From Coriobacteriia bacterium (GTDB lineage: Bacteria; Actinomycetota; Coriobacteriia; WRKU01), in contig WRKU01000013.1 of NCBI GenBank assembly GCA_009777935.1, positions 1 through 45,857 on the forward strand: 45,857 bases of DNA, in the 5' to 3' direction. Shown here one piece after another: positions 1 through 45,857 of this stretch. Numbering within the stretch: position 1 is the stretch's first letter; every line of letters begins with the position of its first letter. The position numbers and the translations under genes were made by a program. The notes under the pieces were generated by a model. The model worked only from the letters and a program-made list of their open reading frames with translations. It searched no databases and was not told the origin of the DNA.

Positions 1-21
1 CTGTTCCTCCTGTTTTAGCAT
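1..21 (-). CDS. istA: Possible N-terminus of IS21 transposase IstA (partial)
   Basis: An ATG at 21-19 (minus strand) is preceded at good spacing by AAGGAGGAG. Only seven codons (MLKQEEQ) are inside the window, so the product cannot be confirmed from homology. The call rests on the position directly inside the IS21-like terminus, where istA normally begins. Confidence 0.4.
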
Positions 22-70
22 CGGTACTCCTCCTTGCCTGTAGCCACAAGATGGAGCATATCTGACATTG

Positions 71-108
71 CCTTACAGGGGGTCAATTATTCCGTTACAT
101 GGGGGTCA
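71..108 (-). repeat. Two direct repeats in the IS21-type terminus
   Basis: On the plus strand the units are CCGTTACATGGGGGTCA (92-108) and CCTTACAGGGGGTCA (71-85), separated by 6 bases. They differ by two single-base indels. Repeated short units at element ends act as transposase binding sites in IS21-type elements; that role is inferred here. Confidence 0.6.
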
Positions 109-741
109 GTTTAGAGCGTTGACGACAGTCCACATGATGCTCGCAAAGATGAGACCATAGAATAACAGAGCGAGCGGGCTTGCATACGGGCCGGCGTGCG
201 CCCCCATCATCGAGTATATGGCAAACAGGAACGCCGAGAGAACGCCCAAGGCCAGGCCCGTCGGGGTAATAGTAAGACCCCCGGACGCAAAAGCGCCGAC
301 GGCAAAGGCGCAGCCGATGATTGCACACACCACGCCCACGACCATCTGCCAGCGCAATTTTTGCTTGAAGAATGCCACACCCAGAGCAAGGGTAAAGATA
401 GGCGCAAGATACTGGAGCAGGATCGCTGTCGCTACGCTGGTAAGCGAGATCGTCTTATAGTAGGTAAACTGCACGGCAACGACGAGGATCGCGCCAAACG
501 AAAACAGATACAGAACGGTCTGCCACGACCATCTCATCCGAAAGACGGTCCGTCTGAAGATGAGCAAGATTACCCCAAGTATCGCTGCCGACACACACGA
601 GCGCGCAGCGGCGAGAATCTCCGGGGTAATAACGGGCGCGTACGAAAATACCCACTTGCTAATGAGCCCTCCGGTCGCCCAGCCACACGCTGCGATAAAA
701 GCGAGCAGATAGCCGTGCCATTTTTTTGCTGAATTAATCAT
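106..741 (-). pseudogene. DMT/EamA-family permease, 3'-truncated by the IS21-type insertion
   Basis: The 211-residue product has about seven hydrophobic segments: one full EamA repeat (roughly residues 8-140) and only the start of the second. Family members are usually near 290-300 residues with ten membrane segments, so about 80-90 residues are missing at the C-terminus. The last codons run into the IS end and the stop TGA (108-106) is the first three bases of the TGACCCCC terminus. The substrate cannot be told; EamA proteins export amino acids, nucleosides or other metabolites. ATG at 741 is chosen because the hydrophobic N-terminus begins right after it and an extended -10 lies 7 nt upstream; the reading frame upstream overlaps rnpB. 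Probably non-functional. Confidence 0.75.
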
Positions 742-748
742 GAGGTTG

Positions 749-757
749 ATTGTAGCA
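749..757 (-). promoter_or_regulatory. Extended -10 of the permease gene; probably leaderless
   Basis: On the minus strand TGCTACAAT (TGn plus hexamer TACAAT) ends 7 nt before the ATG at 741, which puts transcription start at or next to the A of the start codon. No Shine-Dalgarno is present (the preceding bases are CAACCTC). Confidence 0.5.
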
Positions 758-759
758 TG

Positions 760-765
760 TATAAT
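760..765 (+). promoter_or_regulatory. -10 element of rnpB
   Basis: A perfect TATAAT lies 8 nt before the first base of the RNase P P1 helix (774), the expected distance to a start near 772. No convincing -35 at 16-18 nt was seen. Confidence 0.6.
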
Positions 766-773
766 AACCTTAT

Positions 774-1130
774 CTGAGTAGGTCGAACGGCAGCGCCTGT
801 GCTTACGCACAGGTGAGGAAAGTCGGGGCTTCACAGGGCAGGATGCCTGATAACGTCAGGGCGCGGTGACGCGACGGAAAGTGCCGCAGAAAAGAAAACT
901 CCCACTGGCTCGCACGAGTTAAGGGAAAAGCTGAAACGGTGCGGTAAGAGCGCACCAGCGTCGAGGTAACTCGGCGGCTTGGTAAACCCCATCCGAAGCA
1001 AGAGCATGTAGGCGCGGTTAAGGCTGGCCCGGCCAACGCGCGGGTAGCTCGCTTGAGGTGTGCGGTGACGTACATCCCAGATAAATTGTCGTTTGGAAGA
1101 ACAGAACCCCGCTTACAGACCTACTCAGTC
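774..1130 (+). ncRNA. rnpB: RNase P RNA, bacterial type A
   Basis: This is the catalytic RNA of ribonuclease P, which trims 5' leaders from pre-tRNA. Signatures seen: the P1 strands CTGAGTAGGTC (774-784) and GACCTACTCAG (1118-1128) are perfectly complementary; the P3 hairpin CCTGTGC/GCACAGG sits at 796-802/807-813; the conserved P4/J3-4 core GAGGAAAGTC is at 815-824, followed by a CAGGGCAGG segment; the 3' conserved block ACAGAACCCCGCTTAC is at 1101-1116. Length about 357 nt is normal. No strong intrinsic terminator is visible just downstream. Confidence 0.96.
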
Positions 1131-1229
1131 TGCGCACACTAGAACGCGTCTAAGTATGTCGCGCTACGCAACGATTGCTCGAACAAGACCGCCAAGGTCG
1201 TTTATCTCACAATCGGCTTGCGCTCCTTC
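1131..1229. other. Spacer between rnpB and nfo with an inverted repeat reaching into nfo
   Basis: No gene is seen. CTAGAACGCGT at 1139-1149 is exactly complementary to ACGCGTTCTAG at 1234-1244, which is the last coding part of nfo. The two arms are about 84 nt apart. A weak GACC/GGTC hairpin followed by GTTTA around 1188-1204 is the only terminator-like structure for rnpB. Confidence 0.5.
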
Positions 1230-2123
1230 TTACACGCGTTCTAGAGCACGCAGCTCCTTTAAGGCGTCGATATTGACGATATCCTTCTGCGGCTCCTCGC
1301 CCGGCATCTCAACGGTCCAGCACAGCTGCTCGAGCTCGGGATAGTCCGCTACGAGAGCAAAGAGCGCGCGAAATCCCTCGATACCAATCTCGCCCTCGCC
1401 AATCCACGCGTGACGATCGCGCTTTGAGCCGCGCGGGAACTTGCAGTCATTCGCATGCACAAAATGCCAGAGATCGAGCGCACCGGCACCGAGCAGCTCA
1501 TCGACGAGCTCCTGCCAGCCCTCGGCCGTTGCGACGTCGTAGCCATACGCCCACGCATGACAGGTATCAACGGTGATACCCATACGCTCACGTTCGATAT
1601 CGGTTGCGTCAATGAGCGCCGTCAACTCATTCATCGCACCGCCAAACGAGGTCCCCGCACCGGCAGTATTTTCAAAGATAAGTCGCGTATCGCACGAAAT
1701 ACCAAGCTTCGCGCAAGCGTCATCGGCCAATGCAAACGCGCGCTCAACGGCCATAGCCGCACGCGCACGCGCCGCATCTCGGTCCTCATCGGGCACGTTG
1801 CCGACATGGGTGTTAACGCCGACTGCCTCGATAATGGCACCGCGTACGAGCTCGTCGGCGAGCGCCTCGATAGACTTTTCGTAAAGATCCGGCTTGGGTG
1901 TCGTCAAGTTGATGAGGTATGAGGTATGCGTCAGAACCGGACCGAAGTCAAAGACAGTGCGTGCCTCCTGCATTTCGGTGCGCTTATCAAGACCCATCGG
2001 CTTTTGTCGCCACATACGCGGTGATTTTGCGAATATCTGGACGCATTCGCATCCGACCTCTTGGGCGTACGCCGCCATCTTGCGATAATCGCCTTGCGTG
2101 GATATGTGGGCTCCTATAAGCAT
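1230..2123 (-). CDS. nfo: Endonuclease IV (apurinic/apyrimidinic endonuclease)
   Basis: Metal-dependent AP endonuclease of base excision repair; it cuts 5' of abasic sites and removes 3' blocking groups. The product is a 297-residue TIM barrel. The full tri-metal ligand set is visible and matches the E. coli enzyme in order: H66, H106, E151 (IFENTAG), D186 and H189 (DTCHAW), H223, D236 and H238 (in the KRDRHAW segment), E272 (TVEMPGE). The start ATG at 2123 is chosen because the barrel begins at once (MLIGAHIST) and a perfect TATAAT lies 6 nt upstream, which suggests a leaderless transcript. It is divergent from the repair polymerase gene dinB, with 20 bp between starts. Confidence 0.96.
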   Translation of the reverse strand: MLIGAHISTQGDYRKMAAYAQEVGCECVQIFAKSPRMWRQKPMGLDKRTEMQEARTVFDFGPVLTHTSYLINLTTPKPDLYEKSIEALADELVRGAIIEAVGVNTHVGNVPDEDRDAARARAAMAVERAFALADDACAKLGISCDTRLIFENTAGAGTSFGGAMNELTALIDATDIERERMGITVDTCHAWAYGYDVATAEGWQELVDELLGAGALDLWHFVHANDCKFPRGSKRDRHAWIGEGEIGIEGFRALFALVADYPELEQLCWTVEMPGEEPQKDIVNIDALKELRALERV

Positions 2124-2129
2124 GCTTCC

Positions 2130-2137
2130 ATTATACT
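2130..2137. promoter_or_regulatory. Overlapping back-to-back -10 elements for nfo and dinB
   Basis: The bases ATTATACT contain TATACT on the plus strand (2132-2137), ending 6 nt before the dinB ATG (2144), and TATAAT on the minus strand (2135-2130), ending 6 nt before the nfo ATG (2123). For nfo a -35-like TTGTGA (minus strand, 2157-2152) lies 16 nt upstream. No good -35 was found for dinB. Both transcripts would be leaderless; neither start has a usable Shine-Dalgarno. No clear LexA box was recognised. Confidence 0.6.
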
Positions 2138-2143
2138 GAACTC

Positions 2144-3337
2144 ATGGATGCTCACAACGACAGCTGGCACGGGCGTGCCATCATCCACCTCGACCTCGAC
2201 GCGTTCTTCGCAAGCGTTGCGCAGCTCGATAACCCTGAACTACGCGGTAAGCCGGTCATCGTGGGATCACCGAGCCCACGCGGTGTCGTCACAACCTGCA
2301 GCTACGAAGCACGTCCTTACGGGGTCCACAGCGCGATGAGCTCCGTGCGGGCACAGAAGCTCTGTCCCGATGCAATCTGGGTGCGCGGCGATTTTACCCG
2401 CTACCGCGAACTCTCCGGTCAGGTTTTCGACCTACTGCGCGCCTACACCCCTCACGTCGTACCGACCTCCATCGACGAAGGATACGGCGATATCACGCCC
2501 GACACAGCACATACCGAGCACCCCACACAGGTCGCACAACGTATACAAGAGGACGTCGCGCGGCTCGGCATCACCTGTTCGATTGGGCTTGCCTCAAACC
2601 GTACGGTCGCCAAAATTGCAAGTGACTACCAAAAGCCGCGCGGCTTAACGGTCATCGCACCCGGCGGTGAAGCGGCCTTTTTAGCACCGCTTCCCATCCG
2701 TTGCCTCGGCGGTATCGGATGCAAAACTGCGGCAAAACTCGAGCATATCGGCGTGCGCACACTCGGTGACCTCGCGCGGCTTGATGATACCGATACACAG
2801 GCTATCTTCGGCTCGCTCGGCGTGACGATGCGCGACCGAGCGCGCGGTATCGACCCCCGCGAGATACGCACCGCCGACCCGGCCAAATCGGTCTCTAACG
2901 AGCAGACCTTCACAAGCGACCTGACGACCTACGCCGACGTCCACCGTACTCTTACCGCCATCGCCGATAAGGTCACCACACGCCTGCGCGCCAAAGGCCT
3001 CGCGGGACGTACCGTTCACGTGAAGGTGCGCTCCCCCAACTTTGAGACCCACGGCGCGTCGAGAACGGTGACGGCACCCCTCGATGATATAACCGAGCTC
3101 ATGCCCATCGTCGAAGAGCTGCTGCCACAGATATGGAGCGACGGTCAGGCCGTACGCTTGCTCGGTGTAGGAGTCAGTAACTTCACCGATGGTGGTGAAC
3201 AGCTCTCGTTTCTCGAAACCGATCTCACCTGTGCTGATGCCGATGACCTCGCCTGTCAAAAAGAGCTCTCGCGCAACATCGACCAGATACGCGCCAAATA
3301 CGGCCCCGATGCGCTAAAACGAGGAGCCGAGATCTAA
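2144..3337 (+). CDS. dinB: DNA polymerase IV (Y-family translesion polymerase)
   Basis: Low-fidelity polymerase that bypasses damaged template bases. The 397 residues show the Y-family palm: HLDLDAFFASV (D17, D19), YEARPYGVHSAM (54-64), the catalytic SIDE (109-112, D111 and E112), then helix-hairpin-helix (about 180-205) and the little-finger domain (about 240-345). QLSFLE near residue 350 fits a beta-clamp-binding motif, though it is not at the extreme C-terminus. The usual SIDEAYLD reads SIDEGYGD here. ATG 2144 is chosen because the -10 TATACT leaves a start at this base and there is no Shine-Dalgarno. The 3' end overlaps the convergent RNase H gene by 24 nt. Confidence 0.95.
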   Translation: MDAHNDSWHGRAIIHLDLDAFFASVAQLDNPELRGKPVIVGSPSPRGVVTTCSYEARPYGVHSAMSSVRAQKLCPDAIWVRGDFTRYRELSGQVFDLLRAYTPHVVPTSIDEGYGDITPDTAHTEHPTQVAQRIQEDVARLGITCSIGLASNRTVAKIASDYQKPRGLTVIAPGGEAAFLAPLPIRCLGGIGCKTAAKLEHIGVRTLGDLARLDDTDTQAIFGSLGVTMRDRARGIDPREIRTADPAKSVSNEQTFTSDLTTYADVHRTLTAIADKVTTRLRAKGLAGRTVHVKVRSPNFETHGASRTVTAPLDDITELMPIVEELLPQIWSDGQAVRLLGVGVSNFTDGGEQLSFLETDLTCADADDLACQKELSRNIDQIRAKYGPDALKRGAEI

Positions 3338-3778
3338 CGCGCTAGCTATGACGAGCGGCGTCGCGTAGGTGCCGACCGTCGTACGTGCATCCATCGCTGC
3401 GTTTGCCAGCTCGTCGGCACGTTCGTTCTCTTCACGTGGGATGTGCATAATCTTAAAACGGTCGAATTTCTCGGTGAGCAGCGATGCACCTGCGAACAGC
3501 TGCTTCATGTGCTCATGTTTGACCTTCCAGTCGCCACGAAGCTGGTTGACCACAAGGAGCGAGTCACTGCGAATCTCCAGATCGATTATACCGAGATGCT
3601 GCGCATTCTCCATCGCCCAGATGACGGCATAGTACTCAGCAACGTTGTTCGTCGCTTCACCAAGATAGGCACCGGCAGCGCATATCTCCTTGCCATCGCG
3701 TAGCAGCACGAAACCCGCGCCGGCCGGACCGGGATTGTTGCGCGCTCCCCCATCTACGTATGCCGTACAGGCACCCAT
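3314..3778 (-). CDS. RNase HI-family ribonuclease
   Basis: Cleaves the RNA strand of RNA-DNA hybrids. The 154-residue product is a single RNase H fold with the DEDD catalytic residues in place: D9 (YVDGGARNN), E48 (NVAEYYA), D72 (RSDSLLV) and D122 (ERADELAN). It resembles the short RNase HI-like type common in actinobacteria rather than the classical RnhA, since it lacks an obvious basic handle loop. The start ATG at 3778 shares one base with the stop of queD (TGATG), indicating translational coupling at the end of the long minus-strand run. Its 3' end overlaps dinB by 24 nt, tail to tail. Confidence 0.9.
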   Translation of the reverse strand: MGACTAYVDGGARNNPGPAGAGFVLLRDGKEICAAGAYLGEATNNVAEYYAVIWAMENAQHLGIIDLEIRSDSLLVVNQLRGDWKVKHEHMKQLFAGASLLTEKFDRFKIMHIPREENERADELANAAMDARTTVGTYATPLVIASALDLGSSF

Positions 3779-4155
3779 CACGCCACCCGATACGCCACGC
3801 GCGCAATCGGGCTCTCCCACACCGCGACCTCGGCAACCTGCACTCGAGAGTCAACGACCTGAACAAGCGCCTCGTAGATAATACGTGCAAGATTTTCGGC
3901 CGTCGGCGACACCGTCGAAAACGGTTCGATATCGTTGAGGTTGCGATGGTCGTATGTTTCCAGCACCGTCGCAAGGTCGCTCTTGAGCGCCTTGAAATCA
4001 TAGACGATACCGAGTTCATCGAGCTCAGTACCCTCGACCGTCACCTCAACATCCCACGTGTGTCCGTGCAACTCACAACATGCGCCAGGATAATCGTACA
4101 GAAAGTGTGCTGCATCAAAATGGCTTTTCACCGTTAATGAGTAGCGCGCGCTCAT
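3778..4155 (-). CDS. queD: 6-carboxytetrahydropterin synthase / 6-pyruvoyl-tetrahydropterin synthase family (QueD-like)
   Basis: In queuosine synthesis QueD converts 7,8-dihydroneopterin triphosphate to 6-carboxytetrahydropterin. The 125-residue protein carries the zinc ligands H17 and H30/H32 (LHGH), the catalytic cysteine C26 at the C-x3-HGH spacing, the D69-H70 pair and E114 (VWESP). The cysteine spacing matches QueD better than the PTPS-III folate type, but queC and queE are not in the window, so the pathway is inferred. ATG 4155 has a good Shine-Dalgarno (GGGAGGA, 6-7 nt upstream). It overlaps the upstream zinc-ribbon gene by ATGA. Confidence 0.88.
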   Translation of the reverse strand: MSARYSLTVKSHFDAAHFLYDYPGACCELHGHTWDVEVTVEGTELDELGIVYDFKALKSDLATVLETYDHRNLNDIEPFSTVSPTAENLARIIYEALVQVVDSRVQVAEVAVWESPIARVAYRVA

Positions 4156-4892
4156 GCAGGATCCTCCCCCAGGTACATCAGGAGGCGACGACATTCGCTG
4201 CAGATTCCCACACTTCCCGGTGCGTCGAATTCTTCGGCGATCGCCGTCGGCAACGCAATAGAGCATCCGTCGCATCGCTCACCGTCAAACGTCGCAACGA
4301 CTACCCCGCCGCGCTCGCTACGCAACTCATCGTAGCGTGCCAGCAGTTCGTCATCGACCTCAGTACGCTTCGCGTCACGCTGCGCTGCAATCTGTGCAGC
4401 ACGGGTTGCCAGCGTCGCAAGCTCTTGTCGGTAGTCCGCAAGAATCCGTGCCTTCGCCTGTTCAAGCTCGGCGATGCCTTGCTTGATACTCTCGATACGT
4501 CGCTCAGCTTCTTCGCGTGCTGTCAGCAGTTCAAGCCCCTGAGTCTCAGCCACTTCGACTCGCTGGGCATGTGCCGAGATATCTTGTGTGACTGCCTCCA
4601 TCTGCCGATAGTCTATCTCGCCCTTATCGATCTTTGTCATCTCATCGACGGCCTTTGCGCGCGCCGCGATGGCCTTATCGTCGAGCGTAGTGACGCGCTC
4701 ATCGATGACCTTCATCGTCGCCTGAAGTTTTGCGATGGCACGTTCGCCCTCGGCTATTTTTTGAGCGATGGCCGTAGCCTGTGCCTCATGAGGGAGCTTC
4801 GCCGACTGTGCACTGAGCAGATCGATCTCTTCATCGAACTTTTGCACCTCCTGCAACGCCTGCAACACACCAATGTCTACAGTTCCAACCAC
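4152..4892 (-). CDS. Coiled-coil protein with C-terminal C4 zinc ribbon (DUF164 family)
   Basis: Function is unknown; members of this family are often annotated as nucleic-acid-binding zinc-ribbon proteins. The 246 residues are mostly heptad-like, charged and Ala/Glu/Lys-rich helix (about 10-190), followed by a zinc ribbon with C207-x2-C210 and C231-x2-C234. Start is GTG at 4892 with GGGGAG upstream; it overlaps the end of the PHP gene by 16 nt. Its stop overlaps the queD start (ATGA), so the three genes are probably translated together. The conserved association of this family with RNase HI genes in actinobacteria is consistent with the rnh-like gene two positions downstream. Confidence 0.88.
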   Translation of the reverse strand: MVGTVDIGVLQALQEVQKFDEEIDLLSAQSAKLPHEAQATAIAQKIAEGERAIAKLQATMKVIDERVTTLDDKAIAARAKAVDEMTKIDKGEIDYRQMEAVTQDISAHAQRVEVAETQGLELLTAREEAERRIESIKQGIAELEQAKARILADYRQELATLATRAAQIAAQRDAKRTEVDDELLARYDELRSERGGVVVATFDGERCDGCSIALPTAIAEEFDAPGSVGICSECRRLLMYLGEDPA

Positions 4893-5689
4893 GTGACTCT
4901 CCCCTCACGCTGCGGATACGCGATCTGGCGCGCGCCCAGCTGATACAGTACCTGTGCGCAGTCGTCAAACCGATAGGCGACTTCGCTTGGGTTATGTGCG
5001 TCGCTTGCCATTGTGAGCCCTACGCCACGTTGAATGAGCAGCTCAATCATCGTTTCATGCGGATAGAGTTCGTTGACCGGCTTGCGCCATCCTGCCGTCG
5101 AGACCTCACAGAGCACGCCGGTCTCAGCAGCCACGCGAGCCGCCTCATCGTAGTAATCGAGTGCGTTATCGACGATGTGGCCAAACTTCTTGACGAGGTC
5201 AGGATGCGACATCACCTCGAACAGCCCGCTGCGTGCCGCCGCACACCATTGGGTGAAGTACTCGTCCCAGACGGCTTGGACGTCGCGGTTATCCCATTCG
5301 GTCATCATATCGGGGTCGTCGAACGCCCATCCATCGAGGAAATGTACCGAGCCGAGCACGACTTCGACGCCCTTAGCGCGCGCATCGTGCACACTTTCAC
5401 GTGTCCACTCTGGATCGCTTGCAATCCAGTCAGCCTCCACGCCGATGACAACGCCGACACCGCCCCACTCACCGCGAATACGGCGCAGCTGCTCGACGTA
5501 CTGTTCGTCGATATCACCACGCATGGCATAGATGCCGTCGGGATCGAGCTCAGGCTTGAGTGGCAGATGTTCGGTCATAACCGCGCCAATGAGACCGGAG
5601 TCGGCCACGGCACGCACCATCTGCGCCAGCGTACCGGTAGCGTGTCCACACAGCTGAGTGTGCATATGACAATCAACTAAGACTCTCAC
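4877..5689 (-). CDS. PHP-domain phosphatase, histidinol-phosphatase (HisJ/HisK) family
   Basis: PHP-fold metal hydrolase; relatives dephosphorylate L-histidinol phosphate. Visible metal-binding motifs in order: DCHMHT (6-11) with CGHA, MTEHLPL, GVEADW, LGSVHFLDG, SHPDLVKKFG and SDAHNPSEVAYRF near the C-terminus. Length 270 is normal. GTG at 5689 is chosen because its GTGA overlaps the mnmA stop and GGAGGA lies 8 nt upstream; a frame extension upstream would run into mnmA. No other histidine-synthesis gene is nearby, so the substrate could be another phosphoester. Confidence 0.86.
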   Translation of the reverse strand: MRVLVDCHMHTQLCGHATGTLAQMVRAVADSGLIGAVMTEHLPLKPELDPDGIYAMRGDIDEQYVEQLRRIRGEWGGVGVVIGVEADWIASDPEWTRESVHDARAKGVEVVLGSVHFLDGWAFDDPDMMTEWDNRDVQAVWDEYFTQWCAAARSGLFEVMSHPDLVKKFGHIVDNALDYYDEAARVAAETGVLCEVSTAGWRKPVNELYPHETMIELLIQRGVGLTMASDAHNPSEVAYRFDDCAQVLYQLGARQIAYPQREGRVTWLEL

Positions 5690-6777
5690 GTGATAATTCC
5701 TCCGGCTACGACCATATCTCGAAAGTAACATACGGCACTCTGGCCGGCACTTACCCCGATAGCCGGACGCAGGAGGGCAATCGTAAGGGTATCGTCGGCG
5801 TTAACTTCGACGAAGGCCGGTATCGGCTCCATGTGATAGCGCAGAACAACATCGAGTTCGAGAAAACCGCTTCGGCTAATCTCTGCATTCATCTCAGCAC
5901 CCATCGAAATACGTGCGTGCGCCTCACCCCATGCTTGCTCATCGACAACGATATCGTGGCAAACAAAGATTGACTGTTCGCTATCGTGCACTACTCCAAC
6001 GATAACGCGGTTCTGCACGGCGTCGATGCCAGACACGTAGTACGGCTCCTCCAAGCCTCCAATGCCGATGCCTTTGCGCTGCCCAACCGTGTAGTGTGCC
6101 ACCCCGCGATGCTGCCCAAGCACTGCCCCGTCTTCATTAACGATGTCGCCCGGTTCATACGCGTGTGGATGATAGCGCTTCACCACGACGTCGTGGCCGA
6201 GCGCGTCAACAAAACAGGTGCCGGTGCTTTCTTTGGCGGTCGCGGCAGGCAGGCCACGTGTAGCTGCCATCTCCTTGACCGCGCTCTTGTGTAAATCGCC
6301 GAGGGGAAAGAGAACACGACGCAAGCGTTCGCGCGCGATGCGGTACATGAAGTACGACTGGTCTTTCTGTGGATCGACGCCACGCAGAAGCCGTATGGGG
6401 TCGCCGCTTGTCGTCTCGCCGATACGCGCGTAGTGCCCGGTCGCAAGCATATCGAAGTCATGGTCGCGCGCCCACTCCCACAGCAGCCCAAACTTTATCT
6501 CACGATTGCAGGTGATGCACGGGTTCGGCGTGCGGCCTTCGGCGTATTCACCTGCATAAGCCGCGATGACCAACCGCTCAAATTCCTCGCGTAAGTCAAC
6601 GATATGATGCGGTATGCCCAGCGCCTCGGCCGCTGCGATAGCAGCATCTATGGGGAAACCGTCGTGCAGACGCAAGGTGACGCCCTCAACCTCGTAGCCC
6701 TGTTCCTGCAACAGCGCCGCTGCAACGCTCGAGTCAACGCCTCCTGACAATGCTATGGCGATACGCTTAGTGCGCAT
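5686..6777 (-). CDS. mnmA: tRNA-specific 2-thiouridylase MnmA
   Basis: Inserts sulfur at position 2 of the wobble uridine in tRNA-Lys, -Glu and -Gln, using persulfide sulfur delivered from a cysteine desulfurase. The 363-residue product has the PP-loop SGGVDSS (11-17), the catalytic cysteine C87 in NPCITCN and the partner C188 in GTCFVD, plus the beta-barrel C-terminus. It follows iscS and iscU, which supply the sulfur, so the three genes form a functional relay. Start is ATG 6777, overlapping the end of iscU by 11 nt; an in-frame TTG lies three codons upstream and neither has a clear Shine-Dalgarno, so translation is probably coupled. Confidence 0.95.
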   Translation of the reverse strand: MRTKRIAIALSGGVDSSVAAALLQEQGYEVEGVTLRLHDGFPIDAAIAAAEALGIPHHIVDLREEFERLVIAAYAGEYAEGRTPNPCITCNREIKFGLLWEWARDHDFDMLATGHYARIGETTSGDPIRLLRGVDPQKDQSYFMYRIARERLRRVLFPLGDLHKSAVKEMAATRGLPAATAKESTGTCFVDALGHDVVVKRYHPHAYEPGDIVNEDGAVLGQHRGVAHYTVGQRKGIGIGGLEEPYYVSGIDAVQNRVIVGVVHDSEQSIFVCHDIVVDEQAWGEAHARISMGAEMNAEISRSGFLELDVVLRYHMEPIPAFVEVNADDTLTIALLRPAIGVSAGQSAVCYFRDMVVAGGIIT

Positions 6778-7198
6778 GTGGATCAAAGTTAGGGTCAGCG
6801 CTCTCGATCTTGCTCGAAATTGGCTCTCGTCCCTGTTTGGCGAGATAGTCCTCGACCGCGGCCTTCAGCCCGTCGGTGGCAAGCACGCTACAGTGCATCT
6901 TCGGCGATGGGAGACCGCCGAGCGCATCGGCAACCTCCTGCTTTGTAATCGCGGCGGCTTCCTGAAGTGTCATGCCCTTGGCCATTTCAGTTACAATCGA
7001 GCTCGTCGCAATCGCCGCCCCACAGCCAAGCGTCTGAAATTTAATGTCGGCGATGCGATCGTCTTCGACCGTGATGGTGATTTTCATCATGTCACCACAC
7101 GTCGGGTTACCGACTTCGCCCACTCCGTCAGCATCGGTGATGACTCCGACGTTGCGCGGATTGTTAAAGTGGTCCATAACCGTATCAGAATATAGCAT
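6767..7198 (-). CDS. iscU: Iron-sulfur cluster scaffold protein IscU/NifU-like
   Basis: Scaffold on which Fe-S clusters are built from sulfur supplied by the adjacent desulfurase. The 143 residues contain the cluster ligands C34 and D36 (GNPTCGD), C59 (LGCGAAIA) and C103 (KMHCSV). The last about 15 residues are a polar tail ending in DPHAH. ATG 7198 has a G-rich Shine-Dalgarno-like stretch (AGGGGGG) upstream. There is no iscR, hscA or hscB alongside, typical of the minimal iscS-iscU pairs in this group. Confidence 0.94.
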   Translation of the reverse strand: MLYSDTVMDHFNNPRNVGVITDADGVGEVGNPTCGDMMKITITVEDDRIADIKFQTLGCGAAIATSSIVTEMAKGMTLQEAAAITKQEVADALGGLPSPKMHCSVLATDGLKAAVEDYLAKQGREPISSKIESADPNFDPHAH

Positions 7199-7209
7199 GC
7201 GTGACCCCC

Positions 7210-8391
7210 CTACTCATCCGTCGCACAGAACATCTTCTCATAGACGGGCGACATAGCCCGCAACCGCTCTACAACAGGAACGAGCGCGTCGACGAGCGCG
7301 TCACAGTCCTTTTCGGTCGTCCAGCGCCCCAACGAGATGCGGAGCGAGCCGTGCGCAATCTCCTGCGGCACGCCAATAGCGAGCAACACGTGACTCGCCG
7401 CCAGCGAACCCGAGCTACACGCACTGCCGGTACTCACTGAAAAACCGGCATTGTCCAGCTGTAATAACATCGCTTCACCTTCAACGCCATAGATGAGCAA
7501 CGGCGCGATATTGGGCAAACGCACACCCTCGCAGACGGTCGCCCGGGTGTTTTCAAGGCGCGTCGTCACCTGTTCGACGATACGGTCGCGTAAGGCAGCA
7601 AGACGCGGGCTTTCCTTGGAACGTTCGGCCTCGACGAGCTCGAGTGCCTGTGCAAAGCCCACCGCACCGGCGACGTTTTGCGTACCGCTTCGTTTGCGTG
7701 ACTCTTGACCGCCCCCCTTGATGAGGGGGTCAAAGCGCGTGCCGCGCCGCAGGTAGAGAGCGCCTATTCCGCGCGGGCCGTATATCTTGTGTGCCGAAAG
7801 CGAGAGCATATCAACGCCCAGTTCATCGACGTTGACTGCTATCTTGCCGAGTGCTTGAACGGCATCGGTATGCATCAACGCCCCGCCTTCGCGCGCAAGC
7901 GCTGCTATCGCGGCGATGTCGTTGACAGTGCCGATTTCGTTGTTCGCCATGATAATGGAAACGAGACGCGTATCGGGACGCATCGCCGCTGCCACATCCT
8001 CGGCGTGCACAAAGCCGTCTTTGCACGGCGCAACGAACGTCCCCTCGTGTCCTTGCTTGCCGAGCCATTCGACGACCTCAAGAACCGCCGGATGCTCATA
8101 TGCGCTCGTTATGATATGCGCACCGCCCTCAGGCGCAATACGCCATAAGGTCGAGAGGAGCGCGGCGTTATCGGCCTCGGTACCGCCGCTCGTAAAGACA
8201 ATCTCTTCGGGCTGAGCGCCGATCGCCGCAGCGATACTCTCGCGCGCCGTTTCAAGCGCACGAAACGCATCGCGCCCGATGGCGTGCAGCGAGTTCGGGT
8301 TGCCAAAATGTTCGGTCATATAAGGCGTCATCGCCTCAAATACCCGCGGGTCAAGCGGTGTTGTTGCCGCATAGTCAAAGTAGTGTGTCAT
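7210..8391 (-). CDS. iscS: Cysteine desulfurase (NifS/IscS family)
   Basis: PLP enzyme that takes sulfur from cysteine as an enzyme-bound persulfide and gives alanine. In the 393 residues: FDYAATTPLD at the N-terminus, the PLP-binding lysine K202 in SAHKIYG, and the persulfide cysteine C325 in STGSACSSGS. The loop around C325 is short, as in the NifS/IscS class rather than SufS. It lies 11 nt upstream of iscU and its ATG overlaps the rpe stop (ATGA). Confidence 0.95.
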   Translation of the reverse strand: MTHYFDYAATTPLDPRVFEAMTPYMTEHFGNPNSLHAIGRDAFRALETARESIAAAIGAQPEEIVFTSGGTEADNAALLSTLWRIAPEGGAHIITSAYEHPAVLEVVEWLGKQGHEGTFVAPCKDGFVHAEDVAAAMRPDTRLVSIIMANNEIGTVNDIAAIAALAREGGALMHTDAVQALGKIAVNVDELGVDMLSLSAHKIYGPRGIGALYLRRGTRFDPLIKGGGQESRKRSGTQNVAGAVGFAQALELVEAERSKESPRLAALRDRIVEQVTTRLENTRATVCEGVRLPNIAPLLIYGVEGEAMLLQLDNAGFSVSTGSACSSGSLAASHVLLAIGVPQEIAHGSLRISLGRWTTEKDCDALVDALVPVVERLRAMSPVYEKMFCATDE

Positions 8392-9107
8392 GCGCGCGCG
8401 CTCACCTTTTCAGCACGTGCTGCATCGATAGTCGCGCGCAGCTCACGTAGTTCGGCAACAGGGTCATCGGCACCAAAAATTGCGTTGCCGCTGACAAAAC
8501 ACGTCGCACCGGCGCGCGCCATCTCGACTGCCGTTTCCCGGTTAATGCCACCATCTACCTCGATGATGGGATCGACCCCATACGCACGACACATCTCACG
8601 AAGCTGGACACACTTATCGACGACTCGTGCGATGAACGTCTGTCCTCCAAAGCCGGGATTGACGCTCATAAGCATGACGAGGTCAACGTCTTCGATGACG
8701 TCTTCAATCATCGCAATTGGTGAAGCCGGATTGAGCACAACCCCAGCTATCACACCGGCATCTTTGATAATCTGAATAACGCGATGGAGATGTGTACAGG
8801 CTTCGGCGTGTACCGAGACGATTGCTGCCCCCGCTTTGATGTAGCGCTCGACGGTCTCGTCGGCGTTCGAAATCATGAGGTGCACATCGAGTGGAATGTC
8901 GGTCTGTGCGCACAGAGCCTCGATGACCGGCGGGCCAAACGTCAGGTTCGGGACAAAGTGGCCGTCCATCACATCGCAGTGGAGCAGGTCGGCGCCGGCC
9001 TCTTTCATCAGCGCAGCCTCCTCAGCCAAACGTGCAAAATCCGCGCTCAGAAGCGATGGGGATATCAGCGTTTTCGATGAATCGAGCTCTACCGTGCTCG
9101 CTCCCAT
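8388..9107 (-). CDS. rpe: Ribulose-phosphate 3-epimerase
   Basis: Interconverts ribulose 5-phosphate and xylulose 5-phosphate in the pentose phosphate pathway. The TIM-barrel product of 239 residues has SPSLLSADF (16-24), the metal ligands H43 and D45 in HCDVMDGHFVPN, H76 in DVHLMIS, the phosphate/active-site loop VNPGFGGQ (149-156) and D185 in VDGGI. Start ATG 9107 has GAGAGGGAAC upstream. It lies 12 nt after gpsA and is coupled to iscS by an ATGA overlap. Confidence 0.95.
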   Translation of the reverse strand: MGASTVELDSSKTLISPSLLSADFARLAEEAALMKEAGADLLHCDVMDGHFVPNLTFGPPVIEALCAQTDIPLDVHLMISNADETVERYIKAGAAIVSVHAEACTHLHRVIQIIKDAGVIAGVVLNPASPIAMIEDVIEDVDLVMLMSVNPGFGGQTFIARVVDKCVQLREMCRAYGVDPIIEVDGGINRETAVEMARAGATCFVSGNAIFGADDPVAELRELRATIDAARAEKVSARA

Positions 9108-9119
9108 GTGTTCCCTCTC

Positions 9120-10109
9120 CTACTCGCTCGTCTGCGGACGCATCATAAGCGCGTGCATGACCTCGCGTGCATCGGCACCTTCATATAGGATACTATAGAC
9201 CGCGCGCGTCAACGGAACCTCGACATCTTTTTCACACGCCAGCTCAGCGATAGAGCAGCATGCAACCGCGCCTTCGACGACCATCTGAGTACGCTCCTCA
9301 TAAGCAGAGAGCGAGCCGCCACGCCCCAGCTCCTCGCCCAGCCCGCGATTGCGCGAATGCTGCGAGGTACAGGTGACGATAAGGTCCCCCATACCGGCAA
9401 GACCCATGTAGGTGCGTGCGTCTGCTCCTGTCGCTTCACCGAGGCGCGCCATCTCGGCAAGCCCACGTGTCATGAGCGAGGCCTTTGTATTGTCGCCGAA
9501 TCCAAGCCCATCGAGGATGCCACAGGCAATCGCAATAACGTTTTTACCGGCACCGCAAAGCTCAACACCGATGAGATCATCGTTCGTATAGACACGGAAA
9601 AAGTCGCAGCCAAACAGGTCGGCAAAGAAGTGCGCGACATCCGGATCGTTGGCGGCCACCGTCGTAGCGCTTGGTACGCCACGCCCGACCTCCTCGGCGT
9701 GATTAGGCCCCGAAAGTGCGGCGATGCGCGTCGGGTTGCCGAGGACCTCGGCGAGGATATCGGTCATTAGATACGAAGTGCCGGACTCGATGCCCTTACT
9801 GAGGATGACGATTGGCGTGTCCTCGGCAACGTACGAGTGCATCGCCTCGGCCGTCGTGCGGACACCGATACTCGGCGTAACCATCACGATTGCATCGACA
9901 CCCTCAAGTACATACGCAAAGTCGATTGAGGCCGTCACGCGCTCAGAAAAAACGATGTCGGTAAGGTAGATGGGGTTTCGGTGCGTCGTCGTGATGCTCT
10001 CGGCAATCTCCGGTTCTCGCGCCCACATGCGTACCTCGTAGCCTTTCGTATCGAGCAACCACGCGATTGCGCTCCCCCACGAGCCACTTCCGATGACGGC
10101 GATCCTCAT
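9120..10109 (-). CDS. gpsA: NAD(P)-dependent glycerol-3-phosphate dehydrogenase
   Basis: Reduces dihydroxyacetone phosphate to sn-glycerol 3-phosphate for phospholipid synthesis. The 329-residue protein starts directly with the Rossmann motif (MRIAVIGSGSWGSAIA) and has SKGIES, the catalytic lysine in GAGKNVIAIA and the GLAGMGDLIVT and SRNRGLG motifs. ATG 10109 is chosen because GGAGGTCGCTC precedes it and it makes an ATGA overlap with plsY; an upstream extension would be antisense-like sequence inside plsY. Gene pairing with plsY joins the two consecutive steps that make and acylate glycerol 3-phosphate. Confidence 0.96.
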   Translation of the reverse strand: MRIAVIGSGSWGSAIAWLLDTKGYEVRMWAREPEIAESITTTHRNPIYLTDIVFSERVTASIDFAYVLEGVDAIVMVTPSIGVRTTAEAMHSYVAEDTPIVILSKGIESGTSYLMTDILAEVLGNPTRIAALSGPNHAEEVGRGVPSATTVAANDPDVAHFFADLFGCDFFRVYTNDDLIGVELCGAGKNVIAIACGILDGLGFGDNTKASLMTRGLAEMARLGEATGADARTYMGLAGMGDLIVTCTSQHSRNRGLGEELGRGGSLSAYEERTQMVVEGAVACCSIAELACEKDVEVPLTRAVYSILYEGADAREVMHALMMRPQTSE

Positions 10110-10753
10110 GAGCGACCTCCGAACGACAGCTTGTTTTCCTGCCCCTGCATGAGGCGTTGGATGTTCGTACGATGTAGCCACACCACGAGCAGTGCTGCAC
10201 CTACGCAGCAGACGATAAGCCCGGTCGAACGAATGGGCGTGAAGACGAACGCCCAGATAGGAAGCAGGCACGCTATCGTTATCGATGCAATCGATATATA
10301 CCGTGTGGTGAGACCAATAACGAACCAAATCCCCAGCTCAAGGAAGAAGAGGGGTGGCCAAATGGCGAGACATGCACCACCGGCAACGCCCACACCCTTA
10401 CCGCCGCGAAAACCAATCCAAGGACTATAGGCGTGACCCAACATAACCGCCAAGGTTGCGATGCCCACTGCCCACCACATAAGGTCACGATCAAACGTCG
10501 CCTGGGGCACGAGGAGCCAACGAGCCGCCCCGACCGCGCACCAGCCCTTGGCGATATCGAGCACGCCGACAGCAAGACCGGCACGTCCGCCCATCGCGCG
10601 CGCCGAGTTCGTCGCGCCCGCAGACCCCGAACCATGTTCGCGCGGGTCGATGCCATAGATGAACTTCCCCATGAGAAACGAGACCGGAATTGAGCCGAAT
10701 AAAAATGCGACAAGCGCGACGGCTCCGAACCTCAATATTAGCTCAACAGTCAT
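10106..10753 (-). CDS. plsY: Glycerol-3-phosphate acyltransferase PlsY
   Basis: Integral membrane enzyme that transfers an acyl group from acyl phosphate to glycerol 3-phosphate. The 215 residues form several hydrophobic helices with the family motifs FGSIPVSFLMGK near the N-terminus, HGSGSAGATNSAR, and GFRGGKGVG. The common GN in the second motif is GS here. ATG 10753 is preferred because AAGGGG lies 7 nt upstream; two in-frame ATG codons further up have no ribosome-binding site. Confidence 0.94.
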   Translation of the reverse strand: MTVELILRFGAVALVAFLFGSIPVSFLMGKFIYGIDPREHGSGSAGATNSARAMGGRAGLAVGVLDIAKGWCAVGAARWLLVPQATFDRDLMWWAVGIATLAVMLGHAYSPWIGFRGGKGVGVAGGACLAIWPPLFFLELGIWFVIGLTTRYISIASITIACLLPIWAFVFTPIRSTGLIVCCVGAALLVVWLHRTNIQRLMQGQENKLSFGGRS

Positions 10754-10800
10754 GCAAAACCCCTTCATTATTACGTGCAACGCTTTTTTGTGCGTTACCT

Positions 10801-10806
10801 ATCATA
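10801..10806 (-). promoter_or_regulatory. Possible internal promoter (-10) ahead of plsY
   Basis: The 74-nt gap between der and plsY is the longest spacer inside the 17-kb run. On the minus strand it contains TATGAT, one base from consensus, about 48 nt before the plsY start. Downstream is an imperfect GCAACGC/GCGTTAC inverted repeat (10777-10797). No good -35 was found. Confidence 0.3.
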
Positions 10807-10827
10807 CGCCCTCGTTGGGTCGTTCGC

Positions 10828-12141
10828 CTAGGCTTTTCGTTTGAATCGTAAGAAAATCGGTGTTCCCGTGAAGTCGAATCGTTCACGCAACCGATTCTCA
10901 AGATAGCGCGCAAACGTGTCGTCGATAAGATCGGGATGATTGGCAAAAAAGGTGAATCCCGGAGGGGTCGTGCGTGTCTGTGTCATGTAGTTGATGCGCA
11001 ATGTTCGGTTCTGTTTGCTCACCGTGTGGCCAAATTCGCGTAGCTCGGTCAGCACGCGGTTGAGTTGACTCGTTGAAATCTCACGACGATAGTTATTGTA
11101 GACTGTCGTGAACATAGTCCAGAGTTTATCGACCTTGCGCCCGCTCAACGCGCTTATACGCACAAACGGCGCCCAGCTTACAAAGGCAAGTCGGTCTTCG
11201 ACGCGTGCGATAAGCTGGTCGCGCTCGTAGTCATCGGTCATGAGATCCCACTTGTTGAGCGCGATAACCATCGCACAGCCACGCTCCTTCGCATAGTTTG
11301 CAATACGTTGGTCTTGATCGGTCAGGCCAACTTCAGAGTCGACGACAAGCAGGGCAACGTCACAGAGATCGATGGCACGCATAGCACGCACGAAGCCGTA
11401 GTATTCAACGTCCTCATTGATGACACCGAGGCGCCGCAGCCCTGCGGTATCGATAAAACGATAGAGCTGCCCGTCGCGCTCAACGGTCGAGTCGATAGCA
11501 TCGCGCGTCGTACCCGCAATCTCACTGACCATCGAGCGGTCGTAACCGATGAGCCGGTTAGTGAGCGAGGACTTTCCCGCATTCGGACGACCGATGACCG
11601 CTATCTTGATGGCACCGTCATCGGGCGCCGGTTCTATCCGGGGCAGGTCGCGCACGATCTCATCGAGCAGATCGCCGGTACCGTTACCGTGCGTCGCACT
11701 GACCGGCCATGGCGTGCCGAGCCCCAGATTCCAGAACTCATACGTCTCCGTCTCTGAGCCGGGCGTATCGACCTTGTTGACGGCCAGGAATATCGGCTTG
11801 TCGGCACGTTTGAGGAGACGCGCAATCTCCTCGTCGTCAGCGGTCAGGCCCACCTTGCCGTCGACGACAAGCACGATAGCATCGGCCTCGTGCGTGGCCA
11901 TCTCAGCCTGCACGCGAATACCGGCCTGAAACTCATCGGTGCTCGCCATCTCGATGCCGCCGGTATCGACGAGCAGAAAATGCGTGCCGCACCATTCGGC
12001 CTCGTGATAGCTGCGATCGCGTGTGACACCACGCTGTTCATGAACGATAGCATCCTCGCTCTGAGCGATGCGATTTATGAGCGTCGATTTGCCCACGTTG
12101 GGGCTGCCAACGACCGCGACGATAGGAAGATCGTTCGTCAT
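10828..12141 (-). CDS. der: Ribosome-assembly GTPase Der (EngA)
   Basis: Essential tandem GTPase for maturation of the 50S subunit. The 437 residues contain two complete G domains: GSPNVGKST (12-20) with DTGG and NKVD, and GRPNAGKSS with DTAG and NKWD, followed by a C-terminal KH-like domain. The fold and length are typical. It overlaps the upstream DUF512 gene by ATGA. Confidence 0.96.
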   Translation of the reverse strand: MTNDLPIVAVVGSPNVGKSTLINRIAQSEDAIVHEQRGVTRDRSYHEAEWCGTHFLLVDTGGIEMASTDEFQAGIRVQAEMATHEADAIVLVVDGKVGLTADDEEIARLLKRADKPIFLAVNKVDTPGSETETYEFWNLGLGTPWPVSATHGNGTGDLLDEIVRDLPRIEPAPDDGAIKIAVIGRPNAGKSSLTNRLIGYDRSMVSEIAGTTRDAIDSTVERDGQLYRFIDTAGLRRLGVINEDVEYYGFVRAMRAIDLCDVALLVVDSEVGLTDQDQRIANYAKERGCAMVIALNKWDLMTDDYERDQLIARVEDRLAFVSWAPFVRISALSGRKVDKLWTMFTTVYNNYRREISTSQLNRVLTELREFGHTVSKQNRTLRINYMTQTRTTPPGFTFFANHPDLIDDTFARYLENRLRERFDFTGTPIFLRFKRKA

Positions 12142-13379
12142 GCGGTGCTCGGTTCATCGCAGATGACTTCGGCTTCATCGGCGGTTTTGACAGCAGGTAC
12201 GGCAGCGGCCTGAGCGGCACGCAAGAGGCCGGCGGCATCGTCAGAGACGAACATGACCGATATGTCACCGGTAGCAAGCGTTGCAGCGATGTCTTCGGCG
12301 GTCTTGCCATCGAGCGTTAAGCCATCTGCGTTAAAGATTGCATCAGGGATAACGTACGTCGTCGGCAGCACGGGATGGACGGTGTCGTCTTCGGCGGTTC
12401 GCGCGATACGCTCGGCATCAAAGGATATGCCCGCGACAATATCGGTCGCCGTCAAGAGGCCGGTCACGCCTACATTGCCGCCGAGAAAATAGTTGCGTAT
12501 CGGCAGCAGACGCGCCTTTCCTCCGGCACGCAGGGCAGAGAGCGTACCAATCATCGTGTCGACGGTCAACTCACCAGTAAGCAGAGTCAACGCCTCGCTC
12601 TCATCCGGAATCGCCTCAAACGCAGCGGTCAATTCATCAAAGTGGAGGCGAATATCGTCAACGAACGCGTGGACAATACCGATACCGTTTTCGTACTGCG
12701 GGTAGCCGTCGTACCATTCGGTCGTCGGAAAAGGTGCCTGCGCGTAGATATAAAACTCATCGGCAAGATACACCCACGTCGTGCCTGTTTCATCACGGCT
12801 GGCAAATTGGTAACGTTGCACCTGCTCGATAACGTGCGCGGCAGCGATTGGGTCATTAAAGGAACACGGTGCCTCGCTCGATGCTGCTTCGGCGGTCCTC
12901 TCGCTATACTTCGTGTAGGCAACCGGCACGATACCGACGCTGAGCACCTGCGGGCGACGCTCGGCAAGATAGGCGAGCGTCTCATCGAGGACCTCACCGT
13001 CATTGATGCCGGGCACAAGCACGATACTCACATGTAGCTCGATGCCGGCCTCACAGAGCCGGTCAAACACGTCAAGCGTACGCAGAGCGTTAGAGCCGAG
13101 CAAGGCGGTGCGCACCGTCGGGTCGCTCGCATGAAACGACACGTAGAGCGGCGAGAGCTGCTGTGTGACGATGCGCTTAACATCAGCGCTACTCAGATTC
13201 GTAAGCGTGATAAAGGTGCCGTCTCGAAAGGACAGGCGATAGTCGTCGTCCTTGAGGTAGAGCGAGCTGCGCAGGTTCGACGGCAGCTGATCGATAAAAC
13301 AAAACGAGCAGGCATTCGCGCAGGTGCGCACGCCGCCACGTAGCCTCTCAGTAAGACGAGTGAGTGGATGATTGCTCAT
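12138..13379 (-). CDS. DUF512-family radical SAM-like Fe-S protein
   Basis: Function unknown; the family is widespread in Firmicutes, Actinobacteria and Cyanobacteria and often neighbours der. The 413-residue protein has a cysteine motif C-x3-C-x2-C within CANACSFCFIDQLP (residues 20-33), then RSSLYLKDDDYRLSF and GTFITLTNL, and the DUF512 region from about residue 190. Most relatives have a PDZ-like domain of about 70 residues before the cysteine motif; here only about 19 residues precede it, and the start codon overlaps the ispH stop (ATGA), so none can be hidden upstream. Substrate and partners cannot be inferred. Confidence 0.85.
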   Translation of the reverse strand: MSNHPLTRLTERLRGGVRTCANACSFCFIDQLPSNLRSSLYLKDDDYRLSFRDGTFITLTNLSSADVKRIVTQQLSPLYVSFHASDPTVRTALLGSNALRTLDVFDRLCEAGIELHVSIVLVPGINDGEVLDETLAYLAERRPQVLSVGIVPVAYTKYSERTAEAASSEAPCSFNDPIAAAHVIEQVQRYQFASRDETGTTWVYLADEFYIYAQAPFPTTEWYDGYPQYENGIGIVHAFVDDIRLHFDELTAAFEAIPDESEALTLLTGELTVDTMIGTLSALRAGGKARLLPIRNYFLGGNVGVTGLLTATDIVAGISFDAERIARTAEDDTVHPVLPTTYVIPDAIFNADGLTLDGKTAEDIAATLATGDISVMFVSDDAAGLLRAAQAAAVPAVKTADEAEVICDEPSTA

Positions 13380-14254
13380 CGAGACTCAGCTTCGTGTGCG
13401 CATCGCTCTTGAGGCGACGCCGGTGACATCTCTTCGATACGCGCGACGACGCCTGCCATCTGAGCACCCGGCGTGCTTGCGCCCGCCGTCACGCCCACCG
13501 TCTCAGCTCCTGCAAACCATGCGGGGTCGAGCTCCTCAGGTGTCTCAACGTGATACGTTCGTTCGTTAACGGCGCTGCATATTTGCGCCAGGCGCGTCGT
13601 GTTTCCACTGTTATGACCACCGACGACGACGACGACATCGACCTCCTCGGCAAGATCGTCGGCGGCGACCTGTCGCTTGGCCGTCGCGTCACAGATGGTA
13701 TTGCAGACGCGCAGCTCGCTGACACGCGGCAGAAGTGCGGCAACGACCTCTTCGAGCACGTCGATCATCTGTGTCGTCTGCACCACGACGCCCACGGTGC
13801 GCGTACCCAAACGTGGCGGTAGCTCATCGGCGCTCTGTACGACGAGTACGTGCTCGCCGGCGTGTGCGCGAATCGCCGAGACCTCGGGGTGGTCGGCCTC
13901 ACCGACGATGATGACAAAATAGCCCTCGGCGGCAAGTGTCTTGGCCGACTCCTGCGCCTTGCTCACATGTGGACACGTCGCGTCGACGACCTCAAGCCCG
14001 CGAGCCGTCGCATCGGTGATGACGTCGGGTATCACGCCGTGGCTCCGGATGATGAGCGTGCCGTCGACGACTTCATCGAGCGTCGCGGCCACCTGCACAC
14101 CTCGCCTCTCAAGCGCAGAGACCGCTTGCGGGTTATGGATAAGCGGGCCAAACGAGTGAACGGCGCCTGACTGCGTCGCTGCCTGCTCGGCGAGCTTGAG
14201 GGCGCGCTCGACGCCATAACAGACGCCGGCATAACGTGCGACCTTAACCTCCAT
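13376..14254 (-). CDS. ispH: 4-hydroxy-3-methylbut-2-enyl diphosphate reductase IspH
   Basis: Last step of the non-mevalonate isoprenoid pathway, producing IPP and DMAPP with a 4Fe-4S cluster. The 292 residues carry the three cluster cysteines in GVCYGVERAL, ATCPHVSKAQ and ICDATAKRQ, and the substrate histidine in GPLIHNP. ATG 14254 is chosen: GAGGAGG lies 9 nt upstream and the frame before it is inside plsC. Isoprenoid made here would supply the UbiA-type prenyltransferase at 44365. Confidence 0.95.
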   Translation of the reverse strand: MEVKVARYAGVCYGVERALKLAEQAATQSGAVHSFGPLIHNPQAVSALERRGVQVAATLDEVVDGTLIIRSHGVIPDVITDATARGLEVVDATCPHVSKAQESAKTLAAEGYFVIIVGEADHPEVSAIRAHAGEHVLVVQSADELPPRLGTRTVGVVVQTTQMIDVLEEVVAALLPRVSELRVCNTICDATAKRQVAADDLAEEVDVVVVVGGHNSGNTTRLAQICSAVNERTYHVETPEELDPAWFAGAETVGVTAGASTPGAQMAGVVARIEEMSPASPQERCAHEAESR

Positions 14255-14984
14255 GGGTGCGTGCCTCCTCGCCTTCATCTCGAAGCACCTGGATACGCGC
14301 CATCAGCTCGGCGGTCATCGCCGTAACCTTCTCCTTGCGCCCACCTTCAAACTCGTCGGGCGAAAGCGGCGCGCCAATCGTATAGATGACCTTGGGGAAC
14401 CGCGGAAGGCGTTTGCCGGGCACGAATATATTTTCGGTACCGGCAACGCCGATAGGCACGATAGGTGCACCGGTACGCTGCGCGAGAAAGGCCGCGCCAC
14501 CAAGCGCCTCCCCCATCGATTCCGTTGCGCCGACGCCATCGCGCACCCGCGTTCCCTCGGGAAAGATAGCGACCCACTCGCCATGGTTGAGCAGGTTCGT
14601 TGCCCGTGTAATCATCGTGCGGTCGGCACCCCCACGCGTCACCGGAAGCGCACCGAGCATGTCGAGAGCCCAGCCAATCCACGGCAAGCCGCATATGGTC
14701 GGCTTCTCATAGAGTTCAGACTTTGCCACGAAATGTGGATGCCGTGGCCACGGAGCAAGACGCGTACTCCACAAGATGATAGAGTCCATGATAGCAACAT
14801 GATTACAGGCAAGTATCGCCGCACCATTCGGCAGATGTTCGATGCCGCGTACCTTAACACGAAACATGAGGAGTATAATCCACGTGATGCCGTACTTGAC
14901 GAACCACGCAAACCCCCAACCCGGAGATTCAGGGCCGGAAAACGGCAGGCCGCGACGCTCTACGTGTGGTATTGGCCGTCGCAT
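14244..14984 (-). CDS. plsC: 1-acyl-sn-glycerol-3-phosphate acyltransferase (PlsC family)
   Basis: Acylates lysophosphatidic acid to phosphatidic acid at the membrane. The 246-residue protein has a hydrophobic segment (about 24-41), the catalytic NHVAIMD (H-x4-D) motif near residue 62, FPEGTR near 142 and the VPIGVAGTE region. Its ATG directly follows the dnaG stop codon (TAAATG). It overlaps ispH by 11 nt. Together with plsY and gpsA downstream it completes the route to phosphatidic acid. Confidence 0.93.
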   Translation of the reverse strand: MRRPIPHVERRGLPFSGPESPGWGFAWFVKYGITWIILLMFRVKVRGIEHLPNGAAILACNHVAIMDSIILWSTRLAPWPRHPHFVAKSELYEKPTICGLPWIGWALDMLGALPVTRGGADRTMITRATNLLNHGEWVAIFPEGTRVRDGVGATESMGEALGGAAFLAQRTGAPIVPIGVAGTENIFVPGKRLPRFPKVIYTIGAPLSPDEFEGGRKEKVTAMTAELMARIQVLRDEGEEARTHGG

Positions 14985-16775
14985 TTAGGCACCCCCCACT
15001 ACCGTACTTGTGCGAAGTTTTGCAATGGCAGCGGCCAGCTCAGCCTTGCGAGTCTCGTCGTTCTCCTGCCCCATCTCGAGGCGCAGGCGCGCGATCTCTT
15101 TTTCACGATGAGCATGCATCACCCGCTGGCTGACCTCACGCGTAAGCGCGTTGTCAGCATGAGTGGCCGCATCGAAGTCATAGGCTGCAAGTTTATTAAC
15201 GACGGCAGGGGCAAGCTCGGCCAATATCGTAGCGCCCATTGCCTCAGGCGGCGCGGCCGCAATTTTCTCAAAGAGCTCACACGCAACATCCGTATCAAGC
15301 ATCTCGACTGTCAAGCACTCGGAAAGGTTGCGGCGCGCCGCTGAGTTGGCAATCATCAGCCCCAGCACCTCGACCTCCATCGGTGTCAAAGCCACCGTCG
15401 TCTGTACCGGTGTGGCAACGGGGGTCTCGGCGGTCTCATGGCGTGGAAGCGTTCGCGCACTCTTGAGCGCAGACAATACCTGCTCAAGCGTCACGCGCGC
15501 GCCTGCGGCGACGAGAGAGTCAACGATGAGCTGAGCGTAGCCCGATGCGATGACCGACCCTTTAATGGGCGCGAGCACACTGACAGCGTCATCGATAGCG
15601 CGCTGCTGTTGTTCAAGGCGTGTGAGGTCATAGCGCGCAAGACGCCACGCGAGTACCTGTTCGATAAGAGGAGTGACCTCCGCAAGAAGCTTTTCGAAGG
15701 CGATGCGGCCGTCTTCGCTTGCCATCATGTCGGCTGGATCGCTGCCGGGCGGCAACACGAGCACATCGATCTCAACAGGGTTGCGTGCGTATTCGGGCGT
15801 AATTGCCGTGTCGATAAACTCGGTCGCGCGATCTGCGGCGCGCTTACCGGCCTCGTCGCCGTCAAAGACGTAGACGATACGCGAGGCAAAACGCGAGAGC
15901 AACTTGAGATGCCCCGCCGTCAACGAAGTGCCGAGCGTAGCAACGGCGTTGCGGTGTCCCGCGCTATGTAGCGCAATGACATCAGTATAGCCCTCGACGA
16001 CGAGCACCGTGCGCGAAGCAACGATATCGGACTTGGCAACGTTGAGGCCGTAGAGCTGCGTCTGCTTGCTGAAGATGGGCGTATCGCTCGTATTAATATA
16101 CTTGACCATCCCGTCGTCAAGCGCGCGACCGCCAAACGCAATGCAGCGGTTTTGCAGGTCAAAGATAGGAAACATCACCCGCGCATAGAATCGGTCGCGC
16201 GTCTCGCCGTCGTAGGAAACGGCAACGTTAGATGCGATGATTGCTTCGTGTTCATGCCCACGTTCACGCAGATACTTCAGGGTTTCGCCGCGCCCTGGTG
16301 CATAACCAAGCGTCCATTCGTGCGCAATCTCACTTCCGAAGTCACGCCCCGCAAGATAGGCACGTGCACGGACGGCATCGTTGTCGGGCGACGTGGTGAG
16401 CACATGGTGGTAGAACGTAGCGGCATCGGCACAGACCGCAAACACTTTGCTCCGGAGCCCCTTTGAGGCGCTACTCTCGATGAGTTCAAGTTCGATATTG
16501 GCACGATCGGCAAGTGTGCGTATCGTCTCGGGAAAGTCGAGGTTTTCCATACGCATGGTATACCCGACAACATCGCCACCTTCTCCACAGCCAAAGCAGT
16601 ACCACAGCCCTGCAGCAGGATCGACCTTAAACGAGGGCGTCTTTTCCTGGTGGAACGGACAACACCCCCAAAACAGACGGCCTTTCTGTTTGAGCACGAC
16701 ACGCTCAGAGACGAGCTGGACGATGTCGGTCGCTTCGCGGATGCGAGCTATGTCTTGTTCGCTAATCCTAGGCAC
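14985..16775 (-). CDS. dnaG: DNA primase DnaG
   Basis: Makes RNA primers at the replication fork. The 596 residues show the N-terminal CHC2 zinc finger (CCPFHQEKTPSF then WYCFGCGEGGD), the RNA polymerase core, the TOPRIM domain with VVEGYTDVI and FDGDEAGKRAA, and a C-terminal helicase-interacting region rich in Ala and Glu. GTG 16775 is chosen because GAGAGGG precedes it and the protein then begins with the conserved PRISEQDIARIRE; the longer frame would extend into dgt. It overlaps dgt by 8 nt. Confidence 0.94.
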   Translation of the reverse strand: MPRISEQDIARIREATDIVQLVSERVVLKQKGRLFWGCCPFHQEKTPSFKVDPAAGLWYCFGCGEGGDVVGYTMRMENLDFPETIRTLADRANIELELIESSASKGLRSKVFAVCADAATFYHHVLTTSPDNDAVRARAYLAGRDFGSEIAHEWTLGYAPGRGETLKYLRERGHEHEAIIASNVAVSYDGETRDRFYARVMFPIFDLQNRCIAFGGRALDDGMVKYINTSDTPIFSKQTQLYGLNVAKSDIVASRTVLVVEGYTDVIALHSAGHRNAVATLGTSLTAGHLKLLSRFASRIVYVFDGDEAGKRAADRATEFIDTAITPEYARNPVEIDVLVLPPGSDPADMMASEDGRIAFEKLLAEVTPLIEQVLAWRLARYDLTRLEQQQRAIDDAVSVLAPIKGSVIASGYAQLIVDSLVAAGARVTLEQVLSALKSARTLPRHETAETPVATPVQTTVALTPMEVEVLGLMIANSAARRNLSECLTVEMLDTDVACELFEKIAAAPPEAMGATILAELAPAVVNKLAAYDFDAATHADNALTREVSQRVMHAHREKEIARLRLEMGQENDETRKAELAAAIAKLRTSTVVGGA

Positions 16776-17877
16776 GAGGTGCCCTCTCAGTCGAATTCGA
16801 AAACGGCGCCGGTACAAATATCCGCTCATATTCACGTCGAGCGAAGCGGTCGGTCATGCCGGAGAGGTAGTCGATGACGGCCTGCACGCGTTTTCCATCG
16901 GCCCACTCAAAGTATTCGATGGGTAGCTCGTCTTCGTGCTGCAGATAGTAATAGAAGAGTTCTTTGACGACGCGCTTAGCCTGAACTTCACCGGACTTGG
17001 CAACGTATGAATCATAGACGTTGGCAAACATAAAACGGCGCAGGCCATCGAGAGCATCCCGGACGGTAGTTGTCATCATAATCTGACGTTGACCACACGA
17101 CTGCGCGGTCAAATCCTGGACGACTGTCGTGATGCGCTGCGGCGAGGTCTCGCCCAGTATCTCAATAAACGTAGCAGGAATATCTTCGGGATGCAGAATC
17201 TCAGCAGCAATCGCATCATCGATATCGTGATTCAGGTATGCGATGCGGTCGGCAATGCGCACGACTTGGCCCTCAAGCGTCTGCGGATAGTATGCCCCGG
17301 AGTGGCCGTAGATACCGTCGCGCGTCTCCCAACAGAGATTAAGCCCGCGTCCTTCATGCTCAAGCACCTCGACAACACGCAACGATTGGGCCGCATGATG
17401 GAACTCAAGCGGTGCATCGTCGTAGCCCTCAGCGATTTCGGCGAGCGCTTCATTAAGCGCCGTTTCGCCGGTGTGGCCGAACGGTGTATGTCCCAAATCA
17501 TGGCCAAGAGCGATGGCCTCGGTCAGATCTTCGTTGAGACGCAGTGTCTGCGCAATGGCGCGCGAAATTTGCGCAACCTCAAGCGTGTGTGTCAAGCGCG
17601 TGCGATAGTGATCGCCTTCAGGATCGAGAAAGACCTGCGTCTTGTGGCGCAGACGGCGAAAGGACTTACAGTGAAAAATACGGTCACGATCACGTTGGAA
17701 TTCGGTGCGATAGTCGTCGAGCGGACGCGCACGAACGCGTCCCTTCGTAGAGACCGCAAGAGCCGCATACGGGGAAAGTTGGGTGACTTCGCGCTCTTCG
17801 CGCTCTTCGCGTGCACAGAGCGTAAGCCGATGCGCCTCGTCGGTATGCGGCGACTTATTTCGCTGAACCTCACCCAT
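16768..17877 (-). CDS. dgt: Deoxyguanosinetriphosphate triphosphohydrolase-like protein (HD domain)
   Basis: HD-domain dNTP triphosphohydrolase of the Dgt family. In 369 residues: RDRDRIFHCKSFRRLRHKTQ, the HD metal motif in RTRLTHTLEV and ALGHDLGHTPFGH, and DIDD later in the domain. The N-terminus contains an acidic EEREERE stretch encoded by a short repeated unit (about 17796-17813). ATG 17877 overlaps the ppdK stop; there is no Shine-Dalgarno, so coupling is likely. The dgt-dnaG order is common in actinobacteria. Confidence 0.92.
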   Translation of the reverse strand: MGEVQRNKSPHTDEAHRLTLCAREEREEREVTQLSPYAALAVSTKGRVRARPLDDYRTEFQRDRDRIFHCKSFRRLRHKTQVFLDPEGDHYRTRLTHTLEVAQISRAIAQTLRLNEDLTEAIALGHDLGHTPFGHTGETALNEALAEIAEGYDDAPLEFHHAAQSLRVVEVLEHEGRGLNLCWETRDGIYGHSGAYYPQTLEGQVVRIADRIAYLNHDIDDAIAAEILHPEDIPATFIEILGETSPQRITTVVQDLTAQSCGQRQIMMTTTVRDALDGLRRFMFANVYDSYVAKSGEVQAKRVVKELFYYYLQHEDELPIEYFEWADGKRVQAVIDYLSGMTDRFARREYERIFVPAPFSNSTERAPRA

Positions 17878-20614
17878 TCAACGCGGCGTGCGCGGCGGCC
17901 AACCTGGCCACCGGAACGCGATACGGCGAGCAACTCACGTAGGTCAGGCCGATACGATGACACTTCGCAATCGATGCAGGGTCACCACCGTGCTCACCAC
18001 AGATGCCAAGCTTGATACCCGGATTGGTGCTACGACCACGTTCGCACCCAATCGCAATGATACGCGCAACACCATCGTCAAGCGTCTCGAACGGGTTCGA
18101 AGGCAGAATTTTGCGCTCAAGGTAGCAGGGCAGAAACTTGGACTCGATGTCGTCACGGCTAAAACCGAACGCTGTCTGGGTAAGATCGTTTGTACCAAAG
18201 CTGAAGAAGTCGGCGGCCTGTGCAATCTTATCAGCGACAATTGCGGCACGCGGCAGCTCAATCATCGTGCCAATCTTGATATCAACGACGACGCCTTCCT
18301 CGTCCATGACTTCGGCTATCGTCTTCTCGGATTCAGCGCGGAGCGTGGTGAGTTCAGACTTGCAACTCACCAGCGGAATCATGACCTCAGGGCGCGGATC
18401 TTTACCCTGTTTCTTGAGCGCGCACGCTGCACGTGTGATCGCGCGTACCTGCATACTGTAGAGTTCAGGGAACATGATACCGAGACGACAACCGCGCAGG
18501 CCAAGCATCGGATTCATCTCAGACATCGAGTCTATGAGTGCAAGAAGCTTCTTCTTCTTCTCGAGTTTCTCTACAGATGCACCGCCGGTCAGTTCTTCCT
18601 TGGTGATCTCGATTTCAAGCTCACGCGGGGAGTCGAGGAACTCATGGAGTGGCGGGTCGAGCAAGCGTACCGTCACCGGCAGACCGTCCATCGCCTCGAA
18701 GATACCCAGATAATCGGCGACCTGCGTATCGAGAAGCTGGTCGAGTGCGACGAGACGCGCCTCCTTGTCTTCACCGGCGAGGATGAAGTCTTGGATGATG
18801 TCTTTGCGCTCACCCAAAAACATGTGCTCAGTACGTGTCAAGCCAATGCCTTCGGCACCAAAGTTGCGCGCCAAGGTGGCATCTTCGGGGCTATCGGCGT
18901 TGGCGCGTACGCCAAGCACGCGGAACTCGTCGGCCCAATCGAGAATCGTGTTAAAGTCGCCGGAGACCTCAGGTTCGATGAGATCGGCCTTGCCACAGAC
19001 GACCGTACCGGTCGTGCCGTCGATCGAAATAATCGTCTGATCATCGAGCACGATGTCGGTATCCTTAATGATGGCGCGTTTGGCACGTGCATCTATCTTG
19101 AGCTCGGCCACACCGCAGACACACGGCTTGCCCATGCCTCGCGCCACCACGGCTGCATGTGAGGTCTTACCACCGTGCGAGGTCAGGATACCCTGTGCAG
19201 CGACCATACCATGCAGATCGTCAGGGGTCGTCTCCCAGCGTACCAGCACGACCTTCTCTCCGGCCTTAGCAGCAGCCTCAGCATCGTCAGCACTGAAGAC
19301 GCATCGACCGACAGCCGCACCTGGGCTCGCATTGAGACCTTGCGCGCACACGTCGTATTTCTTGGCCGGATCAAACTGAGGATGTAGCAGTTGGTCGAGT
19401 GCCATCGGATTAATGCGCAAGAGCGCCTCTTCTTTGGTAATCGTACCCTCATTGACGAAATCGACGGCAATTTTGAGCGCTGCGGCGGCGGTACGCTTAC
19501 CGACGCGCGTCTGGAGCATCCAGAGCTTGCCTTGTTCAATCGTGAACTCGATATCACACATGTCACGGTACGCCTTTTCAAGGGTCGCAAAGACACCATC
19601 GAGCTCCTCGCCGGCCTTTTCAAGGCCTGGTTGGCGCTTAAGCTCAGCGATTGGCTCGGTGATACGAATACCGGCGACAACATCCTCGCCCTGTGCGTTC
19701 GTCAGATAGTCACCGTAGTACTCGTTCGTGCCGTCGGCCGGATTGCGCGTAAAGCCCACGCCCGTTGCCGACGTGTCGCCCTTATTACCGAAGACCATCG
19801 CCTGCACATTGACGGCCGTGCCAAGGTCGTCGGCGATACCCTCCATACGACGATAGTCGATCGCGCGTCGATTATTCCAGCTCTTAAAGACAGCCTCGAT
19901 GGAAAGACGAAGCTGTTCGTTAACATCTTGCGGGAAGGCTACCACGCCGTCGACGACAAGCGCAGGATAGTCCTCAGGCGATACCTCACGTGAAACGATA
20001 TCTTTAAACTCACTCACAAGTTCCTTGAGGTCTTCGGCGCTGAGATCCGTATCATTTTTAACACCGCGTGCTTCTTTCATGTGGGTAAGCGCTTCTTCGA
20101 ATGCATCGCCCTCAATGTCGAGCACAACCCGCGAAAACATCTGAATGAAGCGACGGTAACTGTCCCACGCAAAACGCTCGTTGCCGGTCTGTGCGATGAT
20201 TCCCTGGACCGATTCGTCGTTAAGCCCTAGATTGAGCACGGTGTCCATCATGCCCGGCATCGAAAACGGTGAGCCGGAGCGCACCGACACGAGTAGCGGG
20301 TCGTCGGCATCACCCAGCTTCTTACCCATCTTCTTCTCGAGATCGGCCGTGTAAACTGCAATCTCCTCGTCGAGGCCGACAGGAAACGCAGGTGGTTCGC
20401 TCTCGTAGTATTCCATACAGGCTTGACAGGTGATGGTGTAGCCGGGCGGAACCGGCAGACCCATGTTGGCCATCTCAGCGAGATTTGCGCCTTTGCCGCC
20501 AAGTTGATACTTCATGTCCTTGTTGCCTTCGGTCACGCTGACGTCGGTAGCGTTTTCATTGACCGCCTCACCGAACGCATATACTCGCTTGGTCTGCCCG
20601 TTGGTTTGCCCCAT
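17870..20614 (-). CDS. ppdK: Pyruvate, phosphate dikinase
   Basis: Reversibly converts pyruvate, ATP and phosphate to PEP, AMP and pyrophosphate. The 914 residues include the N-terminal nucleotide-binding domain (LGGKGANLAEM, SGSPFSMPGMMDT), the phosphohistidine domain with SHGGKTSHAAVVARGMGKPC (around residue 485; the histidine of TSHAA is phosphorylated and the neighbouring Thr is the regulatory site in the family), and the C-terminal PEP/pyruvate barrel ending with GICGEHGGDP and the active-site cysteine in YVSCSPYRVP. AAGGGG lies 10 nt before the ATG. It heads the long minus-strand run. Confidence 0.97.
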   Translation of the reverse strand: MGQTNGQTKRVYAFGEAVNENATDVSVTEGNKDMKYQLGGKGANLAEMANMGLPVPPGYTITCQACMEYYESEPPAFPVGLDEEIAVYTADLEKKMGKKLGDADDPLLVSVRSGSPFSMPGMMDTVLNLGLNDESVQGIIAQTGNERFAWDSYRRFIQMFSRVVLDIEGDAFEEALTHMKEARGVKNDTDLSAEDLKELVSEFKDIVSREVSPEDYPALVVDGVVAFPQDVNEQLRLSIEAVFKSWNNRRAIDYRRMEGIADDLGTAVNVQAMVFGNKGDTSATGVGFTRNPADGTNEYYGDYLTNAQGEDVVAGIRITEPIAELKRQPGLEKAGEELDGVFATLEKAYRDMCDIEFTIEQGKLWMLQTRVGKRTAAAALKIAVDFVNEGTITKEEALLRINPMALDQLLHPQFDPAKKYDVCAQGLNASPGAAVGRCVFSADDAEAAAKAGEKVVLVRWETTPDDLHGMVAAQGILTSHGGKTSHAAVVARGMGKPCVCGVAELKIDARAKRAIIKDTDIVLDDQTIISIDGTTGTVVCGKADLIEPEVSGDFNTILDWADEFRVLGVRANADSPEDATLARNFGAEGIGLTRTEHMFLGERKDIIQDFILAGEDKEARLVALDQLLDTQVADYLGIFEAMDGLPVTVRLLDPPLHEFLDSPRELEIEITKEELTGGASVEKLEKKKKLLALIDSMSEMNPMLGLRGCRLGIMFPELYSMQVRAITRAACALKKQGKDPRPEVMIPLVSCKSELTTLRAESEKTIAEVMDEEGVVVDIKIGTMIELPRAAIVADKIAQAADFFSFGTNDLTQTAFGFSRDDIESKFLPCYLERKILPSNPFETLDDGVARIIAIGCERGRSTNPGIKLGICGEHGGDPASIAKCHRIGLTYVSCSPYRVPVARLAAAHAALNG

Positions 20615-20775
20615 TACTGCTCATCCCCTTCACAGGTCGCAACTGCACAAAACCACACCAATAGCCACGCAGCAGCTCAACCCTTCACCCTCAAGCTGCA
20701 TGCGACCCCCTTATGGTAACGCAAAATTGGGCTAAATTATTATGAAGTTTCATTAATCTTTGATACGCTGAGGGT
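20615..20775. promoter_or_regulatory. Divergent intergenic region between ppdK and the 5-formyl-THF cyclo-ligase gene
   Basis: On the ppdK side there is a leader containing a GCAGCT/AGCTGC inverted repeat (about 20671-20701) and an A/T-rich stretch around 20733-20760 with CATAAT-like -10 candidates; no riboswitch class was recognised. On the other side an extended -10 lies just before the start codon at 20776 (listed separately). Confidence 0.4.
20761..20769 (+). promoter_or_regulatory. Extended -10 of the 5-formyl-THF cyclo-ligase gene; leaderless start
   Basis: TGATACGCT (TGn plus TACGCT) is followed by 6 nt and then the ATG at 20776, placing the transcription start at the A of the start codon. 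The GAGGGT in between touches the ATG and is too close to act as a Shine-Dalgarno. Confidence 0.5.
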
Positions 20776-21327
20776 ATGAACAAGGATACGTTTCGTAGAG
20801 AAGCACGCAAAATACGCGATCAGATGTCTCGCGGTACCATCGTTGCGTCGAGCGAGGCACTGGTGTCGCAGCTGTTGACTTTGCCCTTTTTACCGGCCGC
20901 GCGCGTGGTTGCGGCGTATGAGCCCATGCACGGCGAAATCTCGCCGTCTTCTGCTCTTGAGCGGCTGTCAGAGCTTGCTCGAATGTCGGCACACGGCCAC
21001 AAGGTACAGGTAGCGTTGCCGCACATCACCGGCGTACATGAGATGGAGATGAGGATCGTATGTGCGGATACGGGGACGGATATGAGTATCGATGTCGACG
21101 AGCTCGACGTCGTGCTCGTACCGGGAGTTGCATTCAGCACACAGGGCGACCGGTTAGGTTACGGCAAAGGTTTCTACGATCGCTTCCTTACGACGCTGCC
21201 CCCTCACGTCGTAACGATTGGGTTGACTTACGATGAGACGCTCTTCGATGAGCTACCGACCGAGCCCCATGACCGACGGGTTGCATACGTCGTAACTCCT
21301 ACGCGTGTTATAGCGGGCGTATCATAA
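20776..21327 (+). CDS. 5-formyltetrahydrofolate cyclo-ligase
   Basis: ATP-dependent enzyme that converts 5-formyl-THF to 5,10-methenyl-THF, recovering folate from a dead-end form. The 183 residues have the N-terminal KDTFRREARKIRDQM basic segment, AAYEPMHGEI, the VPGVAF motif and the signature DRLGYGKGFYDRFL (about 139-152). It stands alone between divergent ppdK and a convergent gene. Its last codons run into a short tandem repeat. Confidence 0.94.
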   Translation: MNKDTFRREARKIRDQMSRGTIVASSEALVSQLLTLPFLPAARVVAAYEPMHGEISPSSALERLSELARMSAHGHKVQVALPHITGVHEMEMRIVCADTGTDMSIDVDELDVVLVPGVAFSTQGDRLGYGKGFYDRFLTTLPPHVVTIGLTYDETLFDELPTEPHDRRVAYVVTPTRVIAGVS

Positions 21328-21340
21328 TGCGTATCGTAAC
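21317..21340. repeat. 12-bp imperfect tandem duplication
   Basis: GCGTATCATAAT (21317-21328) is followed by GCGTATCGTAAC (21329-21340), 10 of 12 bases identical, and then a decayed GGGCGTAGGTTAAG. It covers the 3' end of the cyclo-ligase gene and the 22-bp gap to the convergent gene. Confidence 0.6.
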
Positions 21341-21349
21341 GGGCGTAGG

Positions 21350-23098
21350 TTAAGGTATTCGCTTGACCCATAACGCTGGACGCAAAGATATCGTCGTGCT
21401 CGACACACTGGTCGCACTCAGCGCCGTCGTGAACCACGTACCCGCTGCATTAAGATAGCCGAAACCAAAGTCTGCAACACCGGCAAGCCCCACGCCGCTG
21501 CCCGTCGTTGCCGTACCACCACGCGTACGCGCCCACCACGAACGTGAGGTACTCGTTGCCGTGGCATCACGTGCGATGCGCCCCAGTACGGTATTGGTCG
21601 TCGTAACGGCCGCACCTCCCGATCCGGTCGTCTGCGAGTCAGGGAAGTAGTTCATAATCTCGACGCCCGCTAAGGGGAACATCACGATCCCTCCCCCGGT
21701 CAGCGGCTGTGTGTTGGCACTATGGTTCTCCACCTGCGCAGCGCTTGGCCGTGAACGCGCATCCGGAAATCGTGTAAAGTTGACATTCGCCCAGGTAACG
21801 GTGCCGACGTTAGTAAGCCCTTCGACTGCAAAGGTGGACGTCGTCGGCGTCGTTGGGCTGATAAATCCCGTGAAAGACGGAAAAACGGCACGTGCCCTAA
21901 GCTCTGACCCGGCACGCGTATTCCACCATGCATCCACGCCCGTCATCAGGTTCGATTTGGTGCTCGCGCTTCCAGTACGAGACAACCAAAAATTGCCGTC
22001 ACCGGTCGTCTGGTTAAAGCGCGTACCACGATCATAGGTAAACTGTGTCACAAGAAGATCGTAGATGGTTTCTCCGTGTGTGACGGTGGCGATGCGATAG
22101 AACGGGATGCCGTCATAGATAACACGAGAAGGTGGATCGATACGCGACGGCGTCGGACCAATCGGCGCCTGTGGTTCAAGCGGGTCGAGCGGCCAGATAC
22201 TATCGATAACTGTCTTGCCTTGATTGCTTGCCGCAACGAGCGTGATCTCCCCGGCAGCGGTCAAACCGCCGTCACGCATAGCGAACACATCGTCTCGGGT
22301 GACGGCCTCCATCGTCAACGCAATAGCGTAATAAAACGCACTCGTCTCTACGGGAAAATCGGGAGTTGCCGAAACACCCGTCATGAGCGGCAGACTACTT
22401 CCCTCTATTGGCATCGTATAGTAGAAATAGCCATCATCGCACAGTATCCAACGGTCGTCACGTTCATGCGGCAAGGCAGTTTCCCATTGGGCAAATGACA
22501 TCATGTAAGGCTGATCCCACGACCAGTAAACAGCAAACGGATTCATAGCGTCGGCAGCGTGGCCGGTGTTCGGTGCTGCGGCAGCAAGGCTCACTCCGTC
22601 GGTTAAGCCCCGTCTCGACCACTGGGAGGGTGCCACATCGAACCATGCCGTTTGCGTATCGATATATGAACCGCTGCCCCCATCGACCCATGTGGTGGGT
22701 AGAAAAGTCGTATCCATGATGGCTTTAACGCTCGGGATTGGTGGTGCATGACTCCCATCAAGGATGCTCCCACCTGGACCTTGGATGGGCAAAAACTGCA
22801 TGAACTCGGCAGCAGAGATACGCACGATAAACGGGTCTTCGCCAACGTTTTCGACTCGGACAAGTTTTTCCCAGTTTCGTTCATTGATACGTCGAAACGT
22901 ATCGACAAGGAGCGCCGAGGGCATCGGGCCTGATCGTAGCTGGCCGGCAGCGTTCTCGATTATCTCTAATGCAAAGGTGCCGAGCAAAATGAGTAGCAGA
23001 ACGATAAGTAGGGTGACGACGATGGCGGTACGTCGATTAGTGCACGTCGTGCTGCACCGATTTGCGTGTCGTTTGATATCGGTATAGAGGTGCCCCAT
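21350..23098 (-). CDS. Secreted/anchored protein with SipW/TasA-like N-terminus and DUF6273-like C-terminus
   Basis: No specific function is recognised. The 582-residue product has a basic N-terminus and one long hydrophobic segment (about residues 22-43), then a part resembling TasA/BsaA-type proteins that use a SipW signal peptidase: a variable stretch, NWEKLVRVENVGEDPFIVRIS and AEFMQFLP. The middle is polar and rich in Thr, Ser, Gly, Pro and aromatic residues. The C-terminus has SRSWWARTRGG, GVGLAGVADFG and ISLRPALWVKRIP, which fits the WWLRS...VRPALW pattern of DUF6273. No SipW peptidase or second matrix protein is in the window. Probably a cell-surface protein; both domain calls are from pattern memory. 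Confidence 0.65.
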   Translation of the reverse strand: MGHLYTDIKRHANRCSTTCTNRRTAIVVTLLIVLLLILLGTFALEIIENAAGQLRSGPMPSALLVDTFRRINERNWEKLVRVENVGEDPFIVRISAAEFMQFLPIQGPGGSILDGSHAPPIPSVKAIMDTTFLPTTWVDGGSGSYIDTQTAWFDVAPSQWSRRGLTDGVSLAAAAPNTGHAADAMNPFAVYWSWDQPYMMSFAQWETALPHERDDRWILCDDGYFYYTMPIEGSSLPLMTGVSATPDFPVETSAFYYAIALTMEAVTRDDVFAMRDGGLTAAGEITLVAASNQGKTVIDSIWPLDPLEPQAPIGPTPSRIDPPSRVIYDGIPFYRIATVTHGETIYDLLVTQFTYDRGTRFNQTTGDGNFWLSRTGSASTKSNLMTGVDAWWNTRAGSELRARAVFPSFTGFISPTTPTTSTFAVEGLTNVGTVTWANVNFTRFPDARSRPSAAQVENHSANTQPLTGGGIVMFPLAGVEIMNYFPDSQTTGSGGAAVTTTNTVLGRIARDATATSTSRSWWARTRGGTATTGSGVGLAGVADFGFGYLNAAGTWFTTALSATSVSSTTISLRPALWVKRIP

Positions 23099-23135
23099 CG
23101 CCCTTTAATGGTAAGGGTGAGGCGGAGGATTCCAC

Positions 23136-23159
23136 AAAAACACCATAACTAGATGGTGT
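23136..23159 (-). terminator. Intrinsic terminator after glyS
   Basis: On the minus strand the stem ACACCAT-CTAGTT-ATGGTGT (23159-23140) is perfect over 7 bp and is followed at once by a T run (A run at 23136-23140 on the plus strand). It lies 32-55 nt beyond the glyS stop and closes the long lepA-to-glyS run. Confidence 0.8.
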
Positions 23160-23190
23160 CGGTTTGAACTATCGCGCGCCCTCGTGTCTC

Positions 23191-25431
23191 TTAGGCGGTA
23201 TCGACGAGCAAAGAGATATCGGCGAGGCGCGTAACCAGAGCAACGAGCATACCGAGCAACATAAGCCGATTACGGCGCAGGTCAGCGTCCTCGTCCATCA
23301 CCATAACCTCATCGAAGAAGGTATCGACAGGCGCGCGTAGCGTTGCGAGTTGCACCAAGAGTTCTTCATAGCGTGCCTCAGCGAGAAGTGTGGTCGCTTC
23401 GCGCTCGATCTGCAGGAGGGCATCGAAGAGCAATCGTTCGGGCGGCGTAAGAAGCGCGGTATCGATGTCCTCGGCGGTGTCCTCGGCCGTATGGTTTTTT
23501 GTGACGAGATTTTTTGCGCGTGTGAACGCTATCGCAAGGTTGACCATATCGTCGGTCTCGCGGTACTTCTCGAGTGCATCGCACCGTGCTTCTGCATCGG
23601 TCGGCACCTCGCTGCGTACGGCCAGCACGGCGTTGACGGTGTCGTAGCGGTATCCCTCCTCGCGCAAGATGGTTTCGAGGCGCGCCGTGAAGAACGTGCC
23701 TATCGCGGCGTGGATTTCAGCACGGTCGAAGTCGAGGACCTCGTCAAGCTGAGCAAGTGCGAGAGCGGCCAGCGTTGCGAAATCGAGCGGTACAGCCTGT
23801 CGCGCAATGTTCGTGATGGCGATGGCGCTGCGACGCAACGCGAACGGGTCACTCGTGCCTTTTGGCTGCATGCCGGCCGCAAAGATACCGGCGATGGTGT
23901 CGATCTTATCGGCGATGCTCACCAGCTGGCCGGGCAGCGTGCCGGGGATATCGTCGCCCGAAAAGCGCGGCCGGTAGTGCTCGGCAATCGCCGTTGCGAC
24001 CTGCGGCTTTTCACCGGCCGCGCGTGCGTAGTGGCTGCCCATAACACCTTGGAGCTCAGGAAACTCGGTGACGGCGTGGGTGACGAGGTCGGCCTTACAG
24101 AGTTCGGCAGCGCGCACCGCAAACGCGTGCGTGTGCTCGTCGACGATCGCCATCGTGCGCGCCGCAGCAGGAGTCGCAGCAGAGGCCGCGTTCGACGGTT
24201 CGGCGGCGCCCTCTGCCAGCGCCGTCGTCAACGCGACGATGCGCCGCACCTTATCGCCCACGGTGCCGAGCTTATCGTGGAACACGACGCTGTCAAGCTT
24301 TGCGTTCCACTCGTCGAGCGGCACTTTGAGGTCCTCGTCGTAGAAAAATGCGGCATCGGCCAGACGCGCGCGCACGACGCGCTCATGGCCGGCGATAATC
24401 TGAGCATTGTGTTTTGGGTCACCATTGCTCGTGACGACAAAATGGTTGTCGAGTTGCGCGTCGGCGCGCGCACCCGGCTTGGCAGCCTGCGTGGTATCGG
24501 CGCGCTCGGTACGTTCGACGGCGAAGTAGCGCTGGTGTCGTGCCATCGCGCACACGAGAATCTCGCGCGGCAGGCGCAAAAACTCCTCGTCAAAAGTGCC
24601 GAGAAGCGCGGTCGGGTACTCGGTGAGGTTGACGACCTCGCTCAAAACGCTCTCCTCAAGCAGTGCGTGGCCATACGGTTGTGCGACCGTGCGTGCTTGT
24701 TCGGCGATAATGTCGCGCCGCCGCAGTTGCTCGGCGATCACAAAGTTGGCGCGCAGGATGCTGAGATATTCGCTCGGCCCGGCGACTTCGAGTGCACGCG
24801 AGCTCAAGAAACGATGGCCGTAGGTGATGCGTCCGGTGCTCAGGTCGCCGAATCGATATGGGACGATATCGCCCCCGAAAAGAGCGAGCAGTGTGCGAAC
24901 CGGACGAATGAAGCGCACCTCACCGTCGCCCCAGCGCTGCGTCTTGGGCCAGTCGATGCCGGTAATGATCGCGTCGAGGACCTCGGGCATCGTGTCGAGC
25001 GCGCGTGTGCCGCCTTCGCGTACGGTTACGAAGGTGTAGGCGGTGCCATCGACCTCACGCACCTCAACGTCTGCAAGCGTCGCACCCTTCGAGCGCACAA
25101 AGCCTTCGAGCGCCTTCGTCGGTGTCGCGCCGCCATCCCCCCTATCCTCGCCGTCCGTGTACGCGATAGCGGCGGCCGGGCCTTTGTGCACGGCCTCGGT
25201 GTCAGGCGTGCTGACGGGGATAGCACGCACAAGTACGGCGATGCGGCGTGGTGTGGCATAGAGCGTCACGTCATCGTACGTCAGGCGTGCGGCGTCAAGC
25301 ACCGTGGGCACGAGCGTCTCGAGCTGGACGAGCGCACGGTCAAGGGGGGTTGAGGGCATCTCCTCAACGCCAATCTCAAACAAAAGATCAAGCTTTTCTT
25401 CACGCTTCTTGAATGCCGTCACGTCACTCAC
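23191..25431 (-). CDS. glyS: Glycyl-tRNA synthetase beta subunit
   Basis: The beta chain of the bacterial alpha2-beta2 GlyRS binds tRNA-Gly. The 746-residue product starts with [12 protein letters not shown] and has [18 protein letters not shown]-equivalent [11 protein letters not shown] and a C-terminal DALR-like anticodon-binding part. An Ala/Ser/Pro-rich stretch at about residues 400-425 looks like an insertion. There is no ATG near the start; GTG 25431 is chosen, with a second GTG three codons later. It overlaps glyQ by 8 nt. Confidence 0.94.
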
Positions 25432-26380
25432 CCGCTTCTTCGGAAGCAGGAGCAACTATCTGAAGATAGGCGGCACAACAGGCTTTCGCAAGCGTGCGTA
25501 CGCGTAAGATGTAGCTCTGGCGCTCGGTCACGCTGATGGCGCCGCGCGCGTCGAGCAAGTTGAATACGTGCGAACACTTGAGCACATAGTCGTAGGCTGG
25601 CAGCACGAGTCCTGCCTCGAGCGCGCGGCCGCACTCGGCCTCAAACATCGTGAACTCCTGCAGGAGCATCTCGACATCGGCGACCTCGAAGTTGTAGGCG
25701 CTGTACTGTTGCTCGGGCCGCAAAAAGACATCGCCGTAGGTAACGGCACCATCGTCTTCCGTGCTCTTGTCGGCACCGGTGGCAGCACCGGTGGCGGCTC
25801 TGGGGCGAGCTCCGGCTTCAGCGCCGTGCGACCACACGAGATCGTAGACGCTGTCGACCTGCTGGATATACATCGCAAGCCGCTCGAGCCCATAGGTGAT
25901 TTCGGCCGGCACCGGACGACACTCGAAGCCACCGACCTGCTGAAAGTAGGTAAACTGCGTGACCTCCATGCCGTTGAGCCAGACCTCCCAGCCCAGCCCC
26001 CACGCCCCGAGCGTCGGCGACTCCCAGTCGTCCTCGACGAGACGCATATCGTGCTCTTTGGGCTCGATACCGATCGCGCGCAACGAATCGAAGTAGAGGT
26101 CGAGCACGTTATCGGGACTTGGCTTCAAGATGACCTGAAACTGATAGTAGTGTTGCAGGCGGTTGGGGTTCTCGCCGTAGCGACCATCGGTCGGGCGGCG
26201 CGACGGCTGCACGTACGCCGTGTTCCACGTCTCGGGTCCCAGCGAGCGCAACGTCGTAGCCGGATGAAAGGTGCCAGCACCGACCTCGGTGTCATAGGGC
26301 TGCAAGACGACACACCCGTACGCGGCCCAGTAGTTCTGTAAGTTCAGGATGATGTCCTGAAAGGTGAGTACATTTTTCAT
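25424..26380 (-). CDS. glyQ: Glycyl-tRNA synthetase alpha subunit
   Basis: Catalytic chain that forms glycyl-adenylate. In 318 residues: [18 protein letters not shown] at the N-terminus, [30 protein letters not shown], and [18 protein letters not shown] in the active site. Between the DLVW and VTYGDVF segments (about residues 184-212) is an Ala/Gly-rich insertion of about 25 residues that is usually absent or shorter. The start overlaps the recO stop by ATGA. Confidence 0.96.
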
Positions 26381-26940
26381 GGTCTCATTGTAGCGTAATA
26401 CTCAAAGCCTTTAAGGCGCGCCGGAATATTTTCGTTGAGAAATCGATGGACGGTGGCAAAATCGGCGGCGGTCGGATCGAGCCCCGAATGAAAGCCACAG
26501 AGCGCGGCGGCCTTTATGAGATAGGCGAGCAGATAGCGCTCACCGCGCGCCGGGTTGCCGGTGCAGCTTTCAAGTGCGTCGAGCGCCTTTCCGGTAAGGT
26601 CGTAGAGATCCGGCTCGTCGAGACCTTCTTGGCTGACGGTCGCCGCGAAGTCGAGCAGCGCACTTGTGGTATGCACGAGATCATAGTCTTCGCGCAACAC
26701 CGCGTGTGAGCAGCGGATTCGTGCATCAGATATGACGTCGAGCGTGCGCCCCTTTGCGATGAGAAGATCGAGGACGGTTGCCGGCTCGCCACGCCCCCCA
26801 AACTTCGAGCCGGGCTTGCGCGCACCCTTGGCAACGGCACGGTAGAGCGCCCCATCGGCACCGAGCATCGTCAAAATGAGATCGGTCTCACCGAGTTTTG
26901 TCTTGCGCAGTACCACCGCAGTGAGCGGATACGTCGGCAT
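26377..26940 (-). CDS. recO: DNA repair protein RecO, short form
   Basis: RecO loads RecA onto SSB-coated single strands and anneals DNA. The N-terminal OB fold is clear ([42 protein letters not shown]), followed by the helical domain. The protein is only 187 residues; relatives are commonly about 240 and carry a C-x2-C...C-x2-C zinc module near residue 150-180, which is missing here (a single C at ALCGFH). The stop overlaps glyQ by ATGA and the C-terminal helix is intact ([16 protein letters not shown]), so this looks like a true internal deletion rather than a frameshift. Confidence 0.88.
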
Positions 26941-26945
26941 CGCCG

Positions 26946-27929
26946 CTATCCGCCCTCACCGTAGCCGAACCGGCGAATCTGGGTTGCGCTGCGCCGCCAG
27001 TCTTTCTTGACCTTAACCGTGAGGTCAAGGTAGACCTTGGTAGCAAGAAGCGTCTCGAGGTCGGCGCGCGCAGCCGTTCCTATCTGTTTAATCATCGCGC
27101 CTCCCTTGCCCACGATAATGCCTTTTTGGCTTTCACGCTCGACGTATATAGTGGCGTAGATGTGGGTCATCGTAGGCGTGTCACCTTCGCCGTCGGCGTC
27201 GCCAGCGGTGTCAGCGATGTCACGAGCGTCAACGGTGTCAGCGGTGAACTCTTGGGTAATCTCATCGATGGCGACGCCGACGGCGTGCGGCACCTCGTCG
27301 CGCGTGCCGAGCAAGACCTTCTCTCGAATAAACTCGGCGATCATGACCTCGAGCGACTGGTCGGTCGTCATATCAGGCGGAAACCACTGGGGGCCGTCAG
27401 GAAGCAGATCGATCAGTGTCTGGGTAAAGGCCTCAAGACCGGCCCCGGTACACGCCGAAAGAGCGAGCGTTGCATCGAATGTGCCGAGCGCCTTCGCACG
27501 AGCCGCCTGCGCATCGAGCGCGGCCTCGTCAATAAGGTCGAGTTTGGTAAAGACGAGAAGTTTTTTGGTCCCGGCATCGGCTCGGGCGATAAGCGAGGCG
27601 ATCCACGCGTCTCCCTTCCCCACCGGCTTGGAGCTATCGATGAGAAACGCGACGACATCGACATCGGAGATAGCGTGACGTGCGCTGCGATTGACCTCCT
27701 CGCCAAGAGCATCGTGCGGTTTATGAAGACCGGGCGTATCGACGAGCACGATCTGAGCCGACGGCCGATTCACGATACCGCTGAGGCGGTGGCGCGTCGT
27801 CTGGGGCGTGTTGCTTGTGATAGCAATCTTTTCGCCCAGCAATGCGTTAAGAAGCGTCGACTTACCGGCGTTCGGGCGCCCAACCAGCGCGACAAACCCG
27901 CTGTGAAACTCTAGACGTGAATCGCCCAT
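26946..27929 (-). CDS. era: GTPase Era
   Basis: Binds the 3' end of 16S rRNA during 30S assembly. The 327 residues have the G motifs GRPNAGKST (17-25), DTPG, TKLD and the C-terminal KH domain with QKGIIVGKGGAMIKQIG and the terminal WRRSATQIRRFGY. An Asp/Ala-rich insertion (about residues 229-256) sits inside the KH domain before the YVERESQKG strand. It overlaps ybeY by 19 nt and is 5 nt from recO. Confidence 0.96.
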   Translation of the reverse strand: MGDSRLEFHSGFVALVGRPNAGKSTLLNALLGEKIAITSNTPQTTRHRLSGIVNRPSAQIVLVDTPGLHKPHDALGEEVNRSARHAISDVDVVAFLIDSSKPVGKGDAWIASLIARADAGTKKLLVFTKLDLIDEAALDAQAARAKALGTFDATLALSACTGAGLEAFTQTLIDLLPDGPQWFPPDMTTDQSLEVMIAEFIREKVLLGTRDEVPHAVGVAIDEITQEFTADTVDARDIADTAGDADGEGDTPTMTHIYATIYVERESQKGIIVGKGGAMIKQIGTAARADLETLLATKVYLDLTVKVKKDWRRSATQIRRFGYGEGG

Positions 27930-28360
27930 GCCGCCAGTATCGTGCGTTCGCGCGCCTGCATCACCGTCGCATCGACGTCATCGATATGATCGTACCCCAT
28001 CAGGTGAAGTACCCCGTGAACGAGCAAGAGATTCAGCTCCTCTTCGACGGTACGCTGGAGCTCACGCGCATTTTTTACGGCAACCTCCGGCGCAATGACG
28101 ATATCGCCGAGTACGATAGGTGCTCCATCGTCGATGGTAACTGCAGGGTCGTCGCTGGGAAAAGAGAGAACGTCGGTCGGCTCAGATCGTGCACGATAAC
28201 GCTCATTAAGCTGGGCTATTTCATCTGCATCGACGATAGCGATCGAGACCTCAGCGTGTGGTGGCACCTGCTCGCGTTCGAGCACAAAGGTGGCGAGCTC
28301 AACGAAGGCCGTCAGATTGAGCGGCTCGGGCTCGCGGTGGGTCACAATCAACACGTTCAT
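27911..28360 (-). CDS. ybeY: Endoribonuclease YbeY (rRNA maturation)
   Basis: Zinc-dependent endonuclease for 16S rRNA 3'-end processing and ribosome quality control. The 149-residue protein has RSEPTDVLSFP and the zinc motif HGVLHLMGYDH, with H115, H119 and H125. ATG 28360 is chosen over an upstream in-frame codon because GAGGGGAG lies about 10 nt before it and the protein then has the normal start. The YbeY-Era pair is a widely conserved gene neighbourhood. Confidence 0.95.
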   Translation of the reverse strand: MNVLIVTHREPEPLNLTAFVELATFVLEREQVPPHAEVSIAIVDADEIAQLNERYRARSEPTDVLSFPSDDPAVTIDDGAPIVLGDIVIAPEVAVKNARELQRTVEEELNLLLVHGVLHLMGYDHIDDVDATVMQARERTILAAWAIHV

Positions 28361-28425
28361 CTCAAGAACGCTCCCCTCTCTGAGAATCGTCTCCTCTATC
28401 GTCAACGCCGACGGTCTCTATTGTA

Positions 28426-29481
28426 CTACGTTGACGACGGGTCGGTAAGTTCTCGAAGCCGTATGAAACGCTCTTCGAGGAGTCGGGGATCGAGTGGCGT
28501 GAGCGCAGCGGCTGCGGTGCCGGGGCGCGCACTGAAGCGAAAGAGGTGGACACCGGCGAGATCAAGCTCACGTACGAGCATATACGTACGTTCAAAATCA
28601 TCGTCGGTCTCGGTCGGATAGCCTACGATGATGTCAGCATGAAGCGCGATATTCGGACATGCGACACGCAGCCGCTCAGCGCTGCGTCGTACGTCATCGG
28701 TCGTGTAACGGCGACCCATCGCAGCAAGCACGATATCGCTGCCCGACTGAATCGGGATGTGCAGGTGCTCGTGGAGCAGACCGGCGTCTCGAAAAAGATC
28801 GATTATGTCATCGGTAATCGTCGGCGGCTCCATCGACGAAAGTCTCATATGGCGTACACCTGTCTCACGATGAAGCAGGCGGACAAGTGCAGCAAGCGTC
28901 GGTGCCTTACCTGCGGGATCATAATAGGCGCCAATATTAATGCCGACGAGCACAATCTCTTTGGTGCAGTCGGCCACACGAAGAGCGCGCACACGCTCGA
29001 TGATCTCATGACTCGGTGTGTGACGTACGGGACCGCGTGCATAGGGCACGATACAGTAGGTGCAGAAGTTTTCGCAGCCATCGGTGATTTTGACATTTAC
29101 GCGCGTACGTGTGACGACCGCACGAGCGCAGGCGACATTTTCTTCGGAGCCTCGTGCCGTCGCCTTTACGACCGCTCCTATTTGGGTCTTATCCGGTTCC
29201 ACAATGACACGTGGGTCGAGAGCGGCGAGCTCAGTGGCGGCAACGACCGCCATACAGCCGGTTGCAATGACCGTATGACAGCCATCGACGAACATGCGAC
29301 GTATCGCTTTGCGCACCTTCGCATCGCTGACCGCCGTCACGCTGCAGGTGTTAACGACCGCGACGTCGGCCTCGGTCGCGCTCGGAACCAATGTGCACCC
29401 GCACTGCCTAAGGTCGTCGGCAATGTCGATACTTTCAGCCTGGTTAACCTTACAGCCAAAGGTCTTTACGAATACGTTCAT
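28426..29481 (-). CDS. mtaB: tRNA t6A37 methylthiotransferase MtaB, without TRAM domain
   Basis: Radical SAM methylthiotransferase that converts t6A to ms2t6A at tRNA position 37. The 351 residues contain the UPF0004 domain (FGCKVNQAES at the start, VNTCSVTAVSD, ATGCMAV: three cluster cysteines), then the radical SAM motif C-x3-C-x2-C in GCENFCTYCIVPYARG, and QSGSD...MGRRYT. It ends at RLRELTDPSST; relatives continue another about 70-80 residues with a TRAM domain. The 65 nt after the stop before ybeY leave no room for it. ATG 29481 overlaps the rsmE stop (ATGA). Confidence 0.88.
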   Translation of the reverse strand: MNVFVKTFGCKVNQAESIDIADDLRQCGCTLVPSATEADVAVVNTCSVTAVSDAKVRKAIRRMFVDGCHTVIATGCMAVVAATELAALDPRVIVEPDKTQIGAVVKATARGSEENVACARAVVTRTRVNVKITDGCENFCTYCIVPYARGPVRHTPSHEIIERVRALRVADCTKEIVLVGINIGAYYDPAGKAPTLAALVRLLHRETGVRHMRLSSMEPPTITDDIIDLFRDAGLLHEHLHIPIQSGSDIVLAAMGRRYTTDDVRRSAERLRVACPNIALHADIIVGYPTETDDDFERTYMLVRELDLAGVHLFRFSARPGTAAAALTPLDPRLLEERFIRLRELTDPSST

Positions 29482-30266
29482 ACCGACATTTGGGTGCGAG
29501 CGGCCTCGGCAGCAATGGCACATGCGGCAGCACAGGCCGTTTCAACACGCAGTATCGAATTGCCCAGTGTTGCCGTGACAGCACCGTGCGCCTGCAGCTT
29601 GGCGACCTCGGCAGCTTCGATGCCACCTTCCGGCCCAACGATGAGTGCGACAGACGTGGCACCCGCGCACATCGCCTTGCTGACAGCCGTCGACAACGAT
29701 GGCTCTGCATCCGCCTCTTCCCAAAGCACGACCACAGCATCGTAGCGCGTTAAACGCTGCCCCAGTTCGTCGATGGATATGAGAGGGAATACCTCCGGTA
29801 TTATGTCACGGTGAGCCTGCGCCGCAGCCGATCTTGTAACGGCTTCTAGGCGTGCGCGCTTCTTTGTAAGACGTGCCTCATCGAATCCTGAAGTGCGCAC
29901 CTCACAGCGAGCAAATCGTACCGGGCACAGTGTGCGTATGCCTAACTCCACCGCACTGCGTACGATACGTTCGTTCTTATCTCCTTTGGCATAGCCCCAG
30001 AAGAGATCGAGGGTCATCGGCAACTCTGTGCTTGCGAGTAATTCGAGTACTCGCACCGTCAACTCTTCGATATCGATTGTGAGTACCTCACAGCGCCATG
30101 TACGCCATTCGCCGCGCACCACAACCTCGATACATTCACCCACGCGCACGCGCGCTACCTGCGAGGCATGTCGGAGTGCGTCGGTATCGAGCAGAACCGG
30201 CACTGTCGCGCCAACGGTATATACTGCTGCGTTAGCGTTCGACGCGAAAAAACGGTGTGCCGCCAT
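29478..30266 (-). CDS. rsmE: 16S rRNA (uracil1498-N3)-methyltransferase RsmE
   Basis: SPOUT-fold methyltransferase. The 262 residues have an N-terminal PUA-like part (HRFFAS, HASQVARVRVGE) and the SPOUT motifs LFWGYAKGDKNERIVRSAVELG, RSAAAQAHRDIIPEV, LIVGPEGGIEAAEV and LGNSILRVETA. ATG 30266 has AAGGGGATG 8 nt upstream. It follows dnaJ by 43 nt. The order dnaJ-rsmE-mtaB is common in Gram-positive bacteria. Confidence 0.94.
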   Translation of the reverse strand: MAAHRFFASNANAAVYTVGATVPVLLDTDALRHASQVARVRVGECIEVVVRGEWRTWRCEVLTIDIEELTVRVLELLASTELPMTLDLFWGYAKGDKNERIVRSAVELGIRTLCPVRFARCEVRTSGFDEARLTKKRARLEAVTRSAAAQAHRDIIPEVFPLISIDELGQRLTRYDAVVVLWEEADAEPSLSTAVSKAMCAGATSVALIVGPEGGIEAAEVAKLQAHGAVTATLGNSILRVETACAAACAIAAEAARTQMSV

Positions 30267-30309
30267 GCCACATCCCCTTATCCGTGCCCCTGCACATCTG
30301 GCCGGCCCC

Positions 30310-31485
30310 TCATCCGCGCAGCCAATCTCGCATCTTAGAAAAACCGGTCCGGTGATGCTCGACGACCGAAGTCTCGCTGTCGCCAAATTCGGCCGAAAGT
30401 TCGCGTACGAGCTCCTTTTGGCGCTTCGTTAGCTTGCGTGGCACCACAACCTCAATATGACAATACAGGTTGCCGTGGCTTTCGCGGTTGAGCACCGGCA
30501 TTCCCGCGCCACTGACCTTTATACGCGCTCCCGTCTGAGTGCCAGGCGGAACATCGACGCTCACCTCATCGAGCAGTCCTTCAATACGCTTCGTCGCACC
30601 GAGCGTAGCCTGTGTCATCGAGAGTGCCAGCACCATATGCAAATCATTGCCCTCACGTTCGAACCGTTCGTGGGGCGCAACGCGAACCTCAACGAGTAAA
30701 TCGCCGCCAGCCGCGCCGCGAATTCCGGCTTCACCCATGTTGCGCAAACGAATATGTTGTCCGTCTCGAATGCCGGATGGAACTTCGACCGTCACGATTT
30801 CACGGTCGATGACGCGTCCGCTGCCCTCACATTCCGCACATGGGGTGGCAATGACTTGACCGCTTCCGCTACACTGTGGGCACGGCGCTGAGGTCGTCAT
30901 TGTGCCTAAAAACGTACGCTGATAAACAGTCTTCTGTCCGGTGCCGTTGCAGTCGGGACATGCCTGTGCACCCGAGCCATCGGCCGAGCCGGTCGCATGG
31001 CAGTCCTTGCATGGCGCCAGACGGTCAACGGTGAGCTCGCGCTCAATGCCGGTCGCCGCCTCTTCAAGTGTAATCGTGATGGCCATCGTCATGTCACGGC
31101 CTTCACGACGCACCGTGCGGCCCGCTCGACGCGTACCGCCCATCGTCCCGCCCATAAATGCACTGAACAGATCGCCTAGGTCAACGCCACCACTACCGAA
31201 CAGGTCGTTTAAGTCAACGTATTGGTAGCCGCCTGCACCGCCATAGCCGCTCGGCCCGCTACCTGCACCGCCTACACGGCCGAACTGGTCGTACTGTCGA
31301 CGCTTGGCTGGGTCGCTGAGCACATCGTAGGCCTCGTTGAGTTTCTTGAATCGGTCTTCGGCATCAGCTGCATCGGAAACGTCCGGATGGCACTCACGAG
31401 CCTTATGGCGAAAGGCCTTCTTGATATCCTCTGCGGTCGCATTTTTTGTCACGCCAAGTACGTCATAGTAGCTCTGATTAGACAT
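30310..31485 (-). CDS. dnaJ: Chaperone DnaJ
   Basis: Co-chaperone that stimulates DnaK ATPase. The 391-residue product has the J domain with HPDV (about 33-36), a Gly-rich linker (about 70-100), four C-x2-C-x-G-x-G zinc repeats (CKDCHATG, CPDCNGTG, CPQCSGSG, CAECEGSG) and the substrate-binding C-terminal domains. GAGAGG lies 4-5 nt before the ATG. dnaK, grpE and hrcA are not adjacent, so this may be a second DnaJ. Confidence 0.96.
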   Translation of the reverse strand: MSNQSYYDVLGVTKNATAEDIKKAFRHKARECHPDVSDAADAEDRFKKLNEAYDVLSDPAKRRQYDQFGRVGGAGSGPSGYGGAGGYQYVDLNDLFGSGGVDLGDLFSAFMGGTMGGTRRAGRTVRREGRDMTMAITITLEEAATGIERELTVDRLAPCKDCHATGSADGSGAQACPDCNGTGQKTVYQRTFLGTMTTSAPCPQCSGSGQVIATPCAECEGSGRVIDREIVTVEVPSGIRDGQHIRLRNMGEAGIRGAAGGDLLVEVRVAPHERFEREGNDLHMVLALSMTQATLGATKRIEGLLDEVSVDVPPGTQTGARIKVSGAGMPVLNRESHGNLYCHIEVVVPRKLTKRQKELVRELSAEFGDSETSVVEHHRTGFSKMRDWLRG

Positions 31486-31505
31486 AGTTCCTCTCAGTGA
31501 TTCTC

Positions 31506-32555
31506 TTAGTGGTTTGTGGCGGCCCAGTGATTGCCGAGATTGCCGGTGTCGGACAGATACTGCACGAGACGATCAATGGACGCAAGAGGGTCGAGACGCC
31601 AGTCGCCCACACCGCTCCAGCCACGTGGTGGATCCCACTGTGCATTAAACTGACACAGGCCGACCCATGTGCCGCACGGTGAAACCGATTCGGGGCGGTT
31701 TGTGCTTTCGCGCCAAATGATGTTGCGAATCGTAAGTAACCACGAGCTATCGACGCCATGGCGGCCCAGCGAGGCAAGAATTGTGCTATCCCATCGCCCA
31801 TCACCAAGCGGAGCATTCTGGTTATGCTGCCCTGCCGCCGGACTGTTGGGGTTGGAGCCTCCGGGACGCCCACCGGTGATGACCATTTGGGCAATGCGTA
31901 GCTCCTCGGCGTAACGTGCCGCCGTCTCAGCTTCAGCCGCAGTCTGCGCCTCCTGTGCGCGTAAGGTATCGATTGATTGTTCGATTGAAGCGATTCTCAC
32001 GCCCAGCTGCGAAGCCTGATTCTCGATATCGTTCATCAAAGTAAGTGCAAGCTGCTCATTGCGGTCAAGCTCGATTAGAAGCTGGCTTCGCTGCTGTTTG
32101 AGCGCCTGCATCTGCTCGATAGCAACGGTGTTTTGCTCGTTCATCTTAGTCAGGATATCCCACGTCGCCGTGAACTCCTGAAAGCTTGTCACCCCCAGCA
32201 GCATCTCGATAGCGCTAAACGGTCCCTGCCGATACATCTGTGCAGCGCGAATACTCAGCTCTTCGTTGAGTCGATCGATCTGCTCATTGATGGTGGCGAC
32301 CTCTGCAGTTGCGGTCTCACGCGCTTGCACTGCAGCGATGTAGTCACTGTATGCACGCGCATAGCTCTCAAGCGAGCCAACGAGTTCACGATTGGCGACG
32401 TCGAGCTCGGCACCCAGGTCGGCCGAGGTTCTTGCAACGGCAGGTGCTACCGTCGCCGCGACAAACCCCAGCGCGACAAAAAACACAAAGGAGACCGTCA
32501 CGCACGTCATAATCAGCGCGTGAACATATGTTCTGATACGTGATGTCATACCCAT
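31506..32555 (-). CDS. Exported coiled-coil protein with C-terminal lytic transglycosylase-like domain
   Basis: Probably remodels peptidoglycan. The 349 residues begin with a basic stretch and a hydrophobic segment (about 12-38, ending near AVAR, a possible signal-peptidase site), then a long coiled coil (about 45-215) like the N-terminal domain of PcsB/CwlO proteins, a Gly/Asn/Pro linker (about 220-245), and a lysozyme-fold domain with IIWRESTNRPESV (candidate catalytic Glu) and GTWVGLCQFNAQW. Two cysteines flank that motif. It sits between hemW and dnaJ in the long run, 20-21 nt from each. Coiled-coil parts in related proteins often sense or gate activity; this is inferred. Confidence 0.8.
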   Translation of the reverse strand: MGMTSRIRTYVHALIMTCVTVSFVFFVALGFVAATVAPAVARTSADLGAELDVANRELVGSLESYARAYSDYIAAVQARETATAEVATINEQIDRLNEELSIRAAQMYRQGPFSAIEMLLGVTSFQEFTATWDILTKMNEQNTVAIEQMQALKQQRSQLLIELDRNEQLALTLMNDIENQASQLGVRIASIEQSIDTLRAQEAQTAAEAETAARYAEELRIAQMVITGGRPGGSNPNSPAAGQHNQNAPLGDGRWDSTILASLGRHGVDSSWLLTIRNIIWRESTNRPESVSPCGTWVGLCQFNAQWDPPRGWSGVGDWRLDPLASIDRLVQYLSDTGNLGNHWAATNH

Positions 32556-32576
32556 TCAGTTTACCATGAACCGGCG

Positions 32577-33737
32577 TCAGATTCCCTCGCTCCACACCGC
32601 CGCATACATCTCGTTTCCTAGCAACCAGCCGCGGTCGGTCGGCACAAAACATTCGGTGACAGCGTCGAATCGAACGAGTCCGTCTGCACAGAGCTGCTCA
32701 AATACGATAGTTACGTTCGCTTCGGCCACCTTCTGTGCACGTATCCCCCGTATTAATCGCATGCCTAACATGAGATCCTCGCGCATCGCCTCTGCCGGCG
32801 TCAACACCTCGTGCTCGTGCCACCGCGTGGACTGTATGCGCACCGGGTCAGCGAGAAACTCGTCGCGTGTCGCGTGTGCCGTAAAACGCACTCGGCTACC
32901 GTCCTCCTGCATGAACATCGAAGCTGCACAGGGCCCGATGCCAAGGTATTCTACACCAGTCCAATAACCCGTGTTGTGCTGTCCTTCATGTTCAGGGAGC
33001 ATGTAGTTGGCAACTTCGTAGTGTTGGTAGCCGGCAGCAGTTAGCAGAGCACGTGCGGTAAGCATCTGCTGCGCGATATTGTCATCGGTCAGCATCTCGA
33101 CAGCGCCGGACGCCACCGCTGCTGCCAATGGCGTGTCTTCCTCAACGGTGAGTGGATAGACGCTCACGTGTGCTGGATCGCACGCAATTGCCATCTCAAC
33201 GACACTGCGCCACGCTGCCTCGTCTTGCCCGGGAACGCCGCAGATAAGGTCGAGTGCATACGAAAGATCTGTCCCTGCGCTCATCTCATCGAGAAGCGCA
33301 ACCGTCCTAAAGATATCCTCGACCGTGTGAGCTCGCCCCAGTGTACGCAACGCTGCAGCATCAAACGATTGGACGCCGAGCGAGATGCGATTAATGCCAG
33401 CGGCAACCCATTCCTGCATTATCTCTGCATCGAGCGAGGCAGGATTTGCCTCAACGGTTATTTCGGCGCACTCTGCAACCGCACAGACCTCACGTATTAT
33501 CGCAAGAATGTCAATCAGGTGACGACCCAGTATGCTGGGCGTACCTCCTCCGAAGTAGATCGTTGCGAGACTTCGTGTGCTCGTCCAGCTACTTGCCCAA
33601 CCTTTTATGGCCGTCTTGACGGCTGCGACATACGAACATACCCGCTCGACACCGGTATCGGTCGTCGTGTAGAAGTTGCAGTAGTTGCACCGCTTCATAC
33701 AGAATGGCACATGAATATAGAGTCCGAACGTGCGCAT
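32577..33737 (-). CDS. hemW: Radical SAM heme chaperone HemW (HemN-like)
   Basis: Members bind heme and are often mis-annotated as oxygen-independent coproporphyrinogen oxidase. The 386 residues start GLYIHVPFCMKRCNYCNF: the C-x3-C-x2-C cluster motif is followed by Asn-Phe, not the extra Cys of true HemN, which points to HemW. YFGGGTPSIL, VEANPASL and SLGVQSFD follow. No clear Shine-Dalgarno was seen before ATG 33737, which lies 16 nt after dusB. Confidence 0.9.
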   Translation of the reverse strand: MRTFGLYIHVPFCMKRCNYCNFYTTTDTGVERVCSYVAAVKTAIKGWASSWTSTRSLATIYFGGGTPSILGRHLIDILAIIREVCAVAECAEITVEANPASLDAEIMQEWVAAGINRISLGVQSFDAAALRTLGRAHTVEDIFRTVALLDEMSAGTDLSYALDLICGVPGQDEAAWRSVVEMAIACDPAHVSVYPLTVEEDTPLAAAVASGAVEMLTDDNIAQQMLTARALLTAAGYQHYEVANYMLPEHEGQHNTGYWTGVEYLGIGPCAASMFMQEDGSRVRFTAHATRDEFLADPVRIQSTRWHEHEVLTPAEAMREDLMLGMRLIRGIRAQKVAEANVTIVFEQLCADGLVRFDAVTECFVPTDRGWLLGNEMYAAVWSEGI

Positions 33738-33753
33738 GATAAACGACTATACC

Positions 33754-34767
33754 TTATGTGGGAGTAATCGCGTTTGCGTACTCGTCTATGAGCGCTTCGA
33801 GATCGGCCATCGTTGTGATGTTGTTGATGTGGCGGCGAAAGTGTGATGCATGGGGCAGACCGGCGCAGTACCACATCGCATGACGACGCATGCGCACGAG
33901 CGCCTTCGGCCCAAAGGTGCGCTCAACACAGGCGGCGTGCTCGTGCATGACAGCAAAGATTTCATGTGGCGTTGGGGCCATCGCTGGAGTCGTCGCTGGG
34001 GTCGTCTTCGAAAAAATCCAGGGGTTGCCCTGTGCGCCCCGCGCAACCATCACGCCGGCAGCACCGATACCCCCCTCGCTGACCGGCGAGATCATGCGAG
34101 CTGCATCAGCCGCGGTAAAGACGTCGCCCGAGCCGATGACCGGCACGTCGACCGCCGCGGCGACCCGCGTTATCGTGGCCGCGTCAGACTCCCCCCGGTA
34201 GTACTGTGCCTGATAACGACCATGCACAGCAAGCGCCGACGCACCGGCCGCCTCCATCGCTCGGGCAAAAGAGACGGCCGTATCGTCACCATCGGCGAAC
34301 CCCCGGCGCATCTTGACCGTCACCGGCACGTCGGTGCCATCGGATGCCTGCCCGCGCAACGCCTCGACCGTCGCGCTGACGATCTCGACCGCCAGCTCCG
34401 GCGTCTGCATGAGCGCGCTTCCCTCGCCCTTGCGGATCACCTTAGGAACGGGGCAGCCCATATTGATATCGATGAACGCGAGATCTTCGCCTAAGTGCCG
34501 CGCAACGACTCGTGCCTGTGTCGCAACGGTTTCAGGATCGGCCCCGAAGAGCTGGACGGCGACCGGCGCCTCGCCTTCTCCGAGCTGCAGGAGGTGGCGA
34601 GTCGCCTCGCTCTCAAAGCTGTAGCGCAGACCCGCCGCCGAAATCATCTCGGTGTAGGTGAGCCCCGCACCCATACGCTTGCAGATAGTGCGAAAACATG
34701 CGTCGGTGATGCCGGCCATCGGCGCCAGCCAAATAGGGTTACGTTCCAGGAGCGCCGGTATGGTCAC
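33754..34767 (-). CDS. dusB: tRNA-dihydrouridine synthase (DusB-like)
   Basis: FMN enzyme that reduces uridine to dihydrouridine in the tRNA D loop. The 337-residue protein has [23 protein letters not shown], the catalytic cysteine in [31 protein letters not shown] and VIGSGDVF, followed by the helical C-terminal domain. GTG 34767 overlaps the lepA stop (GTGA), so it is translationally coupled. Confidence 0.94.
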
Positions 34768-36566
34768 TCATCGACCTTTAATATGGCCATAAAAGCTTCC
34801 TGTGGAACTTCCACATTTCCAATCGCCTTCATGCGCTTTTTGCCTGCTTTTTGCTTCTCAAGCAGCTTGCGTTTACGGCTCACATCGCCGCCGTAACACT
34901 TGGCAAGCACATCCTTGCGCTTGGCGCGTACGTTGGTGCGGCTCAGGATGCGGCTGCCGATGGCGGCCTGTATCGGCACCTCAAACATCTGCTGTGGGAT
35001 GATGTCTTTTAGTTTGTGCGTCAGCACAACACCCCGGTCATACGCTTTGTCCTTGTGCACGATAAACGACAGTGCATCGACGGGCTTGCCGGCAAGCAGC
35101 ACATCGAGCTTGACGAGATCGCTCGCGCGGTACCCGAGAAAGTCGTAGTCCAGTGAAGCGTAGCCCTTCGTGCGACTCTTGAGCTGGTCAAAGTAATCCA
35201 TGATGAGTTCGGCGAGCGGCATCTCAAAATGAAGTTCGACGGTTTTTTCGCTCAGATACTGCATATCGGTGTGGATGCCGCGTCGCTCGATGGAGAGCTC
35301 CATCACCGCGCCCACGTAGTCCGGCGGCACCAGTATTGTCGCGGTCAGATACGGCTCTTCGATGCGTTCGATAGCCGTTGGCTCCGGCATGTCTTGGGGC
35401 GAATGGATCTCCAGCATAGTGCCGGCCGTCGTGTAGACGTGGTATTCGACGCTCGGCGCCGTGGCGAGTAGGTCGAGATTGAACTCGCGTTCGAGCCGCT
35501 CTTTGATGACCTCCATATGTAGCAGCCCGAGGAACCCCACGCGAAACCCGAAGCCGAGCGCGTGAGAGGTCTCCGGCTCGTAGATGAGCGCCGGGTCGTT
35601 GAGCTTGAGCTTGTCGAGAGCATCGCGCAGATCCGGGTACTGGTCGCCATCGAGAGGAAAAAGCCCGGTGAAGACCATCGGTTTGATGTCGCGGTAGCCG
35701 GCGAGTGGCTCGGTCGCGCCATCCTTGGCGAGCGTAACGGTGTCACCAACCTTGACGAGCGCCGGATCTTTGAGCCCCGTAATGAGGTAGCCGACCTCGC
35801 CCACACCGAGCATAGCAACGGGCGTGTTGGCGGGACGACACACGCCGACCTCCTCGACGTCGGTCTTTGTGCGCGTCGCCATCATAAGAATGTCATCGCC
35901 TTTTTTAACGCTCCCGTCAACGACACGGATAAGCGCCACGACCCCGCGATATTCGTCGAAGTATGAGTCGAATATCAGCGCAGTGAGTGGCGCGTTGATG
36001 TCGCCTTCGGGCGCCGGAATTCGCGCAACGATTGCCTCGAGCACTTCAGCAATCCCCTCACCTGTCTTCGCGCTGACGAGTATCGCGTCGTCGGCCGGTA
36101 TCGCCAGGCCGTCTTCGATCTCATAGCGCACACGTTCAGGGTCAGCGGCCGGCAGATCAATCTTATTGATGAGCGGGATAATTTCGAGGTTGGCGTTCAT
36201 CGCCATCATAGCGTTGGCGACGGTCTGCGCCTCCACACCTTGACTTGCATCGACGACGAGCAGAACGCCTTCGCACGCCTCCAGTGAGCGCGAGACTTCA
36301 TAGGTAAAGTCGACGTGCCCGGGCGTGTCGATAAGGTTGAGCTGATAGGTGTGTCCGTCTTCAGCTTCGTAGGCAACGCGGACGGCCTGTGCCTTGATGG
36401 TGATGCCGCGCTCGCGCTCGATATCCATACTGTCGAGAAGCTGGTCCTGCATATCGCGTTCGCTGACGGTATCGGTCAGCTGCAAAATGCGGTCGGCGAG
36501 TGTCGATTTACCGTGATCGATGTGCGCGATAATCGAAAAGTTGCGTATGTGGTGAGGATTGGTCAT
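34764..36566 (-). CDS. lepA: Elongation factor 4 (LepA)
   Basis: Ribosome-dependent GTPase that back-translocates or remodels stalled or assembling ribosomes. The 600 residues contain [36 protein letters not shown] and the LepA-specific C-terminal domain ([25 protein letters not shown]). ATG 36566 is chosen because TACTAT lies exactly 6 nt upstream and no Shine-Dalgarno is present; a GTG seven codons up would lie over the -10. It heads the run that ends at glyS. Confidence 0.96.
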
Positions 36567-36568
36567 TA

Positions 36569-36577
36569 TGGTATAGT
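36569..36577 (+). promoter_or_regulatory. Extended -10 of rpsT
   Basis: TGGTATAGT (TGn plus TATAGT) predicts a start near 36584, leaving a leader of about 29 nt with AAAGGAAC before the GTG start of rpsT. Confidence 0.5.
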
Positions 36578-36578
36578 A
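36573..36578 (-). promoter_or_regulatory. -10 of lepA; leaderless start
   Basis: TACTAT on the minus strand is followed by ACCATA and then the lepA ATG, giving a predicted transcript beginning at the start codon. It overlaps the rpsT -10 on the other strand by five bases. Confidence 0.45.
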
Positions 36579-36612
36579 GTGTACCACTTGTTATTTACGG
36601 AAAGGAACGGGC

Positions 36613-36873
36613 GTGGCAAACATTAAGAGCCAAAAGAAGCGCATCATCACCAACGAGAAGGCGCGTCTTCGCAATCGGAGCGTACGGTCATCGCTAAGAA
36701 CAGCGACGAAAAAGGTTCAGGTAGCTGTCGAAGCCGGTGACAAAAAAGAGGCGCTCGCGCTGGCTCAGGAGGCGTGTCGCGCACTCGACAAAGCGGCCTC
36801 CAAGGGCGTTATTCACAAAAATCAGGCAGCAAATCGAAAGTCAGGAGTGATGGCGCTCGTCAACGCCATGTGA
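36613..36873 (+). CDS. rpsT: 30S ribosomal protein bS20
   Basis: Small-subunit primary binding protein. The 86 residues are typical: [20 protein letters not shown] at the start and a Lys/Arg/Ala-rich helical body ending in [19 protein letters not shown]. The start is GTG at 36613, with AAAGGAAC 6 nt upstream. It is divergent from lepA and convergent with holA, a widely conserved neighbourhood. Confidence 0.97.
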
Positions 36874-36921
36874 GCGTTCTAGACTCTGGGCGTTCTATGC
36901 CCTGGGCGTTCTAGAGCCTTC
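36874..36921. repeat. Three 16-bp imperfect tandem repeats between rpsT and holA
   Basis: Units GCGTTCTAGACTCTGG (36874-36889), GCGTTCTATGCCCTGG (36890-36905) and GCGTTCTAGAGCCTTC (36906-36921). The first eight bases are identical in all three. They fill the gap between the convergent stop codons, start right after the rpsT stop and end in a small GCC-CGAA-GGC hairpin on the minus strand; no T run follows. Confidence 0.75.
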
Positions 36922-36927
36922 GGGCAC

Positions 36928-37965
36928 TCATTTTGAGGTTTGGCCGCCTTTCAATGTGCGAATAAGCCACTGTTCGAAAGCCAACGTTGAATCAGCTGCA
37001 GTCGGTATGAGTGAAGCGACCTCAGCCAGTTCAATATAGGCCGTACGCAACTCCTCACCGGTATAGTGCTGTGCACCAGCTATCGTACGTTTTACCAGCC
37101 AGTCCGGCTTACTCACAACCGATATAATATGACTCGACGAGGTCTCACCGGCATCGAGTAACGAGCGCACGACGAGAAGATCGTTGGTTGTGTAGGCAGC
37201 GTTTGCTACGATTCGCGCGAGCGTCTCATTCTGACCAAGCAGCTCCTGATAAAGACGGAGCGCGCTCGCACCATCACGTTCGAGAATCGCCGTGCCTAAC
37301 TGCCATATCTGTGTCTCGGCGCTGACGTCAACAACGGCTTCAACGTCCTCACGCGTGACTTCGGTGCGCTCGCCGACAAAGGTAGCGACCTTGCCCACCG
37401 CCGCATTGAGCGCATCAAGATTGGTTCCGACCGTAACGGCGACAAGCTTTCTCACCTCGGGCGAAGCGGTCTTCCCATGCATCGCAAAGAGGTCTCCTAC
37501 CGCAGCAGGAATCTCATATTTTTTCGGTGTGGGCCGGGCGAGAATACCGCCGTGCGCATCGACGACCTTGTAGAGTCGTGAGGATTTAAGCAGCTTGGCC
37601 CCCACCAACGCAAGTACCGTTGTTGGCGCCGGGTCTTCGGCATATGCGACGAGCGCAGCGATGAGGTCGGCACCGGCGCTCTCGACACCGGAGATTAGCA
37701 CCAGCCTTCTTGGGCCGAGTACCGGTAGCGTATTGAGCGCAGCAAGCACGGTACCCTCATCTGCCGCGCTCGCCTCGAAGTGCTCGTAGTTGAAGTCGAG
37801 GTCACTTTCTTCGGCGACTCGCTTCTTGAGCCGATCAACGGCTTGCTCGCGCAGATACGACTCTTCGCTGATAATCGCGTAGAGGGGCAACAGCTCTCTT
37901 TGCGCGGCTCGTTCTTGTTCGTGCGGCGCTTCTTGCGCGTTTTGCGCTTTTTCTTTTTTACTCAC
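36928..37965 (-). CDS. holA: DNA polymerase III delta subunit
   Basis: Clamp-loader subunit that opens the beta clamp. The 345 residues have the family pattern LPLYAIISEESYLREQAVDRL near the start, LPVLGPRRLVLI, then the sensor/lid and collar domains ending FEQWLIRTLK. The first about 25 residues are charged and Gln/Glu-rich. GTG 37965 is used, but a TTG at 37986 with GAGG upstream, overlapping comEC by 17 nt, is an equally possible start. The comEA-comEC-holA order is conserved in many bacteria. Confidence 0.9.
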   Translation of the reverse strand: MSKKEKAQNAQEAPHEQERAAQRELLPLYAIISEESYLREQAVDRLKKRVAEESDLDFNYEHFEASAADEGTVLAALNTLPVLGPRRLVLISGVESAGADLIAALVAYAEDPAPTTVLALVGAKLLKSSRLYKVVDAHGGILARPTPKKYEIPAAVGDLFAMHGKTASPEVRKLVAVTVGTNLDALNAAVGKVATFVGERTEVTREDVEAVVDVSAETQIWQLGTAILERDGASALRLYQELLGQNETLARIVANAAYTTNDLLVVRSLLDAGETSSSHIISVVSKPDWLVKRTIAGAQHYTGEELRTAYIELAEVASLIPTAADSTLAFEQWLIRTLKGGQTSK

Positions 37966-37969
37966 CTCT

Positions 37970-40384
37970 CTATTGTGCCACAGCAAGAGGCCTCAGTCCG
38001 ATAGAAATCGGTCCGTCTTTATCGGTACGCCATACGCGCTTGAGGTGGCGACCAAGAATCTCGAGAATCGTCGCGTTGGGGTGTCCGTAGCTATTTTTCT
38101 CGCCCACACTGATAACGGCCTCTTTTGGTCGTGCCATTTCCATCAGTTCTTCATCGACCGACGGCTTACTGCCATGGTGTCCCACCTTCAGCACATCGAT
38201 GGGTGCTTCTTCATGGGGCGGATTCGCGCGTAGTGCCTCTTTGGTCTGCGACGCCTCTGCATCACCTCCCGTCAGAATCGATCGCGCACTCAGCTGCTCC
38301 GAAGGCCCGAAGAATGCTATGAGGCTCTCGGTGGGTGTCGTTTGGGAGTTCGGCTTGGCGGTAATATAAAGAATCAGACTCGTCTCATTTGCACTTGGAT
38401 CACTGACAGAGTTAAGCGGCCCCCATACATCAAGGCGTATCGTACCAACGCTCAGCGTCGAGCCGTGTGCTACAGGTACGATTCGCGCATTCATGTCATG
38501 GGCGAGCTTTTGGTATTTGAGCGAGCTTTCGGCTCCGTCTGCCACGATAATCGTGTCGGTTCCATACGAGCCGACGAGTGCCTTCGCGCCGGCAAAATGA
38601 TCGTCGTGATCGTGGGTAAATATCACCGCATCGATACGCTTGACACCAAACGTACTGAGCTGATCGCGCAGCAACTGAGGGCTCGGTCCCGCATCGATGA
38701 GCACGGCATTCTCGCCACACTGTACCAGCAGCGCATCGCCCTGCCCCACATCGAGCACGACCACGCGCGAGCCCGGATAAGGCATCGCAGGCAGCATGAG
38801 TACGACGAGAAAACCTGCGCCTACCACCAGTGAGGTACCCTGCATGACACGCCCTGCTCGTCTGATAGTGCGCGCCTTGAGACGCGGCCACCACCACCAG
38901 ATTGCCGCCGCGAGCACAACGACACCACCGGTGAGCAGCCATCCGCCGTCGGTGGGGATAGCCGCCCAGCTCGGCGAAGAGAGACGTTCGGTAATCGCTA
39001 TCGTGACGCGATTGAGCCCACCACACATGGCGAGAAGCATGACGGCCGCGCCCGGTATCGCCCACGCAATCGCCGCGGCGCAGAGCGCAAGAGCCAGGGT
39101 AGCCGTAAAGAGAGGTGCCACGACGAGATTACTGACCGGCGACATCATCGAGAAGAACCCAAACGTTGCCGAAAGGATCGGCGCTGAGGCAATAAGCGCG
39201 ACGATCGATATCGCTACCCCGTCGGCAACGGTGCGCGAGGGCCACGAAAACGCATGTCGCAGGTACCAGCTGCCGTACTTGGTAAACAGCCCGATGGCAC
39301 CCACAGCACAGACCGAGAGCGAAAAACTCACCGATATCGCCCAGAGCGGAGACACAAACAGGCAGACGAGTCCCGTCAGAGCGAGGGCGTTGAGCGTTGC
39401 GTTGCGCCGAAAGAGCCAGATGCTCAGTGACATCACGGCAAGCATGCCCAGAGCACGCACAGCGCTCGGTGAGGCGCCGGTCAGTACCACGTATCCGCTA
39501 CACACCATCAGCGTGACGACCTGTATCCACGCACGCTTGAGCCCGAGCATCGTCCCTATCGTAATAATCCCTGCTGCCACTATTGCCAGATGGGTGCCAC
39601 TGACCGCTAACAGGTGTCCGATACCGGCGCGCGAAAACGGTTCGTTCAGCTCGTCAGCCCGAAATCCACGCCGATCACCGAGCAGTATCCCTTTCGTGAT
39701 GGCGTTGTGCGCGCTCGCCTCGTCGCAGAGCTCTACGAGCTGTGCCCGATAAGCGTACATCCATCCCCACACGCCACCATAGTAGGGATCATCGAACTTG
39801 CTCACCGACATCTGTCCTGCCACGCCCTTGTTGAGCAAAAAATGAGCCTGTTCATCGAGCCTAAGAGCGGTAACTGGCGTGTTTACCGTCGCGCGCTGCC
39901 CAAGTTCGAGCGGCACCATGTCGTGTGCATAGTTCACGCGTGCCTTGATGCCAGCCAGCTCGCCATCGAGGATCTCTACCACCTGTGAGTCACCGAAGCG
40001 GCCTGCCATGCTGTCTTCGATTGCCTGGATCGTAATCGGGCCGGTCGCTGAGCGCTGGACCTTCTCAAGCGACTTCTCAAACGAGACGACCGTCGCATAG
40101 CCAACGATAACGCCACAGAGCAGCGCGAGCAGCGTGATTGCGCCGGCCCGCCGCCACGCACCGAGACGCCAGAGCACAAGCAAGAGAACACCAAAGCCAA
40201 CGACGATGGCCGCCAGCCCCCATGTTCCCGCATCATCAAAAAATACCGAGTCGATGCCGCAGAGACGATCGAAGAGAACTTTAAGCGAGGCGGCGAGACC
40301 AAGCCAAAACCCCAAAAACGCGAAGCAGAGCAACGAGAGTGACGGACGCGCCGGAACCAGCTCTTCGATGGTCCGTCGCGGCAT
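37970..40384 (-). CDS. comEC: DNA uptake channel ComEC/Rec2
   Basis: Membrane channel for transforming DNA. The 804-residue protein has an N-terminal membrane region with an OB-like DUF4131 part, the competence domain (AGIGHLLAVSGTHLAIVAAG, about residues 255-275, and further helices to about 530) and a C-terminal metallo-beta-lactamase domain with VLDVGQGDA, THDHDDHF, LTGGDAE and VGHHGSKPSV. The metal-binding motifs are intact, so the nuclease-like domain may be active. ATG follows the comEA stop directly (TAGATG). Confidence 0.95.
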   Translation of the reverse strand: MPRRTIEELVPARPSLSLLCFAFLGFWLGLAASLKVLFDRLCGIDSVFFDDAGTWGLAAIVVGFGVLLLVLWRLGAWRRAGAITLLALLCGVIVGYATVVSFEKSLEKVQRSATGPITIQAIEDSMAGRFGDSQVVEILDGELAGIKARVNYAHDMVPLELGQRATVNTPVTALRLDEQAHFLLNKGVAGQMSVSKFDDPYYGGVWGWMYAYRAQLVELCDEASAHNAITKGILLGDRRGFRADELNEPFSRAGIGHLLAVSGTHLAIVAAGIITIGTMLGLKRAWIQVVTLMVCSGYVVLTGASPSAVRALGMLAVMSLSIWLFRRNATLNALALTGLVCLFVSPLWAISVSFSLSVCAVGAIGLFTKYGSWYLRHAFSWPSRTVADGVAISIVALIASAPILSATFGFFSMMSPVSNLVVAPLFTATLALALCAAAIAWAIPGAAVMLLAMCGGLNRVTIAITERLSSPSWAAIPTDGGWLLTGGVVVLAAAIWWWWPRLKARTIRRAGRVMQGTSLVVGAGFLVVLMLPAMPYPGSRVVVLDVGQGDALLVQCGENAVLIDAGPSPQLLRDQLSTFGVKRIDAVIFTHDHDDHFAGAKALVGSYGTDTIIVADGAESSLKYQKLAHDMNARIVPVAHGSTLSVGTIRLDVWGPLNSVSDPSANETSLILYITAKPNSQTTPTESLIAFFGPSEQLSARSILTGGDAEASQTKEALRANPPHEEAPIDVLKVGHHGSKPSVDEELMEMARPKEAVISVGEKNSYGHPNATILEILGRHLKRVWRTDKDGPISIGLRPLAVAQ

Positions 40385-40909
40385 CTAACGCGCCTCCACC
40401 AACCCTGCAAGCGCCTCCACCTTTTTGGCGCCGATGCCACTGACACGCATAAGGTCATCGACCGAGCGATAGGGCCCGTTCACCGTGCGATCTGAGACGA
40501 TCTTCTCGCTCGTCGCCGGTCCGATTCCGGGCAATGTCTGTAGCTCGCTTTCGCTGGCCGTGTTGATGTCGATAAGACTGGATGTGCTGCCGGTGTTGTC
40601 GGCGACGCCTGTGTCATCGGCGGCGGCATCCGAAGCTGACACACCCTCACCGCTGATGACAACGTTGACGGTGACCTCGGCAGGACGAGTAGCCGAGGTA
40701 GCAGCACCCGGAGTTTCTGAAGCCTGCTCGATTGCCAGACCGCCATCGCCAAGCGCCGATCCACGTGTCGGCGCGCCGGCCGAATACGCGATACATCCGA
40801 CCCCTACCACGAGCACTGCGGCGATGCCAAGGGCAACCTGCTTGTTCGTGCTGACCCAATGGCGCGCCGAGCGCTTCACCCTCTCGAATGATTTTTCTAA
40901 CGACTGCAT
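40385..40909 (-). CDS. comEA: Competence protein ComEA (DNA receptor)
   Basis: Membrane-anchored DNA-binding protein that passes DNA to ComEC. The 174 residues have one hydrophobic segment (about 24-44), a long Ala/Thr/Asp-rich linker (about 45-110), and the helix-hairpin-helix domain at the C-terminus: DINTASESELQTLPGIGPATSEKI and VDDLMRVSGIGAKKVEAL. ATG 40909 is chosen since GGGAGGA is 6 nt upstream; an ATG two codons earlier is too close to it. Confidence 0.93.
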   Translation of the reverse strand: MQSLEKSFERVKRSARHWVSTNKQVALGIAAVLVVGVGCIAYSAGAPTRGSALGDGGLAIEQASETPGAATSATRPAEVTVNVVISGEGVSASDAAADDTGVADNTGSTSSLIDINTASESELQTLPGIGPATSEKIVSDRTVNGPYRSVDDLMRVSGIGAKKVEALAGLVEAR

Positions 40910-40967
40910 ACGCATTCCTCCCTTCACTTTTCAGCATAAGGGAGAGCACTTACCGATTTGTTACCCC

Positions 40968-41011
40968 ACGATGTCCGTACTCTTAACGTACGATGTCCTC
41001 ATTCTTAACGC
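40968..41011. repeat. 22-bp imperfect tandem duplication between leuS and comEA
   Basis: The copies at 40968-40989 and 40990-41011 both begin ACGATGTCC and share TCTTAACG; 18 of 22 bases agree. They lie in the 111-bp spacer just after the leuS stop. No terminator stem or clear comEA promoter was recognised in the spacer. Confidence 0.7.
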
Positions 41012-41020
41012 GCAACACCT

Positions 41021-43456
41021 TTAGGCCGTGTTGTGTGCCTTCGTGGCGAAGGTGACGATCTTGCCAGGCACGACAACCTCTTTGCGAATCTCTTGGCCTT
41101 CAAGGTGCTTTGCGACGGCTGCGCGCGCAGCAACGGCGACGGTCTCGTCATCGGCGTCACGTGCCACTATCACGTGACCGCGCACCTTCCCGTTGACCTG
41201 CACCGGCAACTCGATCTCGTCGGCGATACAGAGGGTCTCATCCCACGTCGGCCATTCCTGCAGATGAACACTCCCCTCACCTGCGATAACCTCGCACCAC
41301 AGCTCCTCGGCCACGTGCGGGGTAATCGGTGCCAACAGAAGCACGAGATGGCGCGCAACGGTCTCGGTGAGTTCCGCGTTTTGTGCGGTTGACGGGGTGG
41401 CGTTGGTGTAAGCGTAGGCGGCATTCGTAAGTTCCATCACGGCCGCAATCGTCGTGTTGAACTGGAACTTTTCGATGTCCTCGGTCGCCTTCTTGGTAAG
41501 CGCATGTAACGCGCGCACGAGTTCTTTTTCGGCGGCGGGCGGTGCGCCTGGCGTATCTGGTGTGTTTGGTGTGTTCGATGCGGTGGATTTCTCTGTGGAT
41601 ACCTCTGTGGACATCGTAGCGCGGTTATCCACCGCGTTTTCCACCCATCGCCACACGCGGTTGATAAAGCGGTGCATCCCCTCGACGCCCTCGTGTGACC
41701 ACTCGAGGTCTTTATCGGGTGGCGCCATGAACAGAATGTAAGCGCGCAGCGTATCGGCTCCGTACTGCGCGATAATCTCTTCGGGTGCGACGACGTTACC
41801 TTTCGACTTGCTCATCGTCTCCCCATCGAGCTTAACCATCCCTTGCGTAAGCAGATTGGCGAACGGCTCGTCGAAGGCGCAGAGGCCGAGGTCGCGCAAG
41901 ACCTTGGTAAAAAAGCGCGAGTAGAGGAGGTGTAAAATCGCATGCTCGATACCACCGATGTATTGGTCGACCGGCATCCAGTAATCTGCGCGCGTACGTG
42001 CGAACATCTCGGCATCGTTGCGCGCGTCACAAAAACGCATATAGTACCAGCTCGAACACGTAAACGTATCCATTGTATCGGTCTCACGACGTGCCGGTTT
42101 ACTACACTGCGGACACGTTGTCTTGCAGAATTCTGCGTGGTCGGCAAGCGTTTCACCCTTCGTCACGTCGACGTCTTCGGGCAGCAACACCGGTAGCTCG
42201 TCTTCGGGCACCGGCACAATGCCGCATACATCACAGTAGACGATCGGGATTGGATTGCCCCAGTAGCGCTGGCGCGAAATGAGCCATTCGCGCAGGCGAT
42301 AGTTGACCTTGCGCGGAAATGGCTTGAGTATATCGTCGTCATCGTCTTCGATGAAATCGACCGGCGGGATGGGAAGATGGTACTTGTGTGCGAACTCGGC
42401 GTCGCGCTCGTCCTCGGCCGGCACCGCCATAACCGCACCGGTACCGTAGTCCATCAAAATGTAATTGGAAACCCATATGGGAAGCTTATCGCCATTGACC
42501 GGATTGATAACATAACGCCCGGTGAAGGCGCCGATTTTTTCGGCTGAATCGCTCTCGCGCTCGATCGTCGTCTCGCATGCGGTGTGCTCAACGACGTCGC
42601 GCACGGCGCTCTCATATGTGGTGCCCGCCACGAGATCACACAGGCGAGGATGCTCGGGTGCAAGCAGAAAAAATGAGGCGCCGAACAACGTATCAGGACG
42701 CGTCGTAAAGACCGATATCGTCTCATCGGTTGGTTCACCGTTAGCATCGCAGAGCGTAAAGCCTACCTCGCGGCCGGTGCTACGGCCAATCCAATTTCGC
42801 TGCATTGCCTTGACGTTTTCGGGCCAACCTTCCAGCTGCTCGAGATCGGCGAGTAACTCGTCGGCGTAGTCGGTAATCTTGAAGTACCACTGCTCAAGTT
42901 CACGCTTTTCAACAGGGGTTTTACAGCGCCAGCAATGACCGTCATCACCTTCGACCTGCTCGTTAGCGAGCACAGTCACACACTCCGTACACCAGTTGAC
43001 CGGTGCGCTCTTGCGCTCGGCCAGTCCGCGCTCGAGACACTTAAGGAAAAACCACTGTCCCCAGCGATAGTATTCGGGATCGCAGGTGCGCACGACACGG
43101 CTCCAGTCGTAGGAAAAACCCATGCGCTTGAGGCTTGCGGCCTGCGTATCGATGTTGGCATACGTCCAGGTAGCCGGGTGCGAACCCTGCTTGATTGCCG
43201 CATTTTCGGCCGGCAGCCCAAAGGCATCCCAGCCGATGGGGTGCAGTACCTGATAGCCCTTCATGCGCGCCTCACGCGCGATAACATCACCGATCGAATA
43301 GTTACGCACGTGCCCCATGTGGATATCGCCCGACGGATAGGGAAACATCTCAAGCACGTACTTCTTGGGACGCGCGGTATCTTCAACGGCAGTATCGATA
43401 TGGGTCTCGGCCCATATTCGCTGCCACTTCGGCTCGATGTCGTGAGGAGTATACAT
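41021..43456 (-). CDS. leuS: Leucyl-tRNA synthetase
   Basis: Class I synthetase charging tRNA-Leu. The 811-residue protein has the HIGH motif as [14 protein letters not shown] (about 40-53), the CP1 editing domain ([10 protein letters not shown]), the zinc-type CYS motifs ([10 protein letters not shown]...CWRC and CDVCG...CPQC), and KMSKS as [11 protein letters not shown] Ser/Thr/Pro-rich insertion (about residues 605-640) separates the catalytic part from the anticodon-binding domain. ATG 43456 shares a base with the stop of the upstream gene (TAATG); the frame upstream lies inside that gene. Confidence 0.96.
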
Positions 43457-44355
43457 TAGTTGCGGACGGTCAGCCCGGCCTTGACCATCGCAGGATGCAG
43501 CTTCCATAGAAGCGTCATCTCGGCGCCCATACCAAAGCCGCACTCTTCGCACATGTTGGCGGCGGCACCGGGGCATTCGGGAAGGCGAGTGCCGTCGGTC
43601 AAAATGAAGTTCGATATCCAGCACTGACGTTTGTCGATAAAGTTCTTGGGATCGCGCAATAGGTCCATGCCCGGCTTCGAGTTCATGAGGGGGTAGCCCT
43701 CCTTTTTCAGCCGTTGCGCGATGTCGATAATGTGGTTGCGAATCTCAGGTTTCACCCATAGTTCGCGGTCTTCATAGGGTACGTAGAACGAGAACGAGAA
43801 TCGGCGTAGATGTGGGTTGTCTTTTACCATCCGAGCGACGTCCTCAAAGTCCTCGTAGTTCTTCGAGGTCACCGTCATGTTAACGTTCATGTTGGGGTGG
43901 TTGCACGCAGCGATGTTTTCCATCGCACGGTCAAACGAGCCGGCACCGCGCTGCTCATCATGCTTTTCGCGCATGCCGTCGATACTCACCCAGATAAGGT
44001 CGCTCGTCGCGGTAATCGGCAGCTGGGCGTTGGTCGTGACCGTCACCGAGTAGTAGCCCATCTCGCGCGCTAAATCGATGAGTGAGTTGAGGTCACGGTC
44101 GCCGTCACGCCACAGATGCGGCTCGCCGCCTTCAAAATCGATGATGCGACTTCCCAGCTCGTAGCAGTATTCGAGCTCGGCCTTGACCTCATCGTACGTC
44201 TTGGTGGTGCACTCTTCACCGGTAGTGACGACGTTGCAGTGTTTGCAGTTGAGATTGCATCGATCCGTGATAAAGATGACGCTCTGAAGTGGCTTGCGCT
44301 GTCCAAAAAACTTGCTTTTGGTAAACCACGTTGCGTAATAGGCCAGCTCGCTCAT
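43456..44355 (-). CDS. Radical SAM protein with C-terminal SPASM-like cysteines, substrate unknown
   Basis: The 299 residues have the radical SAM cluster motif C-x3-C-x2-C in [11 protein letters not shown] (about 32-42), FEGGEPHLW (the GGE SAM-binding motif), and a second cysteine set near the C-terminus: [26 protein letters not shown] (spacing C-x15-C-x7-C-x2-C), which could bind an auxiliary Fe-S cluster. It lies 9 nt after a UbiA-family prenyltransferase gene and is joined to leuS by TAATG. Pairing suggests work on a prenylated or membrane compound; this is inference. It is not recognisably MqnC or MqnE. AGGAGGAATGC precedes the ATG. Confidence 0.8.
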
Positions 44356-44364
44356 GCATTCCTC

Positions 44365-45420
44365 CTAAAGGTACCAGTTAAAGCCGAGCAAATTGGTGAC
44401 GGCCACCAGCAGTACAAACTGCATGAGCAGGTTGCGTGCGAGCAGCCAGCGCAGCATAAACCACTCGATACCGGCAGCTTTGTAGTTGTCCCAGTCTTTG
44501 AAGCTGCCCATCCATTTTTTGGGCGTCTCTTCGACGTCCGGGCTGACGACGTAGAGGTGTAGCAGACGCAAAAAACCGATGGCGACCGGCAGCGTCAGCA
44601 GTACGAGCAACGTCGGCACGGGAAGCGCTCCGGTCAGCACGCCGCCGACGATACAGGCGTACGCGGCAACGAGCAGAAGAACGTTAACCCAGAAGCCGGC
44701 CATCTTTGAGCCGAGCAGCACCACAAGCGTCGTGCGGCCGGCGGCCTTGTCGGGCTCGAAGTCCATGATGGCATGTGCGTTGACGATGCTCATCGTGAGA
44801 AGTCCACACGGAATCGATGCCCAGATGATAGCGGGGCTAATCGTGGCCGTGCAGAGATAGTAAGCGGGAACAGCGATGAGCGCACCGAAGACGATGCCGA
44901 TGACGATCTCGCCGAGACCATGATAGCTCAATCGCAGCGGAGGGCCGGCGTACATGACACCAAGCAGCAGACCGAGCCCGGCAAAGGCCGCAATGTAGCG
45001 CCAGTCATAGCCGAGGAATACGAGTCCGAGGACGAGAATGACGGCTCCACACGCGAGGGCAAACGCGATAAAAACCCAGCCCATCGTGCGAGTTTCCGCA
45101 AGAGTAGCCTCGCCACTCTCGATGTAGGCGCACTTCTGAAGCCGGGCGCGAAAGCCACCATCGATGAGTTCCTCACGCTTGGCAACGGCCCCTTTGGCGT
45201 AGTCGAAGTAGTCGTCGAGCAGGTTGACACCGGTGTGCGCCGCGCCCACGCCAACAAGACCGAGGAGGCCGAGGACGAGACCGAGTGGATGAAACGGTAC
45301 GAGACCGTATATCCATGCAGAGATTGCGAACAAAATACCGAGGATGTAGGGAGTCAGCGACTGACCCAGCGCAATATTGCGCGATGCTTTGAACCAAAAA
45401 CCGAAGCCTTGCTTGGGCAT
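44365..45420 (-). CDS. UbiA-family prenyltransferase, MenA-like
   Basis: Integral membrane enzyme that attaches a polyprenyl chain to an aromatic acceptor, probably 1,4-dihydroxy-2-naphthoate in menaquinone synthesis. The 351 residues form about nine membrane helices and carry both Asp-rich motifs: NLLDDYFDYAKG (about 74-85) and DFEPDKAAGRTTL. The segment between helices 1-2 and the NLLDDYFD form fit MenA-like proteins. Other men genes are absent here, so acceptor and chain length are open. ATG 45420 has AAAGGAAG 6 nt upstream, and the promoter lies inside the longer frame, which excludes a start further up. Confidence 0.85.
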   Translation of the reverse strand: MPKQGFGFWFKASRNIALGQSLTPYILGILFAISAWIYGLVPFHPLGLVLGLLGLVGVGAAHTGVNLLDDYFDYAKGAVAKREELIDGGFRARLQKCAYIESGEATLAETRTMGWVFIAFALACGAVILVLGLVFLGYDWRYIAAFAGLGLLLGVMYAGPPLRLSYHGLGEIVIGIVFGALIAVPAYYLCTATISPAIIWASIPCGLLTMSIVNAHAIMDFEPDKAAGRTTLVVLLGSKMAGFWVNVLLLVAAYACIVGGVLTGALPVPTLLVLLTLPVAIGFLRLLHLYVVSPDVEETPKKWMGSFKDWDNYKAAGIEWFMLRWLLARNLLMQFVLLVAVTNLLGFNWYL

Positions 45421-45469
45421 GTATCTTCCTTTCGTGCATATGCGCCAGCTGCGATAAAACCTTGTGCAT

Positions 45470-45478
45470 AGTATAACA
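45470..45478 (-). promoter_or_regulatory. Extended -10 of the prenyltransferase-radical SAM-leuS unit
   Basis: TGTTATACT on the minus strand (TGn plus TATACT) lies about 50 nt upstream of the ATG at 45420 and predicts a short leader with a Shine-Dalgarno. No consensus -35 at 16-18 nt (ACAATA at best). Confidence 0.55.
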
Positions 45479-45558
45479 GTAATCAATAAGAGTATTGTGG
45501 TTCGCTACGTCCGAAGATTGTGTCGTACCGCGATATCGTGCCGCGTTCGTATAGAATC

Positions 45559-45567
45559 TGATATACT
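45559..45567 (+). promoter_or_regulatory. Extended -10 of tRNA-Ala
   Basis: TGATATACT (TGn plus TATACT) ends 18 nt before the mature tRNA 5' end, a normal distance for a short 5' leader removed by RNase P. No clear -35. Confidence 0.55.
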
Positions 45568-45585
45568 GACGTCTGCTCGTTTTGT

Positions 45586-45661
45586 GGGGCCTTAGCTCAG
45601 CTGGGAGAGCGCATGGCTGGCAGCCATGAGGTCACCGGTTCGATCCCGGTAGGCTCCACCA
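45586..45661 (+). tRNA. tRNA-Ala (anticodon GGC)
   Basis: A 76-nt cloverleaf with encoded CCA (45659-45661). The acceptor stem GGGGCCT/AGGCTCC contains the G3-U70 wobble pair that identifies alanine tRNA. The anticodon arm is CATGG-CTGGCAG-CCATG, with GGC at positions 34-36, and the T arm is CCGGTTCGATCCCGG. Confidence 0.97.
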
Positions 45662-45734
45662 CTAAAAAACCACCATTCCAGCGAGAGCGAGGGCGCCGGC
45701 AAACGCTACGCTTGGCTTCAAGCGCGTGCTTGGA
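45662..45734. other. Spacer between tRNA-Ala and the IS3 end
   Basis: No gene, terminator stem or repeat could be supported. An A run (CTAAAAAACC) follows the tRNA. Confidence 0.4.
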
Positions 45735-45857
45735 TGTCAACCAATTCTGGACACAAAGTTAAGAAGCCTATTTGACGTTTAAGTAAGTGTCCTCCTCTCA
45801 TATTCTGTCGGTGAGAGATATCCGAGTGCTGAGTGCATGCGTTTAGTGTTGTAGTAA
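45735..45857 (-). mobile_element. IS3-family insertion sequence, 3' part (continues past the right edge)
   Basis: The element end is taken as TGTCAACCAATTCTGGACA beginning at 45735, a typical TG...-type terminus, 44 nt outside the transposase stop codon. The transposase frame (below) is diagnostic of the family. The exact terminus is a guess because the other inverted repeat is outside the window. Confidence 0.65.
45779..45857 (-). CDS. IS3-family transposase OrfB, C-terminus (partial)
   Basis: The last 25 codons read YYNTKRMHSALGYLSPTEYE followed by RRTLT and TAA (45781-45779). The NTKRMHSALGYLSP motif is the conserved end of the rve integrase domain of IS3 OrfB proteins, and includes the region just after the catalytic Glu. 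The N-terminal part and OrfA lie beyond the right edge. Confidence 0.9.
   Translation of the reverse strand, partial: YYNTKRMHSALGYLSPTEYERRTLT

Follow-up and report, generated by a model that had tools for sequence, protein, structure and literature searches.

Introduction

DGRs are usually compact cassettes in which one template lies beside the RT. In the DGR of BPP-1, the template RNA is flanked by avd and a structured spacer (PMC12875486), and in that of Treponema denticola ATCC35405, seven dispersed targets are served by one RT (PMC4891356). Thiohalocapsa PB-PSB1 has nine DGR loci with 15 targets and 21 VRs (PMC10907252), DGRs with several templates have already been reported (PMC6642488), and the method of one survey would, by its own account, overlook remote targets (PMC8144416). 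In the open-access literature we found no paper in which DGRs are linked to proteins of the SipW/TasA type or to switching by poly-G.

The gene considered here lies in the window, by which we mean the whole 45,857-nucleotide stretch analysed from a Coriobacteriia bacterium (contig WRKU01000013.1 of assembly GCA_009777935.1), whose genome sequence comprises 1,106,534 bases on 21 contigs and is 86% complete (labels C4 to C18 denote its contigs). It probably encodes a constitutive, non-diversified surface protein of a lineage-specific family, with a SipW-type signal/anchor, an N-domain resembling BsaA/TasA and a C-domain resembling DUF6273, the latter probably of the C-lectin binding type. Its paralogues invite comparison with the systems above. 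As in T. denticola, there is one RT with several remote surface targets, but here the targets number at least ten, have a SipW/BsaA-type N-domain and poly-G tracts, and are accompanied by twelve template-like elements instead of one template. The RT, Avd and a template repeat with a structured spacer behind it are shared with BPP-1, whereas the template-spacer-like RNAs are here dispersed in twelve copies, away from avd-RT, with one end resembling a promoter and the other a terminator. Thiohalocapsa PB-PSB1 likewise has many targets per genome and evidence for trans action, yet it has nine DGR loci and only one RT was found here. What is new is the combination, together with the dispersed template-like RNA genes, and all of this is outside the window.

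The Window Gene and Its Surroundings

The open reading frame is intact, has 582 codons and occupies exactly positions 21350-23098 on the minus strand. Its features, and those of its immediate surroundings, are as follows:

21350-23098, minus strand: gene for a 582-aa exported protein, probably a static member of a SipW/BsaA plus DUF6273-like family (from the ORF and its paralogues)
22964-23035, minus strand: N-terminal hydrophobic segment, SipW-type signal/anchor, residues ~22-45 (from the sequence and paralogue alignment)
22184-22921, minus strand: BsaA/TasA-like N-domain, residues ~60-305 (from TIGR04090 via paralogues and identity to the C17 paralogue)
21353-22111, minus strand: DUF6273-like C-domain, residues ~330-582 (from identity to C17:3243-5450 and DUF6273 matches in paralogues)
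21353-21547, minus strand: equivalent of the paralogues' DGR variable repeat, residues ~518-582, without DGR signature (from codon comparison)
23140-23159, minus strand: terminator-like hairpin and T-rich tail between glyS and the window gene (read from the sequence)

The motifs on which the earlier note had based its description of the protein, namely an N-terminal hydrophobic anchor (TAIVVTLLIVLLLILLGTFA), the NWEKLVRVENVGEDPFIVRI motif and a WW.R...LRPALW end, are all present. The hydrophobic segment, whose counterpart in the aligned paralogues is LLLLLLGAFAW, falls within a helix (residues 2-56) of an otherwise low-confidence single-sequence structure prediction (pLDDT 34.9). The N-domain contains NWEKLVRVENVGEDPFIVRI along with a DDGYFYY motif and is 47% identical to the C17 paralogue, and residues 303-578 have 53% identity to the C17:3243-5450 paralogue (E=9e-88). 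The housekeeping surroundings were also correctly described, with glyS (TIGR00211, E=9e-220) and glyQ upstream on one side and a convergent gene for 5-formyltetrahydrofolate cyclo-ligase (TIGR02727, E=5e-33) on the other. A candidate for the glyS terminator that had been proposed is visible by eye, as a hairpin followed by T-rich sequence at 23140-23159, although a consensus terminator scanner did not list it.

Relationship to BsaA, TasA and DUF6273

The same note had matched the N-terminal part of the protein to TasA/BsaA matrix proteins and its C-terminus to DUF6273, and both attributions hold through the paralogues rather than for the protein itself. Against TIGR04090 (BsaA), the window protein reached 14.3 bits (E=0.024), short of the curated cut-off of 60 bits; a Pfam search up to E=10 returned no family, DUF6273 (PF19789) included; and TasA/camelysin (PF12389) had no match anywhere in the genome, in a search that detected the B. 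subtilis control. The best paralogue N-domains match TIGR04090 with E=1e-7 to 3.8e-9 (top score 36.6 bits, all tested members being below the 60-bit cut-off), and, of 17 members, 8 have a C-domain that matches DUF6273 (E=3.4e-4 at best). Three sites in the genome are barely above the DUF6273 cut-off, including C9:50256-50576 and C17:1104-1451, and the matches are confined to the model's final part. The two-domain reading, with a SipW/BsaA-type N-part and a DUF6273-like C-part, is upheld by homology to the paralogues.

With the BsaA family (TIGR04090) and TasA/camelysin, the window protein has in common an LLG(T/A)FA-type hydrophobic N-terminus, N-domain homology by way of its paralogues, and a SipW-like peptidase in the genome; it differs in that its family has an additional C-terminal DUF6273-like domain and in that its gene is away from sipW. 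With DUF6273, it shares the C-terminal WLRSP/WWxRSRG...RPALW core, and its paralogues match the model, whereas the window protein is without a match and the other matches in the genome are partial and near the cut-off.

The reported absence of a SipW neighbour is right as to position, the window gene not being adjacent to sipW, but a search of the genome found a SipW-like peptidase on C8, in a same-strand row of genes at C8:39947-47049:

C8:45754-47049: SipW-like signal peptidase (TIGR02228, 75.8 bits, cut-off 51.85; SipWBacil model, E=1e-16)
C8:42396-45764: 1122-aa pilin-like protein with a streptococcal-pilin isopeptide-type repeat just under cut-off
C8:41317-42483: short BsaA-like protein
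C8:39947-41074: short BsaA-like protein

A second, weaker SipW-like candidate is on C16. Given the gene on C8, a partner peptidase exists and the window gene is merely elsewhere, and the suggestion that the protein might have a distinct processing route loses its footing in a genome with a SipW-like signal peptidase and ~25 paralogues.

A Family of Paralogues with Poly-G Tracts

Those paralogues also mean that the protein is not the orphan it had been taken for: tblastn against its own genome produced 44 matches (best E=1e-125), corresponding to ~25 paralogues, and ORF extraction recovered 24 loci with the N-domain, plus one truncated where its contig ends and another that has just the C-domain. 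Many contigs end in or beside family copies, as would be expected if the repeats broke the assembly. In an alignment of 17 members, many W, D, G, Y and P residues are kept throughout, and many paralogues have an extra inter-domain segment of ~100 aa, with weak PKD/Ig-like matches in some. Elsewhere, the only homologue among genome contigs was one weak locus (in a Flavonifractor MAG), and there were none among viral contigs. Within the order, the N-domain is present, besides the source genome, only in genomes G008 and G001, and the source genome's DGR-type RT is absent from all 13 other genomes. G008 encodes, on several contigs (e.g., L011 and L105), at least ~9 proteins that share mainly the N-domain, with open frames to ~1000 codons; the RT is absent from it.

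In the ~343 kb made up of the window and the family regions, almost every tract of G>=8 is either ~20-30 nt past a family member's ATG or a short way upstream of a member. Most paralogues carry a tract, mostly G10-G13, just past a start codon, and tracts occur in the starts of ~15 of them (e.g., C9:45743, C17:3258 and C14:4120). The placement is typical of phase-variable genes and suggests on/off slippage; most of the assembled tract lengths close the ATG frame, and little should be read into lengths from an assembly of this kind. The window itself has no tract of G>=8.

A DGR Signature in the Paralogues

A codon-by-codon comparison covered the final ~60 codons in ten paralogues, with differences computed within two subgroups. 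In the variable end, the differences at codon positions 1, 2 and 3 were 0.31, 0.30-0.31 and 0.20-0.21, against 0.12, 0.09 and 0.37-0.40 upstream of it in the same ten genes, an inversion of the pattern that normal coding evolution produces. The hypervariable codons number 22; their third base is 91% conserved and is C or T in 21 (NNC/NNT). At least ten paralogues have variable ends with this DGR signature, their third bases matching the consensus in 17-22 of the 22 codons, while paralogues on C5, C8 and C18 are, like the window gene, without the type-A signature.

The sole RVT_1 match in the genome is at the following locus:

C10:2392-4094: RT and Avd-like gene of the DGR

The RT matches PF00078 above cut-off and has the motifs LGNQSSQ and YMDD; in DGR RTs the motif is [IVL]GxxxSQ, the position that LGNQSSQ occupies. 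Among solved structures it is matched best by 8ub7, 'Reverse transcriptase' (E=4e-23), which we take to be a DGR complex, and the Avd-like gene directly upstream matches NF033474 under cut-off (E=0.0075). The RT has relatives with 33-41% identity in a set of 400 genomes of the class, and three of them have clear TR/VR pairs, in which 14 of 14, 20 of 22 and 12 of 13 mismatches are at template adenines; two further relatives had no TR/VR pair within the short stretch examined. An adenine-rich template for the type-A variable repeats was not found in the 86%-complete assembly, and there was no convincing template near the RT, in C10:1-6500. With the type-A template missing from the assembly, adenine-specific change in the type-A genes is not directly demonstrable. 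The codon pattern and the RT locus, read from the sequence of one genome as opposed to a population, look like a genome-level DGR acting on the paralogue ends in trans.

Dispersed Template-Like RNA Elements

A genome-wide search with their 3' part revealed twelve dispersed non-coding elements (type B) of ~380-430 nt, whose spacers start at these positions:

C4:49103, one element
C6:2582, 5227 and 37819, three elements
C7:52850, 53904, 55065 and 55999, four elements (the C7:52850 copy is shortened on its 3' side)
C9:48046, one element
C11:46372, one element
C14:2847, one element
C17:1670, one element

Each has TGYTACACTAGC at its start and an outer helix (GGAATGAGTT/AACTCATCTCC); the core reads ..QWLRSPGTNATTAARVNNNGTV...GVRPD in translation, and after it come the structured spacer and a hairpin on the 3' side, the start being promoter-like and the finish terminator-like. 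In the spacer structure, 99.3% of cells are paired, and four pairs have compensatory changes, all within one hairpin. The element core has GVRPD at its end, where the coding copy at C10:1-139 has GVRPALW, and the same contrast between template and target is found in related DGRs (the L116 template has GVRPDL; in L120, the template has VPDC and the target VPAC). Run over 65 foreign loci (475 kb), a covariance model made solely from the elements gave one match, at the template-spacer junction of the L116 DGR, with E=0.017, such E-values being rough and the model's first positions being the template end itself. L116 also has a matching arrangement of complementary arms around its template, and we consider the covariance match good but not final evidence for reading the elements as templates. 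Their cores differ at positions 1, 2 and 3 by 0.21, 0.17 and 0.06, a coding-like pattern in non-coding sequence for which rewriting and copying from the targets are the only explanations we can offer. Rfam had no match for the element, and its sequence was not found in viral contigs.

Two other identities were considered for the type-B elements. That they are protein-coding genes was rejected, as several copies have stops and frame-breaking indels, and silent VR cassettes are less likely, given the structured spacer and an end in the template-type GVRPD, not the target-type GVRPA. At C7:52800-57300, four elements alternate with small toxin-antitoxin-like genes (assigned by eye) at ~1 kb spacing, in the manner of a cassette array, and at C9:50601 and C14:3874 there are collapsed elements in which the start motif nearly abuts the 3' hairpin, the core and spacer being absent.

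A tentative overall reading, to which we would give a little less than even chances, is that of a distributed DGR: one RT/Avd pair works with at least 12 stand-alone template-RNA genes, scattered among the targets and toxin-antitoxin-like modules, to serve ten or more remote surface targets, which are poly-G-switched as well, with the templates maybe being rewritten too.

The Window Gene as a Probable Fixed Member

In its equivalent of the variable end, the window gene has the consensus third base in 6 of the 22 codons and a C or T end in 12, and its third-position differences from its nearest siblings are 0.71-0.76. There is no RNA element adjoining it. It is neither a recent type-A DGR target nor tract-switched, and since it has no tract, no RNA element and no NNC/NNT variable codons, it is most likely a constitutive, non-diversified member with one fixed surface. 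Export would be via a SipW-type route, placing the N-domain in a surface or matrix layer and exposing the C-domain, with its putative C-lectin fold, as a ligand-binding tip. In the diversified paralogues, this tip would be randomised at ~20 codons by retrohoming of adenine-mutated cDNA, the single DGR on C10 (RT and Avd) rewriting their ends in trans with template-like RNAs from the dispersed elements, and poly-G slippage would switch most of them on and off; in the window protein, the tip would stay fixed.

It could be argued that the window gene, too, is under active diversification by a DGR, through a different, unassembled template and as a member of a third repeat type. The FGFG...TISLRPALW subtype is indeed common to the window gene, C14:138-2177 and C17:3243-5450, the latter two have 57% identity in the variable end as against 78% elsewhere, and template sequences are missing from the assembly. 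We nevertheless think this unlikely, as it is the third positions in which the window gene differs most from its siblings, the opposite of what a recently rewritten repeat would have, only 12 of the 22 expected codons end in C or T, and there is no template match. Alternatively, the protein may be a TasA/BsaA-like matrix-fibre subunit with a structural, non-binding C-domain, which would suit both the homology of its N-domain to the BsaA family and the SipW gene row with its pilin-like and short BsaA-like proteins. This too seems improbable to us: the DGR signature of the paralogues is located in that very domain, which points to recognition, and TasA itself is not known to have such a domain. 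That the gene is a decaying relic of the family, stranded in a housekeeping locus, would account for its divergent end and for the lack of a poly-G tract and RNA element, but is hardly credible for an intact frame of 582 codons that keeps the family-invariant residues. Upstream of the variable end, moreover, its differences from siblings at positions 1 and 2 (0.27 and 0.30-0.34) are far below those at the third (0.62-0.66), as expected under purifying selection and against a pseudogene.

Significance

A very small genome appears to spend a few percent of its coding capacity on a surface repertoire of the SipW/BsaA type, one that pairs a signature of targeted hypermutation with phase-variation tracts and possibly with many separate template genes. 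If true, this would offer a natural setting in which to test how DGRs act in trans and how templates evolve, with the window gene as the family's fixed, unswitched reference.
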